Origin: an uncultured Caulobacterales bacterium
GTDB lineage: Bacteria; Pseudomonadota; Alphaproteobacteria; Caulobacterales; Maricaulaceae
Direction of reading: 5' to 3'
Length of the DNA: 64,000 nt
Assembly (NCBI GenBank): GCA_937929915.1
Contig: CALFUN010000027.1
Location: forward strand, 1 to 64,000
The notes beneath the pieces were generated by a model, which was not told where the DNA came from, made no database searches, and saw nothing but the letters and a program-made list of their open reading frames with translations. The translations under genes and the position numbers were made by a program. Position 1 is the first letter of the stretch, and each line of letters opens with the position of its first letter. Below are positions 1 through 64,000 of the stretch, one piece after another.

Positions 1-535
1 CCTTGGTTAACCCCAAAGCTTCGGCATTTTCGCGGTAATGCGTTGGGATGGCAATCATAGACTGATACGTTGTAATCGTCACAGTCGGCAGCAGCATCAT
101 CGCCAAAATAATCGACCCAACGAACCAAGAAATGCCCGTACCTAAAATATTCACAAAGAGGATCAGCCCGAACACACCATATGTCACAGAAGGTATCGCA
201 TTGAGGCTATAAAGAGCCAAGTTTAAGAGCTGACTGCTTTTACCGCGCTCATATTCACTGCGGTATATCGCGGTTCCAACTGCGATTGGCAAAACAAGTA
301 ACGCGGCCACGCTAACGAGTAAAAGACTGCCGATAATCTGATAAAAAATACCGCCAGAGGCTCCGAAATTTCGTGCCGGCATCAACAAGAAATGGAAAGA
401 TATAGCTCTTGCGCCCTGCAAAATTATTGCGCCGAGTAAAAACGCAAGAATGATAAAACACACGGCAAGCGCTGCGCGCATAATGGCTGCGAAAATACGG
501 TCGCCAAGACTACGGTTAAAAATACGCTCAGACAT
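1..535 (-). CDS. pstA: Phosphate ABC transporter permease PstA (partial, C-terminus off the left edge)
   Basis: Second inner-membrane permease of the high-affinity phosphate importer PstSCAB. The leftward frame begins with ATG at 535, reads MSERIFNRSLGD and stays open to base 1, giving about 178 residues. A first membrane segment lies at about residues 19-38, and further on the frame reads LLVLPIAVGTAIYRSEYE, the conserved start of the PstA permease core. The start codon lies inside the end of pstC (ATGTCTGA, 8-base overlap), so the two permeases are translationally coupled. The remainder of pstA, and presumably pstB, lie outside the window. The family assignment rests on both this sequence and its position after pstS and pstC. 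Confidence 0.93.
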   Translation of the reverse strand, partial: MSERIFNRSLGDRIFAAIMRAALAVCFIILAFLLGAIILQGARAISFHFLLMPARNFGASGGIFYQIIGSLLLVSVAALLVLPIAVGTAIYRSEYERGKSSQLLNLALYSLNAIPSVTYGVFGLILFVNILGTGISWFVGSIILAMMLLPTVTITTYQSMIAIPTHYRENAEALGLTK

Positions 536-1442
536 GGCGGCCTCTACCAAAGAAATGCTGTGAGGCGGCCGTAAGCAATACGGTGATTGTCACCAATATT
601 AGGCTCATTAAAACTAACGCGCTAAAATGGGTCGACCCAAAGGCTGACTCGCCAACTTCGCGGCCTAGTTTTGACGTGATTGTCTGACCAGACGATAAGA
701 CATTAAAAATCGGTTTTGGCAGGCGGTCTATGGAGCCAATAACGAGCATAACCGCCATCGTCTCGCCCAAAGCACGGCCCAGCGCGAGCAAAGCGGCGCC
801 CGCTATATCCGTTTTCGCTATAGGCCAAATTACATCTCGAAAGACCTCATAGCGGTACAGCCCCAAAGCTTGCGCATTTTCGCGAAAATCACGCGGGACA
901 TTTAATATAGCATCTGTCGTTAAAGATAAAATTGTGGGCAATATCATGACGGCTAAAATAAGTCCTGCCGTTAAAATTAGGCGTCCCGTTTGTAAATCAA
1001 GCCCCTTGGCAATCCAAACGCTCACATAAGCCACGCCAATAAGGCCGTAAACTATGGACGGGATACCTGCCAAAACTTCCAGTGAAGACCGTGTAAATCG
1101 CCGCAAACGCGCCGACCGTGTTTCAGCAATATAAATCGCCGCAAATACACCAATGGGTACAGCGACAATCATTGCGATAAACATCACAACCAATGTCCCA
1201 TATAGCATGGGCAGCATACCATATTGATTATCAGTTGGATTCCAGCGCGCAGATAATAATGTGCTACCCGCTTCAGTAAAAGCTGGCAGGCTTTGCACCG
1301 CCAGAACTATAAAAATCAGACCAAAAAGCCCTATTGAACTTAAACAGCTTGCAAGCGCGTAACTTTTCACCGCATAATTTTTGGAAAGTCGCCGCGGTTT
1401 GACCTTTAAGCCAGATTTATGAGGATGATTATCCGCTGACAT
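528..1442 (-). CDS. pstC: Phosphate ABC transporter permease PstC
   Basis: Inner-membrane permease that pairs with PstA to form the phosphate channel. It has 304 residues, normal for PstC. A short basic cytoplasmic N-terminus (about 25 residues) precedes the first membrane segment, and about six segments can be counted. The stretch around residues 188-205 (ENAQALGLYRYEVF) fits the EAA loop that docks on the ATPase PstB, and it is followed by ALGRALGETMAV, typical of PstC. It starts 5 bases after the pstS stop and overlaps pstA by 8 bases, so pstS-pstC-pstA form one leftward operon. Expression is expected to follow PhoB control with pstS, although the clear Pho boxes in the intergenic region face the other way. 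Confidence 0.96.
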   Translation of the reverse strand: MSADNHPHKSGLKVKPRRLSKNYAVKSYALASCLSSIGLFGLIFIVLAVQSLPAFTEAGSTLLSARWNPTDNQYGMLPMLYGTLVVMFIAMIVAVPIGVFAAIYIAETRSARLRRFTRSSLEVLAGIPSIVYGLIGVAYVSVWIAKGLDLQTGRLILTAGLILAVMILPTILSLTTDAILNVPRDFRENAQALGLYRYEVFRDVIWPIAKTDIAGAALLALGRALGETMAVMLVIGSIDRLPKPIFNVLSSGQTITSKLGREVGESAFGSTHFSALVLMSLILVTITVLLTAASQHFFGRGRHV

Positions 1443-1447
1443 TACGT

Positions 1448-2302
1448 CTATTCATTGACAGGCACATAACCTGATTCCTGTACGAAAGCCTGCCCATTCG
1501 GAGATAAGAGATAATCAACAAAAGCTTGCGCTTTGGGCGAAATATCATCGCGTATGACAATGTTTAAATCCCGCGCTATCGGATAAGAGCCATTACGGAT
1601 ATTTTCTAAATTCGGCGCAATCACGCCCCCAGATTCTGTGACAATCGACACACCTTTCACATCATCATTCAGCCACGCCAAAGACAACATACCAATCGCC
1701 GCATCACTTTGCGTCATGGCCGTTTGTTCTTCATTATTAGACCCAATCACCAAATCTGCGCCAGGGGCTTCAGCCTTTTTATCGCCTAAAACAATGTCAA
1801 AAAATGTCTGGCGCGTACCGGTACTGCTTTCTTTGTCAATGACAAAAATATCTCTATCAGGCCCGCCAAAGGCACTCCAATTATCAATGCGGCCCATGTA
1901 AATATCAGCAATCTGCGCAAAGCTTAACTGTGTCACACCTGCCTCATAAATTTCAGAAGACACAACAGGCACAACCGCATCGCGGCCAATCGCAATCGGA
2001 GTAAAGCTATATTGCGCAAACCGCGCGATTTCATCAGTCGTTATATCGCGTGACATCATGCCAATATCCGTTTGCCCTTCAGCAAGTTGATTAAAGCCGC
2101 TGCCAGAGCCGCCAGCATTTACAACAATATTTTGGCCCGATTGGCTTTGATAGGCATCAGCCGCTTTCGATACCGCCGGCAGAACCGTTGTCGAGCCAGA
2201 TACAGAGATAATTTCAGGCCGGCTACAAGCCGTCATCAACATAAGCGCCGAAACTAGGCTCAAAATTTTCACAGTAGTTTTAGACATATGAGGTTTATTC
2301 AC
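1448..2302 (-). CDS. pstS: Phosphate-binding lipoprotein PstS
   Basis: Periplasmic phosphate receptor that delivers phosphate to PstCA. It has 284 residues. The N-terminus is a lipoprotein signal ending in LMTAC, so the mature protein should be membrane-anchored at that cysteine. Phosphate-binding loops are visible as SGSTTVLP near residue 36, GSGSGF near residue 65 and ESSTGTRQ near residue 158. The chosen start is GTG at 2302, because an AAGGG ribosome site lies 8 bases upstream; an in-frame ATG at 2287 is an alternative. First gene of the pstSCA(B) operon. Confidence 0.95.
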   Translation of the reverse strand: MNKPHMSKTTVKILSLVSALMLMTACSRPEIISVSGSTTVLPAVSKAADAYQSQSGQNIVVNAGGSGSGFNQLAEGQTDIGMMSRDITTDEIARFAQYSFTPIAIGRDAVVPVVSSEIYEAGVTQLSFAQIADIYMGRIDNWSAFGGPDRDIFVIDKESSTGTRQTFFDIVLGDKKAEAPGADLVIGSNNEEQTAMTQSDAAIGMLSLAWLNDDVKGVSIVTESGGVIAPNLENIRNGSYPIARDLNIVIRDDISPKAQAFVDYLLSPNGQAFVQESGYVPVNE

Positions 2303-2360
2303 GAAATACCCTTATTAAAACGCGCATCTCTCGCGGCATAAATAATCGTCAGGCGCTTAT

Positions 2361-2385
2361 CTTGAGTTCAACAGTAAAACTCAAG
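2361..2385. repeat. Inverted repeat in the pstS leader region
   Basis: CTTGAGTT and AACTCAAG form a perfect 8-base inverted repeat separated by 9 bases, between the divergent pstS and phoU genes. It lies about 60 bases upstream of the pstS start, so it could be a leader hairpin or an operator for the leftward promoter. No convincing Pho box was found on the leftward strand. The function is inferred only from position. Confidence 0.4.
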
Positions 2386-2436
2386 TCAAATAAATATGAT
2401 ATGCCTATGGCGTGGCCCTATATTGAGTGGCTCACA

Positions 2437-2497
2437 GTCGTATAAGCGTCATATAATTGTAATAAAGCTGTCACAAATTCATGGAATAGGCTAATAT
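2437..2497 (+). promoter_or_regulatory. PhoB-box array and -10 element for phoU-phoB
   Basis: Four half-sites repeat with an exact 11-base period: GTCGTATAAGC from 2437, GTCATATAATT from 2448, GTAATAAAGCT from 2459 and GTCACAAATTC from 2470. This matches the known Pho-box layout of GTCAT-like direct repeats with AT-rich spacers. A TAATAT hexamer at 2492-2497 lies 11 bases after the array, the distance expected when PhoB replaces -35 recognition. The orientation drives phoU-phoB and implies autoregulation by PhoB. Confidence 0.8.
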
Positions 2498-2534
2498 GTT
2501 GTCTTAAGTGCAACAACGAATCGGGTTTTTAATT

Positions 2535-3242
2535 ATGTCAAAATTGGCGGAACATATTGTTAGTGGTTACGATGAAGACCTCGATTCACTCACAACGAAC
2601 CTATCTAAAATGGGCAGCTTGGCCGAAAATATGGTCGATGATGCGATACGCTCGGTAAAAAAACGCGATGATGACCTCGCCCAATCTGTTATCCAGCGCG
2701 ATACAGATATGAATAATCTTCAAACCATCATTGATGATGATGCGATGCGCGTATTGGCGCTTCGGCACCCAATGGCAACTGATTTACGCCGCACAATCGG
2801 CGCCATCCGTATCGCAAATGATTTAGAACGCATTGGCGATCTTGCGGAAGGCATTGCTCGCCGTGCGATTTCTCTTAATGAGATTGAACGAATTGAGCTG
2901 GCCAAAGGTGTGACGCGTATGGGGAAATTGGTAAAAATCCAACTGAGTCGTACATTAGATGCCTATTTACGTAATGACGTTGACGGGGCGATTAAAGTTT
3001 GGCTTGGCGATGAAGATATTGATGAAATGTATAATTCTATCTTTCGAGAATTACTGACCTATATGATGAGTGACCCGCGCACGATTAGCGGCTGTGCGAG
3101 CTTGTTATTCGTTGCAAAAAACCTCGAGCGCATTGGTGATCACACGACCAATATCAGCGAAGTTATTTATTTCACAGCAAATGGATCGCCGTTAATCCAA
3201 GATACACGTGTGGCCCATGTGCGAGACCAACGCACAGGCTAG
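2535..3242 (+). CDS. phoU: Phosphate signalling protein PhoU
   Basis: Cytoplasmic regulator that links the Pst transporter to the PhoR/PhoB system and dampens phosphate uptake. With the chosen start the protein has 235 residues. It shows the two-fold repeat of the family, each half carrying a metal-binding helix with the sequence LERIGD (near residues 97 and 199). A GTG at 2508 would add nine residues, but it lies only just past the predicted -10 element at 2492-2497. The ATG at 2535 gives the MSKLAEHIVSGYDEDL start expected for PhoU and leaves a leader of about 30 bases. It is followed 40 bases later by phoB and is expected to be induced by phosphate limitation. Confidence 0.95.
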   Translation: MSKLAEHIVSGYDEDLDSLTTNLSKMGSLAENMVDDAIRSVKKRDDDLAQSVIQRDTDMNNLQTIIDDDAMRVLALRHPMATDLRRTIGAIRIANDLERIGDLAEGIARRAISLNEIERIELAKGVTRMGKLVKIQLSRTLDAYLRNDVDGAIKVWLGDEDIDEMYNSIFRELLTYMMSDPRTISGCASLLFVAKNLERIGDHTTNISEVIYFTANGSPLIQDTRVAHVRDQRTG

Positions 3243-3282
3243 GCCAAACCGACGATCAAAATTTACCGCCTGAGGCTGAGTT

Positions 3283-3975
3283 ATGAAACCCTATGTTTTA
3301 CTTGTCGAAGACGAAGAAGCCCTCGCGACATTATTAGAATATAATTTTCAAAAAGAAGGTTTTGAAACCTCAATCGCTATTGACGGTGAAGATGCTCTTT
3401 TACAGGCCGAAGAACGTACGCCCGACCTCATCATGCTTGATTGGATGTTGCCAAAACTCTCAGGTGTTGAGGTCTGCCGCCGCTTACGCCGCCGTAAGTC
3501 CACTGCCAAAACACCCATTATCATGCTATCGGCGCGCGGAGATGAGACAGACCGCGTCACAGGCCTTGATTACGGCGCGGATGATTATATGGTCAAACCT
3601 TTTTCTATGACCGAGCTATTTGCTCGCACCCGCGCGCTCTTGCGCCGCGTGAGCCCGACCTTGCTGCAAGACATTATTAAACTTGGCGACATAGAAGTTG
3701 ATACAAAGGCATTGCGTGTCAAACGCGCTGATAATGCCATACATCTTGGCCCGACAGAATTTCGCCTGCTTGATCACCTTATCCGCAATCCAGGGCGTGT
3801 GTTTTCTCGCGAGCAGCTTTTAGACGCCGTTTGGGGCCGCGATATTTATGTCGAAGCCCGCACGGTTGATGTGCATATTGGACGGTTGCGCAAAGCCTTA
3901 AAAATGCCAGATCGCAAAGACCCTATTCGCACAGTTCGCTCCGCGGGTTATGCCTTTGAAGCGGTGAACGATTAA
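3283..3975 (+). CDS. phoB: Phosphate regulon response regulator PhoB
   Basis: OmpR-type transcription factor that activates phosphate-starvation genes by binding Pho boxes. It has 230 residues. The receiver domain (about residues 1-120) shows the acidic pocket E9/D10, the phosphoacceptor D53 in MLDWMLP, and K105 in MVKPFS. The C-terminal winged helix (about residues 130-228) ends in the usual RTVRSAGYAFE. GAGG at 3272-3275 gives a good ribosome site 7 bases before the ATG. It is cotranscribed with phoU behind a PhoB-box array, so it should be autoregulated. The partner kinase gene phoR is not next to it in this window. Confidence 0.96.
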   Translation: MKPYVLLVEDEEALATLLEYNFQKEGFETSIAIDGEDALLQAEERTPDLIMLDWMLPKLSGVEVCRRLRRRKSTAKTPIIMLSARGDETDRVTGLDYGADDYMVKPFSMTELFARTRALLRRVSPTLLQDIIKLGDIEVDTKALRVKRADNAIHLGPTEFRLLDHLIRNPGRVFSREQLLDAVWGRDIYVEARTVDVHIGRLRKALKMPDRKDPIRTVRSAGYAFEAVND

Positions 3976-4089
3976 ACGAGTCTCACTTCGCTCTTGTGAT
4001 TAGACGGCGCGCGGGGTACAGCGCCGCGAGCTGCAAATATGCAGCCCAGCCTTTATAGCTGGTCAAAAGTTTCACAACGAGTGTGCATA

Positions 4090-5775
4090 ATGATAAAATC
4101 AACCCTCTCCAGTTTTGCAGATCGTATTTCTATTCCGCCGCGCAAACGCACAGGGCCGTTAACATTTACGCCAAGCCGCATCAAAACCGAAATCCTTGCG
4201 GGCCTCACAGTTGCCTTGGCGCTTGTCCCCGAAGCTGTCGCCTTTGCCATCGTGGCAGGTGTCCCTGCCCTTGTTGGACTCTATGCAGCTTTTATTGTTG
4301 GCCTTATCACAGCTATATTTGGGGGCCGCCCAGGTATGATTTCAGGAGCCACAGGCGCGCTCGCCGTCGTCATGGTCGCTCTTGTCGCTAGTCACGGGGT
4401 TGAATATCTTTTCGCCACAGTTGTATTGATGGGACTTTTGCAAATTTTGGCAGGCGTGTTCAAACTCGGTAAATTTATCCGCCTTGTTCCCCATCCCGTC
4501 ATGCTTGGCTTTGTCAACGGATTAGCCATTGTGATTTTTCTTGCGCAAATGACACAATTTCAAACCTCGCCAGCGCCAGCGGGTGAACATCATGGCCCGT
4601 TTAATATGCTTTACGGGACATGGATGACTGGCAGCACGCTTTATATTATGCTTGGCCTTGTTGCACTGACTATGTTTTTGATTTGGGCCACCCCCAAAGT
4701 CACAAAGTTTATTCCCGCACCGCTCGCGGGTATCGGAATTGTCGCGATTATTGTCATCGCCTTTGGTATAGATGTGCCGCGCGTCCGAGATATGTCACCC
4801 ATCGCAGGCGGCTTACCAAATTTCCATATTCCTTTTGGCAAAGGACAAGGCATTTACGGAGCGCCGCTGGCTCCTTTCAATCTGGACACACTTAAGATCA
4901 TTTTTCCTTATGCGTTGATTTTGGCCGCGATTGGCCTGATTGAAAGTTTGCTCACACTCAACCTTGTCGGCGAGATTAAAGAAGAGCGCGGCGGAGCCTC
5001 TCAAGAATGTATTGCGCAAGGCATGGCCAATACAGTCACAGGTTTTTTTGGCGGCATGGGCGGCTGCGCGATGATTGGCCAATCTATGATTAACGTCAAA
5101 TCAGGCGGGCGCACACGCCTATCAGGAATTAGCGCCTCACTTTTCTTGCTCGCTTTTATATTATTTGGCGCACCTATCATTGAGCAAATCCCGCTGGCCG
5201 CTTTAGTGGGCGTCATGTTCATGGTCGTTATTGGCACATTTGCTTGGCAGTCCTTTACCATTATGCGGCGTATCCCCTTAATTGATGCCTTTGTGATTAT
5301 CCTCGTCACAGTGGTCACGGTCTGGCATGACTTAGCTGTGGCTGTGGTCGTTGGTGTCATTGTCTCTGCCTTAGCTTATGCGTGGAACGCAGCGCGGCGC
5401 ATTGATGCCCATACAGACATCAAAACGGATAGCGATGGACGCCAGACAAAAATCTACAAACTTGAAGGGCCATTATTTTTTGGCTCAATCGAAGGGTTCA
5501 CGGAATTATTCACCATTAAAGATGACCCAGATAATATTATCGTAGATTTCGCAAATAGCCGTGTTGTTGACCAATCTGCCCTGCAAGCTATTGAAGCTTT
5601 AGCAAGTAAATACACCCAAGCGAGTAAGGCTATTCACTTGCGCCACCTCACCCGTGATTGCCACAAATTGCTCAACCGTGCAGGACAACTCATGATCGAT
5701 TCCGATGATGATCCTGAATATGAATTGGCTGTTGATTACGGCGTTAAGACAGGCGCTTTTGGCGGCGGGCATTAA
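4090..5775 (+). CDS. SulP-family anion transporter with STAS domain
   Basis: Secondary anion transporter of the SulP/SLC26 family. Substrates in the family include sulfate and bicarbonate, and the sequence does not settle which applies here. The protein has 561 residues from the chosen start. About 10-14 hydrophobic segments cover residues 40-440, beginning with the conserved block LTVALALVPEAVAFAI, and a cytoplasmic STAS domain follows at about residues 450-545. An upstream in-frame ATG at 4039 would add 17 residues, but it sits in a small perfect hairpin (GCTGCA/TGCAGC, 4030-4045) and neither start has a strong ribosome site. Monocistronic, downstream of phoB on the same strand. Confidence 0.88.
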   Translation: MIKSTLSSFADRISIPPRKRTGPLTFTPSRIKTEILAGLTVALALVPEAVAFAIVAGVPALVGLYAAFIVGLITAIFGGRPGMISGATGALAVVMVALVASHGVEYLFATVVLMGLLQILAGVFKLGKFIRLVPHPVMLGFVNGLAIVIFLAQMTQFQTSPAPAGEHHGPFNMLYGTWMTGSTLYIMLGLVALTMFLIWATPKVTKFIPAPLAGIGIVAIIVIAFGIDVPRVRDMSPIAGGLPNFHIPFGKGQGIYGAPLAPFNLDTLKIIFPYALILAAIGLIESLLTLNLVGEIKEERGGASQECIAQGMANTVTGFFGGMGGCAMIGQSMINVKSGGRTRLSGISASLFLLAFILFGAPIIEQIPLAALVGVMFMVVIGTFAWQSFTIMRRIPLIDAFVIILVTVVTVWHDLAVAVVVGVIVSALAYAWNAARRIDAHTDIKTDSDGRQTKIYKLEGPLFFGSIEGFTELFTIKDDPDNIIVDFANSRVVDQSALQAIEALASKYTQASKAIHLRHLTRDCHKLLNRAGQLMIDSDDDPEYELAVDYGVKTGAFGGGH

Positions 5776-5882
5776 GACAGTTTCTCTATCATTTTTTTTC
5801 GTATCAACTACTGGTGAATTGACGGGCCTATCCCCTCGGCATACACACACGCCACGTTTAACATATATTCAGTGAGACAGCT

Positions 5883-6353
5883 ATGTCCGAGTCCAAACCC
5901 CCTCTCCCGCCTTATAATGCCCAGAGCGCGGCTCAAAAAGCCCGCGGCGCGGAAAATGCGTGGAATAGCCGTGACCCTGCCAAAGTCGCCATGGCCTATA
6001 CCCCTGACAGTGTCTGGCGCAACCGCAATGAATTCATAAAGGGGCGCGCAGAAATTCAAGCCTTTCTAACGAAGAAATGGGCGAGCGAACATGAATATCG
6101 TCTCATTAAAGAGGTCTGGGCATTTGAAGGCAACCGCATCGCCGCGCGTTTTGCTTATGAATATCACGACGACGCTGGCAATTGGTTTCGCGCTTATGGG
6201 AATGAGAATTGGGAATTTGACGAAAATGGCTTAATGGCTGTGCGTCATGCCAGCATTAATGATGTTGCCATTTCCGAAGATGAGCGCCTATTTCATTGGC
6301 CGCTTGGCCCGCGTCCCGAAGGCCATAAAGGCTTGTCAGATTACGGGCTTTAA
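5883..6353 (+). CDS. DUF1348 / SnoaL-like (NTF2-fold) protein
   Basis: A 156-residue soluble protein that I recognise as a DUF1348 member of the NTF2-like fold. Typical features are the early helix with [10 protein letters not shown], then [14 protein letters not shown] and the tail [12 protein letters not shown] followed by a short proline-rich end. The cellular role of this family is not established and no catalytic residues can be assigned. It stands alone, 107 bases after the SulP gene, on the same strand. A stem-loop lies just downstream, but its T-run serves the opposite strand. Confidence 0.8.
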
Positions 6354-6370
6354 TTAAAGCTTAGCCCAAC

Positions 6371-6396
6371 AAAAAACCCGCCTGTAATAGGCGGGT
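6371..6396 (-). terminator. Rho-independent terminator downstream of the dodecin gene
   Basis: ACCCGCCT and AGGCGGGT form a perfect 8-base stem with a 5-base loop (6376-6396). On the reverse strand it is followed by a run of six T, so it terminates leftward transcription from the dodecin gene. On the forward strand it is followed only by a weak AT-rich tract and may stop the DUF1348 transcript less efficiently. Confidence 0.8.
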
Positions 6397-6428
6397 GAAT
6401 TTATATTTTATTTAAAGTTCTGAGCGCT

Positions 6429-6629
6429 TTATTTTACTTCAAACGTAATCATGCAATTCACACGATAACTATCAATTTCATTGTCTTTAATAACAACAGA
6501 TTGATTTTGTACATTCGCGGATTTGATGCCTTTTACGGACTTACCTGTACGTTTGACTGCATTTAAAATCGCATCTTCAAATGATTTTTTGCTTTCAGAC
6601 ATGATCTGCACTGATTTCATAACAGCCAT
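6429..6629 (-). CDS. Dodecin-like flavin-binding protein
   Basis: A 66-residue protein resembling dodecins, small proteins that assemble into hollow dodecamers and store flavin (FMN, riboflavin or lumichrome). The sequence shows the family pattern of a first strand, a helix with SFEDAILNAVKRT, and strands ending in YRVNCMITFEV. The usual tryptophan that stacks on flavin is not obvious here, so ligand binding is uncertain. I chose the ATG at 6629 because a strong GGAGAG site precedes it; an in-frame start six codons upstream lacks such a site. A clear terminator follows the gene. Confidence 0.75.
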   Translation of the reverse strand: MAVMKSVQIMSESKKSFEDAILNAVKRTGKSVKGIKSANVQNQSVVIKDNEIDSYRVNCMITFEVK

Positions 6630-6742
6630 AATACTCTCCTCATTCATAGTTTTTTGGGTCTTAAAATATTTTAAGCCAGCCCCTGCCTCATATCATTAGG
6701 CAGGGCAGCCTGAATTGTCTATGAATAGTTTAACAGGCCGTA

Positions 6743-6916
6743 TTAGCTATCTTGCGCGGCATTTTGCTTAGATTTTTCAATCAGAGCTTTTCGGTCTGCA
6801 CGAATTTTAGCAATCTTATCTTCATGGGCGCGTTTTTGTTTTGTCGAAAAAATAAAAAGCCCGATAAGAATAAGAATCGAAATACCCGCCATTGTAAACA
6901 TTTGCGTATCAGTCAT
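6743..6916 (-). CDS. 57-residue single-pass membrane protein
   Basis: A short leftward gene. ATG at 6916 is preceded by a GAGGTG ribosome site, and TAA lies at 6743-6745. The product has a short N-terminus, one hydrophobic segment (about residues 9-24, with ISILILIGLFIF), and a highly charged Lys/Arg/Glu-rich tail likely to form a cytoplasmic helix. I recognise no family. Codon use and the ribosome site argue that it is real. It lies between mnmA and the dodecin gene on the same strand, with about 70 bases to mnmA and about 110 to dodecin. Confidence 0.7.
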   Translation of the reverse strand: MTDTQMFTMAGISILILIGLFIFSTKQKRAHEDKIAKIRADRKALIEKSKQNAAQDS

Positions 6917-6988
6917 AAAACACCTCTTTTATCTCATATATGCTGTTAGGCTGCGCTTATCTGCAAGTTTCTTACGCAGCTATTCGTT

Positions 6989-8155
6989 TTATTCCGTTCG
7001 GGTTATCCAGCCTCCTCCCAGCGTACGAGCCGCCTCAATATCAGCTGCATAGAACACACAGGCTTGGCCCGGCGAAATCCCTGTATCCGCTGCGTCAAGC
7101 TCGACAATGATGTCATCGTCAATTTTGCGAAAATGGGCGGGAGCGGGCGGACGGGTCGAGCGCACTTTCACCTTAACCGCTTGGCCGTCCAGCGATGCAT
7201 CAAACGCCCCTGAGCCAATCCAATTAATATCTGTCAGCCATAATTTTGAACGGTTCAGCGCGCTGCGCGGCCCGACAATCACCTCTTGGCTCTCCGCGTC
7301 AATGCGCACAACAAATAGCGGCTGCGCGCCTGACCCGTCTGGCAAGCCAAGCCCGCGGCGTTGGCCAATCGTATAATACATAATCCCGCGATGCTGCCCC
7401 AATATACGGCCATCCATATGCACCAAATTCCCCGGCTCGGCCGCATCGGGACGAATTTTCTCAATCACATCTGTATATTTGCCCGTCGGGACAAAGCATA
7501 TATCTTGGCTATCAGGCTTTGAGGCCACGTTTAGCCCCATCTCTACGGCCAATTTTCGCGTAGCCGATTTATCCATCGCCCCCAGCGGAAACCGCAAAAA
7601 ATCTAATTGCGCTTTGGTGGTAGCAAACAGGAAATAGCTTTGATCTTTACCGCCATCAAAAGCACGGTGCAGCTCTGGGCCGTCTGGGCCGTCAATACGC
7701 CGTATATAATGCCCCGTCGCCATGCAATCCGCGCCGAGATCTTTGGCTACCTCTAGCAAGTCTCGAAATTTTACTGTCTGATTACAACGCACGCAAGGAA
7801 TGGGCGTTGCGCCTTTCAGATATGTGTCCGCGAAATCCTCAATCACTTGTTCTTTGAAATTACTTTCATAATCGAGGACATAATGCGGGAAATCCATCAT
7901 TTCGGCCACGCGTTTGGCGTCATATATATCTTGGCCCGCACAGCAAGCTTTAGCCTTTTGTATCGCCGCGCCGTGATCATAAAGCTGTAACGTTACACCC
8001 ACCACATCATAGCCCTCGCGCGCAAGCAGAGCCGCACAGACAGAGCTATCCACCCCGCCGCTCATGGCAACAACCACGCGGGTTTGCGCTTCTGACTTGG
8101 CAAAACCAAGAGAATTTACCTCAATATCTACCGAATTTAAGGTGTGATGAGACAT
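6989..8155 (-). CDS. mnmA: tRNA-specific 2-thiouridylase MnmA
   Basis: Makes 2-thiouridine at the wobble position (U34) of tRNA-Lys, -Glu and -Gln, using ATP and a relayed sulfur. It has 388 residues. The PP-loop SGGVDSS lies at residues 32-38. The catalytic cysteine is C124 in RCNQTVKF and the second redox cysteine is C220 in SQDICFVP. The roughly 20-residue extension before the PP-loop (NSLGFAK) is usual in alphaproteobacteria, so the first ATG is kept. Monocistronic and leftward, divergent from sciP. Confidence 0.96.
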
Positions 8156-8353
8156 AAATTATGAATCCAAATATTAATTTTGACCCTCCATATAGGGGGT
8201 TGATTGTACCAAGTCGACACATTGCCGCAAAAACAAGGTCAAAAACTGTCAATAGAATCAAGGTTTTGGAAACTCTGTAAACCTTCATTAACAATAATGC
8301 CGATTCCGTTAACCTTCGTAAACATCTGTTTTTGCTATATTTTTTTAGCAAAC

Positions 8354-8385
8354 TTAAACTCTTTTTAACCTCAATTCTCTATATC
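8354..8385 (+). promoter_or_regulatory. CtrA box and likely promoter of sciP
   Basis: TTAA at 8354-8357 and TTAA at 8365-8368 are separated by exactly 7 bases, the full CtrA recognition pattern, and the second half is followed by CC as in strong sites. A TATATC at 8380-8385 lies at a plausible -10 distance, so the box would overlap the -35. sciP is a known CtrA-dependent gene in Caulobacter. The rest of the 300-base gap 8156-8455 is AT-rich, shows two GANTC sites (8255, 8302), and has no further gene that I can see. Confidence 0.75.
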
Positions 8386-8455
8386 AAAACCATAAATAAA
8401 AGAACCCCGCAAAAGCCTAAACGGTATGGGGTCTATATAAAGAGGAAATAACTTG

Positions 8456-8728
8456 GTGACTGAGCGTAAAATGAAAAGAGAGAATGTGGTGATTGGGCCG
8501 GAAGGCACACCATTAACGTTAGCTGACCTGCCTAAGCCTGATACTGTCAGATGGGTAATTCGCCGTAAGGCCGAAGTTGTCGCCGCTGTGCGCGGAGGCT
8601 TACTGACGCTTGACGGAGCGCTCGATCGTTATGGCTTAACCTCAGAAGAATTTATGGCGTGGCAACGTAGTATTGAAAGCTACGGCATTGCAGGTCTTCG
8701 TACAACGCGCACCCAGCAATATAGATAA
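8456..8728 (+). CDS. sciP: CtrA-inhibitory protein SciP (DUF1153)
   Basis: Small helix-turn-helix protein of alphaproteobacteria that binds CtrA at promoters and blocks recruitment of RNA polymerase, confining CtrA output to part of the cell cycle. The product has 90 residues. The core VRWVIRRKAEVVAAVRGG and the tail ending in QQYR are diagnostic. The start is GTG at 8456; an overlapping TTG one codon upstream is possible. An AGAGGA ribosome site lies about 9 bases before. It is preceded by a perfect CtrA box and followed by a strong terminator, so it forms its own transcription unit. Confidence 0.95.
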   Translation: MTERKMKRENVVIGPEGTPLTLADLPKPDTVRWVIRRKAEVVAAVRGGLLTLDGALDRYGLTSEEFMAWQRSIESYGIAGLRTTRTQQYR

Positions 8729-8775
8729 TTCTATACACATAATTAAGCGCCGCCTTTTAAGGTAGCTCATATAAT

Positions 8776-8803
8776 AAAACCGTCCCATAGGGCGGTTTTT
8801 TTT
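8776..8803 (+). terminator. Rho-independent terminator of sciP
   Basis: AAAACCG and CGGTTTT arms with an inner CCC/GGG pair form a long stem (one bulged T, loop ATA), followed by eight T. It lies 48 bases after the sciP stop and ends that transcript. Confidence 0.88.
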
Positions 8804-8866
8804 GCATGTGATCCTATCCAAATCACAACAATTCCTGCCTAAAGTCTTAACGTGTCCCCTCTTGCG

Positions 8867-8881
8867 TTAACGCCTATTTAC
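8867..8881 (+). promoter_or_regulatory. Possible weaker CtrA site
   Basis: TTAA at 8867-8870 and TTAC at 8878-8881 are spaced by 7 bases, one mismatch from the CtrA consensus. The site lies about 100 bases upstream of the ParA-like gene at 8983. Given the strong box at the neighbouring sciP, cell-cycle control of both genes is plausible, but this site alone is weak evidence. Confidence 0.35.
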
Positions 8882-8982
8882 CATGCTCCTTTGCGAAACC
8901 TTTAGACGCTTGCGTTATACACATAACTAAGAGAGGTCGCCGCCGCGTGGATTGGTGAGTAAGGCCCAAAGGTATTAGGTCA

Positions 8983-9705
8983 ATGGAGGGCGTATTGGCG
9001 CACTTAACAAATCAGATTGCAGCAGAGCAATATCACCCTGCGGGACGCCTTGTCAGTATGCTCTGTGCCAGCGGTGAGTATGGGGCTTTAATCGATTCAA
9101 CATTAGCATTAGGCCGCAAAGCTGCAAGTTATGGCGAGACAGTTTTAATGCTCGATTGTTGCGGCGGCAAAATGATGGATCGTGCGGGTGTGATCTATAA
9201 TAAAACCCTCAAAGACGTGGTGCTTTACGGCTCGCCTGTGCACGATGCGCTTTACATCACCTCAAATGAACATTTCACGGCCACCGCAATAGGAGATTTA
9301 TCCTTAGAAGACTCGCTGGGCAGTCTGGCAGCGCTCTCTATGTCTTATGACTGGGTATTTGTAATCCCCGAAGAAGGCTGCACACCTGCACATATGCGCC
9401 TTGCGAGCGCCTCTGACATCAGTTTGCTGGGTTACGGTACGCCTTGTGATGAGTTTATGCGGGCCTTTTGGTTAATTGATGCGGTACGTCGTCGTATGCC
9501 AAAATTTGATCCGCTTGTCCTGTCCACAGGGCCAAAAGTTGACGCAGTTGATACGGCGCTGATGCTCGCCGACACAGTGCGCGATCACCTCGGCGCGCCG
9601 CCGCCTTATGCTGGCCATGTCGAGGATACGAATATTGAAGGGCGGCTTATCACGCAAATGCGTGAGCAAATCACCCGCAAAAGTTCAGCCCGTCTCGTTC
9701 AATAG
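8983..9705 (+). CDS. ParA/MinD-superfamily-like protein with a degenerate P-loop
   Basis: A 240-residue soluble protein. Its outline resembles MinD/ParA/FlhG ATPases: a glycine loop at residues 29-40 (ASGEYGALIDST) followed by a helix, then TVLMLDCCGG like the second strand with its aspartate, and DWVFVIPEEG like the switch II strand. The signature lysines of the deviant Walker A motif are replaced by E32 and I37, so ATP hydrolysis is doubtful. The C-terminus (HVEDTNIEGRLITQMREQ) is unlike classical MinD. Its position after sciP suggests a link to polarity, flagella or the cell cycle, but this is inference. The ribosome site is weak. Confidence 0.55.
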   Translation: MEGVLAHLTNQIAAEQYHPAGRLVSMLCASGEYGALIDSTLALGRKAASYGETVLMLDCCGGKMMDRAGVIYNKTLKDVVLYGSPVHDALYITSNEHFTATAIGDLSLEDSLGSLAALSMSYDWVFVIPEEGCTPAHMRLASASDISLLGYGTPCDEFMRAFWLIDAVRRRMPKFDPLVLSTGPKVDAVDTALMLADTVRDHLGAPPPYAGHVEDTNIEGRLITQMREQITRKSSARLVQ

Positions 9706-9801
9706 CTTTAACAATAAGGCCTCTGGATGAAGCCTTATAACCGCATTGACCCCATACAAAAAACAATCTTTCCTTGCGCCCAAACTGCGCTACAATAGCC
9801 C

Positions 9802-10683
9802 ATGTTTAGCTTACAAGATTACCAGTCCAAAATGCATGTCGAGGAAATTGATCGGCTGTTATTTCGCGGCGAGGCTTTGCAAATGGGCCTTAAGCGTGTC
9901 TTTGGCGGGCAGGTTGTAGGCCAAGCCTTAAACGCTGCCGTGCGTACCGTCGAAGATGCGCGCACCCCGCATTCTTTACACGGCTATTTTCTGCGTCCCG
10001 GGGATCTGTCGCGGCCCATTATCTATGAGGTTGATCCAATCCGTAATGGCCGCAGCTTTTCCACGCGCCGCGTTGTCGCCAAGCAAAATGGTGAAGCTAT
10101 TTTCAACGCATCCATCTCTTTTCAAACCATTGAAGAAGGCGTGTCGCACCAAATGGATTTACCGCTTGATGTCCCTTTGCCTGAAACCTTACAGCCAGAT
10201 TTAGAACAAGCGGAATATCTGGCCAAAACCATTAAAGGCGTCACCGTTGATGCGCTGCGCTCTTTTACGCTTTTATTTGAGCCAGACCTTGTCGATCTAC
10301 GCACGCCAAATTTATTACAGTTAGTGACAACAGAGAGCTTCCCGCCGCATTACGGGTTTTGGTTTAAATTCACCAAAGATATTGGTGATGACCCTATCGC
10401 TCATATGACGGCGCTCGCTTTTATTTCCGATAAAGGCCTCATGACGACGGGCTTACAGCCGCATAAAATTGATTTCACACAGCAGCGCCTTATCGGTGCG
10501 AGCCTTGACCATGCCATGTGGTTTCATGGCAATATCCGCGTGGATCAATGGATTTATTACCACCTCGATAGCCCGCGTACGGGCCGCAATCGCAGTTTTA
10601 ATCGCGGGTCATTTTATACGCAAAATGGTGAATTAATAGCCTCAACGGCTCAAGAAGGGTTGATACGGATTGTCCCAAAATAA
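9802..10683 (+). CDS. tesB: Acyl-CoA thioesterase II (TesB)
   Basis: Hydrolyses medium- and long-chain acyl-CoA to free fatty acid and CoA in the cytoplasm. It has 293 residues, the normal length, with the double hot-dog fold. Typical landmarks are FGGQVVGQAL near residue 34, HSLHGYFLRPG near residue 55, the active-site aspartate in ASLDHAMWFH near residue 235, and the glutamine in STAQEGLIR near the end. Single gene, convergent with the following sugar dehydrogenase, only 13 bases apart. Confidence 0.93.
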   Translation: MFSLQDYQSKMHVEEIDRLLFRGEALQMGLKRVFGGQVVGQALNAAVRTVEDARTPHSLHGYFLRPGDLSRPIIYEVDPIRNGRSFSTRRVVAKQNGEAIFNASISFQTIEEGVSHQMDLPLDVPLPETLQPDLEQAEYLAKTIKGVTVDALRSFTLLFEPDLVDLRTPNLLQLVTTESFPPHYGFWFKFTKDIGDDPIAHMTALAFISDKGLMTTGLQPHKIDFTQQRLIGASLDHAMWFHGNIRVDQWIYYHLDSPRTGRNRSFNRGSFYTQNGELIASTAQEGLIRIVPK

Positions 10684-10696
10684 TCTATTTCACAGC

Positions 10697-11965
10697 CTAA
10701 TTCGGAACCGCGCGGACAACTTTCCCGTTCGGGCCATTACGTTCTTCGATGAGCAAATAAATATATCCATCAGGACTAATCTCAACATCGCGAAAACGCG
10801 AGTCAAGCTCACCAAACATTTCACGCTGCTCGCCAAGGCTCCCATCAGCTTTCATCTCCACATGGCGCACATGTTTTAAAGCCAAGGCAGGCAATAATAA
10901 ATCCCCTTGCAGTTCTGGGAAGGCATCCCCAGAATATTGCACCATGCCTGCGGGGGCAATAGAGGGAACAAAATGCACCAATGATTGGCGCATACCAGGC
11001 AGCGTTTTAAAAGGCGAAATCGCAGCGCCTGAATAATCAATTCCGTGCGTGACAGCAGGCCAGCCATAATTCACACCCGGTTCAATGACATTAATCTCAT
11101 CGCCGCCTTTTGCGCCATGTTCATTTTCATAAACCTTCCCATCAGCGCCTAAAATAATCCCTTGCGGGTTACGGTGGCCATATGACCAGATTTCTGGGAG
11201 CGCATCTTTTTTGCCAATAAATGGGTTATCTTGCGGGATAGAGCCATCTAAATTGACGCGTAAAATCTTACCAAAATGGTTATCTAACGTTTGGGCTTGC
11301 TCGCGTTTATTATACGCTTCGCCGTGCGGTATCATCAGTGTACCGTCACCTGGGAAGATAATCCGTCCGCCATAATGATGGCTTTCTTTACGCGGCGGCT
11401 TGGCAGCGAAAATCTGCTGACCCGCATCAAGTGTGCCGTCTTTGCTATAGGTAAAGCGGCGCACAACAAGCGTATTGAGCCCTTTGTCAACTTTGGCCGC
11501 ATAAGAAATAAAGACTTGGCGGTTATCTGCAAAATCAGGATGCAACGCAATGTCAAATAGGCCAGCTTGCGCGCGGTCTTTGGTATGGACAGGCGCGTCG
11601 TCTATTGTGGCAAAATCTTTGACAACCGACACTTCGCCATCATCTGTAATATGTTTTAATAAACCACCGCGCTCCGATAGTAGCATCCCGCCTTCAGGCA
11701 GAAATGCAAGCGACCATGGGTGGTCAATATCATCTGCGACAGTTTCAATTTTATAATTTATTGGCGCGGCTTCCACACGGCCCCAAACTTGACTCGGCGC
11801 GCCAACATCTTTCACATCTGCAGCCGCTATGGATTGCTCCGCAAGGTTTTCAGCAGGTTTTTGGGCCGATGCGGTTTCCGCTACCGTCCCATTACCACAA
11901 GCCGCGATCGTCACAGTGAGTATCCCACATAATGCGCTACGTGTTAAAAATGTTGAAAAAGCCAT
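10697..11965 (-). CDS. Lipoprotein PQQ-type sugar dehydrogenase (GSDH family)
   Basis: Putative periplasmic aldose dehydrogenase of the glucose/sorbosone dehydrogenase beta-propeller family, related to YliI, which uses PQQ. The 422-residue product begins with a lipoprotein signal ending in TIAAC. Family landmarks are the early DHPWSLAFLPEGGMLLSERGG region, split by short gaps, plus GDGTLMIPHGE, SYGHRNPQG and HGAKGGDEIN. Substrate and actual cofactor cannot be deduced, and no PQQ synthesis genes are in the window. A 7-base hairpin lies in its leader at 12002-12019. Confidence 0.85.
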   Translation of the reverse strand: MAFSTFLTRSALCGILTVTIAACGNGTVAETASAQKPAENLAEQSIAAADVKDVGAPSQVWGRVEAAPINYKIETVADDIDHPWSLAFLPEGGMLLSERGGLLKHITDDGEVSVVKDFATIDDAPVHTKDRAQAGLFDIALHPDFADNRQVFISYAAKVDKGLNTLVVRRFTYSKDGTLDAGQQIFAAKPPRKESHHYGGRIIFPGDGTLMIPHGEAYNKREQAQTLDNHFGKILRVNLDGSIPQDNPFIGKKDALPEIWSYGHRNPQGIILGADGKVYENEHGAKGGDEINVIEPGVNYGWPAVTHGIDYSGAAISPFKTLPGMRQSLVHFVPSIAPAGMVQYSGDAFPELQGDLLLPALALKHVRHVEMKADGSLGEQREMFGELDSRFRDVEISPDGYIYLLIEERNGPNGKVVRAVPN

Positions 11966-12001
11966 GTGACGTCCAATCTTTTCAAGAGACTTATATGTAG
12001 G

Positions 12002-12019
12002 AAAGACCTTGCGGTCTTT
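12002..12019. repeat. Hairpin in the leader of the sugar dehydrogenase gene
   Basis: AAAGACC and GGTCTTT form a perfect 7-base stem with a TTGC loop. It lies about 40 bases upstream of the leftward dehydrogenase start and about 65 bases before the rightward membrane-protein gene. No T-run follows beyond the stem, so it is not a strong terminator. It could be an operator or a leader structure. Confidence 0.35.
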
Positions 12020-12084
12020 ATACGCGCAAGATAATCTTAAATAAGGCTGAGTTTCAAGTCAGAACGTATAATTATGAAAAGACT

Positions 12085-12528
12085 ATGACAATGACCATTT
12101 TGCGAAATTCTTTAGCTCTGTTCATTGCAGCACTCGTCACCTATATTATTGGGACGGCGCTTTCAACTATATTTGTGCTGCGCGCCATTCCAGCGGAAAT
12201 CCCTCTAGGCACATATATCTCAACAGCGATTACGGATATTAAAGGTCAAACCCTGTATCTACTTGTCATATTGCTCGGCTTTATGATTGCATTTCCTATC
12301 GCGGCCATATTGCGGAAATTCCTCACAAAAGTCGCTAAAATTGGTTATCCGCTCGCAGGGGCTGTTGCCATAGCTGTTGCGCTTGGCTTGATGTATTTGA
12401 AATATGAAACCGTCCCGATTAGCGGCGCGCGCAGCACATTAGGATTTGCCGCGCAAATCTTTACAGGTATGGTGGGCGGAATAATTTTTGCTATACTGCA
12501 AAAAGCATTAAAACAATTAATTATCTAA
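12085..12528 (+). CDS. Unrecognised four-helix membrane protein
   Basis: A 147-residue protein of unknown function. Four hydrophobic segments can be seen at about residues 8-32, 55-77, 87-107 and 120-140, with few charged loops. I recognise no family or motif. The first ATG is used; a second in-frame ATG two codons later is equally possible and the ribosome site is weak (GAAAAG). Its last 12 bases overlap the 3' end of mmsB on the opposite strand. A short hairpin lies between it and the divergent sugar dehydrogenase gene. Confidence 0.65.
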   Translation: MTMTILRNSLALFIAALVTYIIGTALSTIFVLRAIPAEIPLGTYISTAITDIKGQTLYLLVILLGFMIAFPIAAILRKFLTKVAKIGYPLAGAVAIAVALGLMYLKYETVPISGARSTLGFAAQIFTGMVGGIIFAILQKALKQLII

Positions 12529-13422
12529 GTCATGCAGCGAGCCATTAATTAATTTCATAACCCCTGAGAAATCCAACCCATCTTTACCCGCCGCTTCCAT
12601 AAGCGAATACATCGCTTCGGATTGCGTCCCGAGCGGCGTTGCTGCGCGGGCGGATGTGGCAGCCTCTTGCGCAAGCCGTAAATCTTTGAGCATCATCGCC
12701 GCGCTAAACCCAGCTTTATAATCATGATTAGCTGGCGAGCTTGGTAACGGCCCAGGCGCAGGACAATAGCTTGTCATTGACCAATTTTGCCCAGAGGCTG
12801 TGCTTGAAATATCATAAAATGTCTGCGCATCCAGCCCGAGTTTTTCTGCGAGATTAAAGGCTTCGCAAGTTCCAATCATATGAATACCAAGGAGCATATT
12901 ATTACAAATCTTAGCTGCCTGCCCGTTCCCTGCATCGCCTGCATGGAACGTGTTTGCGCCCATAATATCCAAGAAAGGCTTGGCACGTCCGTAAGCTTGC
13001 TGCGTTCCGCCGCACATAAATGTCAATGTCCCCGCTTGCGCGCCGCCAACCCCGCCTGACACAGGCGCATCTATCATCTCAAACCCTTTATGCTGCGCGC
13101 TTGCGATAACTTCGCGCGCGCTTGCTACATCAATCGTCGAGCAATCAATCATCAGGCTATTGGCCTTAGCGTAACGAAATACTCCGTCTTCGCCGCCATA
13201 AACCAATTTCACATGCGCGCCAGCCGGTAGCATGGTTATGACGACATCTGCGGTCTCTACCGCATCTTGCGCGTTTTTTGCCGCCGTGCAGCCTAGCTCT
13301 ACCGCGCGGCTCACCGCATCTTTGGAGAGGTCAAGCGCGCGTACCTCATGACCAGCTTTGGCCAAATTCGCCGCCATGCCAATGCCCATATTTCCAAGGC
13401 CAATAAATGCAATATGTGTCAT
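12517..13422 (-). CDS. mmsB: 3-Hydroxyisobutyrate dehydrogenase
   Basis: Oxidises 3-hydroxyisobutyrate to methylmalonate semialdehyde with NAD+ in valine degradation. It has 301 residues. The nucleotide-binding loop GLGNMGIGMAANL lies at residues 7-19, the substrate-binding DAPVSGGVGGAQAGTL at about 117-132, and the catalytic lysine in GNGQAAKICNN near residue 170, all as in the beta-hydroxyacid dehydrogenase family. It is the last gene of the leftward valine operon, 9 bases after the hydrolase gene. Confidence 0.95.
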   Translation of the reverse strand: MTHIAFIGLGNMGIGMAANLAKAGHEVRALDLSKDAVSRAVELGCTAAKNAQDAVETADVVITMLPAGAHVKLVYGGEDGVFRYAKANSLMIDCSTIDVASAREVIASAQHKGFEMIDAPVSGGVGGAQAGTLTFMCGGTQQAYGRAKPFLDIMGANTFHAGDAGNGQAAKICNNMLLGIHMIGTCEAFNLAEKLGLDAQTFYDISSTASGQNWSMTSYCPAPGPLPSSPANHDYKAGFSAAMMLKDLRLAQEAATSARAATPLGTQSEAMYSLMEAAGKDGLDFSGVMKLINGSLHDLDN

Positions 13423-13431
13423 AACACTCTC

Positions 13432-14478
13432 TTAGCGTAAGAAGTTTTGCGGCGGATTTGCCGTTTTCCGAAAGACCCGTTGCACCTGTATTTCGGTGAC
13501 ACTATCGACGCTCTCATGCGACCATTTCGGGTTACGGTCTTTGTCAATTAATTGCGCGCGAATACCTTCGTAAAAATCTTGCGTTTTGAGGAAGCCGAGT
13601 GACAAATCCAGCTCTTGTGTCATCACCTGCCGAAAATTCATCTTCGCCCCGCGCCGCAACGCTTCAAAGGTTACGCACATTGCTAGCGGTGATTTCTTGC
13701 GGATATTTACGGCCTGCTTGACCGCCCATTCACTACCATCGGCATCAAGAGCGCGTAAAATCGCTGGGACAGTTTTTGCGCCAAAGGCTTTCACAGCCTG
13801 CGGGATCGCCTCGCCTTGCGGAGGTTTTTTAATAAATTTCATCATCACATTGGCCACTGCCGCATCGGATCCGTCAAGCTTTGCCATACCAAGAGATTGA
13901 ATGAGGGCCCCGTGATCTACGCTCGGCACATAAGCATTGGCTACGCCAACATCGCACGCTTGCCCCGCAGATAGCCGCGCGCCCGTCAGGCCAAGCCATT
14001 GACCTATCTCCATACCTAGACGCGGCAGAAAATAGGTTCCGCCCACATCTGGGAAATACCCAATGCCCGTTTCTGGCATCGCAAAGAGTGTATTATCACC
14101 CGCAACGCGCAAACGCCCATGCACAGACAGGCCAACTCCGCCGCCCATCACAAAGCCATCAATCAACGTGATATAAGGCTTGGCATAGCGGTGAATGAGC
14201 TCATTGAGTGCATATTCCATCCGCCAGAAATCTTCCGCGCGCATATCGCCCGCCTTGCCGCTATCATGGAGCAAGATAACATCACCGCCCGCGCAAAAGG
14301 CGCGCTCTCCTGCCCCGTCAATCAACACCGCGCCAATGCTTGGGTCGTTTTCCCAAGCCAGCAAAAGCCGTGTGACCTCCTCGCACATCGCAAAAGTGAG
14401 TGCGTTGAGCGCTTTGGGACGGTTCAGCGTAATATGGCCAAGATTGCCAATAATCCGCGATTGAATTTCAGTCGTCAT
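13432..14478 (-). CDS. 3-Hydroxyisobutyryl-CoA hydrolase (crotonase fold)
   Basis: Releases CoA from 3-hydroxyisobutyryl-CoA, the step before MmsB. It has 348 residues, longer than ordinary enoyl-CoA hydratases and typical for HIBCH-type hydrolases. Landmarks are FCAGGDVILLHD near residue 61, DGFVMGGGVGLSVHG near residue 106 (oxyanion hole) and PETGIGYFPDVGGTYFLPRL near residue 140 with the catalytic glutamate and aspartate. It lies between the acyl-CoA dehydrogenase gene (20 bases upstream) and mmsB (9 bases downstream), which supports this function over a hydratase. Confidence 0.92.
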   Translation of the reverse strand: MTTEIQSRIIGNLGHITLNRPKALNALTFAMCEEVTRLLLAWENDPSIGAVLIDGAGERAFCAGGDVILLHDSGKAGDMRAEDFWRMEYALNELIHRYAKPYITLIDGFVMGGGVGLSVHGRLRVAGDNTLFAMPETGIGYFPDVGGTYFLPRLGMEIGQWLGLTGARLSAGQACDVGVANAYVPSVDHGALIQSLGMAKLDGSDAAVANVMMKFIKKPPQGEAIPQAVKAFGAKTVPAILRALDADGSEWAVKQAVNIRKKSPLAMCVTFEALRRGAKMNFRQVMTQELDLSLGFLKTQDFYEGIRAQLIDKDRNPKWSHESVDSVTEIQVQRVFRKTANPPQNFLR

Positions 14479-14498
14479 TTTGAAAAAACCTTAATGAA

Positions 14499-15638
14499 TT
14501 ATTGCCGCAGTAAATCGCGGCTTACAATCACCCGCATAATCTGATTTGTGCCCTCTAGGATTTGATGCACGCGCAGATCCCGTACGATTTGCTCTATGCC
14601 ATATTCAGATAGATAACCATAACCGCCATGAAGCTGTAACGCGTCATTGGCGATTTTAGAACACATATCGGTGGCAAAGCGTTTCGCCATAGCGCAGGCG
14701 GCTCCTGCTCCTGCGATTTTTTTATCAATCATATCCGCGCCGCGATAAATCAACATGCGCGAGGCTTCTAGCTCTGTTGCCATATCAGAGAGCATGAATT
14801 GGGTGTTTTGAAACGCAGCGATTTCCTTACCAAATTGCTTGCGTTCTTTGGTATATTGCAGGCTCGCATCTAGCGCCTTTTGCGCGCCGCCCAGACTGCA
14901 CGCGCCGATATTAATCCGCCCGCCATCAAGCCCGCTCATAGCAAATTTAAACCCATCACCTTCGGCCCCGACACGGTTAGACGCAGGGATACGGCAATCC
15001 TCCATAATGACTTGCGCCGTGGGTTGGGCGTTCCAACCCATCTTTTTCTCATTTGCGCCAAAAGATAAACCCTCTGTGCCTTTTTCAACCACAAAGCAAG
15101 ATACGCCGCGCGCGCCATCATCACTGGTACGGGCCATGACGACATAAATATCCGACCAGCCTGCGCCAGAGATAAATGTCTTTGTCCCGTTCAAGACGTA
15201 ATCGCCGCCGTCTTTCACAGCCTTGGTGGATAATGACGCCGCATCCGAGCCGCTCCCGGGTTCAGTCAGACAATAGCTGGCAATTAACTCCCCCGCTGTC
15301 AGGCGCGGGACATATTTTGCCCGCAAAGCCTCATCTGCGTAACGGTCTATCATCCATGTCGCCATATTGTGAATGGTCATCATCGCCGTATGAGACACAT
15401 CCCCCGCCGCGAGCTGCTCAAATACAAGCGCGCTTTCAAGACGCGGCAAATTCGTACCGCCATGCTGCTCGGACGTGTAAATCCCTAAAAAGCCTAGCTC
15501 GGCGGCTTTGGTGAACACGGCGCGGTCAAGATATTTTTCCGCGTCCCATTTGGACGAGTGCGGTGCCAGCTCGGCAGCCGCAAAGCCCCGCGCCATATCC
15601 TGTATCAGGGTTTGTTCTTCTGTGAGTTGGAAATCCAT
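14499..15638 (-). CDS. Isobutyryl-CoA dehydrogenase (acyl-CoA dehydrogenase)
   Basis: FAD enzyme expected to convert isobutyryl-CoA to methacrylyl-CoA in valine breakdown, passing electrons to ETF. It has 379 residues. It starts MDFQLTEEQTLIQDMARGFA, and carries the flavin/substrate motif YCLTEPGSGSDAASL at about residue 120 and the C-terminal LEGTNQIMRVIVSRDLL with the catalytic glutamate. Substrate specificity is inferred from the neighbouring mmsA, hydrolase and mmsB genes. It is separated from mmsA by an inserted GIY-YIG gene. Confidence 0.9.
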   Translation of the reverse strand: MDFQLTEEQTLIQDMARGFAAAELAPHSSKWDAEKYLDRAVFTKAAELGFLGIYTSEQHGGTNLPRLESALVFEQLAAGDVSHTAMMTIHNMATWMIDRYADEALRAKYVPRLTAGELIASYCLTEPGSGSDAASLSTKAVKDGGDYVLNGTKTFISGAGWSDIYVVMARTSDDGARGVSCFVVEKGTEGLSFGANEKKMGWNAQPTAQVIMEDCRIPASNRVGAEGDGFKFAMSGLDGGRINIGACSLGGAQKALDASLQYTKERKQFGKEIAAFQNTQFMLSDMATELEASRMLIYRGADMIDKKIAGAGAACAMAKRFATDMCSKIANDALQLHGGYGYLSEYGIEQIVRDLRVHQILEGTNQIMRVIVSRDLLRQ

Positions 15639-15666
15639 TATTTATGTTTGGCCTCTGTTATTCAAA

Positions 15667-16182
15667 TTATTCTTTATCTAAATCGTCAACTTTTGGGACA
15701 TTTTCAACATGATATAATCCACTCACCTCAGCAGGTAACGAACCAAGGTTGCCCGTATTAAGAATTCTGAATGGGTAGCTATTGTTGGCAGTATTTTTAT
15801 TTTGTCTATTGTAAGCAGGCTGAAGACCAAAGATTAAAAGCTCTTCTAAAGCTGAAACTATTTTATCGTCTCCTTCATTACTCTTTATAGCATCTTTATA
15901 ATTCCAATTTTCATTAGATTCGCCCCAATTCTCAAACTTTCGAATTGTCCCTACATATAAAAACTTAGCCCACCAGTTATGTTGTTTAAGTCGATCTGCT
16001 ATGGTTTGCTTAACAGCCTTACCAATATACGTTAGTGTGTCTGCACCATATAATGGATGATCATCATACATTGCGTATAGTGACCAAGCATTTGGGGCCT
16101 TTTTGCGTTTTAACTGCTTTAAAAAAGCTTTCTTATCAAACGGCCCTTCCCAATAAACCTCATAAATGTCTTCTTTAGACAT
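15667..16182 (-). CDS. GIY-YIG-like domain protein inserted in the valine operon
   Basis: A 171-residue protein with a GIY-YIG-like nuclease signature: SLYAMY near residue 33, YIGKA near residue 51, an arginine in ADRLKQH at about 61-67, and a late glutamate (ALEELLIFGLQPAYN), after which the family's asparagine is present. The start at 16182 is one base past the mmsA stop (TAAAATG), so it should be translated with that operon. Base use is AT-richer than the flanking metabolic genes. It has no evident role in valine breakdown. It may be a mobile or defence-related nuclease that uses the operon for expression; this is inference. Confidence 0.75.
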   Translation of the reverse strand: MSKEDIYEVYWEGPFDKKAFLKQLKRKKAPNAWSLYAMYDDHPLYGADTLTYIGKAVKQTIADRLKQHNWWAKFLYVGTIRKFENWGESNENWNYKDAIKSNEGDDKIVSALEELLIFGLQPAYNRQNKNTANNSYPFRILNTGNLGSLPAEVSGLYHVENVPKVDDLDKE

Positions 16183-16183
16183 T

Positions 16184-17692
16184 TTAAAACCTCGGAATAA
16201 TAAAGGCGCTGTCCTCTGTCTCGCCTTCGGGCCAGCGTTGCGTGACCGTTTTGACTTTGGTGTAAAAGCGCAAACCTTCCATGCCGTATTGATTGGCACT
16301 GCCAAAGGCGCTGCGTTTCCAGCCGCCAAAGCTGTGATAGCTGACAGGCACAGGAATCGGCACATTAATTCCAACCATGCCGACCTCAACACGGTCGGCA
16401 AATTCACGCGCGGCGCGGCCATTTTGCGTAAAGATCGCTACGCCATTTCCATATTGATGTTCGGATGGGAGACGCACGGCCTCTTCAAAACTCTCCGCGC
16501 GAACAATTTGCAGCACAGGCCCGAAAATCTCATCGTGATAGGTTTGCATATCTGGCGTGACATTATCGAGTAATGTTGGCCCAACAAAAAAGCCCTCTTC
16601 ATGACCTTGGAGCGTAAAACCGCGCCCATCGCGCAGGAGTGTCGCGCCTTCTGCCACGGCTTTGTCGATATTGGCTTCGATACTCTCTTTGTGAACTTGG
16701 GTCACGACAGGGCCGTAATCAGCCTCTGGATCAGTCGATGTCCCAAGCGTCATCGCATCAATAGCTGGCAGCATTTTTTCCAAGAAACGCTCCGCCGTAC
16801 CTTCGCCAACAGGCACCACGACTGGCAGAGCCATGCAGCGCTCGCCCGCCGAACCAAAGGCTGCGCCAAGAATATCTTTCACGGCTTGGTCCATATTCGC
16901 GTCTGGCATGATGATGCCGTGATTTTTCGCCCCGCCCATACATTGCGCGCGTTTACCATTGGCCGTAGCCCGAGCATAGACATATTGCGCAATGTCAGAA
17001 CTCCCGACAAAGCTGACAGCTTTAATGATGGGGTGATCGCAAATAGCGTCAACGATTTCCTTATCGCCATTGATACATTGCAACAGGCCTTTCGGGCCGC
17101 CCGCCTCAAAGAATAGCTCTGCCAAGCGCATGGGCACAGATGGATCTTTTTCAGATGGTTTTAAAATACAAGCATTGCCCGTCGCGATCGCCATACCAAA
17201 CATCCACATCGGAATCATGGCGGGAAAATTAAACGGGGTAATTCCCGCAACAACGCCGAGCGGCTTACGCATAGAATAAACATCAATTTCAGGGCCAGCC
17301 CCGTAAGTATGCTCACCCTTTTGGCCGTGCGGAATGCCGCATGCAAATTCAATTACATCAATACCGCGCATCACATCACCGCGGCTATCGGCCAGCACTT
17401 TGCCATGCTCGGATGAGAGCATCGCCGCCAGATTATCCATATCCGCCTCAACCGCACTCTTGAAAGTAAACATAATACGGGCGCGTTTTTGCGGGTTCAT
17501 CTTAGCCCATTCAACCTGCGCGGCTTGCGCCGATATAACGGCTGCGTCCAGTTCAGACGGCGTGGCCATATTGACCTGCGCTTGCACTTTGCCCGTATTG
17601 GGATCGAAAATATCTTTGCACCGCCCTGATGTCCCCGCAAACGCGGCGCCGTCTATAAAATGTCCGATCTGTTTCATTTCGGTTGGTTTCAT
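16184..17692 (-). CDS. mmsA: Methylmalonate-semialdehyde dehydrogenase (CoA-acylating)
   Basis: Converts methylmalonate semialdehyde plus CoA and NAD+ to propionyl-CoA and CO2, the last step of distal valine degradation. The product has 502 residues from the chosen ATG at 17692, which has GGAGAG 4 bases upstream; the ATG at 17704 lacks a site. Aldehyde dehydrogenase motifs are present: the fold-defining TPFNFPAMIPMWMF, FVGSSDIA, and the catalytic cysteine in GSAGERCMALPV. It is the first gene of the leftward operon mmsA, GIY-YIG, acyl-CoA dehydrogenase, hydrolase, mmsB. The 246-base region upstream holds no gene that I can support. Confidence 0.95.
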   Translation of the reverse strand: MKPTEMKQIGHFIDGAAFAGTSGRCKDIFDPNTGKVQAQVNMATPSELDAAVISAQAAQVEWAKMNPQKRARIMFTFKSAVEADMDNLAAMLSSEHGKVLADSRGDVMRGIDVIEFACGIPHGQKGEHTYGAGPEIDVYSMRKPLGVVAGITPFNFPAMIPMWMFGMAIATGNACILKPSEKDPSVPMRLAELFFEAGGPKGLLQCINGDKEIVDAICDHPIIKAVSFVGSSDIAQYVYARATANGKRAQCMGGAKNHGIIMPDANMDQAVKDILGAAFGSAGERCMALPVVVPVGEGTAERFLEKMLPAIDAMTLGTSTDPEADYGPVVTQVHKESIEANIDKAVAEGATLLRDGRGFTLQGHEEGFFVGPTLLDNVTPDMQTYHDEIFGPVLQIVRAESFEEAVRLPSEHQYGNGVAIFTQNGRAAREFADRVEVGMVGINVPIPVPVSYHSFGGWKRSAFGSANQYGMEGLRFYTKVKTVTQRWPEGETEDSAFIIPRF

Positions 17693-17938
17693 GAGGCTCT
17701 CCATCCTGATATAGATATTACGGCGCTTGATTAGCGTATTTTACTGGCGGAGTTAAACCATAATCCTAACAAAAAATCATGCCTTTTAATACGAAATATT
17801 TGCGTATCACATGCGCGAGCAAAGCTATATTGGAATAGGGTTTGCGGGCTGAACGCGGCTTGCGAAAAATTTCTGCACAGCGCGCGGGACTGATAACAAA
17901 ATGGTTAAAACACAGACGTGCCGCTTACGCCATAGCTT

Positions 17939-18424
17939 TTAGGGTTTACGCCGGAGAACCTCATCTCTGTCTTTGGCCCATTTATCTTCTAAAATCTCTC
18001 GCAAAAACCGAGTATTGCGTAGATTACTTTGCCAACCAATATCAAAAATATCACCAATAATCGGCACAAGACCAATCAGCCAGTCAATAAAACTGTTTAG
18101 CACCATGCGCAAAAGCTGACCCGAATCCGCGCCCAATGTCTTCGCTTGGACAATAATATAAGCTGCAACGCCAAAACTGATTGTGTCGCCAATCCCTGGG
18201 ATAAGCCCGATGAGCGTATCCAATCCAAGACGAATTTTTGTAAAGGGCACGGAGAATTGCGCGTCCATGAGCCTCGCTATGTCATCAAGATGGTTGAGCT
18301 TGCCCCACTCTTGCGCCTGACGCGCTTCAAGCGCATCTAAAGTCTGTGCCAAAGAGGGCGAAATAATATCTATATCCATAGCGGCTGGCGTATCAGCAGA
18401 TATGGAACGGGGCGAACGGCTCAT
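17939..18424 (-). CDS. DUF4112 membrane protein
   Basis: A 161-residue protein of the DUF4112 family, whose function is unknown. The diagnostic pair of hydrophobic repeats is present: LDTLIGLIPGIGDTISFGVAAY and, about 45 residues later, DWLIGLVPIIGDIFDIGWQSN, described here in pieces. Both look like short re-entrant or membrane segments. The first in-frame ATG is used; another at 18379 is possible, and neither has a good ribosome site. It stands alone on the reverse strand. Confidence 0.8.
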   Translation of the reverse strand: MSRSPRSISADTPAAMDIDIISPSLAQTLDALEARQAQEWGKLNHLDDIARLMDAQFSVPFTKIRLGLDTLIGLIPGIGDTISFGVAAYIIVQAKTLGADSGQLLRMVLNSFIDWLIGLVPIIGDIFDIGWQSNLRNTRFLREILEDKWAKDRDEVLRRKP

Positions 18425-18467
18425 ATCATCTATATAAGCACGCCCCTGAAAATTTCAATTCTCAGTC

Positions 18468-18517
18468 ACGCCTCTCTAAGATGCCAATTCATGTCATTAC
18501 GCCTCTCTAAGATGCCA
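18468..18517. repeat. Short tandem duplication of 31-base period
   Basis: A 19-base block beginning ACGCCTCTCTAAGATG occurs at 18468-18486 and again, identical, at 18499-18517. The second copy covers the stop codon and last codons of the DUF5710 gene, so the 3' end of that gene has been duplicated into the downstream spacer. Confidence 0.85.
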
Positions 18518-18830
18518 TGAATAATTCAAAATTTTGATTTATAGCAGGCGTTTTCTTCACCGCAGGCGGTGCCATCAAGCTTGCTGATTTAAAATGTATA
18601 TCACTCTTCATGGACATATCTTGGGAAGAATTTGGCTTTAGAGCCGCGCCTGCCTGAGTTGCACTTGTCTGAACTGCACTGGCTTGAGCTTCGGCGCGCC
18701 ATTTAAAAATTTTAGCCAGCGGCGAGCCTGCGGGACAATACCAACGCCGCACAGACGGATCCCATTTGGCGCCTAAGCGCTTGGCTAGCTCTCTATCGTC
18801 ATAACTCACATCCAAATATCGCTTGGCCAT
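18507..18830 (-). CDS. DUF5710-domain protein
   Basis: A 107-residue protein. Residues 1-42 form a DUF5710-like module (YLDVSYDDRELAKRLGAKW followed by WYCPAG), found in proteins linked to DNA metabolism and plasmid transfer but without assigned activity. The remainder is Ala/Ser/Gln-rich and probably disordered. The ATG at 18830 is chosen because a GAGGA site lies just upstream and the module begins right there; an upstream frame extension of 15 codons lacks such support. It is followed by a duplicated copy of its own 3' end. Confidence 0.7.
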   Translation of the reverse strand: MAKRYLDVSYDDRELAKRLGAKWDPSVRRWYCPAGSPLAKIFKWRAEAQASAVQTSATQAGAALKPNSSQDMSMKSDIHFKSASLMAPPAVKKTPAINQNFELFMAS

Positions 18831-18983
18831 AACATCCTCATACTTTGTTCTAGATATAGAACATAACAAGAACAAATAGATATTGCAAGCTTTTTATAAA
18901 TACAGTCCACGCGCCACCCGCTCACAGCCCGTCTCCCGCTCTATTTGGGTAATGCGCCTGCCGTTAATGATGTTAGCCGTCAA

Positions 18984-19742
18984 TTATTTCGCAAATTTAT
19001 AGGTGAGTTTCACCATATCTATAGGCGGGTTTGGGTATTGAGTGGCAAACTCTAGCCTATCTTTTCCGCCAAGCTTGGTTTGTTCTAATTCCACATACCA
19101 TTGCACGAGCGGCTCATCCGAACCATTGCGCAAAGTCAGCTCAACAAGAGGTAAATCTTGCGTCTGGCTCGATAGGTTTTTCACGGCTGAATTAACAACT
19201 AAGACTGTGTCGCCATCAATCAAAGCCGTTTTGGCAATCGGATTTTCAATTTCTAATCCTGCCTCTTTTACGGTGATACCCAAACCTTTATAGACACTCG
19301 CTGCTTCAGGGAGACGGTTGACAATATCCTGCTTAAACAGAAACCCTAAAATCGCAGCGATAAACAAGAGGCCCATCGGCACGGCCCATATCCAAAAGAT
19401 AACGCGGCGGCGGCGGTTTAATTTTTCAGCATCAACCTTATCGCGCAAAGATACATGCGCGCCAGCCATAGCCGCGGACATAGAGGCTGTCTTATCAGGT
19501 GAAGTCTTCGTATCATGCGTTAAAGGCTTATCATCAGCGCCGATTTCAACAATCGGATCACGTTGATTATCCGCCAAAGCCAGCGCATCAGGATCGACAG
19601 AATTAACGTCAGAGCTCGCCTCATCTTCCGATACAAACCATGTCGTTTCACATTTCGCGCAGCGCACAGTACGGCCATTAGGCCCGATAGCTTCATCTTT
19701 GGTTAAATAACGCGTAGAACATTTTGGACAAGTGAGTATCAT
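18984..19742 (-). CDS. MJ0042-type zinc-ribbon, single-pass membrane protein
   Basis: A 252-residue protein. The N-terminus holds a zinc ribbon of the MJ0042 type (CPKC near residue 4 and CAKC near residue 28). An acidic linker follows, then one membrane helix at about residues 117-137, and a C-terminal beta-rich domain of the DUF3426 type. The start at 19742 puts the ribbon at the very N-terminus and has AGGGT just upstream. It is divergent from ftsE, an arrangement I associate with alphaproteobacteria. The function is unknown. Confidence 0.8.
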   Translation of the reverse strand: MILTCPKCSTRYLTKDEAIGPNGRTVRCAKCETTWFVSEDEASSDVNSVDPDALALADNQRDPIVEIGADDKPLTHDTKTSPDKTASMSAAMAGAHVSLRDKVDAEKLNRRRRVIFWIWAVPMGLLFIAAILGFLFKQDIVNRLPEAASVYKGLGITVKEAGLEIENPIAKTALIDGDTVLVVNSAVKNLSSQTQDLPLVELTLRNGSDEPLVQWYVELEQTKLGGKDRLEFATQYPNPPIDMVKLTYKFAK

Positions 19743-19810
19743 GTGACCCTGATTCGAATTATAGTTATAGATTGACACTTCACACACTAAAGTCCACCCC
19801 TGAGCCAGAA

Positions 19811-20506
19811 ATGACACTGCAAAATCAAGACATAAAAGACATTGTGCATTTTGACCGTGTCAGCTTGCGCTATGCGCGCGGGCCTGAAATTCTATCAGAT
19901 GTCAATATTGCCTTACCCGAAGGGAGTTTTACATTCCTGACAGGACCAAGCGGCGCGGGGAAGTCAACCTTGCTAAAACTCTGCTACTTGGCCTTATCGC
20001 CCTCACGCGGTTTGATACATCTCTTTGGACAAGACACATCGCTTCTGGCCAATTCAGCCCAACAAGCCCTGAAACGCCGTATCGGAGTTGTCCTACAAGA
20101 TTTTCACCTCATTGAACATCTCACCATATTTGAAAATGTCGCTTTATCGCTACGCGTAGCAGGATTATCGCGCGCTCAATATACCGATGATGTTGTAGAG
20201 CTTCTGCAATGGGTAGGTTTAGGTCACAGAATGCAAGCCCTGCCGCCCACTTTATCGGGCGGAGAAAAGCAACGCGCCGCCATAGCCCGCGCTGTGATTG
20301 CCAAACCTGATTTGCTCATTGCCGACGAACCGACAGGAAATGTTGACCCTGTTATTGGACGACGGCTTTTACGATTATTTGCAGAAATGAACCGCATGGG
20401 AACAACTGTAATGATTGCGACACATGATGTTGACCTCATCAAAGAAATTGACGCGCGCGTGCTGCGCATAGAAAATGGCCGCGTGTTTAAAGGGTTAAAT
20501 GCATAA
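19811..20506 (+). CDS. ftsE: Cell-division ABC transporter ATPase FtsE
   Basis: ATPase of the FtsEX complex, which activates peptidoglycan hydrolysis at the division site. The product has 231 residues from the ATG at 19811; an upstream TTG at 19772 would add 13 residues and has no ribosome site. Walker A is GPSGAGKST, the signature is LSGGEKQRAAIARA, and Walker B is LLIADEPTGN. Its stop overlaps the ftsX start (TAATG). A GANTC site at 19751-19755 lies in the short divergent spacer, a position where CcrM methylation could influence division genes. Confidence 0.94.
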   Translation: MTLQNQDIKDIVHFDRVSLRYARGPEILSDVNIALPEGSFTFLTGPSGAGKSTLLKLCYLALSPSRGLIHLFGQDTSLLANSAQQALKRRIGVVLQDFHLIEHLTIFENVALSLRVAGLSRAQYTDDVVELLQWVGLGHRMQALPPTLSGGEKQRAAIARAVIAKPDLLIADEPTGNVDPVIGRRLLRLFAEMNRMGTTVMIATHDVDLIKEIDARVLRIENGRVFKGLNA

Positions 20507-21414
20507 TGGCGGGCGGATTTCAAAATAACACGCCGCAAACGCTCTTGCCCGAGCGCATGAAAAATGCCCGCGCTTTGCTCTGCGTACTCATAATCATGGC
20601 GCTTTTGGCGGCGCTATCATTACTCTTTGCCCGCAGCGCTGCGCGCCTATCGGCAGATTGGCAGAGCCAGCTGACCAATAGCGCAACCGTTCAGGTGATG
20701 ATTAACAGTTCTGAGAGCCGCGCCGCACAAATGGAAATCGCGCAAAAAACGCTGCAAAACCTCTTGCCCAACACACGCATAACGCCCCTATCTGAAACGC
20801 AAGCCCAAGCTTTGTTAAAACCTTGGCTTGGCAGCACCAACCTGCCCGCTGACCTGCCTGTTCCGGGACTCATCACGCTTGAAACGCAAGGCAATGGCCT
20901 GCCATTTGCGCAGATAAAGACAGCGCTAAGCGCCGAGGGTGTCATCGCAAATATTGACGACCACACCCGTTATGCGGGCGGATTACAACGCACAAGCCGC
21001 AGCCTTATATTTGGCAGCAGCCTCATCTTAACTTTACTCTTAATTGCCAGTCTCGCAGTGAATATCTTTGCCACACGCGCCAGCCTCATTGCGCAAAAAG
21101 ACATTATCAGCGTTTTCGTACAAGTCGGTGCAAGCAATAAATTCATTGCCCAATTATTTATCCAACAGGCGGCCAAGCGCACATTATTAGGCGCGGTCAT
21201 CGGCGCTATATTGGCGATTTTTATCTGGATATTTTTATCCCTTAGCAATTTTGGCGCGTTAAAAGATAGCGGGTTCATCTGGGACAGTTTTGGCGTTGGT
21301 CTGGGTGATATTCTCTTTTTAATCGGATTATGCTTATTTTTCACCCTCATCTGTGCCATGGCAGCCGGCATGACGGCCTTGCGTCAACTCTCCGAAGAAC
21401 GCCGCCGCCTATGA
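20506..21414 (+). CDS. ftsX: Cell-division protein FtsX
   Basis: Membrane partner of FtsE. It has 302 residues. The first membrane helix is at about residues 22-42, a large extracytoplasmic domain follows to about residue 165, and three further helices (about 168-190, 220-245 and 262-290) complete the usual four-helix FtsX plan. The ATG overlaps the ftsE stop by one base, and the stop overlaps the next start (ATGA), so the three genes ftsE-ftsX-DUF218 are translated as one unit. Confidence 0.92.
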   Translation: MAGGFQNNTPQTLLPERMKNARALLCVLIIMALLAALSLLFARSAARLSADWQSQLTNSATVQVMINSSESRAAQMEIAQKTLQNLLPNTRITPLSETQAQALLKPWLGSTNLPADLPVPGLITLETQGNGLPFAQIKTALSAEGVIANIDDHTRYAGGLQRTSRSLIFGSSLILTLLLIASLAVNIFATRASLIAQKDIISVFVQVGASNKFIAQLFIQQAAKRTLLGAVIGAILAIFIWIFLSLSNFGALKDSGFIWDSFGVGLGDILFLIGLCLFFTLICAMAAGMTALRQLSEERRRL

Positions 21415-22094
21415 CCCAAAGCGTGCGCAAAATAGACATAGCCAAACCCCACTCTAAAGGCCGAGCTTGGATTAAATTTTTAGGCTTTCTTGTCATATTA
21501 CTGCTCGCCTTTCTGATGGGCGGTTTCTTGACATTCGCCCAACATGTCGACACGCTCACCCCGCCTCAAGACCCGCCAAAAGCTGACGGCATTGTGGTGT
21601 GGACAGGAAAAGGCGGCGGACGGCTTGAATCTGGCGCCCAGTTGTTACAAATGCGCAAAGGCGAGCGGCTTTTAATTTCAGGCGTAAATGAAAAAATCGA
21701 TCTCAGCGCCATTCAAAACCTCATTGATATTGACCCTGCCCTAGCCGAGTGTTGTATTGATTTAGATTATGCGGCGACAAATACGCTTGGCAATGCCCGC
21801 GAAACAGCCGCTTGGGCAACATCACTAGATTATACGCATATTATCCTTGTAACCTCGGCCTATCACATGCCCCGCGCCCAAGTTGAAATTGGCGCTGTGG
21901 ATATTGGCGCGACAGGCGGGCGTATGCGCATCACACCCTTTCCTGTCCAAAGACATGAAGATACGCATTGGTATTCAGATGGCGCGCGGTTTAAACGCAT
22001 CGTGCAAGAATATGGCAAATTGCTCATCAGCTATACAAGAGGCCGTCAGCAACGCACACAACCGCCCGTCTTACCGCCTATTGAAACAGAATAA
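21411..22094 (+). CDS. DUF218 (YdcF/SanA/ElyC-like) envelope protein
   Basis: A 227-residue protein with one N-terminal membrane helix (about residues 20-43) and a DUF218 domain facing the periplasm. Family landmarks are DGIVVWTGKGGGRLESG near residue 61, LLISGVNE, and ATNTLGNARETAAW with VTSAYHMPRA in the C-terminal half. E. coli relatives (SanA, ElyC) affect envelope integrity. The ATG at 21411 overlaps the ftsX stop; an earlier in-frame start would lie within ftsX and is rejected. Cotranscription with ftsEX suggests a wall-related role. Confidence 0.88.
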   Translation: MTQSVRKIDIAKPHSKGRAWIKFLGFLVILLLAFLMGGFLTFAQHVDTLTPPQDPPKADGIVVWTGKGGGRLESGAQLLQMRKGERLLISGVNEKIDLSAIQNLIDIDPALAECCIDLDYAATNTLGNARETAAWATSLDYTHIILVTSAYHMPRAQVEIGAVDIGATGGRMRITPFPVQRHEDTHWYSDGARFKRIVQEYGKLLISYTRGRQQRTQPPVLPPIETE

Positions 22095-22099
22095 TCACG

Positions 22100-23011
22100 C
22101 TATTCATCTCGGCCGAAATTGGCTTCGGCGCTATCTTGACCTGCATCAATAATTCGGCGGCGAATATCACGAGTTTTGGCAAAATGCTCCAGTAATTGCT
22201 CACCATCATCCCAGCGTATAGCGCGTTTTAACGCCGTTAAATCTTCAATGAAACGGTCTACGACCTCAAGTGTTGCCACGCGGTTTGCGAGAAAGACATC
22301 GCGCCACATCACAGGGTCAGAAGCGGCAATACGCGTAAAGTCTCGAAAACCGCCCGCAGAGAACTTAACGACTTCATTTTGTGTCACTGTTTCCATATCT
22401 ACGGCTGTGCCGACCAATGTATAAGCAATTAAATGCGGGACGTGTGACGTGGTTGCCAGAACAATATCATGACGCTGAGGCGTCATAATGGCCACTTGCG
22501 AACCCAGCCCTTCCCAGAACTGTGTCAAAGCGTTTAATGCAGTCTTATTTACGGCCTCATCACTGGGCGTTAATACACACCAGCGGTCTTTAAATAAGTC
22601 CGCAAACCCGGCCTCAGGGCCGCTAAATTCTGTACCTGCGATGGGATGGCCTGCGATAAAATGAATGTCATCGCGCAAATGCGGCGTAATCTGTTTGACC
22701 ACATCCCCTTTAACAGACCCCACATCAGATAAGATTGCGCCAGCTTTCATAGACGGAATAAGGCGCGCTGCCACATCACCCATACGCGCAGGCGGTACAC
22801 ATAAAATCACCAAATCAGCTTGGGCTGCATATAAATGCGCGCTGCCTTCTGCAACACCATCTGCAATGCCCAGAGATTGCACCACCGAACACACATTTTC
22901 AGAATGATCGGAGACATAAAGCTGTTTGGCTTGCCCGAACAGTTTAACCGCGCGCGCGATCGAGCTTCCAATGAGGCCGCAGCCAACCACTAATATTGTA
23001 TCAAATGTCAT
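22100..23011 (-). CDS. tyrA: Prephenate/cyclohexadienyl dehydrogenase
   Basis: NAD(P)-dependent oxidative decarboxylation of prephenate (or arogenate) in tyrosine synthesis. The product has 303 residues from the ATG at 23011. The dinucleotide loop VGCGLIGSSIARA is at the N-terminus and the catalytic histidine lies in GHPIAGTEFSG near residue 117. An upstream frame extension of 30 residues would overlap the chorismate mutase gene and is rejected. It follows that gene by 13 bases on the same strand. In many alphaproteobacteria hisC is also present here; it is absent. Confidence 0.92.
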   Translation of the reverse strand: MTFDTILVVGCGLIGSSIARAVKLFGQAKQLYVSDHSENVCSVVQSLGIADGVAEGSAHLYAAQADLVILCVPPARMGDVAARLIPSMKAGAILSDVGSVKGDVVKQITPHLRDDIHFIAGHPIAGTEFSGPEAGFADLFKDRWCVLTPSDEAVNKTALNALTQFWEGLGSQVAIMTPQRHDIVLATTSHVPHLIAYTLVGTAVDMETVTQNEVVKFSAGGFRDFTRIAASDPVMWRDVFLANRVATLEVVDRFIEDLTALKRAIRWDDGEQLLEHFAKTRDIRRRIIDAGQDSAEANFGRDE

Positions 23012-23024
23012 AGCGCCAGCTACC

Positions 23025-23780
23025 CTATCCGAGCGGGCGCGGCAAGCATCCAATAATTGTCCCGCCTTTAACCGGGCAGTTTTCATAATATCCTGCGACA
23101 CTTAGCAGGACTTTATCTGCGGTTTCAGCGCGTTTAATCGCCCCGTCATAAGAGAGTGATTTAGGCGCGATGACCAGCATATCATCATCACCAGATGGGA
23201 GTAATTTCGCCGTTGCAACTGCCACAGCACTGGGCCAGCTTTGTGTACCTGTGCGCGGCAATCCAGCTTGAATTTTCATATCTGGCATCGCCCCATCCGG
23301 CCCTAACACTGTCCACCAATTTTGCATGATAGCTGGCGCGGGCAAAACCGCCACGCCTTCCTCATCTGCATAGGCGGCCGCGAGCGCTGCGCTTGTGGTT
23401 GGATAAGATTGCACAGGCAAGGCCGCGCCAAATCTATCACGCACCAATGTCCATACATCCAATGTATCGCCTGCTAATGACACATGCAGCGTCATTGAAC
23501 CTTGCAGCGCAATACTGGAGCTCATTAATTCTGCCCAAATCGTCGAGACAAGCCGTGTCGGCGTATCGGCTATAGCGCCCGCTAATTCTCTGACATGGCT
23601 TTCTTCGCGAGAGGGCCGCCAAAGCCGCACCCCTGATTTCGCCCTGCGCACAGCTGCGGCCAGTTCAAGACGTTCGGCGATTAATTGCAAAAGCGCCTTA
23701 TCGACACGGTCAATTTCTTGCCGCACTTGAGTAATATCTAAAACAGATTTTTCAGACTTTGTATCAGGAGCGCTCATCAT
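23025..23780 (-). CDS. Chorismate mutase (AroQ type II) with a degenerate C-terminal domain
   Basis: Residues 1-90 form an AroQ helical chorismate mutase (VRQEIDRVDKALLQLI, then RRAKSG and RPSREESHVREL). This converts chorismate to prephenate, the substrate of the following dehydrogenase gene. Residues 95-251 have the order of a prephenate dehydratase or periplasmic-binding-like fold (MTLHVSLAGD, VAVLPAPAI), but I cannot find the catalytic Thr-Arg-Phe motif, so dehydratase activity is doubtful. The gene begins 17 bases inside the end of the methyltransferase gene and precedes tyrA by 13 bases, so the three form an operon. Two ATG codons in tandem (23780, 23777) are possible starts. Confidence 0.82.
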   Translation of the reverse strand: MMSAPDTKSEKSVLDITQVRQEIDRVDKALLQLIAERLELAAAVRRAKSGVRLWRPSREESHVRELAGAIADTPTRLVSTIWAELMSSSIALQGSMTLHVSLAGDTLDVWTLVRDRFGAALPVQSYPTTSAALAAAYADEEGVAVLPAPAIMQNWWTVLGPDGAMPDMKIQAGLPRTGTQSWPSAVAVATAKLLPSGDDDMLVIAPKSLSYDGAIKRAETADKVLLSVAGYYENCPVKGGTIIGCLPRPLG

Positions 23781-24525
23781 TTATCCCATAACTGTCAGCT
23801 GTGCGATTGGCAATCGGACGCGCGTTAAAACTTGGGCGCTGCACAAACCCTGATGGTGTGTCGCTCGGGTCAATATAAAGACGTTTTAAGGCTTCAACCA
23901 AAACAAGCCCTGAAAAACTTGGCCACACAGTTTCTCCAAACCGCTCTGTTGCATGAATCAATTTGGGTTTTGCAAGGCGAGCCATAGGCGGCATATAAAG
24001 CGCGCCCGACCACACGAGCGGCGCAAATCCAGCGGCCGTTAAAGCTCTGCGTAATTGTGTGCGGGAAAATGGACGACCTGCCCCAAATGGCACTTGCTCA
24101 GAACGTGCCCATAATCCCGCTCGGTTTGCCGCAATAATCGCAATGCGTCCTTCGGGGCGCGTGACGCGCCACAGCTCTCTTAGCAAAGACGGTAGATTTT
24201 CTGCCTCTTCAACGGCGTGAACACAAAGGACATTGTCAAAGCTCGCATCCGAAAATGGTAAGGCCTGCTCCATAACCAGACAAGCCGACACACCCCGAGC
24301 ATTGGCATGGGCCAGCGCGCCCTGTTCATCTGGCATGGCCATAATCACGCGATTAGCCGTTAATTGATAGGGCTGTAAATAGGGCCAGCAATAGCCAAAC
24401 CCCATCACATTCTTACCCGCTAAATCAGGCCATAAACTCGCCAAACGCCGCGCCGCCATATCGCGCGCCGCCAATCCCAAAGGGCTAGCATAAAATTCTT
24501 CAAGCCGTGTGACCGTTTCGCGCAT
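23764..24525 (-). CDS. Class I SAM-dependent methyltransferase
   Basis: A 253-residue methyltransferase of unknown substrate. The Rossmann core is divergent: the first glycine loop reads VMGFGYCWPYL, the acidic second-strand residue is followed by MEQALPFSDASFDNVLCVHAVEE (motifs II-III, quoted only in part by position 88-110), and then LRELWRVTRPEGRIAII. Such a gene is common upstream of tyrosine genes in alphaproteobacteria. It overlaps the chorismate mutase gene by 17 bases. It starts from ATG at 24525. Confidence 0.8.
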   Translation of the reverse strand: MRETVTRLEEFYASPLGLAARDMAARRLASLWPDLAGKNVMGFGYCWPYLQPYQLTANRVIMAMPDEQGALAHANARGVSACLVMEQALPFSDASFDNVLCVHAVEEAENLPSLLRELWRVTRPEGRIAIIAANRAGLWARSEQVPFGAGRPFSRTQLRRALTAAGFAPLVWSGALYMPPMARLAKPKLIHATERFGETVWPSFSGLVLVEALKRLYIDPSDTPSGFVQRPSFNARPIANRTADSYGINDERS

Positions 24526-24579
24526 AATTTAAATTACGCATAGCGCGCAAGAAAAGCTAGCTGTGTTTGAAAATGATAT

Positions 24580-26307
24580 TTAAGATATTTTGCGCTGCCA
24601 TGTTGGGGCCGCTGACGGAATTCCGAACATATAACCTTGTAAATAATCCACGCCCAAACGGCGCAGTAAATCAGCATCCGCGCGATTATCAACCATTTCC
24701 GCCACAGTTTTTACTGAGAATGTTTGCGCTAAATCCACCATCATACGCACAAATGTCTGCTTATGCGGCTCTGTTGAAATATCTTGAATGAAAGACCCAT
24801 CAATTTTAATTGAATCTGCTTCAATCGCCATAAGATTACGAAAGGTCGTATAACCCGATCCAAAATCATCAATCGCAAAAGCGCAGCCCAGCTTACGCAA
24901 TTCTATTGAAAACGAGCTGGCCATAGCTGGGTCATCAAGTGCCAATGTTTCGGTTAGCTCTATCGTCACACGCTCGGCATCTTTGCCAAGAGCCTTTAGC
25001 GCATTGATATAATCATGTGTTGCCGCCTCATCCCGAAGCGTTCCCGCCGACACATTTAAAGCCAAATGTAAATCAGGGGTTTCGCGCAGGGCAATCGCGG
25101 CAATTTCAAGCGCGCGGCGATCCAGCAAATTCACAAGTTCAAGCCGTTCAGCGGCCATGATAAACTCGCCCGCGCTCACAACCTCACCATCTTCTCGGCG
25201 TAAGCGTAGCAAACATTCATAGTGATGTAAGTCGCGTGTTTTCGCATCAATAATCGGTTGATAAGCGAGCGATATACGGCGTTCATTTAAAGCGTGTAAA
25301 ATATCCGTTTTCGTTGTTTTCGCCCGTAGTGAAGGATCTGCCCGCATTGCCATATCGTCTTCAAAATACCCGACATGCCAACCTTGTAAATTTGGCCGCG
25401 CCGTAAAGACATTTTGCGTCTGCCAAATCGCTTGCTCTGCCTCCTGTGCATCGCGGCCTAAAAATGTCGCGCTAATAGCAAATTCGGCATATAAGCCCCC
25501 ATGCGGTGTCGCATAAGGCGTTTCGCTTAACGCAGTTTCAAAGCGAGGCAATAAAGCGTCAATCTGGTCTGCGGTTATATCAATGAGGCACATACCAAAA
25601 TCAGCCCCTTCGAGCCGTGCAATAACATCTGGTGCGCGGACTATGTTTCTCAAACGCTCTGCGATCTGTTTTAAAATACGATCACCTATTTCATAGCCAT
25701 AAACACTATTTATATCCCCAATATTACTGACACGCAGGCGCAATATCGCAGCCGTGTCTTGCTTGCGCTTTACCCAAGCGCTTGTCACTCTGACAGCGCG
25801 CGTAAATGATGTTTGGTTGTAAAGCCCTGATAATTCATCATGTGTCGCGCGATATTGCGCGGTTTCAAGACGAGTTTGTTCTGCGGCGACATTGCGTATC
25901 ACGCCCATAATTTGCACCGGCTTATGCCCGTCACCTGCAATACGCTCACCCATTTCTTCGACGTAAATCGTTTCGCCTTTTTCTGTCTGCAAAGGATACC
26001 GTAGCGCATAACGCGCCCCGTCCCATGACAAACGCTTTATGGCTTTGCGGCGAGCATGGCCATCTTGAGGCGTCATATGCCTGATCCATTGCGCTTCATT
26101 TACAGGCAGATTAATGACATCACAGGATAACAGGCTGGCCGCTTGGTTCGGCAAAGAAAAGCTTAAGCCTCCCTCAAGATTGAGTAAAAATGGCACGGCT
26201 TTTAACAAATCAAACGCCTGCATTTGCGCCGTTGTCATAGCAGATGTTTGGACAGGTTGTTTCACCTGACCTAGGACATTTCTGTGATGTAAATCTTGCT
26301 TATGCAT
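24580..26307 (-). CDS. PAS-GGDEF-EAL cyclic-di-GMP protein with degenerate GGDEF
   Basis: A 575-residue signalling protein without membrane segments. Residues 25-145 look PAS-like. The GGDEF domain (about 155-305) is degenerate: the active-site motif reads RLEGADFG, so diguanylate cyclase activity is unlikely. The EAL domain (about 325-570) has ECLLRL at the EAL position, NVSAGTL, ELTETLAL, DDFGSGY, KIDGSFI and a late glutamate in VAEMVD, so c-di-GMP phosphodiesterase activity is plausible. The degenerate GGDEF may act as a GTP sensor, as in similar proteins. Single leftward gene. Confidence 0.85.
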   Translation of the reverse strand: MHKQDLHHRNVLGQVKQPVQTSAMTTAQMQAFDLLKAVPFLLNLEGGLSFSLPNQAASLLSCDVINLPVNEAQWIRHMTPQDGHARRKAIKRLSWDGARYALRYPLQTEKGETIYVEEMGERIAGDGHKPVQIMGVIRNVAAEQTRLETAQYRATHDELSGLYNQTSFTRAVRVTSAWVKRKQDTAAILRLRVSNIGDINSVYGYEIGDRILKQIAERLRNIVRAPDVIARLEGADFGMCLIDITADQIDALLPRFETALSETPYATPHGGLYAEFAISATFLGRDAQEAEQAIWQTQNVFTARPNLQGWHVGYFEDDMAMRADPSLRAKTTKTDILHALNERRISLAYQPIIDAKTRDLHHYECLLRLRREDGEVVSAGEFIMAAERLELVNLLDRRALEIAAIALRETPDLHLALNVSAGTLRDEAATHDYINALKALGKDAERVTIELTETLALDDPAMASSFSIELRKLGCAFAIDDFGSGYTTFRNLMAIEADSIKIDGSFIQDISTEPHKQTFVRMMVDLAQTFSVKTVAEMVDNRADADLLRRLGVDYLQGYMFGIPSAAPTWQRKIS

Positions 26308-26387
26308 GAGGAGTCTTCACCCATTCATTACTTACAAAATGGCAACTTAAAGTGTATAAGTTAATATTTTGCACTACGATTAAAATC

Positions 26388-26825
26388 TTAATCTCCATAG
26401 CCATCACTCACAGCAAAATCGCGGCGCGCACTTGCGATTGTTACCATAAATCCGGCCATAACATCTAGCAGACTCATCAACATGATAAGAAAAAAGACTG
26501 ATGTGGCAAAAGCTGGCAGCATTAAAAACTCAACCAAGCAAATGATAAATAAAATCAAAGAAAAAGCATGGTTCATCACCGCCGCGCGGCCCGTGCTGGT
26601 GGATTTAATCAACTCAAAGAATAAGGCCAATAAAGAACCTGCAATTAACGCATGACCTGGCGTAATATGCCAAAGCGTATCATTGGCCATGGGGACAGAC
26701 AGAAAATCCGTATCTAGCCGCGCACGTATAGCCTCAGTCGTTGTAAATGTTGATCCTGCCACAGCCAGGACATTATAAATCACCACAGGGATAATCATCA
26801 GAGGAAAGACTGTAAAAAACTGCAT
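26388..26825 (-). CDS. Unrecognised four-helix membrane protein
   Basis: A 145-residue inner-membrane protein of unknown function. Hydrophobic segments lie at about residues 2-22, 55-75, 87-107 and 110-132. The ATG at 26825 is chosen because GGAAGG lies 7 bases upstream; a GTG nine codons earlier would place that site inside the gene. It stands alone between the GGDEF/EAL gene and the papain-like hydrolase gene, on the same strand as both. Confidence 0.7.
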   Translation of the reverse strand: MQFFTVFPLMIIPVVIYNVLAVAGSTFTTTEAIRARLDTDFLSVPMANDTLWHITPGHALIAGSLLALFFELIKSTSTGRAAVMNHAFSLILFIICLVEFLMLPAFATSVFFLIMLMSLLDVMAGFMVTIASARRDFAVSDGYGD

Positions 26826-26959
26826 TCTGCGCCTTCCTTTTCTATCCAACACACCAGCATATTTATGCTTAACAAAGTTTAAACGGCGATTCGCTGTGAA
26901 ATCGTTAATTTTTTGGAAAATTATTCAAAATTTAGTATAATTTTGAGGATAAAGCATAT

Positions 26960-28399
26960 TCAGCGCTCGGTAAAATCAGCCGCAAAACTCTTGGCAAGCC
27001 GAGTGCGGACGGTCTTATCTTGAGTGAGCTTATTCTCTGGCACGCCGTAAATCATAACAGGTTCAAACCAATGATTGACAATCGCTTGATTAAGAAAATC
27101 TTCAGCCGATAAACATTTGCGCCCAGCTTTGGTAGACAGTGTAAAGTCTATCGGCCCAATACCATGATATGATCTATAAATAACTTCGGTGCAAACAAGG
27201 CGCTCTGAGGTGGAAAAATCAAACACGAAATCATAAAGCTTACCAGCATGGCTCATCCCGCGTGACAGCGCTTGCGCAATCTGGGTCTGTGTTAAATTTG
27301 GCCGTAACACCACAAAAGCATCGACTTGTAACGTTTCTTCAATCGGCCGCAATAAAACTCCGTCTTTTTTGGCCTCCAGAATATTAATCTCACAAGCCTC
27401 TAATCCACTCGCCAAAAAATAAGGCCCATCATGTTGAAATTGGCCAGATGGGCTATCTATATTAAGGGCCGCACGCGCGTCAGCCCCGCCAATATATAGC
27501 GCAGCATGGGGCCAAAACCCTGGGAGAAACAGATTGCTCATCGCATCATCATGACGCGTAATCATCACATCACCTGCACGTAAATGCGGTTTAACCTCTG
27601 TCACAATATCAGGCGTAACGCGCTTATCAGCACCAAGATTTTTCACCAATGGGATTTTCAACTCTGCAATATCCGAGCCTGTCGCTTCAAATAAAGCAAA
27701 CATCGTCTTACGCCCTGTCGATAAGCGGCGGCGGCGTAAAGAAAACGTTACAAAACGGCGATACCGGCGCAAATGATCACCGCGCGGCGCTGATGGCAAA
27801 TTGAGCTTATCTAATATCTCAGCGATTAAGGCAAAGCTCTCCCCATTTTCATCCATATCCGCAAGACTGTTCAATAAAGCTGTTTCATTGGCATCATAAT
27901 AATCACGCGCTTGGTAAAATCCGCGCATATGCACGGTTGAGGTCAACTGCCGATAGAGCCGTGTAAAACTCTTACGTTTTAAGCCATAGCGCATTTCCGC
28001 TTCGTCTAATTTTTGCCAAACAATATCCCGCTCTCTGGCCAGCCCTATTAAATACTCACCCGTGCGGACAATAATTTCAGCCCCGCAAAAGGCGATTGCA
28101 AAGGCGCGGTTTTCATCCGCTGACAACTGGGCCGCTTTCCCTTTCAGAGACGCCATTTTGAACCGCGGTTTTAATCCTTGTATCATCTGCCAAATGGCCA
28201 CACGCACAGCGAGATAATTGGCGAATGTATCGCGTAATCTCTCATCTTCTTGCGGGTCGTAATAGCCGCGCGCTTCGGCCGCTTGGCTATCTGCGATAAG
28301 CGTTTCCATAAGCTCCGGCGCGGGGAGCCCGTCATAGGCTGCTCGTAAAATACGGGCCGCGTCATCTAATGAAATAAGGTGTTTTTTTACAATACCCAT
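26960..28399 (-). CDS. YiiX/YebB-like permuted papain-fold hydrolase
   Basis: A 479-residue protein from the ATG at 28399 (a TTG three codons upstream is possible). Residues 1-235 are a charged, helix-rich region that I do not recognise. Residues 265-460 form a permuted NlpC/P60-like cysteine hydrolase: RAGDVMITR, the histidine in FWPHAALYIGG (near residue 298), and the cysteine in RLVCTEVIYRSY (near residue 403). Such enzymes act on peptides, amides or acyl groups. No signal peptide is seen. It lies 21 bases after the GT2 gene, so envelope or glycan processing is possible, but this is inference. Confidence 0.72.
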   Translation of the reverse strand: MGIVKKHLISLDDAARILRAAYDGLPAPELMETLIADSQAAEARGYYDPQEDERLRDTFANYLAVRVAIWQMIQGLKPRFKMASLKGKAAQLSADENRAFAIAFCGAEIIVRTGEYLIGLARERDIVWQKLDEAEMRYGLKRKSFTRLYRQLTSTVHMRGFYQARDYYDANETALLNSLADMDENGESFALIAEILDKLNLPSAPRGDHLRRYRRFVTFSLRRRRLSTGRKTMFALFEATGSDIAELKIPLVKNLGADKRVTPDIVTEVKPHLRAGDVMITRHDDAMSNLFLPGFWPHAALYIGGADARAALNIDSPSGQFQHDGPYFLASGLEACEINILEAKKDGVLLRPIEETLQVDAFVVLRPNLTQTQIAQALSRGMSHAGKLYDFVFDFSTSERLVCTEVIYRSYHGIGPIDFTLSTKAGRKCLSAEDFLNQAIVNHWFEPVMIYGVPENKLTQDKTVRTRLAKSFAADFTER

Positions 28400-28420
28400 A
28401 TTGTACAATGCCCATAAATG

Positions 28421-29170
28421 TTAAAGCTCATCCCAACCTTGCGGATTACGGGCGCGGCGATTTAACCACATCACGCCGCGCAAATCTGCAATAGACACCC
28501 GCAGACGGCCAAAATTTGTATATTTGCTATTCCCGAATTCACGCGCACGGTGATTGACATCACAAAATTCAATTTCATATCCCTCGCGCAGCATAAGCGC
28601 AGGAATATAGCGATGCATATGATCAAAAAATGGCACGCGTATAAACGCATCTCTAAAAAAGACTTTCAACCCGCATCCCGTATCATCAGCTTTATCATGT
28701 AAGAGCCGTCGTCGCACAGCATTGCCTATGCGTGAGCCGATCTTTTTAGCAAAGCTATCTTGCCGGTTGGCCCGCCGACCGCCCACCATAGCCAGATTAT
28801 CAGGTGCGTCCGCACGGATTAATTGCTTATACAACGCAGGCATATCCGCAGGATCATTTTGACCGTCACTATCAAGCGTGGCAATAATGGCTGCCTGCGC
28901 CGCCATAACGCCTGTCCGAATTGCCCGCGATTGGCCCGCATTTTTGCGGTGTGTTAAGACCCTTAAGGCAGGATAGTCAGACTTTAAGCCTTGCAAAACC
29001 GTGCAGGTTTCATCACTTGAACAATCATCAACAAACAGCATTTCATAGGGCATGCCCCCTATCGCTGTATGAATTTCTGCCGCCAATTTACCAACATTAT
29101 CCGCTTCATTAAAAGCAGGCACTACGACACTAATAATCGGCGTAATCAAGCTATTTGTTTTGGAACTCAT
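28421..29170 (-). CDS. Family 2 glycosyltransferase (dolichol-phosphate-mannose-synthase-like)
   Basis: A 249-residue cytoplasmic GT-A enzyme of the DPMS/ArnC type. It starts with VVPAFNEADNVGKL, has LFVDDCSSDET, and the nucleotide/metal motif ATLDSDGQND. No C-terminal membrane helices are present. Such enzymes load a sugar onto a polyprenyl phosphate, and the divergent ArnT-like enzyme 126 bases away could use that lipid-linked sugar. It is first in a leftward unit with the papain-like hydrolase gene. Confidence 0.88.
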   Translation of the reverse strand: MSSKTNSLITPIISVVVPAFNEADNVGKLAAEIHTAIGGMPYEMLFVDDCSSDETCTVLQGLKSDYPALRVLTHRKNAGQSRAIRTGVMAAQAAIIATLDSDGQNDPADMPALYKQLIRADAPDNLAMVGGRRANRQDSFAKKIGSRIGNAVRRRLLHDKADDTGCGLKVFFRDAFIRVPFFDHMHRYIPALMLREGYEIEFCDVNHRAREFGNSKYTNFGRLRVSIADLRGVMWLNRRARNPQGWDEL

Positions 29171-29296
29171 AAGCGCTTAGTGGCATGCAAATCCGCGCAG
29201 TGCAATGCGCGCAATATAGTCAAACCTTACAAATGAGTATATAAATTTCACCGAAAAAACCTTTGTGCGATTCATAGCATGCGGTAAAGCAGCCAT

Positions 29297-31018
29297 ATGA
29301 CGGACACAGAGCCAAATTCGGTACAGCTAAACCAAAAATGGCGACATGTTCTTATACTGATCGTTTTGACATTCGCGATGGGTCTACCAGGCATTGCCAG
29401 TCTGCCTGTGATTGACCGCGACGAAGCCCGTTATGTGCAAGCCAGCCTTCAAATGGCCGAAACGAGTGATTTGATGAATATTCGTTTCCAAGATCAGGCT
29501 CGCAATAAAAAACCCGCTGGCATTTATTGGCTGCAAACCGCCGCCTTAAAAACCTTTAGCCAGACAGATAAACGCCAAATATGGGTACATAGGCTCCCTT
29601 CTATTTTAGGCGCCTTACTCGCCGTTCTAGCAACCTATTGGGGCGGTGCCAAATTAATTGGCCGCGACAAAGCTTTCATCAGCGCGGCTTTACTAACGGC
29701 CTGTTTATTATTTATCTTTGAGGCACATATCGCCAAAACCGATGCGGTTTTATGCGGATTATCTGCCTGTGTTTTCGGCGCTTTAGCGCGTTTAAGACAC
29801 ACAGATAAGGCGGCGCCATCACATCTGCCTATTTGGATATTTTGGCTCGCCCTTGGCGCATCCGTCATGATTAAAGGGCCGATTTTATTTGCGCTTTTAG
29901 TATTTACATTGTCTGGATTTCATATCTGGGAAAAGAGCTTATCATGGGCACGGCCTTTGCTTAATCCTTTTCCCATTCTTGTCTTTTTCATAATTTGGCT
30001 ACCTTGGGCGATTGGTATTTATATTGTAACAGATGGCGCATTTTTCCAAGATAGCCTCGGGCAAGATCTTGGCGGAAAATTGATTAGTACCCAAGAAAAA
30101 CACCCTGGCCCGCCGGGCTATCACCTTGTCTTTCTATGGGTGATGATGTGGCCCGCAAATTTATTTTTACTCCCGGCTCTGGCTTTTGCTACGCGGAATT
30201 TACGCGCGAATAAAACACGCATCCAAGATATAAATTTATTCAAAACCTTCCAATTATGTTTGTTGTGGATCCTGCCCTTTTGGATTCTCATCGAATGCAT
30301 GCCAACAAAATTACCCCATTATAGCTTACCACTTTATCCCGCTATTTGCTTGATGATTGGGGCAAGCTTAACGGAAATAACACACCATAAAACTTTCAGA
30401 AAAATTCACATTGCCAATAGTATTTTATTTTTACTCGGCGCAGGCATAATTATCGGCGCTTTACTGTATTTAAGCTTTGAATATGGCGAAGAGGGGCAAC
30501 AATTTACCGCATTCAGTCTGGCCGCAATAATCACTATATTATCTATCATTGCGGTTTTCGCTTTCCTGAAAAACAAGCTGAAAACTGCCATAGGGCTGGT
30601 TATAGCCTTATCCTTCATCCTAACTATAACAGGTTATGAGGCGCTACTTCCAAAATTTGAAAGCTTTAACACATCCGCGCGCATTGCCGCTGCGCTAGGG
30701 GATGATTTACCGCGCTTGAGCGGCAAAAAACTTATATCTGCCGCCTATACAGAACCTAGCCTTGTTTATCATCTCGGAACAAATATTCAGTTAGGCAGCA
30801 CCGCTAATTTCTCTCATAAAACCGCTTTGCAAAATGGGACTATTATCTTGATTGATAGCTTATCAGCAGCGCAATCTGGCCAAATCGCCGAGCTTGAGGC
30901 TTTTGCCAATGACACTGCATTTTGCGTAAAAATATCAGACCCCATATCGGGATTTAACTATTCAAAAGGCGAGAATATTCAAATTCATATCGTACAAAAA
31001 TATATGTGCCCTGATTGA
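29297..31018 (+). CDS. ArnT-like family 39 glycosyltransferase (membrane)
   Basis: A 573-residue integral membrane GT-C enzyme. The catalytic acidic motif follows the first helix as VIDRDEARYVQASL near residue 38, typical of PMT_2/ArnT enzymes that move a sugar from polyprenyl phosphate to lipid A or protein. About eleven hydrophobic segments extend to residue 445, then a short periplasmic C-terminal domain. It is divergent from the DPMS-like gene, its likely sugar-lipid supplier, and convergent with another glycosyltransferase gene (29 bases apart). The acceptor is unknown. Confidence 0.88.
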   Translation: MTDTEPNSVQLNQKWRHVLILIVLTFAMGLPGIASLPVIDRDEARYVQASLQMAETSDLMNIRFQDQARNKKPAGIYWLQTAALKTFSQTDKRQIWVHRLPSILGALLAVLATYWGGAKLIGRDKAFISAALLTACLLFIFEAHIAKTDAVLCGLSACVFGALARLRHTDKAAPSHLPIWIFWLALGASVMIKGPILFALLVFTLSGFHIWEKSLSWARPLLNPFPILVFFIIWLPWAIGIYIVTDGAFFQDSLGQDLGGKLISTQEKHPGPPGYHLVFLWVMMWPANLFLLPALAFATRNLRANKTRIQDINLFKTFQLCLLWILPFWILIECMPTKLPHYSLPLYPAICLMIGASLTEITHHKTFRKIHIANSILFLLGAGIIIGALLYLSFEYGEEGQQFTAFSLAAIITILSIIAVFAFLKNKLKTAIGLVIALSFILTITGYEALLPKFESFNTSARIAAALGDDLPRLSGKKLISAAYTEPSLVYHLGTNIQLGSTANFSHKTALQNGTIILIDSLSAAQSGQIAELEAFANDTAFCVKISDPISGFNYSKGENIQIHIVQKYMCPD

Positions 31019-31047
31019 TAATAAAGAATTTCGCTGCGTTTAAGCGA

Positions 31048-31974
31048 TCACCGCCCTAAAAACATTTGCCGCACTATCAACAAACACATACGGCCTAAAA
31101 TCGCAATCGTTATAAAAGGCGCAGCGAATGCTGTCAGGATTTTTGGAACAATACCGGTTTTATAATTCCAAAAATACCGTAGGAACCCTTTTAATTTCTC
31201 GTATTCCACCTTTAGGCGCGGCACAGCACTGGTGGAGCCGTAATGCATAGCTGTTGCATGAGGAACAAAGCACACATCCCCGCCAGCAAGCCGCGCACGG
31301 CGGCAAATATCTATATCTTCCACATGCAGAAAATAACGCTCATCAAAACCACCAAGCTTATCAAATGAAGGCCTATCCATCATAAGGCAAGCCCCGCTAA
31401 TTGTTTGAATTTTCACAGGCCTTAGCGGCATCGGTTCATTTTCCTGATGGATCGCTTTTCTTCTCAACAATTTATTGAACCCCGTAAATCCGAGAAAAGC
31501 GCTCATCGGTGTTAAGGCTCCGCGCCGCGCGCCGCGTTGTTCCTTGCCGTTTATATCACGCAATAATCCGCCCGTTATCCATGGCCCGTTCAAATTTGCG
31601 CCGCAATTTGCCAAAGCACGGGCCGATGTTTCACTAATAATGGCATCTGGGTTTAAGAATAAAAGATAATGCCCCCGTGCAAGCTGCGCCCCGTAATTAC
31701 AGGCGCGTGCAAAGCCAATATTCCCGTGTCCTTGTAATATCCGCACACGGTCTTTATCATGCAACAGAGCCGCAAGACGCACACGCGCGCTTTCCGTATT
31801 GCCATTATCCACAACAATTAATTCGGATATATCATCATCGCGCAGAACAGCTTGTATGGCTTCCATCAAAGCTGGCCCCGTCATATAGCTCACCATGATC
31901 ACGCTAATGGGTAAGTTTTGCGCAAGATCTGTATGTGTCTGAATAGATGTTATTTGGACAACATTATGTGCCAT
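31048..31974 (-). CDS. Family 2 glycosyltransferase (rhamnosyltransferase-like)
   Basis: A 308-residue GT2 enzyme of the WbbL/rhamnosyltransferase type. It shows VIMVSYMTGPAL, LIVVDNGNTES, GNIGFARACNYG, and LLFLNPDAII with the DXD-equivalent. The conserved GGFDERYFLHVEDIDICRRA (residues about 212-231) fits the acceptor-side motif of this group. A C-terminal hydrophobic helix may tether it to the membrane. Neighbouring glycan genes suggest O-antigen or capsule assembly. The leftward start is ATG at 31974. Confidence 0.88.
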   Translation of the reverse strand: MAHNVVQITSIQTHTDLAQNLPISVIMVSYMTGPALMEAIQAVLRDDDISELIVVDNGNTESARVRLAALLHDKDRVRILQGHGNIGFARACNYGAQLARGHYLLFLNPDAIISETSARALANCGANLNGPWITGGLLRDINGKEQRGARRGALTPMSAFLGFTGFNKLLRRKAIHQENEPMPLRPVKIQTISGACLMMDRPSFDKLGGFDERYFLHVEDIDICRRARLAGGDVCFVPHATAMHYGSTSAVPRLKVEYEKLKGFLRYFWNYKTGIVPKILTAFAAPFITIAILGRMCLLIVRQMFLGR

Positions 31975-32090
31975 GCTTATACCTTAAAACGCCCCATAAG
32001 AATCTATGAAATAGAGTTGTGAAAATATCAAGTCATCATCTTAAAATCATTCAATTTAGTTGCAGAGGCCATCGCAATAAATACCCGTAT

Positions 32091-33308
32091 TTATATCTGA
32101 TATTTCGGCCATAAAGACAGGGCGCCAATAGCGATAAAAATACTACCCCACCACCAAACCTGCCAGACACCGATTGTCGTAAGCCCGAAAAGAGCAACCG
32201 CTGTCATCGTTCCAACAAGCGCGCTGGCTTGTAACGGCAAGCGTGCAAATTTCAGCGCAGCATTCATGAGCATCGCCAATGTCGTTACGGCTAAAACGGC
32301 TCCAATGGCTCCAATTTCAAGCCAAATATGCACAGCTGCATTATGCGGATGTAAAGACACAATCACTATTTCTCGTCCGCCGCGCGCCAGAAACTTGTCT
32401 TGATATGAGCGCGATGCATCAAAGCCATTACCAAGCCATGGGTGTTGCAGAATTTGCTCCCAAGCATACGCCCACATACGTATGCGATGTTCTAAAGATA
32501 ATGGGAGCTTTAATAGCTGTTCATCCGAGACCTGGCTAGCAACAAAGCCGATCAACGGGCCGCTTATAATCAATGTCATCACAACAATAAATACGGTGAT
32601 GATCCCAAATTTTGGAAATTTCCATGTGATCACCATTGCAATAAAGCTGATCATTATAACATAGCTCGTTAGGCTTAAGCGGTTAAAATGCGCTGTGAGT
32701 ATTAATAGGCCGACAACCAAAAGTGCTAGCATCCAGCCACGCTTGACCTGCGTTACTAAAAGTAAAGCGAGTAGAGGCAAAAACTGAACATACACTAATA
32801 TACCGCGTCCGAGATTTTGTTCAGAATCTGCTTGGCGTGTGTGCAATATTTCACCCGCTCGTACAGGATCAACTAAAATGGATAAGCCAAAACCCGAGAC
32901 TATCTCTATGAGCATTAAGCCTGCCGCAAATACACCGCCCGCCATAAATATATGCCGAAACTTATCATAGCTATCAGCCCTCAAAGTCTGAAAAGCCGTG
33001 CCAACACCGCAAAATATAAGACTTATCAACAGCACTTTCATAGGGTTGCTCAGAAGGCTTTGCGCTGTGTAAGGGCTCCAAGTCTGCGTAATCATACACC
33101 AAATCAAGAGCGCGCAGAGACTTAGAAACCACGGGCGGGTGATGAGTGTTTTAGCCTCACTACGCTGTAAAAGCACCGCCCAGCCAGTAAGCCCCGCCAA
33201 AGCCCCCAGCGGCGCAATACCAAGGCCGCCTGCTATAGCCAAAAAAGGCATAAGGGCAAAACCAAGCCAAAGAACCCAGCTTGGCAGTGTATGAATGATT
33301 CTCTCCAC
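32091..33308 (-). CDS. O-antigen ligase/polymerase family membrane protein
   Basis: A 405-residue membrane protein with about eleven helices and a long periplasmic loop. The loop ends with HPWLGNGF and then HPHNAAVHIWLEIG, which carries the histidine typical of WaaL-type ligases. Such enzymes move undecaprenyl-linked glycan onto lipid A core, or polymerise it. It belongs to the surface-glycan group at 28421-33308 and lies 23 bases after thrS on the same strand. Ligase versus polymerase cannot be decided from sequence. Confidence 0.82.
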   Translation of the reverse strand: MERIIHTLPSWVLWLGFALMPFLAIAGGLGIAPLGALAGLTGWAVLLQRSEAKTLITRPWFLSLCALLIWCMITQTWSPYTAQSLLSNPMKVLLISLIFCGVGTAFQTLRADSYDKFRHIFMAGGVFAAGLMLIEIVSGFGLSILVDPVRAGEILHTRQADSEQNLGRGILVYVQFLPLLALLLVTQVKRGWMLALLVVGLLILTAHFNRLSLTSYVIMISFIAMVITWKFPKFGIITVFIVVMTLIISGPLIGFVASQVSDEQLLKLPLSLEHRIRMWAYAWEQILQHPWLGNGFDASRSYQDKFLARGGREIVIVSLHPHNAAVHIWLEIGAIGAVLAVTTLAMLMNAALKFARLPLQASALVGTMTAVALFGLTTIGVWQVWWWGSIFIAIGALSLWPKYQI

Positions 33309-33331
33309 AATACCCCTCCGTGAGTGAACAG

Positions 33332-35257
33332 CTATCTTTGGTCTGGCGCTTTCGCCTCTTGCGTCAACTCAATGATGGCATCATCCAAGGATATAATCGT
33401 CTGATCACGGCTACCCAAACGGCGCAGTGCAAGCTGACCCTCTTCGGCTTCTTTGCGGCCAATCACAGCAATGACAGGGATTTTGCGGTCAGCGGATAAT
33501 TCACGAATTTTGTAATTAATTTTCTCATTACGTAAATCTGTTTCAACGCGCAAACCTGCGGCGCGCAGCTTATCAGCTGCCTCATTGGCATAATCATCCG
33601 CATCACTTGTAATGGTTGCGATAACGACTTGCACAGGCGAGAGCCAAAGCGGGAAACGGCCTGCATAATTCTCAATTAGAATCCCCAAAAACCGCTCAAA
33701 ACTCCCTAATACAGCGCGGTGAAGCATGACAGGTACATGCTTGCTATCATCAGCGCCAATATAGCTCGCATCTAAACGTTCTGGCAGATTAAAATCAGCT
33801 TGGATTGTACCGGCTTGCCATTCACGTCCAATCGCATCGCGCAAAACAAAATCAAGTTTCGGCCCGTAAAACGCCCCATCACCTTCATTTAGCTCAACAT
33901 CCAATCCAGAGGCATCTGCCGCTATTTTCAACGCAGCTTCCGCCTTATCCCACACCTCATCAGAGCCTACACGTATCTCTGGCCGTGTTGAGAACTTCAC
34001 CATAACATCATCAAAGCCCAAATCGGCGTAAACAGATTTGAGCAGCTCTGTGAACCCTTTCACCTCATCGGTAATTTGATCGTCACGGCAAAAAATATGA
34101 CCATCATCTTGGGTAAAGGCCCGCACACGCATCAACCCATGCAAAGCCCCAGACGGCTCATAGCGATGACAGGATCCAAATTCGGCCAAGCGCAAAGGTA
34201 AGTCACGATAAGATTTTTGGCCCTGATTAAAGACTTGAATATGACAGGGGCAATTCATCGGCTTGAGCGAGAGCGTTTTATCTTCTTCGTCTATGGTCGT
34301 GATGAACATATTTTCACGGTACTTATCCCAATGGCCCGAAGCTTCCCAGAACTTTCGATCCATCAACATCGGCGTCTTAATTTCTTCATAGCCAAATTCA
34401 GTTTGGCGGCGGCGCATATATTCCTGCAAGAGGCGATAAAGCGTCCAGCCATGAGCATGCCAAAACGCCTGGCCTTGCGCCTCTTCTTGAAAATGAAACA
34501 AACCCAGTTGACGCCCCAGACGGCGATGGTCGCGTTTTTCAGCCTCCGCGATTTGATGTAAATGCGCGTCCAACTCTTCTTGGGTCGCCCAAGCCGTTCC
34601 GTAAATCCGCTGAAGCTGTGTCTTGGAGCTATCCCCGCGCCAATAGGCACCCGCGACTTTCATTAATTTAAAAGCTTTGCCAATTTTGCCCGTACTCGGT
34701 AGATGCGGCCCGCGGCAAAGATCAAACCATTTGCCTTGCTTATAGACAGTGATAGTTTCGCCTTCAGGTAAGTCCTCAATCAATTCGGCTTTGAAATCTT
34801 CGCCCATATCTTTAAAGGTTTTTATCGCCTCATCGCGCGGCATAATAAGACGTTCAAATTTATCATTACGGTTTATGATAAACGCCATCTTTTTTTCTAT
34901 CGCCGCAAAATCATCGGCAGAAAATGGCATCTCGCGGTAGAAATCATAATAAAACCCGTTTTCAATAACGGGGCCGATTGTCACTTGTGTCCCTGGGAAA
35001 AGCTCTTGCACAGCTTCGGCCAAAACATGCGCACAATCATGGCGGATAAGCTCTAAGCCTTCAGGGTCTTGAGCCGTGACCAACTCAATAACATGGTCGG
35101 TTTCAATCGCTAAAGATGCATCAACAAGCGCGCCGTCCAGCTTGGCGGCGAGAACTTTTTTAGCCAGCCCTTTAGAGATAGACTTAGCCACCTCCATCGC
35201 CGTCACACCCGCATCATATTGGCGGACAGCACCATCAGGAAAAGTTAGATTCACCAT
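33332..35257 (-). CDS. thrS: Threonyl-tRNA synthetase
   Basis: Charges tRNA-Thr. The 641-residue length is normal. The N-terminal TGS domain covers about residues 1-62, then comes the editing domain with [12 protein letters not shown] (near residue 73), the class II catalytic core with the zinc ligand in [11 protein letters not shown] and motif 2 around [11 protein letters not shown], and the C-terminal anticodon-binding domain from about residue 535. Leftward gene, 35 bases upstream of yidD's end and directly followed by the O-antigen ligase-like gene. Confidence 0.97.
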
Positions 35258-35292
35258 GATTTATCTCTATTAGGCTTTATTCGGTTTCAGTA

Positions 35293-35622
35293 TTATTCAG
35301 TTTCAGTATATGTACCGCGCCATTGACCATATCGCCACGGCGCCCATATAGGCGGCTTTGTAACGGCTTTAGGCACGTTATCAACCCCCGAGGTCGCTCC
35401 TAAACGCTCAAATGGGTGACAACGCAGCAAGCGCGCAAGCGTCATCCACCCTCCCGCCCAAGGGCCATGCTGTAAAATTGCGTCGCGGCTATAAGTTGAA
35501 CATGAAGGCTCATGTCGGCACGTAACCCCTAAGGCAGATAGAATAGGCGAGATAAGCCGTTTATAAACCCAAAGCGCTGCAAGCATCACAGCCCTTACAG
35601 CTAAGATTAGAAAATTACGCAT
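35293..35622 (-). CDS. yidD: Membrane protein insertion efficiency factor YidD
   Basis: Small membrane-associated protein thought to help YidC-dependent membrane insertion. The product has 109 residues from the ATG at 35622. It starts with a hydrophobic amphipathic helix (LWVYKRLISPIL), then the diagnostic CRHEPSCSTYSRDAILQHG and RLLRCHPF. The start overlaps the end of the NifU-like gene by 8 bases (ATGCGTAA), showing translational coupling. The location away from rpmH-rnpA is common in alphaproteobacteria. Confidence 0.93.
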   Translation of the reverse strand: MRNFLILAVRAVMLAALWVYKRLISPILSALGVTCRHEPSCSTYSRDAILQHGPWAGGWMTLARLLRCHPFERLGATSGVDNVPKAVTKPPIWAPWRYGQWRGTYTETE

Positions 35623-36052
35623 TTGGACTTTTGTGATATGCCATTTGCACCGCTTCGACGGCGGCTTCAAATGCCAGTAATGTCGAGGCATGGCGGGCGG
35701 GGTAAGCCGCGACGCCCATCAGTAATTTAAGCTCCGAAAATAGTCCGCGTGGCGGATCGCCTGCCGCCTCGAGCATAGCTCGCAATTCATCGCGCGCTTG
35801 TATCAAATCCTGCAAAGTCGCGCCAATGATCTGAGATTTTAAAATGGCTGCACTGGCTTGGCCTAATGCGCAGGCTTGCACACGCAAAGCCGCCTCGCTC
35901 ACAACATCGCCTGCCACATTCACATCAATTTCTACCGTTGACCCGCAAAGGTTTGAAATTTTACGCGCTGTGCCTTGCGGGTTTTCAAGCGCTTCATTTT
36001 TAAGCGTCGCTGAAAGGGACAGGATTTCTGTATTGTAAAGCTCTGTAAACAT
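35615..36052 (-). CDS. NifU/IscU-like iron-sulfur scaffold-related protein
   Basis: A 145-residue protein of the NifU N-terminal (IscU-like) fold. The first ligand cysteine is in NLCGSTVEIDV (near residue 35) and the second in QACALGQASAAIL (near residue 61). At the site of the third, the sequence reads YPARHASTLLAFEA, so the usual cysteine is replaced. It may therefore not assemble clusters like canonical IscU. The start at 36052 (MFTELYNTEIL) is that expected of the family; a start nine codons upstream is less likely. Coupled by overlap to yidD. Confidence 0.85.
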   Translation of the reverse strand: MFTELYNTEILSLSATLKNEALENPQGTARKISNLCGSTVEIDVNVAGDVVSEAALRVQACALGQASAAILKSQIIGATLQDLIQARDELRAMLEAAGDPPRGLFSELKLLMGVAAYPARHASTLLAFEAAVEAVQMAYHKSPNA

Positions 36053-36146
36053 AGGTGTGATATAAAGGGCGTGCGCCAAAAAACAAAGCCTATATCGTAA
36101 AGCCTGTCATCATAACGGCTTTAAAAACTTCACGTGAACCCAAACC

Positions 36147-36170
36147 GTCCCGCAGCAGCTAGCGCGGGAC
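36147..36170. repeat. GC-rich hairpin after the DUF2141 gene
   Basis: GTCCCGC and GCGGGAC form a 7-base perfect stem with a 10-base loop, in the spacer between the NifU-like and DUF2141 genes. It lies 25 bases downstream of the DUF2141 stop on the leftward strand. No run of T follows, so it may be a factor-dependent or weak terminator. Confidence 0.4.
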
Positions 36171-36194
36171 GTCATTTAAGGGGTGACTATAAAT

Positions 36195-36683
36195 TTAAGA
36201 GGGATAAATCATCGTCACAGGCACGATTGCGCCATATGTTTCAACTTTAATTTTAACCTCATCAAAGGTTGGACGGCGCTCGGTTGTGACCTGCCCTGAG
36301 GCGCCCCACCCATCTGTAATGGTATAGGTTTCATCCATAGAAAACACACCGTCATTATCTAAATCATGCCAAACCGACACAGCATATTCGCCAGCTTCGC
36401 GCACACTCACTGTCATTGTCATCGATTTATCTGTAACAGCTTTAACCACGCCGCCATGCCCATGAATACCCATATATTCAGCCCGTTTTTGGATCGACAC
36501 ATAAATGGGCGCGCGGCTAATATGCAGGCCTTTTAAGTCTATAGTGACAGGAATTGTTGCGACATCGGCATCATTGACCTTATCTGTATTATAGGGGCCA
36601 GCAACAGCAATGGTGGCACCCAAAGCTGTCATCGTAGTAAATATCAGACCCATTTTTCGTTTATTTTTCATTCGTACAAACAT
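36195..36683 (-). CDS. Secreted DUF2141 protein
   Basis: A 162-residue protein with an N-terminal signal peptide (basic start, hydrophobic core to about residue 28, cleavage near AVAG). The mature part resembles DUF2141: a beta-sandwich with a calcium-loop-like HDLDNDGVFSMDE near residue 106. The function is unknown. AAGGAG lies 6 bases upstream of the first ATG, fixing the start. It is divergent from a membrane protein-regulator operon, and both promoters lie in a spacer with two palindromic operators, so both are probably controlled by that regulator. Confidence 0.78.
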   Translation of the reverse strand: MFVRMKNKRKMGLIFTTMTALGATIAVAGPYNTDKVNDADVATIPVTIDLKGLHISRAPIYVSIQKRAEYMGIHGHGGVVKAVTDKSMTMTVSVREAGEYAVSVWHDLDNDGVFSMDETYTITDGWGASGQVTTERRPTFDEVKIKVETYGAIVPVTMIYPS

Positions 36684-36702
36684 ATTCGTCTCCTTTTCAA
36701 TT

Positions 36703-36748
36703 AAGTTTGTATTTCAAACTTGACACAATTAAGTTTGTAATACAAACT
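36703..36748. promoter_or_regulatory. Twin palindromic operators flanking a TTGACA
   Basis: AAGTTTG-TATTT-CAAACTT (36703-36721) and AGTTTGTA-A-TACAAACT (36732-36748) are two perfect palindromes with the same half-site (AGTTTG/CAAACT). Their centres are 28 bases apart. TTGACA, a consensus -35, lies at 36720-36725 between them. The spacer separates the DUF2141 gene from an operon encoding a winged-helix regulator, the likely binder. Confidence 0.75.
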
Positions 36749-36792
36749 AATTTTAAATAAATATTGTAATTCTCACACAAACGGAGATCTAT

Positions 36793-37425
36793 ATGTCAGA
36801 ACGCTCTATTAAAAATGATGCCCTAAACGACCTAGATTATATTAAAAGTCTTGCAGAAGCTGGCGCAAATACGCCGCTTTTGGGCGGGCGCATAGGTTTG
36901 ATGTGGAGTTGCCTGTTAATTCCAACTTTATTCATTCACGGCTTGATACTCATGCAGTTCATCAAAATCCCTTTCAATTATATTGGATTCATTTGGATGA
37001 CATTTGGTATTTTAGGCGGGATATTAACATTTACATTAGGCAAATCATTAGACAAAAAACCAGGTGCATTTTCATCTATAAACCGAACAGAACAAGCGAC
37101 ATGGACAGCGACAACTATATCCATGTTTGGTTTCGCAATCAGTATCACGATTAGCGTTGTAATTATGCAAAAGCCCTATTGGTTATATGATATTATTTTA
37201 GCCTTCGCTTTTGGAACATATGTTATAAATTATTATGTCCTTGCAAATTTAGGCGGCCAGAAACGGCTTTATTTACCCGCAATCCTTGCTTTTATTTTGA
37301 TGGTCATTATCGTTATAAATCTTGGTAATCCCATTATATATATTATAGCGGCCATTGGCGTTATATTTACAGCCGTAATCCCTTCACTGATTAGCCTAAA
37401 ATATGAGCCAAAAGATGTCATCTGA
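36793..37425 (+). CDS. Unrecognised six-helix membrane protein, operon with a regulator gene
   Basis: A 210-residue membrane protein of unknown function, AT-richer than its neighbours. A soluble 30-residue N-terminus precedes about six hydrophobic segments (roughly residues 35-58, 62-85, 108-128, 132-152, 158-178 and 182-202). A GGAG site 7-8 bases upstream supports the ATG. Its 3' end overlaps the winged-helix regulator gene, so the two are coupled. The palindromic operators lie in its promoter region, suggesting that the regulator controls it. Confidence 0.75.
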   Translation: MSERSIKNDALNDLDYIKSLAEAGANTPLLGGRIGLMWSCLLIPTLFIHGLILMQFIKIPFNYIGFIWMTFGILGGILTFTLGKSLDKKPGAFSSINRTEQATWTATTISMFGFAISITISVVIMQKPYWLYDIILAFAFGTYVINYYVLANLGGQKRLYLPAILAFILMVIIVINLGNPIIYIIAAIGVIFTAVIPSLISLKYEPKDVI

Positions 37426-37726
37426 TCCATTATTAAATTTAGAGGCGATTGATGATGTCATTCACGGACGATTACGTCTGGGTGTCATGGCCTATCTTTC
37501 AGCCGCAAACTGCGCAAGCTTTCCAGAATTACTCTCGAAAACAGGCGCAAGTAATGGCAATCTGTCAACGCATCTAACCAAGCTAGAAAACGCAGGATAT
37601 ATACGCCAAGAAAAAGGGTATAAGGGCAAACGTCCGCAAACTTTGATACATCTCACAGATCACGGACGAAACGCATGGATCGCATATTTAAGCGCTATGC
37701 AAGCCATATTGAAACCCACCGATTAA
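37403..37726 (+). CDS. Winged-helix transcriptional regulator (MarR/ArsR-like)
   Basis: A 107-residue DNA-binding protein. The helix-turn-helix is at about residues 38-62 (FPELLSKTGASNGNLSTHLTK), followed by a wing with YIRQEKGYKGKRPQTLIHLT, as in transcriptional regulators of the PF13601 type. It should bind as a dimer, consistent with the palindromes at 36703-36748. The ATG at 37403 is used; a second ATG at 37415 is also possible. It overlaps the preceding membrane-protein gene by 23 (or 11) bases. Confidence 0.85.
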   Translation: MSQKMSSDPLLNLEAIDDVIHGRLRLGVMAYLSAANCASFPELLSKTGASNGNLSTHLTKLENAGYIRQEKGYKGKRPQTLIHLTDHGRNAWIAYLSAMQAILKPTD

Positions 37727-37814
37727 TATTAATAGGAGATATTAAAAACGGCCCTACCTGACCTGATATTTTACTGCATAAACTTGGTGATTGAGAATAT
37801 TTTAACCCTCATCA

Positions 37815-37847
37815 TTAAGCGTTGCTTAAAGCACGCTACCTAGATTC
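37815..37847 (+). promoter_or_regulatory. CtrA box and GANTC site upstream of the TadG-like gene
   Basis: TTAA at 37815-37818 and TTAA at 37826-37829 have the exact 7-base spacing of a CtrA box. A GATTC at 37843-37847 is a possible CcrM methylation site. Both lie within 75 bases of the TadG-like gene start. In Caulobacter, pilus genes are driven by CtrA, so cell-cycle timing of this gene is plausible. Confidence 0.65.
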
Positions 37848-37886
37848 CATAGATGATTTGAACGCTTATCTTCGGATATAGATTGA

Positions 37887-39095
37887 ATGAGTTGGAATAA
37901 AATGCTCAAAAGATTTACCCAAAATGACTCTGGCAATATAGCGATTACAGGCGCGATTGTCATCGTAACACTTTTAACAGCTATTGGCACTGCGATTGAT
38001 ATATCCACTGTGATTTCGCGCAAAACAAGTCTGCAAGATGCCAATGACGCCGCCACATTAGCCGCCGCAAAATTTGATTTTGAAAACACAGCAACGGCCA
38101 GTGCAAATAGTTTAGATCTATTCAATCTCAACCAAGACACATCTCAATTAGAAAATACGCAATTTAATCTTAGCTTTGATGAGGATAAAATTACTGGCAT
38201 CGCAACTGCAGATTACCCGTTATTTTTTGCCCGCATATTACCGCAAGCCAAAATCCAAATTCAGGTCAAAACAGTTGTTGCGAAAAATACACCTCAATAT
38301 GTGACATGTATTAAATCCCTTAACGCATCGGCACAATCTAGTTTTCGCGTGAATGGCGGCGCGAATATTATAGCGCCAGACTGTCAAATAGACGTAGATT
38401 CTGTGGCAGCACCAGCGGCAGATTTCAACTCTGGCGTGACATTAAATGTGGCCCGAGCCTGCGTAGCAGGTACTAATATTATAAATCAATTAGGCTTGCC
38501 GAATATCATCAAAACAGATTGCGAGGTCAATCCAGATCCCTATTTCGGCCAATTTCCAATCCCAGATGATACATGCCGTTATAACTCGCAAACCTATAAT
38601 GAGAGACAGGTAGATTTAGATCCAGGCGTTTATTGCGGCAGTTTTAATTTTGGCCCGCAAATTGAAACCGTCAGATTTGCTCCGGGGCTTTATGTGTTAA
38701 AAGACGGGACTTGGACGGTTGATTCTGGCCTATGGGAAGGTGATGGTGTCACCTTTTACTTTATGGATCAAAGCTCTGGCATTCAATTCAACTCGGGAAT
38801 TGCAGCGCGAATGACACCCCCAACATCTGGGCCTTATAAAGATGTCTTTATCACAGAAGCGCCCAATACCCAGCCATCAAATTTTGTCATGAATGATGCT
38901 AAAGGGTTTGACTTTGAAGGCATTATTTATTTGCCAAACAGGCAGTTAATTATGAATAGCGGAGCCACAATACGCTCACGCCGTCTCAGCCTCGTCGCAG
39001 ATAGATTAATTATCAATGATGCAAATTTAAACATTCAGCCCCTATCTGGCGGCGTAGAGAGCCAGCCTGAATTTCAAGCCTATATCACCGAATAA
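37887..39095 (+). CDS. TadE/TadG-like pilus-assembly protein
   Basis: A 402-residue protein. The N-terminus has the Tad signature: a short basic stretch, then NIAITGAIVIVTLLTAIGTAID as a single membrane helix and LQDANDAATLAAA. The remainder is an extracytoplasmic, beta-rich domain with several cysteines, perhaps binding or covering pilus components. TadG/TadE proteins belong to tight-adherence pilus systems, but no other tad/cpa gene is in the window. It stands behind a CtrA box. A second ATG at 37902 is possible. A terminator for the opposite strand follows. Confidence 0.8.
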   Translation: MSWNKMLKRFTQNDSGNIAITGAIVIVTLLTAIGTAIDISTVISRKTSLQDANDAATLAAAKFDFENTATASANSLDLFNLNQDTSQLENTQFNLSFDEDKITGIATADYPLFFARILPQAKIQIQVKTVVAKNTPQYVTCIKSLNASAQSSFRVNGGANIIAPDCQIDVDSVAAPAADFNSGVTLNVARACVAGTNIINQLGLPNIIKTDCEVNPDPYFGQFPIPDDTCRYNSQTYNERQVDLDPGVYCGSFNFGPQIETVRFAPGLYVLKDGTWTVDSGLWEGDGVTFYFMDQSSGIQFNSGIAARMTPPTSGPYKDVFITEAPNTQPSNFVMNDAKGFDFEGIIYLPNRQLIMNSGATIRSRRLSLVADRLIINDANLNIQPLSGGVESQPEFQAYITE

Positions 39096-39106
39096 AAAGC
39101 CCGCAT

Positions 39107-39129
39107 AAAAAAGCCCGCAAATTGCGGGC
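39107..39129 (-). terminator. Rho-independent terminator of lpd
   Basis: GCCCGC and GCGGGC form a 6-base GC stem (39113-39129) with an AAATT loop. On the reverse strand it is followed by six T. It lies 24 bases after the lpd stop and ends the leftward lpd transcript. Confidence 0.8.
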
Positions 39130-39152
39130 CTCAAATAGATTTCCGTTCAGCC

Positions 39153-40535
39153 TTACATTTGCATCGCCCAATTTTCTACGTCCATGGCGGCTTGGCGAAC
39201 CGCTTCTGTAATTGTTGGGTGAGCGTGACATGTCCGAGCAATATCTTCAGATGAGGCTTTAAATTCCATTGCCAAGCACACCTCGGCGATAAGATCACCA
39301 ACATGGGCGCCAATCATATGCGCGCCAAGAATTTCATCTGTTTCCGCATGAGCGAGAATTTTAACAAAGCCATCCGTCTGATGATTACAGCGCGAACGGC
39401 TATTGGCGGTGAACGGGAATTTGCCTTTTTTATAAGGCACGCCCGCCTCTTTTAACTCTTCTTCGGTTTTTCCAACCGCGGCAACTTCAGGGTAGGTATA
39501 AACCACACCCGGAATCACATCATAATTTACATGACCCGCCTGACCCGCAATAATTTCAGCCACGGCAGTACCTTCATCTTCAGCCTTATGTGCGAGCATT
39601 GGCCCTGGCGTGCAATCGCCAATCGCATAGATATTCTCCGCCGCTTTAAAATGGTTAGTCTCAATAAAGCCGCGCGCATTAGGCGTGATGCCAACGGATT
39701 CAAGACCAAGGCCGTCCGTATAAGGACGGCGGCCAATACAAACTAGCACAGCATCCGCTTCTAGCTCTTTTGGCTTACCGCCATCCGCCGCCTCGGTCGA
39801 CACTTTGATTGTCTTACCAGATGTATCAAGAGCTGTCACTTTACGAGAGAGTTCAAATTTCATCTTTTGCTTTTTGAATGTACGAAGCGCTTGTTTTTGT
39901 ACTTCTGCGTCCATACCCGGCAAAATAGTCGGCAGATATTCAATCACGCTTACCTCTGCTCCAAGACGGCGCCAAACAGAGCCAAGCTCAAGACCAATCA
40001 CACCCCCGCCTATGACAATCATTTTACCAGGCACTTTCGTTAACTCTAGCGCGCCCGTTGATGACACTACGCGTTTTTCATCAATGTCGATAAATGGCAA
40101 GCTCGCCACTTCGGAGCCTGTTGCAATCACGATATTTTTGGCACGTATGTCTTTGCCGTCAACCTCAACCTTGCCTGGCCCCGTAATTTTCCCAAAGCCG
40201 CGAATGTGATCCACTTTGTTTTTCTTGAAAAGAAATTCAATGCCTTGCGTCAGGCCAGCAACCGTTTTAGCTTTCGCAGCAATCATCTTAGGTATGTCGG
40301 CTTTCACAGTCGCGCTCATGCCCATAGCTTCGAAATTACCTTGCGCGCTTTCATATAATTCTGTGGCGTGTAATAGAGCCTTAGACGGAATACAGCCAAC
40401 ATTTAGGCACGTCCCGCCAAGGGTTTCAGCCGTTTCTATACACGCAACTTTCAAGCCAAGCTGTCCGCACCTTATGGCGCAATTATACCCACCTGGGCCG
40501 CCGCCAATAATAACGACATCATAAGTTTCTGACAT
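39153..40535 (-). CDS. lpd: Dihydrolipoamide dehydrogenase (E3)
   Basis: FAD flavoprotein that re-oxidises the lipoyl arms of 2-oxoglutarate (and pyruvate) dehydrogenase with NAD+. The product has 460 residues from the ATG at 40535, where GGAG lies 6 bases upstream and the protein begins [18 protein letters not shown]. The redox disulfide is in [16 protein letters not shown] (near residue 36) and the catalytic His-Glu pair in HAHPTITEA near the C-terminus. It follows odhB in the TCA block, separated by two small membrane-protein genes. Confidence 0.97.
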
Positions 40536-40644
40536 GGAACGCTCCGCAAATTTTGGACTCTGATAATATGCCATACCGCATAAGCATTGCGGTATAACAG
40601 GTCAATCTTTGTCTCAGGATTTGCAAGGCCAAGCACGCAAAGAT

Positions 40645-41082
40645 TTACGTCAGAACCCCGCGCGCGCGCATTTTTCTTGCAATCCAGATTATCAGCAAAC
40701 ATTCGGTGAAAATTATCGCCATCAAGATATAATCACCAAAGCCTAACAACTCAGAAAAGCGCGTATCCAATAAAGAGGGGAGATGCCCGATAACGGCCCC
40801 GATAAATGACGCATAGAAAAATGGCAGGCAGAGTCTCTTGCGCAAAAGAAACAAAATGATACCAACTAAACCACCCCAAACGCCTATGGCATAGCCTGCC
40901 GTAGCCCAAGCGGGTACAAAATCTCTGACAGCTAGCATCTCTGCGCCAAACATTTCACCATACGCCGCATCCCCCATAAACTGCTCCGTTAAATACATAG
41001 AGCAGCCCACTAAATTCCAGAGTAGATATAAGACTCCGATGACCCAAAACCACCATGGGGCTTTCATTTTCACATTATCCAT
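40645..41082 (-). CDS. Unrecognised four-helix membrane protein
   Basis: A 145-residue inner-membrane protein. Four hydrophobic segments lie at about residues 9-29, 60-80, 83-103 and 115-138, with a Trp-rich start (APWWFWVIGVLYLLWN). I know similar uncharacterised proteins in marine proteobacteria but no function. A GGAGG ribosome site lies 7 bases before the ATG and is buried in the 3' arm of a perfect 22-base hairpin, so initiation may depend on melting of that structure or on termination control. It lies between the 41137 membrane-protein gene and lpd. Confidence 0.75.
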   Translation of the reverse strand: MDNVKMKAPWWFWVIGVLYLLWNLVGCSMYLTEQFMGDAAYGEMFGAEMLAVRDFVPAWATAGYAIGVWGGLVGIILFLLRKRLCLPFFYASFIGAVIGHLPSLLDTRFSELLGFGDYILMAIIFTECLLIIWIARKMRARGVLT

Positions 41083-41109
41083 AAAAAAACCTCCCTATAT
41101 AGGGAGGTT
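41083..41109 (-). promoter_or_regulatory. Terminator-like hairpin that contains the ribosome site of the next gene
   Basis: On the reverse strand, AACCTCCC-TATATA-GGGAGGTT (41088-41109) is a perfect 22-base palindrome followed by seven T and then directly by ATG at 41082. The 3' arm holds GGGAGG, an ideal ribosome site at 7 bases from the start, and the T-run is the spacer. Whether the structure ends transcription, hides the ribosome site, or both, is unknown. Confidence 0.7.
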
Positions 41110-41136
41110 AAACTGTAAATATCAAAATTGTCTAGA

Positions 41137-41640
41137 TTATTCTGATTGTAATTGGCCTTCCTGCACTGCCGTATAGGCCGCCCAAAAAATGAATATACCC
41201 ACGATCATAGCCGCCAGATTCACCCCTGTTTCCATACCACCTAAAATATGAAATCCGCCGCGAATAGCCGAATCGAGCATAACCATTAATGTCCCCACCA
41301 ATGACCACATAAACCAAAAATAAGCCGACGCTTTACGTAACAATAAATAAACAGCGCCGACAAGTAAGCCGCAAGATGTAAACGCTTTACCCGTCATAGC
41401 CCAAAACGGCGTGGCCGATAAATAACTGACTTGTTCCGCTGTATAATAAGAACTTAAGGCCTCAGGTGTCGCCAACATTGAAACAACTAACCCAAAGAGG
41501 CTTAACAAACCCCAGGCCACTGTAAAGCAAGCAAAAATGCCAAGCCACTTTTGTTCAAGCGCAGCTTTACGAGCCTTCATCTGATTGACTTGCTCTAATA
41601 TATCAAGGCCTTGAGGCGTCGCCGCTTCTATTTGTCCCAT
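41137..41640 (-). CDS. Unrecognised four-helix membrane protein with a coiled N-terminus
   Basis: A 167-residue protein. Residues 1-30 are soluble and helical (ILEQVNQMKARKAALEQKW). Hydrophobic segments follow at about residues 33-58, 80-100, 105-125 and 138-157. No family is recognised. It lies between odhB (upstream on this strand) and a second small membrane-protein gene, 54 bases downstream, which begins just after a terminator-like hairpin. The two genes may be coregulated. It has no evident relation to the surrounding TCA genes. Confidence 0.72.
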   Translation of the reverse strand: MGQIEAATPQGLDILEQVNQMKARKAALEQKWLGIFACFTVAWGLLSLFGLVVSMLATPEALSSYYTAEQVSYLSATPFWAMTGKAFTSCGLLVGAVYLLLRKASAYFWFMWSLVGTLMVMLDSAIRGGFHILGGMETGVNLAAMIVGIFIFWAAYTAVQEGQLQSE

Positions 41641-41720
41641 AATCTCTCTCCACGCTAAAAGATTCTATCTTTTTTAGTAGGAGGCTATAGAGCATAACTC
41701 TTGCGGTTCGATGAAAAGCT

Positions 41721-41761
41721 ATGGTTAAGGCCGCGTATATATATACGCAAAACCTAACCAT
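41721..41761. repeat. Long inverted repeat downstream of odhB
   Basis: An outer stem ATGGTTA/TAACCAT (41721-41727 and 41755-41761) encloses the perfect palindrome GCGTATATATATACGC (41733-41748). It begins 18 bases after the odhB stop. A weak TTTT follows on the reverse strand. It may end or protect the 3' end of the sucA-odhB mRNA, or be an operator for the following gene. Confidence 0.5.
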
Positions 41762-41778
41762 TGAGGGACAAATATTGC

Positions 41779-43353
41779 CTATAAATCTAGTAAAAGCCGT
41801 TCTGGATCCTCAAGGCAATTTTTCACGCGGACTAAAAATGTCACAGCTTCCTTGCCATCCACAATACGGTGATCATAAGATAAAGCCAGATACATCATTG
41901 GACGAATAACAATCTGATCCTCTACCACAACAGGGCGTTTTTGGATTGTGTGCATGCCTAAAATACCCGATTGTGGCGGGTTAAGGATGGGCGAGCTCAT
42001 AAGTGAGCCATAAACACCGCCATTGGAAATCGTAAAAGTACCACCGCTCATATCATCCATAGACAGCTGGCCCTCGCGCGCTTTGGCCCCGAGCACGCCA
42101 ATACCTTTTTCAATGCCGCCCAGCGATAATGTATCGCAATCACGCAAGACAGGCACAACAAGGCCTTTATCTGTCCCAACAGCAATACTGATGTCATAGA
42201 AATTTTTGTAAATAATATCCGTACCATCAATTTCTGCATTCACACTTGGCACATCTTTAAGCGCCTGAACAACAGCTTTGACAAAGAAGCTCATAAAGCC
42301 AAGCTTGACGCCATGTTTTTTCAAAAATAACTCTTTATATTGACTGCGCATCGCCATGATTTGGCTCATATCCGCTTCATTATATGTTGTGAGCATCGCC
42401 GCTGTATTTTGCGCATCTTTCAAACGGTGCGCGATGGTTTGGCGGATACGTGTCATGCGCACACGTTCTTCGCGAGGCCCAAGATCACGTGGCGCAGAGA
42501 CGGGAGCGGCAGGAACCGTTTTTGGCGCAGGCTTGGCGGCGGGCGGGTTGGCTTTGGCCGCCAAAGCATCGCCTTTCGTAATACGCCCATCACGGCCTGT
42601 GCCAGCAATGGCAGAGCTATCGAGATTATTTTCAGCAATAACACGCTGCGCGGATGGCATAGCCATGCTCGAGCTCTCACCGCTTTGCGTCTCATGATTT
42701 GTAGCCACTGGGGCCGCTACCGCAGCTCCGCCACTTTCGCCTGCCATTAATGTCGCAATCGTTTGGCCAATCTTCGCAACCTCTCCTTCGGCCACAAGAT
42801 GCTCACCCATAACACCCGCTTGCGGAGCGACCAATTCTTGCGAGGCTTTATCTGTCTCAAGCTCAACAATCGCTTCGTCTTTGGCCACCGCATCACCAGG
42901 CTTTTTCATCCATGTGGCAATCGTGACCTCCGCGACAGATTCGCCGACATTTGGTACATCAATATTCACAGAGCTGCCGCCAGAGCTTGCTGGCTTTGTC
43001 TCGGGTTTTGCCTCAGTTTTTGTCTGGGTTTTTGTCTGTGCCGTTGCGGCCGCTTTTGACGGAGTGTCTTTTGACGCGGTTTCTTTGGCTTTCGGCTTAG
43101 ATTTAGCGCTCGCGCCAGAGCCGCTGCCTAATTTGGCAATTAACTGACCAATAACCGCCACATCACCCTCGGCAACCAATATGTCTTCGAGAACGCCGTC
43201 CGCTGGCGCGACCAATTCTTGCGAAGCTTTATCTGTCTCAAGCTCAACAATCGCTTCATCTTTGGCCACGGTGTCGCCGACTTTTTTAAACCATGTCGCA
43301 ATCGTGACTTCGGAAACAGACTCACCTACATTTGGAATATTAATATCAGTCAT
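41779..43353 (-). CDS. sucB: Dihydrolipoyl succinyltransferase (E2) with two lipoyl domains
   Basis: Core of 2-oxoglutarate dehydrogenase: passes the succinyl group from lipoyl arm to CoA. It has 524 residues, longer than the roughly 400 of the E. coli enzyme. Two lipoyl domains are present (about residues 2-75 and 130-203) with the lipoylated lysine in ETDKASQEL at K42 and K169, joined by a Lys/Thr/Ala-rich linker. A peripheral-subunit binding domain (about 233-268) and the catalytic domain with SYDHRIVDG follow. The encoding DNA of the two lipoyl domains is almost identical over 62 bases. It lies 9 bases after sucA. Confidence 0.95.
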
Positions 43354-43362
43354 AATCAGGCT

Positions 43363-46332
43363 CTACTTTGTTTCAAATACGCTATCGAAAATAGCAGCTT
43401 GTTCTTTTTTATGTTTAGCGGAAATTCCAGTCGCCGTCGAGGCCGCCGCAGGACGGCCCATATAACGCGCGCGGCTTTGCTTGGCTTTAATCGCCCTGAG
43501 GCTCTCTTCCAGATATGGCTCAACAAACGACCATGCGCCCATATTTTTTGGCTCTTCTTGCGCCCAAACAATATCAGCATTTTTAAAACGCTTTAGCTCA
43601 GTTTGTATGGCATCATCGGGATATGGATAAATTTGCTCTAGGCGCAATAAATACAGATCATTACGGCCCCGCTTATTACGTTCTTCAAATAAATCATAAT
43701 AAATCTTACCCGAGCAAATCACGACCCTTTTAATATGCTTATCATCCGCTAAATCAATTTCGCTCACCTCTGGACGATATTGGGCATCATCCCATAAGAC
43801 GCGGTGAAATTCTGACCCGCTCGCCATTTCCGCAAGGGTCGATACACATAATTTATGCCGCAATAAGGATTTAGGGCTCATATTAATCAAAGGCTTACGG
43901 AAATTGCGCTTTAACTGTCGCCGCAGAACATGGAAATAATTCGCCGGCGTTGATATATTTGTAACTTGCATATTATCTTCAGCGCACATTTGTAAATAAC
44001 GCTCAAGACGGGCCGATGAGTGTTCTGGGCCTTGGCCTTCATAACCGTGAGGTAAAAGCATAACAAGGCCCGACATACGCAACCATTTTTGTTCTGCGCT
44101 TGAAATAAACTGATCGACCATGACTTGCGCGCCATTGGCAAAGTCCCCAAATTGCGCTTCCCAAATCGTCAAAGCATTAGGCGAGGTTGTCGAAAATCCA
44201 TATTCAAACCCAAGCACCGCTTCTTCGGATAGATGCGAGTTGAGCACTTGATAATACTCTTGACTGTCAGATAGATGGTTTAGCGGTGTATATTTTTCTT
44301 CTGTTACCTGATCCACAAAATGACTTTGGCGCTGCGAGAACGTCCCGCGTTCGGAATCTTGTCCTGATAAACGCACAGCATGACCTTCTGTAATAAGTGT
44401 TCCAAAGGCCAAATGTTCAGCCAGCCCCCAATCAATATTTTCACCTGAGGCAATTTTATCTGCCCGCGCTTTGATAATACGTTTAAGCGTGCGGTGAATA
44501 TTCACAGAATTTGGCACGGTGGTAATTTTGGTACCAATATCTTTTAGCACAGATAATTCAACAGACGTATCTCCGCGCCGCGCGCCGCCCATTTCATCAG
44601 GTTGTCTTAGCCCTTGCCAGACGCCCTGTAGCCAATCCGGCTGCGTCGTTTTATAACTTTTAGCTTTTTCAAACTCATCATCTAAATATGCGTAGAAATC
44701 ATCAACGCGTTTTTGATGTTCTGCTTCGGATATATCGCCCTGCGCAATTAGGCGCTGTGCATATAAAGTTTGTGTCGACGGCAAATCACCAATGGCTTTA
44801 TACATAAGCGGCTGCGTGAAGCTTGGATCATCCCCTTCATTATGACCGTAACGGCGATAGCAAATAATATCCAGCACTACATCCTTGCCAAATTTCTGGC
44901 GATATTCCGTCGCTATGCGCGCCGCAAAGACAACTGCTTCGGGATCATCACCATTTACATGGAACACAGGCGCTTCGACCATAAAGGCAACATCAGAGCT
45001 ATATTGACCTGACCGATATTCATCTGGCGTGGTTGTAAAGCCAATTTGGTTATTCACAATGACATGGATCGTCCCGCCCGTCCGATAGCCTATAATTTGG
45101 CTCATCTGGAAGCTTTCCATCACAACGCCCTGCCCCGCAAAGGCGCTATCACCATGCAAAATAACCGCCATAACCTGTTCGGGATTATGGCTTTGATATG
45201 TGCCAGAGGCCATTTGCTGTTTCGCGCGGGATTTACCCATGACAACAGGCGCCACGACTTCAAGATGAGAGGGGTTCGGCGCAAGCGATAAATGCACGCG
45301 GTTCCCATCAAATTCGCGGTCATCAGACACGCCAAGATGATATTTCACATCACCCGAGCCAAACTCTTCATTCCCCGCAGAGACACCCCCTAAAAATTCA
45401 TAGAAAATCGCTGAATAAGGCTTTTGCATCACAGATGCCATGACATTTAAACGTCCGCGATGTGGCATACCAAAATTAATATCTTTGAGGCCTAATTGCC
45501 CGCCGCGTTTAATGATTTGCTCTAATGCGGGCAGCAGACTTTCTGCCCCATCAATCCCAAACCGTTTTGTACCTGGATAACGTTTATGAATTAATTGTTC
45601 AAAAGCTTCACCTTCGATGAGCTTTTGCAAAATTGCCAGACGCCCTTCTTTGGAAAAACTAATTTCTTTATCTGGCCCTTCAATACGCTCTTGAATCCAC
45701 AGCTTTTCTTCAGGGCTGGAGATATGCATAAATTGTACGCCTAATGTCGCGCTATAAGTTTGGCGGACAATAGCTAGAATTTGATTAACGGACGCATATT
45801 CAAGTCCTAAAACACCATTGATGAAAATTTTACGATCCATATCCTCTGCGCCGAAGCCATATGTCTCTGGCCGTAGCTCAGGATGCGGATCAGGTTTTTG
45901 CAGGCCGAGCGGATCAAGGTTAGCAATTAAATGCCCCCGAACACGGTAAGCACGGATGAGCATAAGCGCGTTAAGCGAGTCTTGCGCGGCTTGGCGCACT
46001 TCGTCTTGTGAGAGCGCAGGGTTTGCCGCGGAAATGGCAGATTGTGCCGCGCCTTGGCTATCGCCCCAATCCCCTGTGAGAGCTGAGGTTAATTCGCCAT
46101 TAGGCTCGGCTGGCCAATTTGGGCGTTTCCACGCGGGGCCTTTTGCCATTTTCTGCGCATTTGCAGCTTCTTCGCCAAGACTATCAAAATAGGCCCGAAA
46201 AGACGGATCTACACTAGCAGGATTTGCCGTGTAACGGGCTTGCATTTGTTCCAAATAGGCGGCGTTACCGCCATCTAAGAAAAGCGTATCCAAGAAGCTT
46301 TGATTTTGCTCCGACCGGGGTTTATCGGTCAT
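43363..46332 (-). CDS. sucA: 2-Oxoglutarate dehydrogenase E1 component
   Basis: Thiamine-diphosphate enzyme that decarboxylates 2-oxoglutarate and loads the lipoyl arm of SucB. It has 989 residues, normal for the family. The N-terminus FLDTLFLDGGNAAYLEQM is typical, as is FGMPHRGRLNVMASV (about residue 285) and the ThDP-binding region GDSAFAGQGVVMES (about residue 396) followed by VHVNGDDPEAVV-like sequence. It starts 35 bases downstream of sucD and precedes sucB. Confidence 0.97.
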   Translation of the reverse strand: MTDKPRSEQNQSFLDTLFLDGGNAAYLEQMQARYTANPASVDPSFRAYFDSLGEEAANAQKMAKGPAWKRPNWPAEPNGELTSALTGDWGDSQGAAQSAISAANPALSQDEVRQAAQDSLNALMLIRAYRVRGHLIANLDPLGLQKPDPHPELRPETYGFGAEDMDRKIFINGVLGLEYASVNQILAIVRQTYSATLGVQFMHISSPEEKLWIQERIEGPDKEISFSKEGRLAILQKLIEGEAFEQLIHKRYPGTKRFGIDGAESLLPALEQIIKRGGQLGLKDINFGMPHRGRLNVMASVMQKPYSAIFYEFLGGVSAGNEEFGSGDVKYHLGVSDDREFDGNRVHLSLAPNPSHLEVVAPVVMGKSRAKQQMASGTYQSHNPEQVMAVILHGDSAFAGQGVVMESFQMSQIIGYRTGGTIHVIVNNQIGFTTTPDEYRSGQYSSDVAFMVEAPVFHVNGDDPEAVVFAARIATEYRQKFGKDVVLDIICYRRYGHNEGDDPSFTQPLMYKAIGDLPSTQTLYAQRLIAQGDISEAEHQKRVDDFYAYLDDEFEKAKSYKTTQPDWLQGVWQGLRQPDEMGGARRGDTSVELSVLKDIGTKITTVPNSVNIHRTLKRIIKARADKIASGENIDWGLAEHLAFGTLITEGHAVRLSGQDSERGTFSQRQSHFVDQVTEEKYTPLNHLSDSQEYYQVLNSHLSEEAVLGFEYGFSTTSPNALTIWEAQFGDFANGAQVMVDQFISSAEQKWLRMSGLVMLLPHGYEGQGPEHSSARLERYLQMCAEDNMQVTNISTPANYFHVLRRQLKRNFRKPLINMSPKSLLRHKLCVSTLAEMASGSEFHRVLWDDAQYRPEVSEIDLADDKHIKRVVICSGKIYYDLFEERNKRGRNDLYLLRLEQIYPYPDDAIQTELKRFKNADIVWAQEEPKNMGAWSFVEPYLEESLRAIKAKQSRARYMGRPAAASTATGISAKHKKEQAAIFDSVFETK

Positions 46333-46367
46333 ATCATCCTGCCTTTGTGACGTGCTGTCGTAACAAA

Positions 46368-47252
46368 CTATCCGCCTAAAAGTTCCATCATTGTCACGCC
46401 CAATTTTGCGGGGCTTGCGGACACGCGAATGCCAGCCGCCTCCATTGCGGCTATCTTATCCTCAGCGCCGCCCTTTCCGCCACTCACAATCGCGCCAGCA
46501 TGGCCCATTGTACGGCCCGGAGGCGCGGTACGCCCTGCGATAAAGCCAACCATCGGCTTTTTAATGCCTTTTTTGGCCATATGGGTGATATATTCCGCCG
46601 CTTCTTCTTCAGCAGAGCCGCCAATTTCGCCAATCATGATGATTTGCTTGGTCGCGTCATCATGCAAGAATAGCTCTAAGCAGTCGATGAAATTCGTGCC
46701 GTTAATCGGATCGCCACCAATACCAATAGCCGTTGTTTGGCCAAGACCGACTTGCGTGGTTTGAAACACAGCCTCATAGGTCAGCGTGCCGGAGCGAGAC
46801 ACCACACCGCAGCTCCCCTTTTTGAAGATTTTACCTGGCATGATGCCGATTTTACACTCATCTGGGGTTAAAACGCCTGGGCAATTCGGGCCAATCAGAC
46901 GCGATTTAGACCCAACCAAAGCCCGTTTAACAGGGATCATATCGGCCACAGGAATCCCTTCGGTAATGGCGATAATTAATTCCATTTCCGCGTCAATCGC
47001 CTCGAGGATAGAATCCGCGGCAAAGGGCGGCGGGACGTAAATCACACTCGCGCTTGCGCCTGTCGCGTGTTTGGCCTCGGCCACCGTGTCAAAATTTGGC
47101 AGGCCAATATGGGTGGTTCCGCCTTTACCGGGTGTCACACCCGCCACCATTTTCGTGCCATAAGCTATAGCCTGCTCCGTATGGAACGTACCGGTTTTAC
47201 CCGTCATGCCTTGGGTGATGACTTTGGTATCTTTGTTGATAAGTACTGACAT
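46368..47252 (-). CDS. sucD: Succinyl-CoA synthetase alpha subunit
   Basis: Phosphohistidine and CoA-binding subunit of succinyl-CoA synthetase. It has 294 residues. The CoA-binding Rossmann start is [15 protein letters not shown], and the catalytic phosphohistidine lies in [16 protein letters not shown] near residue 251. Its partner sucC lies upstream, but an unrelated gene (47257-47943) is inserted between them, with only 4 bases to sucD, so sucD probably still relies on the sucC promoter. Confidence 0.97.
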
Positions 47253-47256
47253 TTAT

Positions 47257-47943
47257 TTATCTTACTTTCTTGGCGGTTTGTTTGTATTTTAGAATTAAAA
47301 CTGGGCGCATCAGTTCAGCTGTCATTTCGCCGCTTTCTTTTACAAAAAGTGAATGCGTATTCCATTTGCGAAAACGGCCATCTTCAGAAATCGACTTTAT
47401 ATCTTTTTCCATCCAAAAGAGACCGTCTAAATCGGATCGAATTTTCACGAACAGACTATCTGCAGGAATCACTATTCCCTTTTCTGTGTCGTCTCTCGTA
47501 GGGAAGCCAACACTTATGATAGCAGCACATTCAAATATAACATCGCCACTCTCTTCTTTTTCTATCACTAAGAGATTTATTGACGGAAGCGCTAGCAACT
47601 CTCTCTCATTTGTTAGTGGAGGATCATAATCATATATCAAATCACTTGCGCGATCATTGTTTAGCTTAAACCCTACACCGCCTTCATTCTCGATAGGTTG
47701 GACGTCAGAGAATAACTTTGCACGAACAAAATCTATGCTTTTCTGATGGCTATTGTAAGCTTTGTCACAAAAATTCAAAAAAATGGAATTAACAGAGTTT
47801 AGGCCTTCATCAGAGTCGACTTGCAAAGCGGGAAACCCAGCTTTGTGATACCCGTCAAAGCTATCAGCAGCAAACGCATGATAACTAGAGAACATCACAA
47901 ACAGACTAACTAAGCCAGTCGATATGCGGTAGAAGGACAACAA
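47257..47943 (-). CDS. Unrecognised secreted protein inserted between sucC and sucD
   Basis: A 228-residue protein that I do not recognise. The N-terminus looks like a signal peptide (hydrophobic to about residue 24, possible cleavage at AFAAD). The mature part is acidic, mixed alpha/beta, with two cysteines (C59 in NFCDKA and one in FECAAI). The start is uncertain: two TTG codons at 47943 and 47940 follow an AGGG that overlaps the sucC stop. It is clearly AT-richer than sucC and sucD. The gap to sucC is 3 bases and to sucD 4 bases, so it is expressed as part of the suc operon. Confidence 0.7.
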
Positions 47944-47946
47944 ACC

Positions 47947-49140
47947 CTACCCCTTCACCGCGGCTACAATCTTCTGCGCCGCATCGTCCAGATCATCGGC
48001 GGCAATCACGTTCAGTCCGCTCTCATTGATAATCTTCTTACCCGCTTCGACGTTTGTGCCTTCAAGGCGCACGACAAGCGGGACTTTAAGGCCCACTTCT
48101 TTGACGGCGTCGACTGTGCCTTGGGCGATGACATCACATTTCATAATACCGCCAAAGATATTAATCAGAATACCTTCGACTTTCGAATCTGATGTCAGGA
48201 TTTTAAAGGCTGCGACAATATTTTCTTTCGTCGCGCCGCCGCCCACATCCAAAAAGTTAGCAGGCTCCGCCCCGTAAAGCTTGATGATGTCCATCGTGCT
48301 CATAGCAAGGCCTGCGCCGTTGACCATACAGCCAATATTGCCGTCCAAAGCAACGTAAGACAGGTCATATTTCTTGGCCTCAGTCTCTTTGCTGTCTTCT
48401 TCAGTAATGTCGCGCAGCTCTTGAATGTCAGGGTGACGGAACAGCGCATTTTCATCAAAGCTGATTTTGGCATCCAGACAATGCAAGCGGCCATCTTCGG
48501 TAACAATCAACGGATTAATCTCTAGCATGGACATGTCTTTGGCAAGGAAGCCATTATAAAGTGTCTGGCCAAGCTTACGCGCTTGTTTGGCCAAATCCCC
48601 CGATAAGCCGAGCGCTTTGGCGAGCGTGCGCCCGTGATGCGGCATAAAACCCGTCGCCGGGTCTACGTCAAAATTAATCACTTTTTCTGGTGTGTCATGG
48701 GCTACGGCCTCAATGTCCATTCCGCCTTGCGTTGAGGCAATGAATGACACTTGCGAGGTTTCACGGTTAATAATGATGGACAGGTAAAGCTCTGTTTCAA
48801 TGTCAGAGCCGTCTTCGATGTAAAGACGGTTGACTTGCTTACCCTCATCGCCTGTTTGCGCCGTAACCAAATATGCACCGAGCATTTCCTTGGCATTGGC
48901 AACCACTTCGTCAACAGAAAATGCCAGACGCACGCCGCCTTTGGCATCTTTAGGCGCGCCGATAAATGTGCCTTTCCCGCGTCCGCCTGCATGAATTTGG
49001 GATTTCACCACCCATAACGGGCCGCCTAATGCTTTGGCCGCCGCTTCGGCTTCATCGGCTGAAAAGATAGCCACGCCTTTAGAGACAGGGGCGCCAAGCG
49101 ATTTAAGGACAGCCTTGCCCTGATATTCGTGTATATTCAT
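47947..49140 (-). CDS. sucC: Succinyl-CoA synthetase beta subunit
   Basis: ATP-grasp subunit that converts succinyl-CoA to succinate with nucleotide phosphorylation. It has 397 residues. It starts [16 protein letters not shown], has [13 protein letters not shown] near residue 47 and the C-terminal [12 protein letters not shown] with [10 protein letters not shown]. It is the first gene of the leftward suc block. The 234-base region upstream holds a hairpin but no gene. Confidence 0.97.
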
Positions 49141-49215
49141 GAAAAATAGTCCGCGTTCGTTTACTCACCAATCGAACCCCATTTGGGGTGTCAAACTCAG
49201 GGCGCTTATAGCAGG

Positions 49216-49243
49216 GCGGGTTTTACTCGCAAGCAAAACCCGC
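49216..49243. repeat. Hairpin between the acetyltransferase gene and sucC
   Basis: GCGGGTTTT and AAAACCCGC form a perfect 9-base stem with a 10-base loop. It lies about 130 bases after the acetyltransferase stop and about 75 bases upstream of the sucC start. No T-run follows on either strand, so it may be a leader or operator rather than a terminator. Confidence 0.45.
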
Positions 49244-49374
49244 TAATCTAGCCCAAAAACATCGGCGCTTTGAGGTCAAAAAATAGTGTGAAAGGATTAA
49301 GAGCGCGAAATACCTTCCATAAATCCTGCAATATCGTTTCTGTATCAAGGACACAAAGCTTATGCAGAGACATT

Positions 49375-49902
49375 TTATGGATGTGCATCTTGGCCGTAAA
49401 CATGATGCGGATCATCGGAAATGGCGGGGATACAATCAACATCATAAAGCCATTTTGACCCGAGCTTTTCTGCCGTTTTAAGACTCGCCACATTATCCAT
49501 CGCTATGGTGTGAACCACACGAGGCCAGCCCAATACATTAAAGGCATAATCAATACAGGCCCGCGCAGCTTCGCTGGCAAATCCTTTACGCCAATGTGGC
49601 CGCGCAATCGTCCAGCCGATTTCAGGCTCTGGCCAGCCTTCAGGGTTCCACGGCCCGACGCGGCCCACCCACTGCCCGCTTGATTTATCGATTACAGAGT
49701 AGAAACTATAGCCGTGAATCGCTTGGTGTCCGATAACGGTCGCCATATGCCGCCAAGCTTGAGCGCGGCTCATACCGGGACCGCCCCCAAGGCCCGCCAT
49801 TGTTTCTTTATCGCTAAAACACGCCGCCCATGGCTCAAAATCCCGTTTAGGGTCAACATGGCGTAAAATAAGACGGTCAGTTTCCAATACGGTTTTACTC
49901 AT
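49375..49902 (-). CDS. GNAT acetyltransferase (RimJ/RimL-like)
   Basis: A 175-residue N-acetyltransferase of the Acetyltransf_3 type. It starts with LETDRLILRHVDPKRD, and the acetyl-CoA loop is GWTIARPHWRKGFASEA near residue 95. Such proteins acetylate N-termini or small molecules; the substrate here is unknown. It lies between mdh (upstream on this strand, with a terminator between) and sucC, so it breaks the mdh-sucC linkage seen in many relatives. Confidence 0.85.
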   Translation of the reverse strand: MSKTVLETDRLILRHVDPKRDFEPWAACFSDKETMAGLGGGPGMSRAQAWRHMATVIGHQAIHGYSFYSVIDKSSGQWVGRVGPWNPEGWPEPEIGWTIARPHWRKGFASEAARACIDYAFNVLGWPRVVHTIAMDNVASLKTAEKLGSKWLYDVDCIPAISDDPHHVYGQDAHP

Positions 49903-49940
49903 ACCGGCCTTATAGTCCGCTCTTTAAAACGATCTCAAAT

Positions 49941-49977
49941 AAAAAAAGCGGCCCCTCAAATATCTTTGAAGGCCCGC
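49941..49977 (-). terminator. Rho-independent terminator of mdh
   Basis: On the reverse strand a 13-position stem (one G-G mismatch and one wobble, loop GATA, 49948-49977) is followed by seven T (49941-49947). It lies about 40 bases downstream of the mdh stop and separates mdh from the acetyltransferase and suc genes. Confidence 0.85.
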
Positions 49978-50019
49978 CTTTTAGACCGAATATTATGCTA
50001 AACCGAATATTATGCGCGG

Positions 50020-51000
<981 letters not shown>

Positions 51001-51142
51001 TTAAGGACTGGATTTGAGCGCCTTTTAGACACAAAGCGAGCGAGTCGCAATGGCATACTGTTCAAAATAAATTCTCCTTAAAGTCGAATATTCTAGAATA
51101 GCCATAAGCTTTCAGTTAGGTTTTAATAATGGAGGGAAGCGT

Positions 51143-52069
51143 ATGTTTCATGATTTATACTACAATGGTGACAAGCTACGCTTGAGGACAGGCGAGACCC
51201 TAAGCAGTGTGTTTACGTCTAATGGCGGATATTACGGCCTGCGCGATGGGTCTTATGAATTAGAAATGGCGCCTACAAGCGGGGAGGTTTTTCTTCGAAC
51301 GTCAGATCGTATCCTTAAAAGCCTGATGAAAGGCCAAAAACCTACATTAACAAATGCTCCGTCACCCTTAGATACACTCACACCATTTATATCCCTTGAT
51401 CCAACTGGACATGCAGAAAAAAGGGCAGGCGGGGAACTCTACTTACACAGTACACCCGCCAAACATACTAGGCGAGGCATTCGGCTCTCCCGACTATCAT
51501 TTCAAAGACTCAAATCATATGCGAAATTACGACGTAAACATACATTGAGCTTATACGTCAAAATTGGTAATCGCGCGCCTTGGATGGATACGGCTTGGGG
51601 AGAAAAAGGCACTAAAGAAATTAGTGGATCTAGTCATAATGCGCGGGTTTTAGAATATAGCGAGGATGATGGTTTTCCCATGAGTACTGACGATGATGGC
51701 CACCCTTGGTGCGGAGCATTCATTGGTTGGGTTATGCGCGAAAATAATTTTTCTGTACCCCATATCTCTGTGAGATCAGCAGATTGGAGAACTTATGGGC
51801 GAAAGATTAGTAACCCAACATATGGCTGTATTGGCTTTAAATGGCGGAATAGAAATAGAAATGAAGGCCATGTCACTTTTATCATTGGAACAAATGATAA
51901 AGGTGATCAACTTTATGGACTCGGTGGTAATCAAAACGATGAAGTCAACGTGATGGAGTTCCCAACGAATGCCTTTGATACATTTTGCATACCTAGCAAT
52001 TATGTTAATAAACATGATTGGTTACCCATCTACAAGGATGAATTCGTAAAAAGTGGGCGACAAGGATAA
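51143..52069 (+). CDS. Putative peptidoglycan amidase/endopeptidase (TIGR02594-like), candidate antibacterial effector
   Basis: A 308-residue protein without a signal peptide. Residues 145-275 resemble the TIGR02594 group of NlpC/CHAP-like hydrolases: PWMDTAWGEKGTKEI, catalytic C190 in HPWCGAFIGW, catalytic H243 in NEGHVTFIIG, and GGNQNDEVNV at 261-270. The first 140 residues are separate. They carry SYEL near residue 38, LYLHS at 99-103 and RRGIRLS at 110-116, which resembles an L,D-transpeptidase-like (DUF2778/Tlde1) domain in which the catalytic cysteine is lost. GGAGGG lies 6 bases before the ATG. A small lipoprotein gene follows after 5 bases, as in effector-immunity pairs. No secretion or phage gene is nearby, so the delivery route is unknown; an endolysin or housekeeping role remains possible. 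Confidence 0.7.
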   Translation: MFHDLYYNGDKLRLRTGETLSSVFTSNGGYYGLRDGSYELEMAPTSGEVFLRTSDRILKSLMKGQKPTLTNAPSPLDTLTPFISLDPTGHAEKRAGGELYLHSTPAKHTRRGIRLSRLSFQRLKSYAKLRRKHTLSLYVKIGNRAPWMDTAWGEKGTKEISGSSHNARVLEYSEDDGFPMSTDDDGHPWCGAFIGWVMRENNFSVPHISVRSADWRTYGRKISNPTYGCIGFKWRNRNRNEGHVTFIIGTNDKGDQLYGLGGNQNDEVNVMEFPTNAFDTFCIPSNYVNKHDWLPIYKDEFVKSGRQG

Positions 52070-52074
52070 TATCT

Positions 52075-52620
52075 ATGCAGTTAAAACGACATATGTTTTT
52101 ACCTTTAATTTTATCACTCTGCGCATGTGATCTTGTTTCAAAAAGAGCCCCTGCAAAAACGTTTGAAACACCTCATATTTCCAAGAATAAGGCTTCACAT
52201 ACTGATGTAGATCCAAAAATAATTACGCGTAACAAAAAACTAATAGATTATTTTTTAGAGGAAGCACCTTATCTTGCTTTAGTACAAACTAAAAAGATTG
52301 AACGCACTTCGATATGGGCGGATGAAATTGGACAAATGCAAGATTTGGATATTCACACAGATGTTTTAGAAACCTTTCGAGGAAAGCCTGCAAAGACAAT
52401 TAAATACATTCTAAGCAGAGAAATGGAACCATTGAGCCCTATTCCCGCAATAGACTCAACACCACACATTATAAGTCTCTGCTATGTAAACGGGATATAT
52501 AGCGCCCAAGAAGTTGCCTTTTCTATAGAAGCTTATCCCGCGCTTATTGAATATGCACGACAGCAGACTAAAGCTGATATTGCATCAGACCGCACTTATC
52601 CAAACTGCCCAACGCCTTAG
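52075..52620 (+). CDS. Small lipoprotein, candidate immunity protein for the upstream amidase
   Basis: A 181-residue protein that I do not recognise. The N-terminus is a lipoprotein signal with the cysteine at C18 (LCAC followed by Asp), so the protein should be anchored at a membrane facing the periplasm. The mature part is charged, AT-rich in DNA, and has two further cysteines (ISLCYVNG and YPNCPTP) that could form a disulfide. It starts 5 bases after the amidase gene with an AAGGA site inside that gene, so the two are cotranslated. Periplasmic location fits protection against a wall-cutting enzyme. Its last 4 bases overlap zapE on the other strand. Confidence 0.7.
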   Translation: MQLKRHMFLPLILSLCACDLVSKRAPAKTFETPHISKNKASHTDVDPKIITRNKKLIDYFLEEAPYLALVQTKKIERTSIWADEIGQMQDLDIHTDVLETFRGKPAKTIKYILSREMEPLSPIPAIDSTPHIISLCYVNGIYSAQEVAFSIEAYPALIEYARQQTKADIASDRTYPNCPTP

Positions 52621-53717
52621 CTATTTGTTCCCATAATCCGCCGCTCTCCAAGGTAATTTTCGCTGCGCATTTCAATGAGGCGCGAGGCGGTGCGTTCAAA
52701 TTCAAACACCCCGTCGCCTTTGGCATAAAGTTCATGCGGCTCCACGGCGGCGCTCATAATTAATTTTGTCCGTGTTTCGTAAAGCGCATCAATCAGTGTA
52801 ACAAAGCGTTTAGCTTCATTACGATTTTCAGGCCCCATTTGCGGCACATCTTCTAAAATCAATGTTTGGAACGCATGGGATAGACGCAGATAATCCGCCG
52901 CCCCCAAAGGCTCCCCGCATAGCCGGTTGAAATTTGTTCGCGCTGTCCCCGCTGCGGCGCGCTTGATACACATATCGCGCCCTTGCACAGTCAGGCACGC
53001 TTCGCGAGGCGTTGCGATTCCGATTAGGCGCGCCCAAGCCGCATCAATGCCAGCATCGGCTTGCGGCCCAAGCGGGGTGTAATAAACTGGCGCGGCGGTG
53101 AGTTGACGCAAGCGGTGATCTGTATCTCCAACAAATTCGTGGATAATCAAATGCTGGGACATCATTTCAATAAAAGGTTCAAAAAGTTGGCGGTTAAGCC
53201 CGTTCTTATATAGATCATTAGGCGGGCGATTAGAGGTCGCAACGACAATCACCCCGCGCGCCCATAACGCCTCAAATAGGCGCGATAAAATCATCGCATC
53301 TGTAATGTCTGTGACATGAAACTCATCAAAGCAGAGCAAATGCGCATCAGCCGCAATATCTTTAGCAACAGGCACAATAGGATCGCCCGATTTTTTATTG
53401 GCCTTGCGCCACGCATTAATCCGTTCATGCACATCCAGCATAAAGGCATGGAAATGCACGCGGCGCTTGTCTTGAATCGGAGCCGCTTCAAAAAACCAAT
53501 CCATTAACATGGATTTACCACGGCCAACACCGCCCCACATATAAAGGCCTTTGGGGGTACGGGCTGTCTTCAGTAAACGCGCGAGAAAACTTGGTCGATC
53601 ATTTGGCAAACGCTTTAACAGCTCATCAAGCGCCGCGGCCGCCGAATGTTGCGCGTCATCAGGGATAAGTGTCCCGTCATCATAAAGACGGGTTAATTGT
53701 TGGCAAACCGCTCCCAT
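52617..53717 (-). CDS. zapE: Cell-division ATPase ZapE (AFG1 family)
   Basis: AAA-type ATPase of the AFG1/LACE1 family; in E. coli it modulates FtsZ rings. It has 366 residues. Walker A is GGVGRGKSMLMD near residue 58, Walker B is LLCFDEFHVTDITDA near residue 128, followed by VVATSNRPPNDLYKNGL. The ATG overlaps the stop of a 35-residue membrane-protein gene (TAATG), so the two are coupled. The gene usually neighbours mdh in this class; here the amidase/lipoprotein pair lies between. Confidence 0.94.
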   Translation of the reverse strand: MGAVCQQLTRLYDDGTLIPDDAQHSAAAALDELLKRLPNDRPSFLARLLKTARTPKGLYMWGGVGRGKSMLMDWFFEAAPIQDKRRVHFHAFMLDVHERINAWRKANKKSGDPIVPVAKDIAADAHLLCFDEFHVTDITDAMILSRLFEALWARGVIVVATSNRPPNDLYKNGLNRQLFEPFIEMMSQHLIIHEFVGDTDHRLRQLTAAPVYYTPLGPQADAGIDAAWARLIGIATPREACLTVQGRDMCIKRAAAGTARTNFNRLCGEPLGAADYLRLSHAFQTLILEDVPQMGPENRNEAKRFVTLIDALYETRTKLIMSAAVEPHELYAKGDGVFEFERTASRLIEMRSENYLGERRIMGTNS

Positions 53718-53824
53718 TAGGCCGTCTTCAGGCTTAAAAGCACTATACCCGCCGCCAACAGGCCAAAGGCAAAAATCAAGAGTGCGTAAAATAGCGGTTT
53801 ATTACGAATGGGCGCAGGTTCCAT
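53717..53824 (-). CDS. 35-residue single-pass membrane protein coupled to zapE
   Basis: A very short leftward gene with ATG at 53824, a GGAGACC ribosome site just upstream and TAA at 53717-53719. The product starts MEPAPIRNKPLFYA and has one hydrophobic helix (about residues 11-31), ending SLKTA. The stop shares a base with the zapE start (TAATG), a strong sign that it is translated. No family is recognised. It may help place ZapE at the membrane; this is inference from coupling only. Confidence 0.65.
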   Translation of the reverse strand: MEPAPIRNKPLFYALLIFAFGLLAAGIVLLSLKTA

Positions 53825-54013
53825 AAGGTCTCCTAACGCACTGATACATAGCGTCAAGTCATCCTGAGAGCAACGTCAATAGATCTAAAAATAACATTTT
53901 GTTCATGCAGCGTTTATGTTAACTTTCCTACATACTGAATCGGAAGGACATGCATGAGCGTGTCTATTGGGGGCTCATTTAGGGGTCGACATTATTTTTG
54001 GAGGTTCCTGAAA

Positions 54014-55237
54014 ATGGAAGACAAAGCATCACAAATTAACCAAGCCTTATCTGGCTTACTCCCCGACAGCCTGCAATGGCTCGCAGGGCCACTCGTTGCC
54101 GCCTTAATTATTATTATTGGTTATTTCATCTCAAAAATCGCGGCGGCGATTGTATCTGGTGCCATTAACCGCACAGGCATTGGCAAAAACGCGAAAGTTA
54201 CAGGCGGAAATATTGGTAAATCTTTGTCCAAAGCCGTCTTTTGGGTGCTATTCCTCATTTTCATCATCATGGGGCTTTCACAATTCCCTGCCTTGTCAAA
54301 ACAGCTCGGTTTCTTGAATGAAATGATGGATACGATATTTGGATATTTACCGCAGCTTGTCTCTGGCGCTGTTGTTCTGGCTATCGGTATTATGTTGTCA
54401 AAAGTGGTGAAAAATGCTCTGACCTCTATGCTAGAAGTCGCGCAAGCTGATCGCCTTGCTGCCAAATTAGGTATGAGCGCGTCTGACGACACTAATAACA
54501 CATCTATAGCTCGTAGCCTTGGCGGTCTTGCTGCCGCGATTGTTACAATTATTTTCGCTGTGACAGCCATTGGTATCTGGGACATTCCGGGCATATCAGA
54601 GCCAGTCTCTAACCTGCTAAATACAATTCTTGGCTATATCCCGCGCATTATCGGCGCAGCCATTATCCTCGGTGTGTTTATTTTCATTGGACGGTTTGTG
54701 TCAAATCTTGCCAAAAACACTCTACCAGCTTTGGGCGTTGATAACTCACTCAACGCTGTAGCCAGTCTTGATGGCGACGGGCCTAACTTTGTTCCATCTA
54801 ACATCATCGCCACAGTTAGCTTTGTTGGCATCGTCTTGATGGGCCTAACAGCGGCCATGAAAGCCCTTGGTATTCCTGAATTAACGAACGTCTTTAATAC
54901 ATTGCTAGAAGTTGGCGGGAATGTCGTCCTTGGCGCGATCATTATTGGTGCAGGTTTCTTCATTGCGAATTTCGTATCAAAAATCGTCACGCAAACATCT
55001 GGCGACCTTGCAGGGAAGATCATTAAATATGTCACGATCATCATCGTCACATTTATGGGCCTATCTACAATGAACCTTGGCGAAGAAATTGTGTCCACAG
55101 CTTTTGAATATAGCCTTGGCGCAGCTGCTGTTGCCGCAGGCATTGGCGGCGCGATTGCCTTTGGTCTTGGCGGACGTGAATGGGCTGGTAAGAAACTCAA
55201 TGAGTGGATGCCAGTGAAGACAACACGTAAAAAGTAA
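54014..55237 (+). CDS. Mechanosensitive-channel-like membrane protein (repeated TM-helix type)
   Basis: A 407-residue membrane protein from the chosen ATG at 54014 (GGAGG 9 bases upstream). An ATG at 53954 with GGAAGG 6 bases upstream is an equally real alternative and would add 20 residues. The protein holds four copies of the PF05552-type helix unit, each starting near a proline or glycine and ending in an Ser-Lys or Ser-Asn pair (near residues 22-42, 108-130, 204-226 and 297-320). The MscS beta domain is not evident. It is probably an osmotic or tension-responsive channel or a related scaffold. A terminator follows. Confidence 0.78.
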   Translation: MEDKASQINQALSGLLPDSLQWLAGPLVAALIIIIGYFISKIAAAIVSGAINRTGIGKNAKVTGGNIGKSLSKAVFWVLFLIFIIMGLSQFPALSKQLGFLNEMMDTIFGYLPQLVSGAVVLAIGIMLSKVVKNALTSMLEVAQADRLAAKLGMSASDDTNNTSIARSLGGLAAAIVTIIFAVTAIGIWDIPGISEPVSNLLNTILGYIPRIIGAAIILGVFIFIGRFVSNLAKNTLPALGVDNSLNAVASLDGDGPNFVPSNIIATVSFVGIVLMGLTAAMKALGIPELTNVFNTLLEVGGNVVLGAIIIGAGFFIANFVSKIVTQTSGDLAGKIIKYVTIIIVTFMGLSTMNLGEEIVSTAFEYSLGAAAVAAGIGGAIAFGLGGREWAGKKLNEWMPVKTTRKK

Positions 55238-55258
55238 ATCTTTTAACGAAACAGAATG

Positions 55259-55294
55259 AAAACCGCCTTTTGCTTGCAAAAAGGCGGTTTTTTT
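55259..55294 (+). terminator. Rho-independent terminator, probably bidirectional
   Basis: AAAACCGCCTTTT and AAAAAGGCGGTTTT form a long stem with a GCTTGC loop (55259-55291), followed by seven T on the forward strand. On the reverse strand four T follow, so it can also serve the convergent arsenate-reductase-like gene that ends at 55320. Confidence 0.9.
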
Positions 55295-55319
55295 ATGCCC
55301 TCTACTATAGAGCCTACGC

Positions 55320-55823
55320 CTAAGCGGTAATATGTGCGATCGCCTGTATGGCTTGGGGCGTTAAATCATCCAAAGCGATCAAGGCTTCAATCCGCGCTCG
55401 GCAAATATCATAGACATCAGAAAAGGCTTTTTGCCGCGCAGATAGCGGTTCTATATGCGCAGGATCATCAGCGGGCCAATGGGCTTTCATGTGCTGCCCA
55501 GGGAAGGCCGGGCAAATTTCATTGGCCGCATTGGCGCAAACCGTAATCACAATATCCATTTTCGGTACGCCGTCCCCGCAAAACTCATGCCATGATTTAG
55601 AGCGGTATAAATCCGGGCGATGTCCGCGCTTTTGCAACTCTTTAAGCCCGTCAGGATGCGGCGCACCGCTTGGAAAACTCCCCGCTGACCAGCCTATCCA
55701 CACACGGCCATTGTCTGTTTTACGGCCCAAATCATTCATCAAAGCTTCGGATAAAATAGAGCGGGCTGAATTCCCCGTACATAGAAATAAGACATTAAGA
55801 GGGGCAGATTGTGAGCTGGGCAT
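55320..55823 (-). CDS. Arsenate reductase / low-molecular-weight phosphatase
   Basis: A 167-residue protein of the low-molecular-weight tyrosine phosphatase fold, thioredoxin-linked ArsC type. The P-loop is CTGNSARSILSEAL near residue 14, and a later cysteine pair in VCANAANEICPAFPG fits the redox relay of ArsC enzymes. The start at 55823 has GGAAG upstream. No arsenic operon (arsR, acr3, arsB) is present here, so arsenate reduction is likely but not certain. Single gene, divergent from the acyltransferase gene. Confidence 0.85.
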   Translation of the reverse strand: MPSSQSAPLNVLFLCTGNSARSILSEALMNDLGRKTDNGRVWIGWSAGSFPSGAPHPDGLKELQKRGHRPDLYRSKSWHEFCGDGVPKMDIVITVCANAANEICPAFPGQHMKAHWPADDPAHIEPLSARQKAFSDVYDICRARIEALIALDDLTPQAIQAIAHITA

Positions 55824-55916
55824 AAGGCTTCCTATAATGGCACATGAACGGCCGATAGCTTGAATGTTACCACCAAGGCGCTTGCCAATTTGCACAAGGC
55901 TCGTCAATAAGACTTT

Positions 55917-56711
55917 GTGCATATTGTTGATGAACTTATCTTAGAGCGCGCCCCGCAACTTGTGGCCAAAGCTTGGCTTTTCAAACTCATAAAGCCATGG
56001 CTTTATAAGCTTTTAGCCTATGACGTGGCTGTTAGCGTTGTGGATACGATAATGCCAATGACAGGGCGCAATGCATTTGCACATGTAACAGGGCGCGTAA
56101 AACCAAATGTGAAAATTATAGGGCTTGAAAACCTGCCCGCCTCTGGCCGCTGCGTTGTCATTTCCAATCACCCAACAGGTCTGGCAGATGGGATGGCCGT
56201 CTTTAAAGCGCTGCAACCCAAACGCCCTGAGCATATTTACCTTGCAAATGCCGATGCGTTGCGGGTCATTCCTAAATGTGACGACATCGTCATTCCAGTC
56301 GAATGGGTCAAAGATAAGCGCACACATCAAAAAACCCGCCAAACTTTAATCTCGACAAAAAATGCGCTTCAGGCCGAAAAATGTGTCGTTATTTTCCCAA
56401 GCGGCGTTCTGGGCAAACTCACATGGCGCGGCATTGAAGATAAGCCATGGCAGAATAGTGCTGCGATGATGGCAAAAAAATATAAAGCGCCAATTATCCC
56501 GCTGAAAATCCAAGCCCGTAATAGCTGGCTATATTATATTCTCTCAGGCGTGAGTGGGGAATTGCGCGATATTACTTTATTCTATGAATTGCTAAATAAG
56601 AAGCGGCAGACATTCAAACTCACATTTGGCCCGCCCATTATGCCAGAGGATGTGCCGCAAAATCCCGAAACAGCCACGGCAATGATACGCAATATTGTTG
56701 AGAGCCTATAG
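55917..56711 (+). CDS. PlsC-like lysophospholipid/ornithine-lipid acyltransferase
   Basis: A 264-residue acyltransferase of the glycerophosphate acyltransferase superfamily. The catalytic motif reads NHPTGLADG near residue 83 (His-X5-Asp, the variant with one extra residue), followed by IFPSGVLG near residue 160, where the usual motif is FPEG-like. It may acylate lyso-phosphatidate or another lysolipid. The start is GTG at 55917 with a weak ribosome site. Convergent with sdhB, 20 bases apart. Confidence 0.8.
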   Translation: MHIVDELILERAPQLVAKAWLFKLIKPWLYKLLAYDVAVSVVDTIMPMTGRNAFAHVTGRVKPNVKIIGLENLPASGRCVVISNHPTGLADGMAVFKALQPKRPEHIYLANADALRVIPKCDDIVIPVEWVKDKRTHQKTRQTLISTKNALQAEKCVVIFPSGVLGKLTWRGIEDKPWQNSAAMMAKKYKAPIIPLKIQARNSWLYYILSGVSGELRDITLFYELLNKKRQTFKLTFGPPIMPEDVPQNPETATAMIRNIVESL

Positions 56712-56731
56712 CTGCCCAAATTGATTGAACG

Positions 56732-57514
56732 CTACGCGCGCTCCACCATCATTTTTTTGACTTTTGCAATCGCTTTGGCGGGGTTCAAGCCTTTAGGGCA
56801 AACATTGGTGCAGTTCATGATTGTATGGCAACGATAAAGTTTGAACGGATCTTCAAGCGCGTCCAAGCGCTCTGTCTCCGCCTCATCACGGCTATCAATA
56901 AGCCAGCGATAGGCTTGCAGCAAAGCCGCTGGGCCAAGATAACGATCCCCATTCCACCAATAAGATGGGCAAGAGGTCGAACAACACGCGCAAAGAATAC
57001 ATTCATAATATCCGTCAAGCTTTTCGCGATCCTCAACGCTTTGCGTGATTTCAGTCGTCGGCAGAGCTGTGCTTGTGTGTAGCCACGGCTCAATCGAAGC
57101 ATATTGCTTATAGAAATTTGATAAATCGGGCACAAGGTCGCGCACAACAGGGAGGTGCGGTAGCGGCGAAATTGCAATGACCGAATTGCCGCCAACATCT
57201 TCAATGCCTTTTGTGCAGGCTAGCGTATTGCGTCCGCCAATATTCATCGCGCAAGAGCCGCAAACACCTTCGCGGCAAGAGCGCCTAAAGGCCAGTGTTG
57301 GGTCAATTTCATTTTTTATCTTGAAAAGTGCATCTAATATCATCGGGCCGCATTCATCCAGATCAATCTGATATGTATCCCAGTAAGGATTGCCGCCATC
57401 CGTAGGGTCATAACGGTAAATCTTGAAAGTTTTTAAACGTGTCGCTCCCTCAGGCACAGGCCATGTTTTACCTTTACTAACCTTGGAGTTTTTCGGCAGG
57501 CTTAACTGTACCAT
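56732..57514 (-). CDS. sdhB: Succinate dehydrogenase iron-sulfur subunit
   Basis: Electron-carrying subunit of succinate dehydrogenase (complex II). The product has 260 residues from the ATG at 57514, giving the usual start [12 protein letters not shown]; two earlier ATGs (57529, 57520) are possible. The [2Fe-2S] ligands lie in [16 protein letters not shown] with a later cysteine in NTLACTKG, the [4Fe-4S] in [16 protein letters not shown] and the [3Fe-4S] in [11 protein letters not shown]. sdhA, sdhC and sdhD are not adjacent, which is unusual. The 230-base upstream spacer shows no gene. Confidence 0.97.
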
Positions 57515-57744
57515 AGTCATCACTTTCATTATTTTGGCTGCTTATATGATACTCTGAGTGTGATGCGAAGCAAAATTTATGTAAAATCTCACGCAAATTG
57601 TCGCGAGCGGCATTTTAAGTCCTTATCGCGCAAGATATAAACAGAGCATAAATATGGATTTTAAAATCAGGATGTCTGCGCGGTGATGTTAAAAGGATAG
57701 CCTAAGCGATTATATTGGCGCTCTGCGAAAAAGTGAAACTGAGC

Positions 57745-58026
57745 CTATTGCGCGGCTTCCAATAATATAGTCTGTCGAAAATCAGGCACAATCATCTGGG
57801 CTTCATGCTCATTTAACGGCAAGCTTTCATACAAAAACATAAGCTCATCGGTGTTACAGCCCAAAATCTCTGCCATGTCAGAGATGATTTTTAAACGGTT
57901 TGGCCCAGATGATAGCTGCGCGAGTTTCAATGCAGATTTAAAAAAATCTGGAACATTGGACACTGAGGCCGCTTGATCTGAAAATTCTTCTTTTAAAAAC
58001 GCGTTGAGATGAAGCTCGAAGCTCAT
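57745..58026 (-). CDS. Unrecognised 93-residue protein
   Basis: A small acidic protein, predicted mostly helical from its Leu/Ala/Glu pattern, with no membrane segment or motif that I recognise. It starts MSFELHLNAFLKEEF and ends FRQTILLEAAQ. The start is ATG at 58026. It lies between sdhB and a DUF4197 gene, all leftward, but with spacers too long to prove an operon. It could be a conserved hypothetical of this group. Confidence 0.55.
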   Translation of the reverse strand: MSFELHLNAFLKEEFSDQAASVSNVPDFFKSALKLAQLSSGPNRLKIISDMAEILGCNTDELMFLYESLPLNEHEAQMIVPDFRQTILLEAAQ

Positions 58027-58149
58027 AAGTGATGCCTGAAATTTTATGCCCCGTTCCCCTATATCTTTTTAACCATAGTTGGCTCAGGTTGAAAAGCGCA
58101 AACCATAACATCAACAGGACTTTATACAGTTTGTTGCGTAAGTTTAATG

Positions 58150-58872
58150 CTAGGCGGTTGCAAAGACACGGCGTAAAATTTCAGATGTACGTTTAGCAGG
58201 ATTATCCCGAATGGCTTTTTCTTCTTTGCCAATATAGGCAAACATACCGCGCAGGCCATAATCTACCCCATGACTAATCAAATTAGTTTTGGCATCTGCC
58301 CCAAGCTGCGGCGCAAAGGGCACATTGGCAAGGCGGCCTGAGAGCTTATCAACACCTTGCAAAGCGCCGGTCTGCCCAAGTGCATCGCCCATAATAGGCG
58401 TAAAGAGCTGCGTCAGGCGCGGCGTTGTTTGTTCTTGCAAGAATGTTGTCGCTGCGTTGTCTGGCCCGCGCACAATATTGATTGCATCATTGATAGACAG
58501 GCTGCTGACCGCATCCACAAATATATCTTTGGCAACAGGTACAGCTTTTTCCGCGCCGCGGTTTAGCTGTGTTTGCATCTCATCAAGTAAACCTGATGCG
58601 CCAAGTGGACGCAGAGTTTGTTGTAAGTCCTGCATGAAACCTGGCAGAGGGATACGAATTAAATCATCGGCTAAAAACCCGTCGAGCCGCCCTGTTGTCG
58701 ATATAGCCTGTCCAATGCCATTATTGAGCGCCGCGCGGATGCCCGCCGCCGCATCACTTTGAGTGAGCGCGCCACCCGTCCCAATAATACCATTTAAAAC
58801 GGCAGGATCGAGCGTCTCGCAAGCTGTCAGAGCGCCAGAAGCTAGGCCTATTAAAACAAATCGTCTATCCAT
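58150..58872 (-). CDS. DUF4197 lipoprotein
   Basis: A 240-residue protein of the DUF4197 family, of unknown function. A lipoprotein signal ends at TAC (residue 18), so it should be anchored in the envelope. Landmarks are SDAAAGIRAALNNGIGQAI near residue 39, LIRIPLPGFMQ near residue 71, and the C-terminal YGLRGMFAYIGKEEKAIR. Single leftward gene, upstream of the 93-residue protein gene. Confidence 0.85.
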   Translation of the reverse strand: MDRRFVLIGLASGALTACETLDPAVLNGIIGTGGALTQSDAAAGIRAALNNGIGQAISTTGRLDGFLADDLIRIPLPGFMQDLQQTLRPLGASGLLDEMQTQLNRGAEKAVPVAKDIFVDAVSSLSINDAINIVRGPDNAATTFLQEQTTPRLTQLFTPIMGDALGQTGALQGVDKLSGRLANVPFAPQLGADAKTNLISHGVDYGLRGMFAYIGKEEKAIRDNPAKRTSEILRRVFATA

Positions 58873-58936
58873 GATACATCCTTATATTTCGCTCTCTCAT
58901 ATTATTTAGATAAAGCTATGTGAATATTACCTAAAC

Positions 58937-59761
58937 CTAATTCTGCCTATCTTCAAAATTGGGCGCGCGTTTTTCAAAAAATGCCGTCACCCCTTCTTTG
59001 CAATCTTGGCTAATAAAGGCCTTATTGAGCATATCACTTTCCAATATATGAGATGGATATGGCCCTGTCTCTATCGTTCCGTGCCCTAATATCGACGCCC
59101 GAAAAAGCCGTTTATTATTCGCAATGCTCGTAGGCGAACAATTCACAGCAATATCGCGTGCAATTTCCAAAGCTCGCGGCAAGACATTTTCAGGCGCTTG
59201 TAATTCCGTCACAAAGCCCGCAGCGAGCATCTCCTCGGCCATAATAATACGTCCCGCAAGCAGCCATTCTTGCGCGCGAGCAAAGCCTACAAGACGCGGT
59301 AGAAACCAACTGGCCGCGCCGTCAAAGACAATACCGCGCCGCGCAAAGGGAAATCCGAATTTGGATGTTGTTGAAGCAATACGCATATCCATTGGCACTA
59401 ACATCGTCGCGCCAATCCCAACCGCCGCGCCATTAACCGCCGCAATAATTGGCGTATCACATTCAAATGTCACGAGATTAAGAACCCCGCCCCAATCTCG
59501 CTTTATGCCTGTCGCTTCATCTATGATTTCAGTTTCCACAGAGGCAAAACCTTCAGAAATATCTGCACCCGCGCAAAAAGCTTTGCCCGCCCCTGTAAGA
59601 ATAATCACCCTAACGCTTGGATCTTTATCTGCCGCTTTGATCGCTTTTATCAAGGCCATACAGATGTCTGAATTAAAACTATTCATCGCCTCTGGGCGAT
59701 TCATTGTTAGAATAAGTACGGACGAATTGTCCTTATCACGTGTGTTTAAAACTACAGACAT
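58937..59761 (-). CDS. Enoyl-CoA hydratase/isomerase family protein
   Basis: A 274-residue crotonase-fold enzyme. The oxyanion-hole motif is AFCAGADISEG near residue 61, and the second conserved region is AAVNGAAVGIGATML near residue 108. At the place of the catalytic glutamate the sequence reads RRGIVFDGAASWFLPR, where relatives usually have Pro-Glu, so the acid is an aspartate here. It might supply the hydration of methacrylyl-CoA missing from the valine operon, but this is speculative. Starts 88 bases from the rarA end, past a tandem repeat. Confidence 0.82.
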   Translation of the reverse strand: MSVVLNTRDKDNSSVLILTMNRPEAMNSFNSDICMALIKAIKAADKDPSVRVIILTGAGKAFCAGADISEGFASVETEIIDEATGIKRDWGGVLNLVTFECDTPIIAAVNGAAVGIGATMLVPMDMRIASTTSKFGFPFARRGIVFDGAASWFLPRLVGFARAQEWLLAGRIIMAEEMLAAGFVTELQAPENVLPRALEIARDIAVNCSPTSIANNKRLFRASILGHGTIETGPYPSHILESDMLNKAFISQDCKEGVTAFFEKRAPNFEDRQN

Positions 59762-59788
59762 ATGTCCCCCCGATATATTTTGTCTTAC

Positions 59789-59850
59789 GCGTATCTTTTA
59801 TGTACGCATCTTTTAGGCGCGCATCTTTTAGGCTCGCGTCATTTATGTCG
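59789..59850. repeat. Degenerate 15-base tandem repeat
   Basis: Four copies of a unit close to GCATCTTTTAGGCGC lie head to tail: GCGTATCTTTTATGTAC, GCATCTTTTAGGCGC, GCATCTTTTAGGCTC and GCGTCATTTATGTCG. The two middle copies differ at one base. The array sits just upstream of the enoyl-CoA hydratase gene and overlaps the last codons of rarA. Confidence 0.7.
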
Positions 59851-61147
59851 GCCTAGTATTGCGCAATTCATCCCAATGCTCAAGCCGGTCTTTGATCGCA
59901 GCTTCGCGTCCGCGGCCAACTGGATCATAAAATTTCTCGCGCGGCATATCATCTGGAAAGTAATTTTGGCCCGAAAACCCATCCGCGGTTTTATGGTCAT
60001 AAGCATAGCCATCGCCGTAACCAATGTCTTTCATCAACTGTGTGGGTGCGTTGAGAATATGCTTTGGCGGCATTAATGAGCCTGTTTTGCGCGCGGCTTG
60101 CATCGCCGCTTTAAACCCTGCATATACCGCATCTGATTTTGGCGCTGTCGCCAAATGCACAACTGCATGCGCTATAACAAGCTCGCCTTCGGGGCTACCT
60201 AATAGGCGGTAAGTGCGCTGGGCTTCATTGGCAATCATCAAGGCCGTCGGATCCGCTAGGCCAATATCTTCAGATGCAAAGCGAATGATGCGGCGCAAAA
60301 TATAAAGCGGGTCTTCCCCGCCTGTCAGCATCCGCGCCAGCCAATATAGCGCCGCATCAGGATCAGAGCCGCGCATGGATTTATGCAGTGCTGAAATCAG
60401 GTTATAATGTTCCTCTCCTGATTTATCATAGGCTGGGGCGCGTTTTTGCAAGAGTTTCGCCACCTCTGGCGCGCCAAGAGGCTTCTCGCTTTGCAGCGCA
60501 AAGACTTCATCTGCCAATGTCAAGCTATAGCGCCCATCACCATCGGCAAAACTAATCAAGGCCATGCGGCCATCTGGTGTTAAAGGCAGCTTTGCCCCGC
60601 GCTGCGTTTCAGCCCGCTGCAGCAATCCTTCAATAGCAGCATCCTCTAAGCGGTTAAGAATAAAGACCTGCGCGCGAGAGAGCAAAGCGCCATTAAGTTC
60701 AAAACTGGGGTTTTCTGTTGTTGCCCCAATCAGCGTGACAATACCTTCTTCAACATAGGGCAAAAATCCGTCCTGCTGGGCTTTGTTAAAACGGTGAATT
60801 TCATCAACGAATAATAACGTACCGCGTCCCATATCACGGCGATCTTTGGCCGCGTGAAAAGCTTTGCGTAAATCAGCCACACCTGAAAACACGGCAGAGA
60901 GCTGCACAAATTCCAAATCCGCTTTGTCAGCCAATAGACGCGCGATTGTGGTTTTCCCAACCCCGGGCGGCCCCCATAAAATCATCGAAGCCAAACGTCC
61001 CTGCTCTAGCATACGCCCAATCGGGCCATCCTTACCGATAAGATGGTCTTGCCCGACCACTTCAGATAAGGTCTGAGGCCGCAATTTTTCAGCAAGCGGT
61101 TTAGGCGCTTGCGCCTCCAAGCCTGCCGATTGAAAAAGATTTGTCAT
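59843..61147 (-). CDS. rarA: Replication-associated recombination ATPase RarA (MgsA)
   Basis: AAA+ clamp-loader-like ATPase that acts at stalled replication forks. It has 434 residues. Walker A is GPPGVGKTTIARLL near residue 61, Walker B is LLFVDEIHRFNKAQQD near residue 110, followed by GATTENPSFELN. The C-terminal tetramerisation region contains MRGSDPDAALYWLARML and the end KHILNAPTQLMKDIGYG with the DHKTADGFSGQNYFPD signature. Leftward gene, 31 bases after galE's end. Confidence 0.95.
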   Translation of the reverse strand: MTNLFQSAGLEAQAPKPLAEKLRPQTLSEVVGQDHLIGKDGPIGRMLEQGRLASMILWGPPGVGKTTIARLLADKADLEFVQLSAVFSGVADLRKAFHAAKDRRDMGRGTLLFVDEIHRFNKAQQDGFLPYVEEGIVTLIGATTENPSFELNGALLSRAQVFILNRLEDAAIEGLLQRAETQRGAKLPLTPDGRMALISFADGDGRYSLTLADEVFALQSEKPLGAPEVAKLLQKRAPAYDKSGEEHYNLISALHKSMRGSDPDAALYWLARMLTGGEDPLYILRRIIRFASEDIGLADPTALMIANEAQRTYRLLGSPEGELVIAHAVVHLATAPKSDAVYAGFKAAMQAARKTGSLMPPKHILNAPTQLMKDIGYGDGYAYDHKTADGFSGQNYFPDDMPREKFYDPVGRGREAAIKDRLEHWDELRNTRPT

Positions 61148-61178
61148 ACAGACAGGTTAGAGAAGAACGCCTTGCTAA

Positions 61179-62192
61179 TCAATTCTCATAACCTTGCGGA
61201 TTTTTACTGGCCCAGTTCCATGTATCTTTGCACATTTCGCGCAAATCTTTCTTGGCTCGCCACCCAAGGGTCTTTTGAGCAAAATCAGTCTGTGCGTAAA
61301 ATTCTGGCAAATCCCCCGCGCGGCGCGGAACAATCTCATAAGGCACTTTTTGGTTCGACATATGTTCAAATGCGCCCACCACTTCAAGAACGCTTTGCCC
61401 TTGTCCTGTGCCTAGGTTGATAGCCGTACAGCCAGGTATTTTCAAAAAATCATACGCGGCGAGATGGCCCTGCGCCAAATCAACAACATGGATGTAATCA
61501 CGCACCCCCGTACCATCTCGCGTTTCATAATCGCCGCCAAAGATAGAGAGTTTCTCGCGCCGCCCTGTGGCGACCTGCGTAATAAATGGCATCAAATTAT
61601 TAGGGATGCCTTGCGGGTCTTCGCCAATTAACCCGCTCTCATGGGCGCCGACAGGATTGAAGTAGCGCAAAATCGCAATCGACCATTTCGGGTCACTCGC
61701 ATATAAATCCCGCAACATATCTTCGATCATCAATTTCGTGCGCCCATAAGGGTTCATCGCCTGTAAAGGATGATCTTCGGTATAGGGCAGAAATTCTGGC
61801 GTACCGTAAACCGTTGCAGACGATGAAAAGATAAATTTATATATCCCGCAGGACTGCATGGCTTTGAGTAAGGCCAGCGAGCCTTGGACGTTATTTTCAT
61901 AATATGCGAGGGGTTTGACAGCGGACTCGCCAACGGCTTTTAGGCCCGCAAAATGCACCACAGCCTGACAATTATAGTCTTGAAGGACAGCCTCGAGATG
62001 CGGCTGGTCACGAATATCACCTGTCACACAAGGCACGGTTTTACCTGTAATTGCCGCAATGCGCTCAACCGCAATCGGGTTTGAATTTTCAAAATTATCA
62101 TAGATGACGACATCATGCCCCGCAGCTATAAACTCGACGCATGTATGGGAGCCAATAAACCCGGCCCCGCCTGTGATAAGAACTGTCATCAT
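61179..62192 (-). CDS. galE: UDP-glucose 4-epimerase
   Basis: Interconverts UDP-glucose and UDP-galactose (or the acetylated forms), supplying sugars for surface glycans. It has 337 residues. The NAD loop is ITGGAGFIGSHTC at the N-terminus, the catalytic serine lies in SSSATVYG near residue 125 and the YxxxK pair in YGRTKLMIED near residue 150. Two tandem ATGs (62192, 62189) share an AAGG site. It precedes rarA and follows glmS on the same strand; glmS-galE fit a nucleotide-sugar theme. Confidence 0.95.
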   Translation of the reverse strand: MMTVLITGGAGFIGSHTCVEFIAAGHDVVIYDNFENSNPIAVERIAAITGKTVPCVTGDIRDQPHLEAVLQDYNCQAVVHFAGLKAVGESAVKPLAYYENNVQGSLALLKAMQSCGIYKFIFSSSATVYGTPEFLPYTEDHPLQAMNPYGRTKLMIEDMLRDLYASDPKWSIAILRYFNPVGAHESGLIGEDPQGIPNNLMPFITQVATGRREKLSIFGGDYETRDGTGVRDYIHVVDLAQGHLAAYDFLKIPGCTAINLGTGQGQSVLEVVGAFEHMSNQKVPYEIVPRRAGDLPEFYAQTDFAQKTLGWRAKKDLREMCKDTWNWASKNPQGYEN

Positions 62193-62245
62193 GTAACCTT
62201 AATGTTCATGTCAGAATCATAAGCGTATATGACGCAATTTCTAGA

Positions 62246-64000
62246 TTATTCAACCGTTACAGATTTTGCAAGATTACGCGGTTGATCCACATCGGTGCCA
62301 AGATGCACCGCACTATGATAGGCCAAAAGCTGCACAGCGATTGTTGTTATAATCGGCGCCGTAAAATCATGAGCTGTTGGCATAATGATAATATTTTTGA
62401 CCATATCTCCGATATGTTGAGCGCCTGCCACATCGGTAATCAGAATAATTGACGCACCGCGCGAGACAACCTCTTGCAGATTGGATATTGTCTTTTCAAA
62501 AAGGGCATCAAATGGCGCAAGCACAACAACGGGTGTACCGTCTTCGATAAGCGCAATCGGGCCATGTTTAAGCTCACCTGCCGCATAGCCTTCTGCGTGA
62601 ATATAGGAAATTTCTTTGAGCTTAAGCGCGCCTTCAAAAGCGATTGGCACTTGTGAGCCGCGGCCCAGATAAAACGCATTTTTTGCCTTGGAAAAATCAA
62701 ATGCCATAGCCTCAATGGCTCCATCCAATTCAAGAGCGTCTTTGACTTGCCGCGGCATTTTAATCAGGGATTTTATTAACGCTTCTTGCCTCGCCGCGCT
62801 CAAAACACCTTTAGACACAGCTGCGCCCAGCGTGATCGCCGCCAACGCTGTCAGCTGAGATGTGAAAGCTTTGGTTGAGGCCACCCCTATCTCTGGCCCT
62901 GCATTAATCGGCAGCGCAATATCAGCTTCGCGCGCCATTGTAGATGTCATGACATTTACTAGCGCCGCCGTTTTCACGCCGTTATTTTTACAATAGCGCA
63001 AAGCCGCCAAGGTATCTGCGGTTTCACCAGATTGGGAAATTGCGATAAAGAGCGCCTTTTGCGATAAGACAGGTTGTCTGTAGCGAAATTCCGAGGCTAT
63101 ATCGACATCGACAGGGATGCCTGCAATTTGCTCAAACCAATATTTAGCCACCATACCTGCATAGCTCGCCGTGCCGCAAGCCACCAAAATAATGCGGTCA
63201 ATATCTGTAAAATCTAGCTCATGCGGTAAGTTAGGCGCATGTTTAAACTCATCAATATAATTCTCGAGCGTTCGCGTAATTGTTTCAGGCTGCTCGTAAA
63301 TTTCTTTGAGCATAAAATGGCGATAATTGCCTTTTTCTGCCATGGCCGGCCCGCCAGAGATAATCGTCACAGGCCGTGTTACCGCCTTATCATTCACGTC
63401 AAATATTTCATAAGACTCTGGGGTTAAAACGGCCCAGTCCCCTTCTTCAAGATAAATCAGATTGGAGGTTAATTGCGCCAAGGCCAGTGCATCCGAGCCA
63501 AGATACATTTCATTCTCGCCGACACCAATCGCCAAGGGCGAACCTGCACGCGCGCAAAAAATACGGTTATCTTCACCGTCAATAATCAGGCCCAAAGCAT
63601 AGGCGCCTTTGAGTTTTTTCAAGCTTTGCGAAAACGCATCAATAGGCGGCAGGCCTGCGCTAAGGGCTTCATCCACCAGATGAGCGATGACTTCTGTATC
63701 TGTTTCGCTAACAAATTCATGATGCGATAGCTCTTGGCGAATATCGAGGAAGTTCTCAATAATTCCATTATGCACAACACAGACACGTCCAGATAAATGC
63801 GGATGTGCGTTGGTTTCATTTGGAACGCCATGCGTCGCCCAGCGCGTATGCGCAATCCCCGTTTGGCCATCAATAGGATGCGCGCCCAATCTTGCCTCAA
63901 GCATTTTAATTTTACCTTCGGCGCGCTCACGCTTTATCACGCGATCGTCTAATATGGCAACGCCGGAGCTATCATAACCACGATATTCGAGCCGTTTTAA
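62246..64000 (-). CDS. glmS: Glucosamine-6-phosphate synthase (partial, N-terminus off the right edge)
   Basis: Makes glucosamine-6-phosphate from fructose-6-phosphate and glutamine, feeding peptidoglycan and lipid A. The frame is open to base 64000; the last codons of the window read LKRLEYRGYDSSGVAILD, typical of about residue 25 of GlmS, so roughly 20-25 N-terminal residues including the catalytic Cys1 are outside. The amidotransferase domain (GIAHTRWATHG), both SIS domains (ACGTASYAG, ISQSGETADTLAAL, GRGSQVPIAFEGALKLKE in pieces) and the C-terminal KSVTVE end are present. Confidence 0.97.
   Translation of the reverse strand, partial: LKRLEYRGYDSSGVAILDDRVIKRERAEGKIKMLEARLGAHPIDGQTGIAHTRWATHGVPNETNAHPHLSGRVCVVHNGIIENFLDIRQELSHHEFVSETDTEVIAHLVDEALSAGLPPIDAFSQSLKKLKGAYALGLIIDGEDNRIFCARAGSPLAIGVGENEMYLGSDALALAQLTSNLIYLEEGDWAVLTPESYEIFDVNDKAVTRPVTIISGGPAMAEKGNYRHFMLKEIYEQPETITRTLENYIDEFKHAPNLPHELDFTDIDRIILVACGTASYAGMVAKYWFEQIAGIPVDVDIASEFRYRQPVLSQKALFIAISQSGETADTLAALRYCKNNGVKTAALVNVMTSTMAREADIALPINAGPEIGVASTKAFTSQLTALAAITLGAAVSKGVLSAARQEALIKSLIKMPRQVKDALELDGAIEAMAFDFSKAKNAFYLGRGSQVPIAFEGALKLKEISYIHAEGYAAGELKHGPIALIEDGTPVVVLAPFDALFEKTISNLQEVVSRGASIILITDVAGAQHIGDMVKNIIIMPTAHDFTAPIITTIAVQLLAYHSAVHLGTDVDQPRNLAKSVTVE

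Follow-up and report, generated by a model that had tools for sequence, protein, structure and literature searches.

The DNA stretch analysed here (64,000 nucleotides; hereafter, the window) raises the question of which protein would bind two palindromes of shared half-site that lie in a short spacer between divergently arranged genes, and what their pairing would serve. Comparison with relatives reveals conserved sites, a conserved operon, a twin layout of the sites and covariation between a regulator residue and a half-site base. On this basis, we consider it likely that both palindromes are operators of the HTH_34 regulator encoded in the adjacent small operon of this marine bacterium, whose dimers would block RNA polymerase at both promoters and whose residue 51 would set the second base of the half-site. 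The operator pair itself is real and conserved, and very probably autoregulatory. The features of the locus are as follows.

36195–36683, minus strand: DUF2141 protein (PF09912) with a signal-peptide-like N-terminus (by eye); putative regulated gene
36704–36720, DUF2141-proximal side: predicted distal operator AGTTTG-N5-CAAACT, AGTTTGTATTTCAAACT (exact match, with matching sites in relatives)
36720–36725, plus strand: TTGACA at the edge of the distal operator, a likely −35 element (the motif follows the distal site in relatives)
36732–36748, membrane-protein-gene side: predicted proximal operator AGTTTGTAATACAAACT (exact match, with matching sites in relatives)
36793–37425, plus strand: 210-aa membrane protein with an N-terminal helix and six long helices, without a Pfam family
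37403–37726, plus strand: HTH_34 winged-helix regulator (PF13601), 107 aa, with N51 opening the recognition helix; predicted binder of both operators

The preliminary description of this DNA had placed two perfect AGTTTG half-site palindromes, 28 bp from centre to centre, around TTGACA in a divergent spacer between a secreted-type DUF2141 gene and a membrane protein–winged-helix operon. Both palindromes and the hexamer are present at that spacing, and profile matches reproduce the gene layout. The spacer extends from the DUF2141 gene to the membrane-protein gene (36684–36792), the palindrome centres are at 36712 and 36740, and the first T of TTGACA is also the last base of the distal operator. 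The word ‘perfect’ holds for the proximal site, in which all eight pairs are symmetric around a single central base, but for the distal site it is true only of the arms (6 bp, or 7 bp including the flanking A/T), because the 5-bp middle is partly asymmetric. The pattern AGTTTG-N2..6-CAAACT matches the window twice (vs. 0.01 expected), and none of 100 dinucleotide shuffles gave two matches; when the spacer, which is AT-rich, was shuffled by mononucleotides, a pair of 6-5-6 palindromes of any sequence appeared 56 times in 20,000. A half-site-like GTTTGTA was also seen by eye within the first codons of the DUF2141 gene (ATGTTTGTA, 36675–36683), where no left (second) arm is present, and ACAAACAT stretches resembling ATGTTTGTA recur in relatives.

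The regulator matches PF13601 (HTH_34) over the entire profile (positions 1–80 of 80; 88.3 bits, gathering cut-off 27) and is the sole PF13601 match in its genome. Its scores lie under the cut-offs for PadR (PF03551: 19.9 vs. 27 bits), MarR (PF01047: 19.5 vs. 24.6 bits), and ArsR/SmtB (NCBIfam HTH_metalloreg: 25.1 vs. 55 bits), and barely above those of Pfam HTH_5 (25.4, cut-off 22) and HTH_24 (24.2, cut-off 21.9), both far under the HTH_34 score. In the structural model (mean pLDDT 89.5), residue 51 is the first of a helix spanning 51–63, and Foldseek gives PH1061 and MarR-like proteins as the best PDB matches, with DNA-bound structures among them. A link to anti-phage systems was rejected, with weak winged-helix matches only (best, Csa3, E 1.5e-5). 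The membrane-protein gene overlaps the regulator gene by 23 bp, and the modelled protein (pLDDT 95.3) has seven helices, of which the six long ones are predicted to cross the membrane. The window protein has no Pfam family at E 0.01, DUF1700 was found neither in it nor in 23 aligned members, and one of the 23 has a weak SirB match. No convincing structural counterpart was found for it in the PDB (Foldseek best E 0.8), and TMEM45A, the top row of VIA-align (Z 11.2, rmsd 4.1, 175 aligned), falls short of the score expected for helical bundles (about 13). The DUF2141 assignment is well above its gathering cut-off (47.7 vs. 24.4 bits); a second DUF2141 gene in the same genome sits on a different contig, one without an exact operator site. 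The predicted membrane protein and the exported-looking DUF2141 protein would together make this an ‘envelope module’, as the locus had been called. Downstream of the operon, the window encodes a TadE/G-like protein (PF13400, a pilus-assembly type of family; 37887–39095).

We then compared how the palindrome is distributed. In the genome assembly of the window (2.49 Mb in 39 contigs, 91.7% complete), exact AGTTTG-N5-CAAACT has two matches, both in this spacer, and the palindrome is not scattered across the genome; the check that the preliminary description had proposed thus speaks for its reading. The N3–N5 form has four matches genome-wide, two of them in this spacer, compared to three for a reversed control pattern. 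With up to two mismatches, 96 matches were found vs. 135 for the reversed control; near matches show no excess over the control, and therefore no broader regulon is visible in this genome by this pattern. Across 60 genomes of the window’s family, the operon head holds 27 of the 31 exact sites, spread over 21 genomes, and the reversed control has 18 matches in the same genomes; six exact sites in genomes of other families fall off the operon (the 27 of 31, 18 and six being hand counts from listings).

The operon is conserved more widely. Of 100 relatives (the window’s own genome included), 74 have a match to the regulator and 69 to the membrane protein, and the regulator was found order-wide in 222 of 299 genomes (E ≤ 1e-12) and, using an alignment as query, in 16 of 289 genomes of a class-wide draw (E ≤ 1e-10). 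When 80 loci were picked by the regulator alone, the membrane-protein gene was directly upstream in 79, and the sole exception begins 125 bp from a contig end. More distant operons carry ACTTTG-N5-CAAAGT in place of the AGTTTG sites (hereafter, AC and AG classes). Around the AC-class loci, where 50 of 72 listed ORFs were tested against Pfam (28 of 37 downstream, 22 of 35 upstream), no Pfam family occurred in more than three of the 50 neighbour ORFs. Neighbours other than the membrane protein and the regulator differ among relatives, and the module looks self-contained, as had been suggested. In one locus (L104 of genome G026, 1562–2909), the membrane-protein gene stands in two tandem copies ahead of the regulator.

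To relate the two operator classes to the regulator, sites were scored in the frame xNTTTG-N5-CAAANx, with base 2 unconstrained, in 145 distinct loci (168 before removal of near copies; L058, a second view of L104, had been dropped beforehand). In this discovery set, the AC class accompanies D51 (66 loci) and the AG class accompanies N51 (39 loci), H51 (3 loci), and G51 (1 locus), with no discordant case among the 109 classifiable loci. The 36 unclassifiable loci comprise 33 without a site by the rule, two N51 loci with mixed A/G arms, and one D51 locus with an unread base; 25 of the 33 siteless loci have D51, and 14 of these carry ACTTTA-N5-TAAAGT near the membrane-protein gene. A second set of 40 loci was hand-picked among the matches listed, before the sites were read, three being chosen because other loci of the same genus carried N51 or G51. 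It gave 29 D51/C and two G51/G loci, no discordant case, eight siteless loci, and one C-type locus whose residue 51 was unread. Without the four loci that repeat discovery DNA (L234–L237), the remaining 36 comprise 26 D51/C, two G51/G, seven without a site, and one with the residue unread, such that 28 of 28 scorable loci are concordant, many of the second-set loci sharing their genus with discovery loci. L138, an H51 locus from the discovery set, was called ‘A’ in the second scoring through a tie with AATTTATTACATAAATT and also carries AGTTTGAATTACAAACT. Residue 59 was rejected as a specificity residue, since T, R, K, and S were each found with both operator classes.

In the best tree (109 rows), three residue-class changes are matched by three operator-class changes, only one of the three co-changes being forced by well-supported branches. 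An AU test on 85 rows is compatible with the non-D class having arisen once (p-AU 0.383). The residue–operator match could come from few evolutionary events. The comparison nevertheless supports covariation of residue 51 with half-site base 2, which ties the putative operators to the operon’s own regulator. Distant D51 HTH_34 proteins beside another membrane protein (L207, L209, and L212) also have ACTTTG-type sites upstream, about 640–655 bp away and ahead of the preceding gene. The search that yielded these three covered 19 loci and found eight with a site by the rule (imperfect in L202 and L210) and 11 without. In L207, L209, L210, and L212, from other families of the class, HTH_34 is preceded by a different but mutually similar membrane-protein gene, and the upstream copy in L207 has no Pfam match. 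Eight loci (L125, L132, L137, L142, L143, L147, L149, and L150) have an N-type module with AGTTTG-type sites on contigs labelled Porticoccaceae, SAR92, or Gammaproteobacteria, reflecting either between-class transfer or misbinned contigs.

Of the 48 loci with N, H, or G at residue 51, upstream sequence reaches 700 bp or more in 41, and sites were scored in these allowing up to two mismatches. Two sites are present in each of the 15 loci where DUF2141 is divergent vs. nine of the 26 remaining loci (Fisher p = 3e-5, uncorrected for relatedness), and it is probable that the second site arrived together with the divergent DUF2141 gene or serves it. The second site also persists in loci where DUF2141 was not found, and the operators could instead autoregulate the membrane-protein/regulator pair only, with DUF2141 as a bystander. 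This alternative draws on four loci that kept two sites with no DUF2141 gene found at the locus or upstream (G012, G016, G007, and G002) and on the many loci entirely without DUF2141; against it stand the 15 of 15 loci above, together with L076 and L078, where DUF2141 immediately precedes the membrane-protein gene in the same orientation and has imperfect AG-type sites ahead of it. We regard the bystander role as unlikely. G001 has only a degraded proximal site left, and because of this single site and the four twin-site loci that lack DUF2141, one operator per promoter is not a strict rule.

The spacing between twin sites varies. In 26 twin loci, it is 28 bp (16 loci), 38 bp (4), 46 bp (3), and 27, 39, or 40 bp (one each). 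The preliminary description had argued that 28 bp, near 2.7 helical turns, would place two dimers on related faces of the helix; this argument fails because the spacing differs among twin loci, and 28 bp corresponds to 2.67 turns, with the dyads offset by some two-thirds of a turn, hence on different faces. Helical phasing was accordingly rejected as the cause of the 28-bp spacing, given values of 27–28, 38–40, and 46 bp. In L043, L046, and L049, an extra membrane-protein-like gene, reaching up to about 680 bp ahead of the usual membrane-protein gene, separates the twin sites from the latter, and the sites stay at the operon head by DUF2141, about 670–711 bp before the usual gene. The first 57 aa of the extra gene in L043 have a weak DUF7010 match (E 0.035).

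Promoter geometry differs between the two operator classes. In the AC class, for which the pool includes the four repeated loci (L234–L237), 62 of 104 loci have TTGAC starting 23–26 bp ahead of the operator, such that the preceding base plus ACTTT of the left half-site forms a putative −10 element, with a spacer of 16–19 bp after TTGACN (17 bp in 41 loci); T precedes the site in 76 of 105. In the AG class, relative to the scored operator, TTGAC starts 12 bp before in 12 of 42 loci, right after in five, and 30 bp before in three. Among loci with 28-bp spacing, 12 of 17 have TTGAC abutting the end of the distal site, as do all three 46-bp loci examined; the other five 28-bp loci read TAGAC (4) or TTTAC (1) at that place, and TTGAC follows the distal site in none of five loci with 38- or 40-bp spacing. 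The spacer of the window gave no sigma-70 promoter in a two-hexamer scan and no good −10 element 16–18 bp past TTGACA. The hexamer that had been called a consensus −35 is a likely −35 element, with TTGAC also present in most 28-bp relatives, but a recognisable −10 partner is missing here. Because of this, we infer the overlap of operator and promoter in the window from its relatives.

This geometry also bears on a possible activating or dual role of the regulator, with the distal site upstream of TTGACA recruiting polymerase and the proximal site repressing. In most of the 28-bp loci and in the three 46-bp ones, TTGAC begins where the distal operator stops, an activator-like position for the site, and the failure of the scan to find a good −10 element in the window fits activation as well. 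However, the single operator of the AC class often itself forms the putative −10 element, fitting occlusion, and many single-site loci exist in the AG class too. We therefore hold activation to be improbable, at roughly the level of an outside chance.

It is very improbable that another, unlinked regulator binds the palindromes and that their proximity to the operon is incidental. Chromosomal regulators are able to act at a distance, but the sites accompany the operon and occur hardly elsewhere in the 60 family genomes, the half-site tracks residue 51 of the linked protein, and AG sites travel with the module in the Gammaproteobacteria-labelled contigs. Although inverted repeats are able to fold, RNA stem-loops or terminators in place of protein-binding DNA are more improbable still, given that no terminator-like site was found in 36600–37900, that both half-sites change along with a residue of the predicted DNA-binding helix, and that the AC-class site often overlaps a putative −10 element and thus would not be transcribed whole.

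Under autorepression by the linked regulator, the reading we prefer, a regulator dimer on each palindrome would exclude RNA polymerase. The proximal site would cover the promoter of the membrane-protein/regulator operon, resulting in negative autoregulation, and the distal site would cover the DUF2141 start region and abut the TTGACA of the operon. Recognition-helix residue 51 would set half-site base 2, with N here for AGTTTG and D elsewhere for ACTTTG. Binding, dimerisation, and repression by the regulator are predictions from sequence comparison; our reading is steric autorepression with roughly one operator per divergent promoter. The co-encoded membrane protein may sense a signal or antagonise the regulator, and is the natural candidate for this role, being the only partner seen to stay constant among neighbours that otherwise vary. 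More tentatively, the locus may represent a widespread one-component module of alphaproteobacteria, in which the six-helix protein sequesters or releases the HTH_34 repressor on an envelope signal, specificity switched through D51 to N/H/G51 plus one base, and the duplicated operator of the N-type clade recruited DUF2141 as output; we think this possible, but doubtful as a whole.

Palindromic operators and control of the neighbouring gene are typical of the MarR family. MarR regulators on DNA (AbfR, 5hlg; MftR, 8ylg) have a winged-helix fold similar to that of the window regulator (Foldseek), whereas the latter is below the MarR Pfam cut-off and shorter (107 aa) than the MarR chains among the matches listed. 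The closest solved relative is PH1061 of Pyrococcus horikoshii (PDB 1ub9; sequence E 3.9e-8, Foldseek E 2.9e-6, TM 0.78), which differs in being archaeal and is titled in its entry as a transcriptional regulator homologue; no account of its DNA site was found in the literature, among the matches listed. An autorepressor with a membrane partner is already a known kind of system. The closest parallel is described in passages of a paper on Listeria monocytogenes (PMC6624303), where the operon lltR–DUF1700 membrane protein–DUF4097 exoprotein encodes LltR, a PadR-type regulator that represses its own gene and also controls the genes of the membrane protein and the exoprotein. In both systems, a small winged-helix-type regulator is accompanied by a multi-spanning membrane protein and by an exported or exported-looking one. 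Unlike LltR, the window regulator is under the PadR cut-off and falls in PF13601, its membrane protein is without DUF1700 or another Pfam match, its exported-looking gene is the divergent DUF2141, and its autorepression is predicted from comparison.

Among the matches listed, with few subscription journals covered, we found no published account of the family, its operators, the residue-51 rule, or the DUF2141 link, and no literature on HTH_34/PF13601 by those names was found at the same coverage. For the small regulators of PF13601, an operator and a partner are thereby predicted, together with a putative one-residue specificity rule, and a residue-for-base switch moving together with its operator would be a compact natural case of regulator–operator co-evolution. 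DUF2141, a family of unknown function, becomes tied to a candidate regulator. In a passage of a study of Sphingomonadales, DUF2141 was noted beside crtG (PMC5989583).
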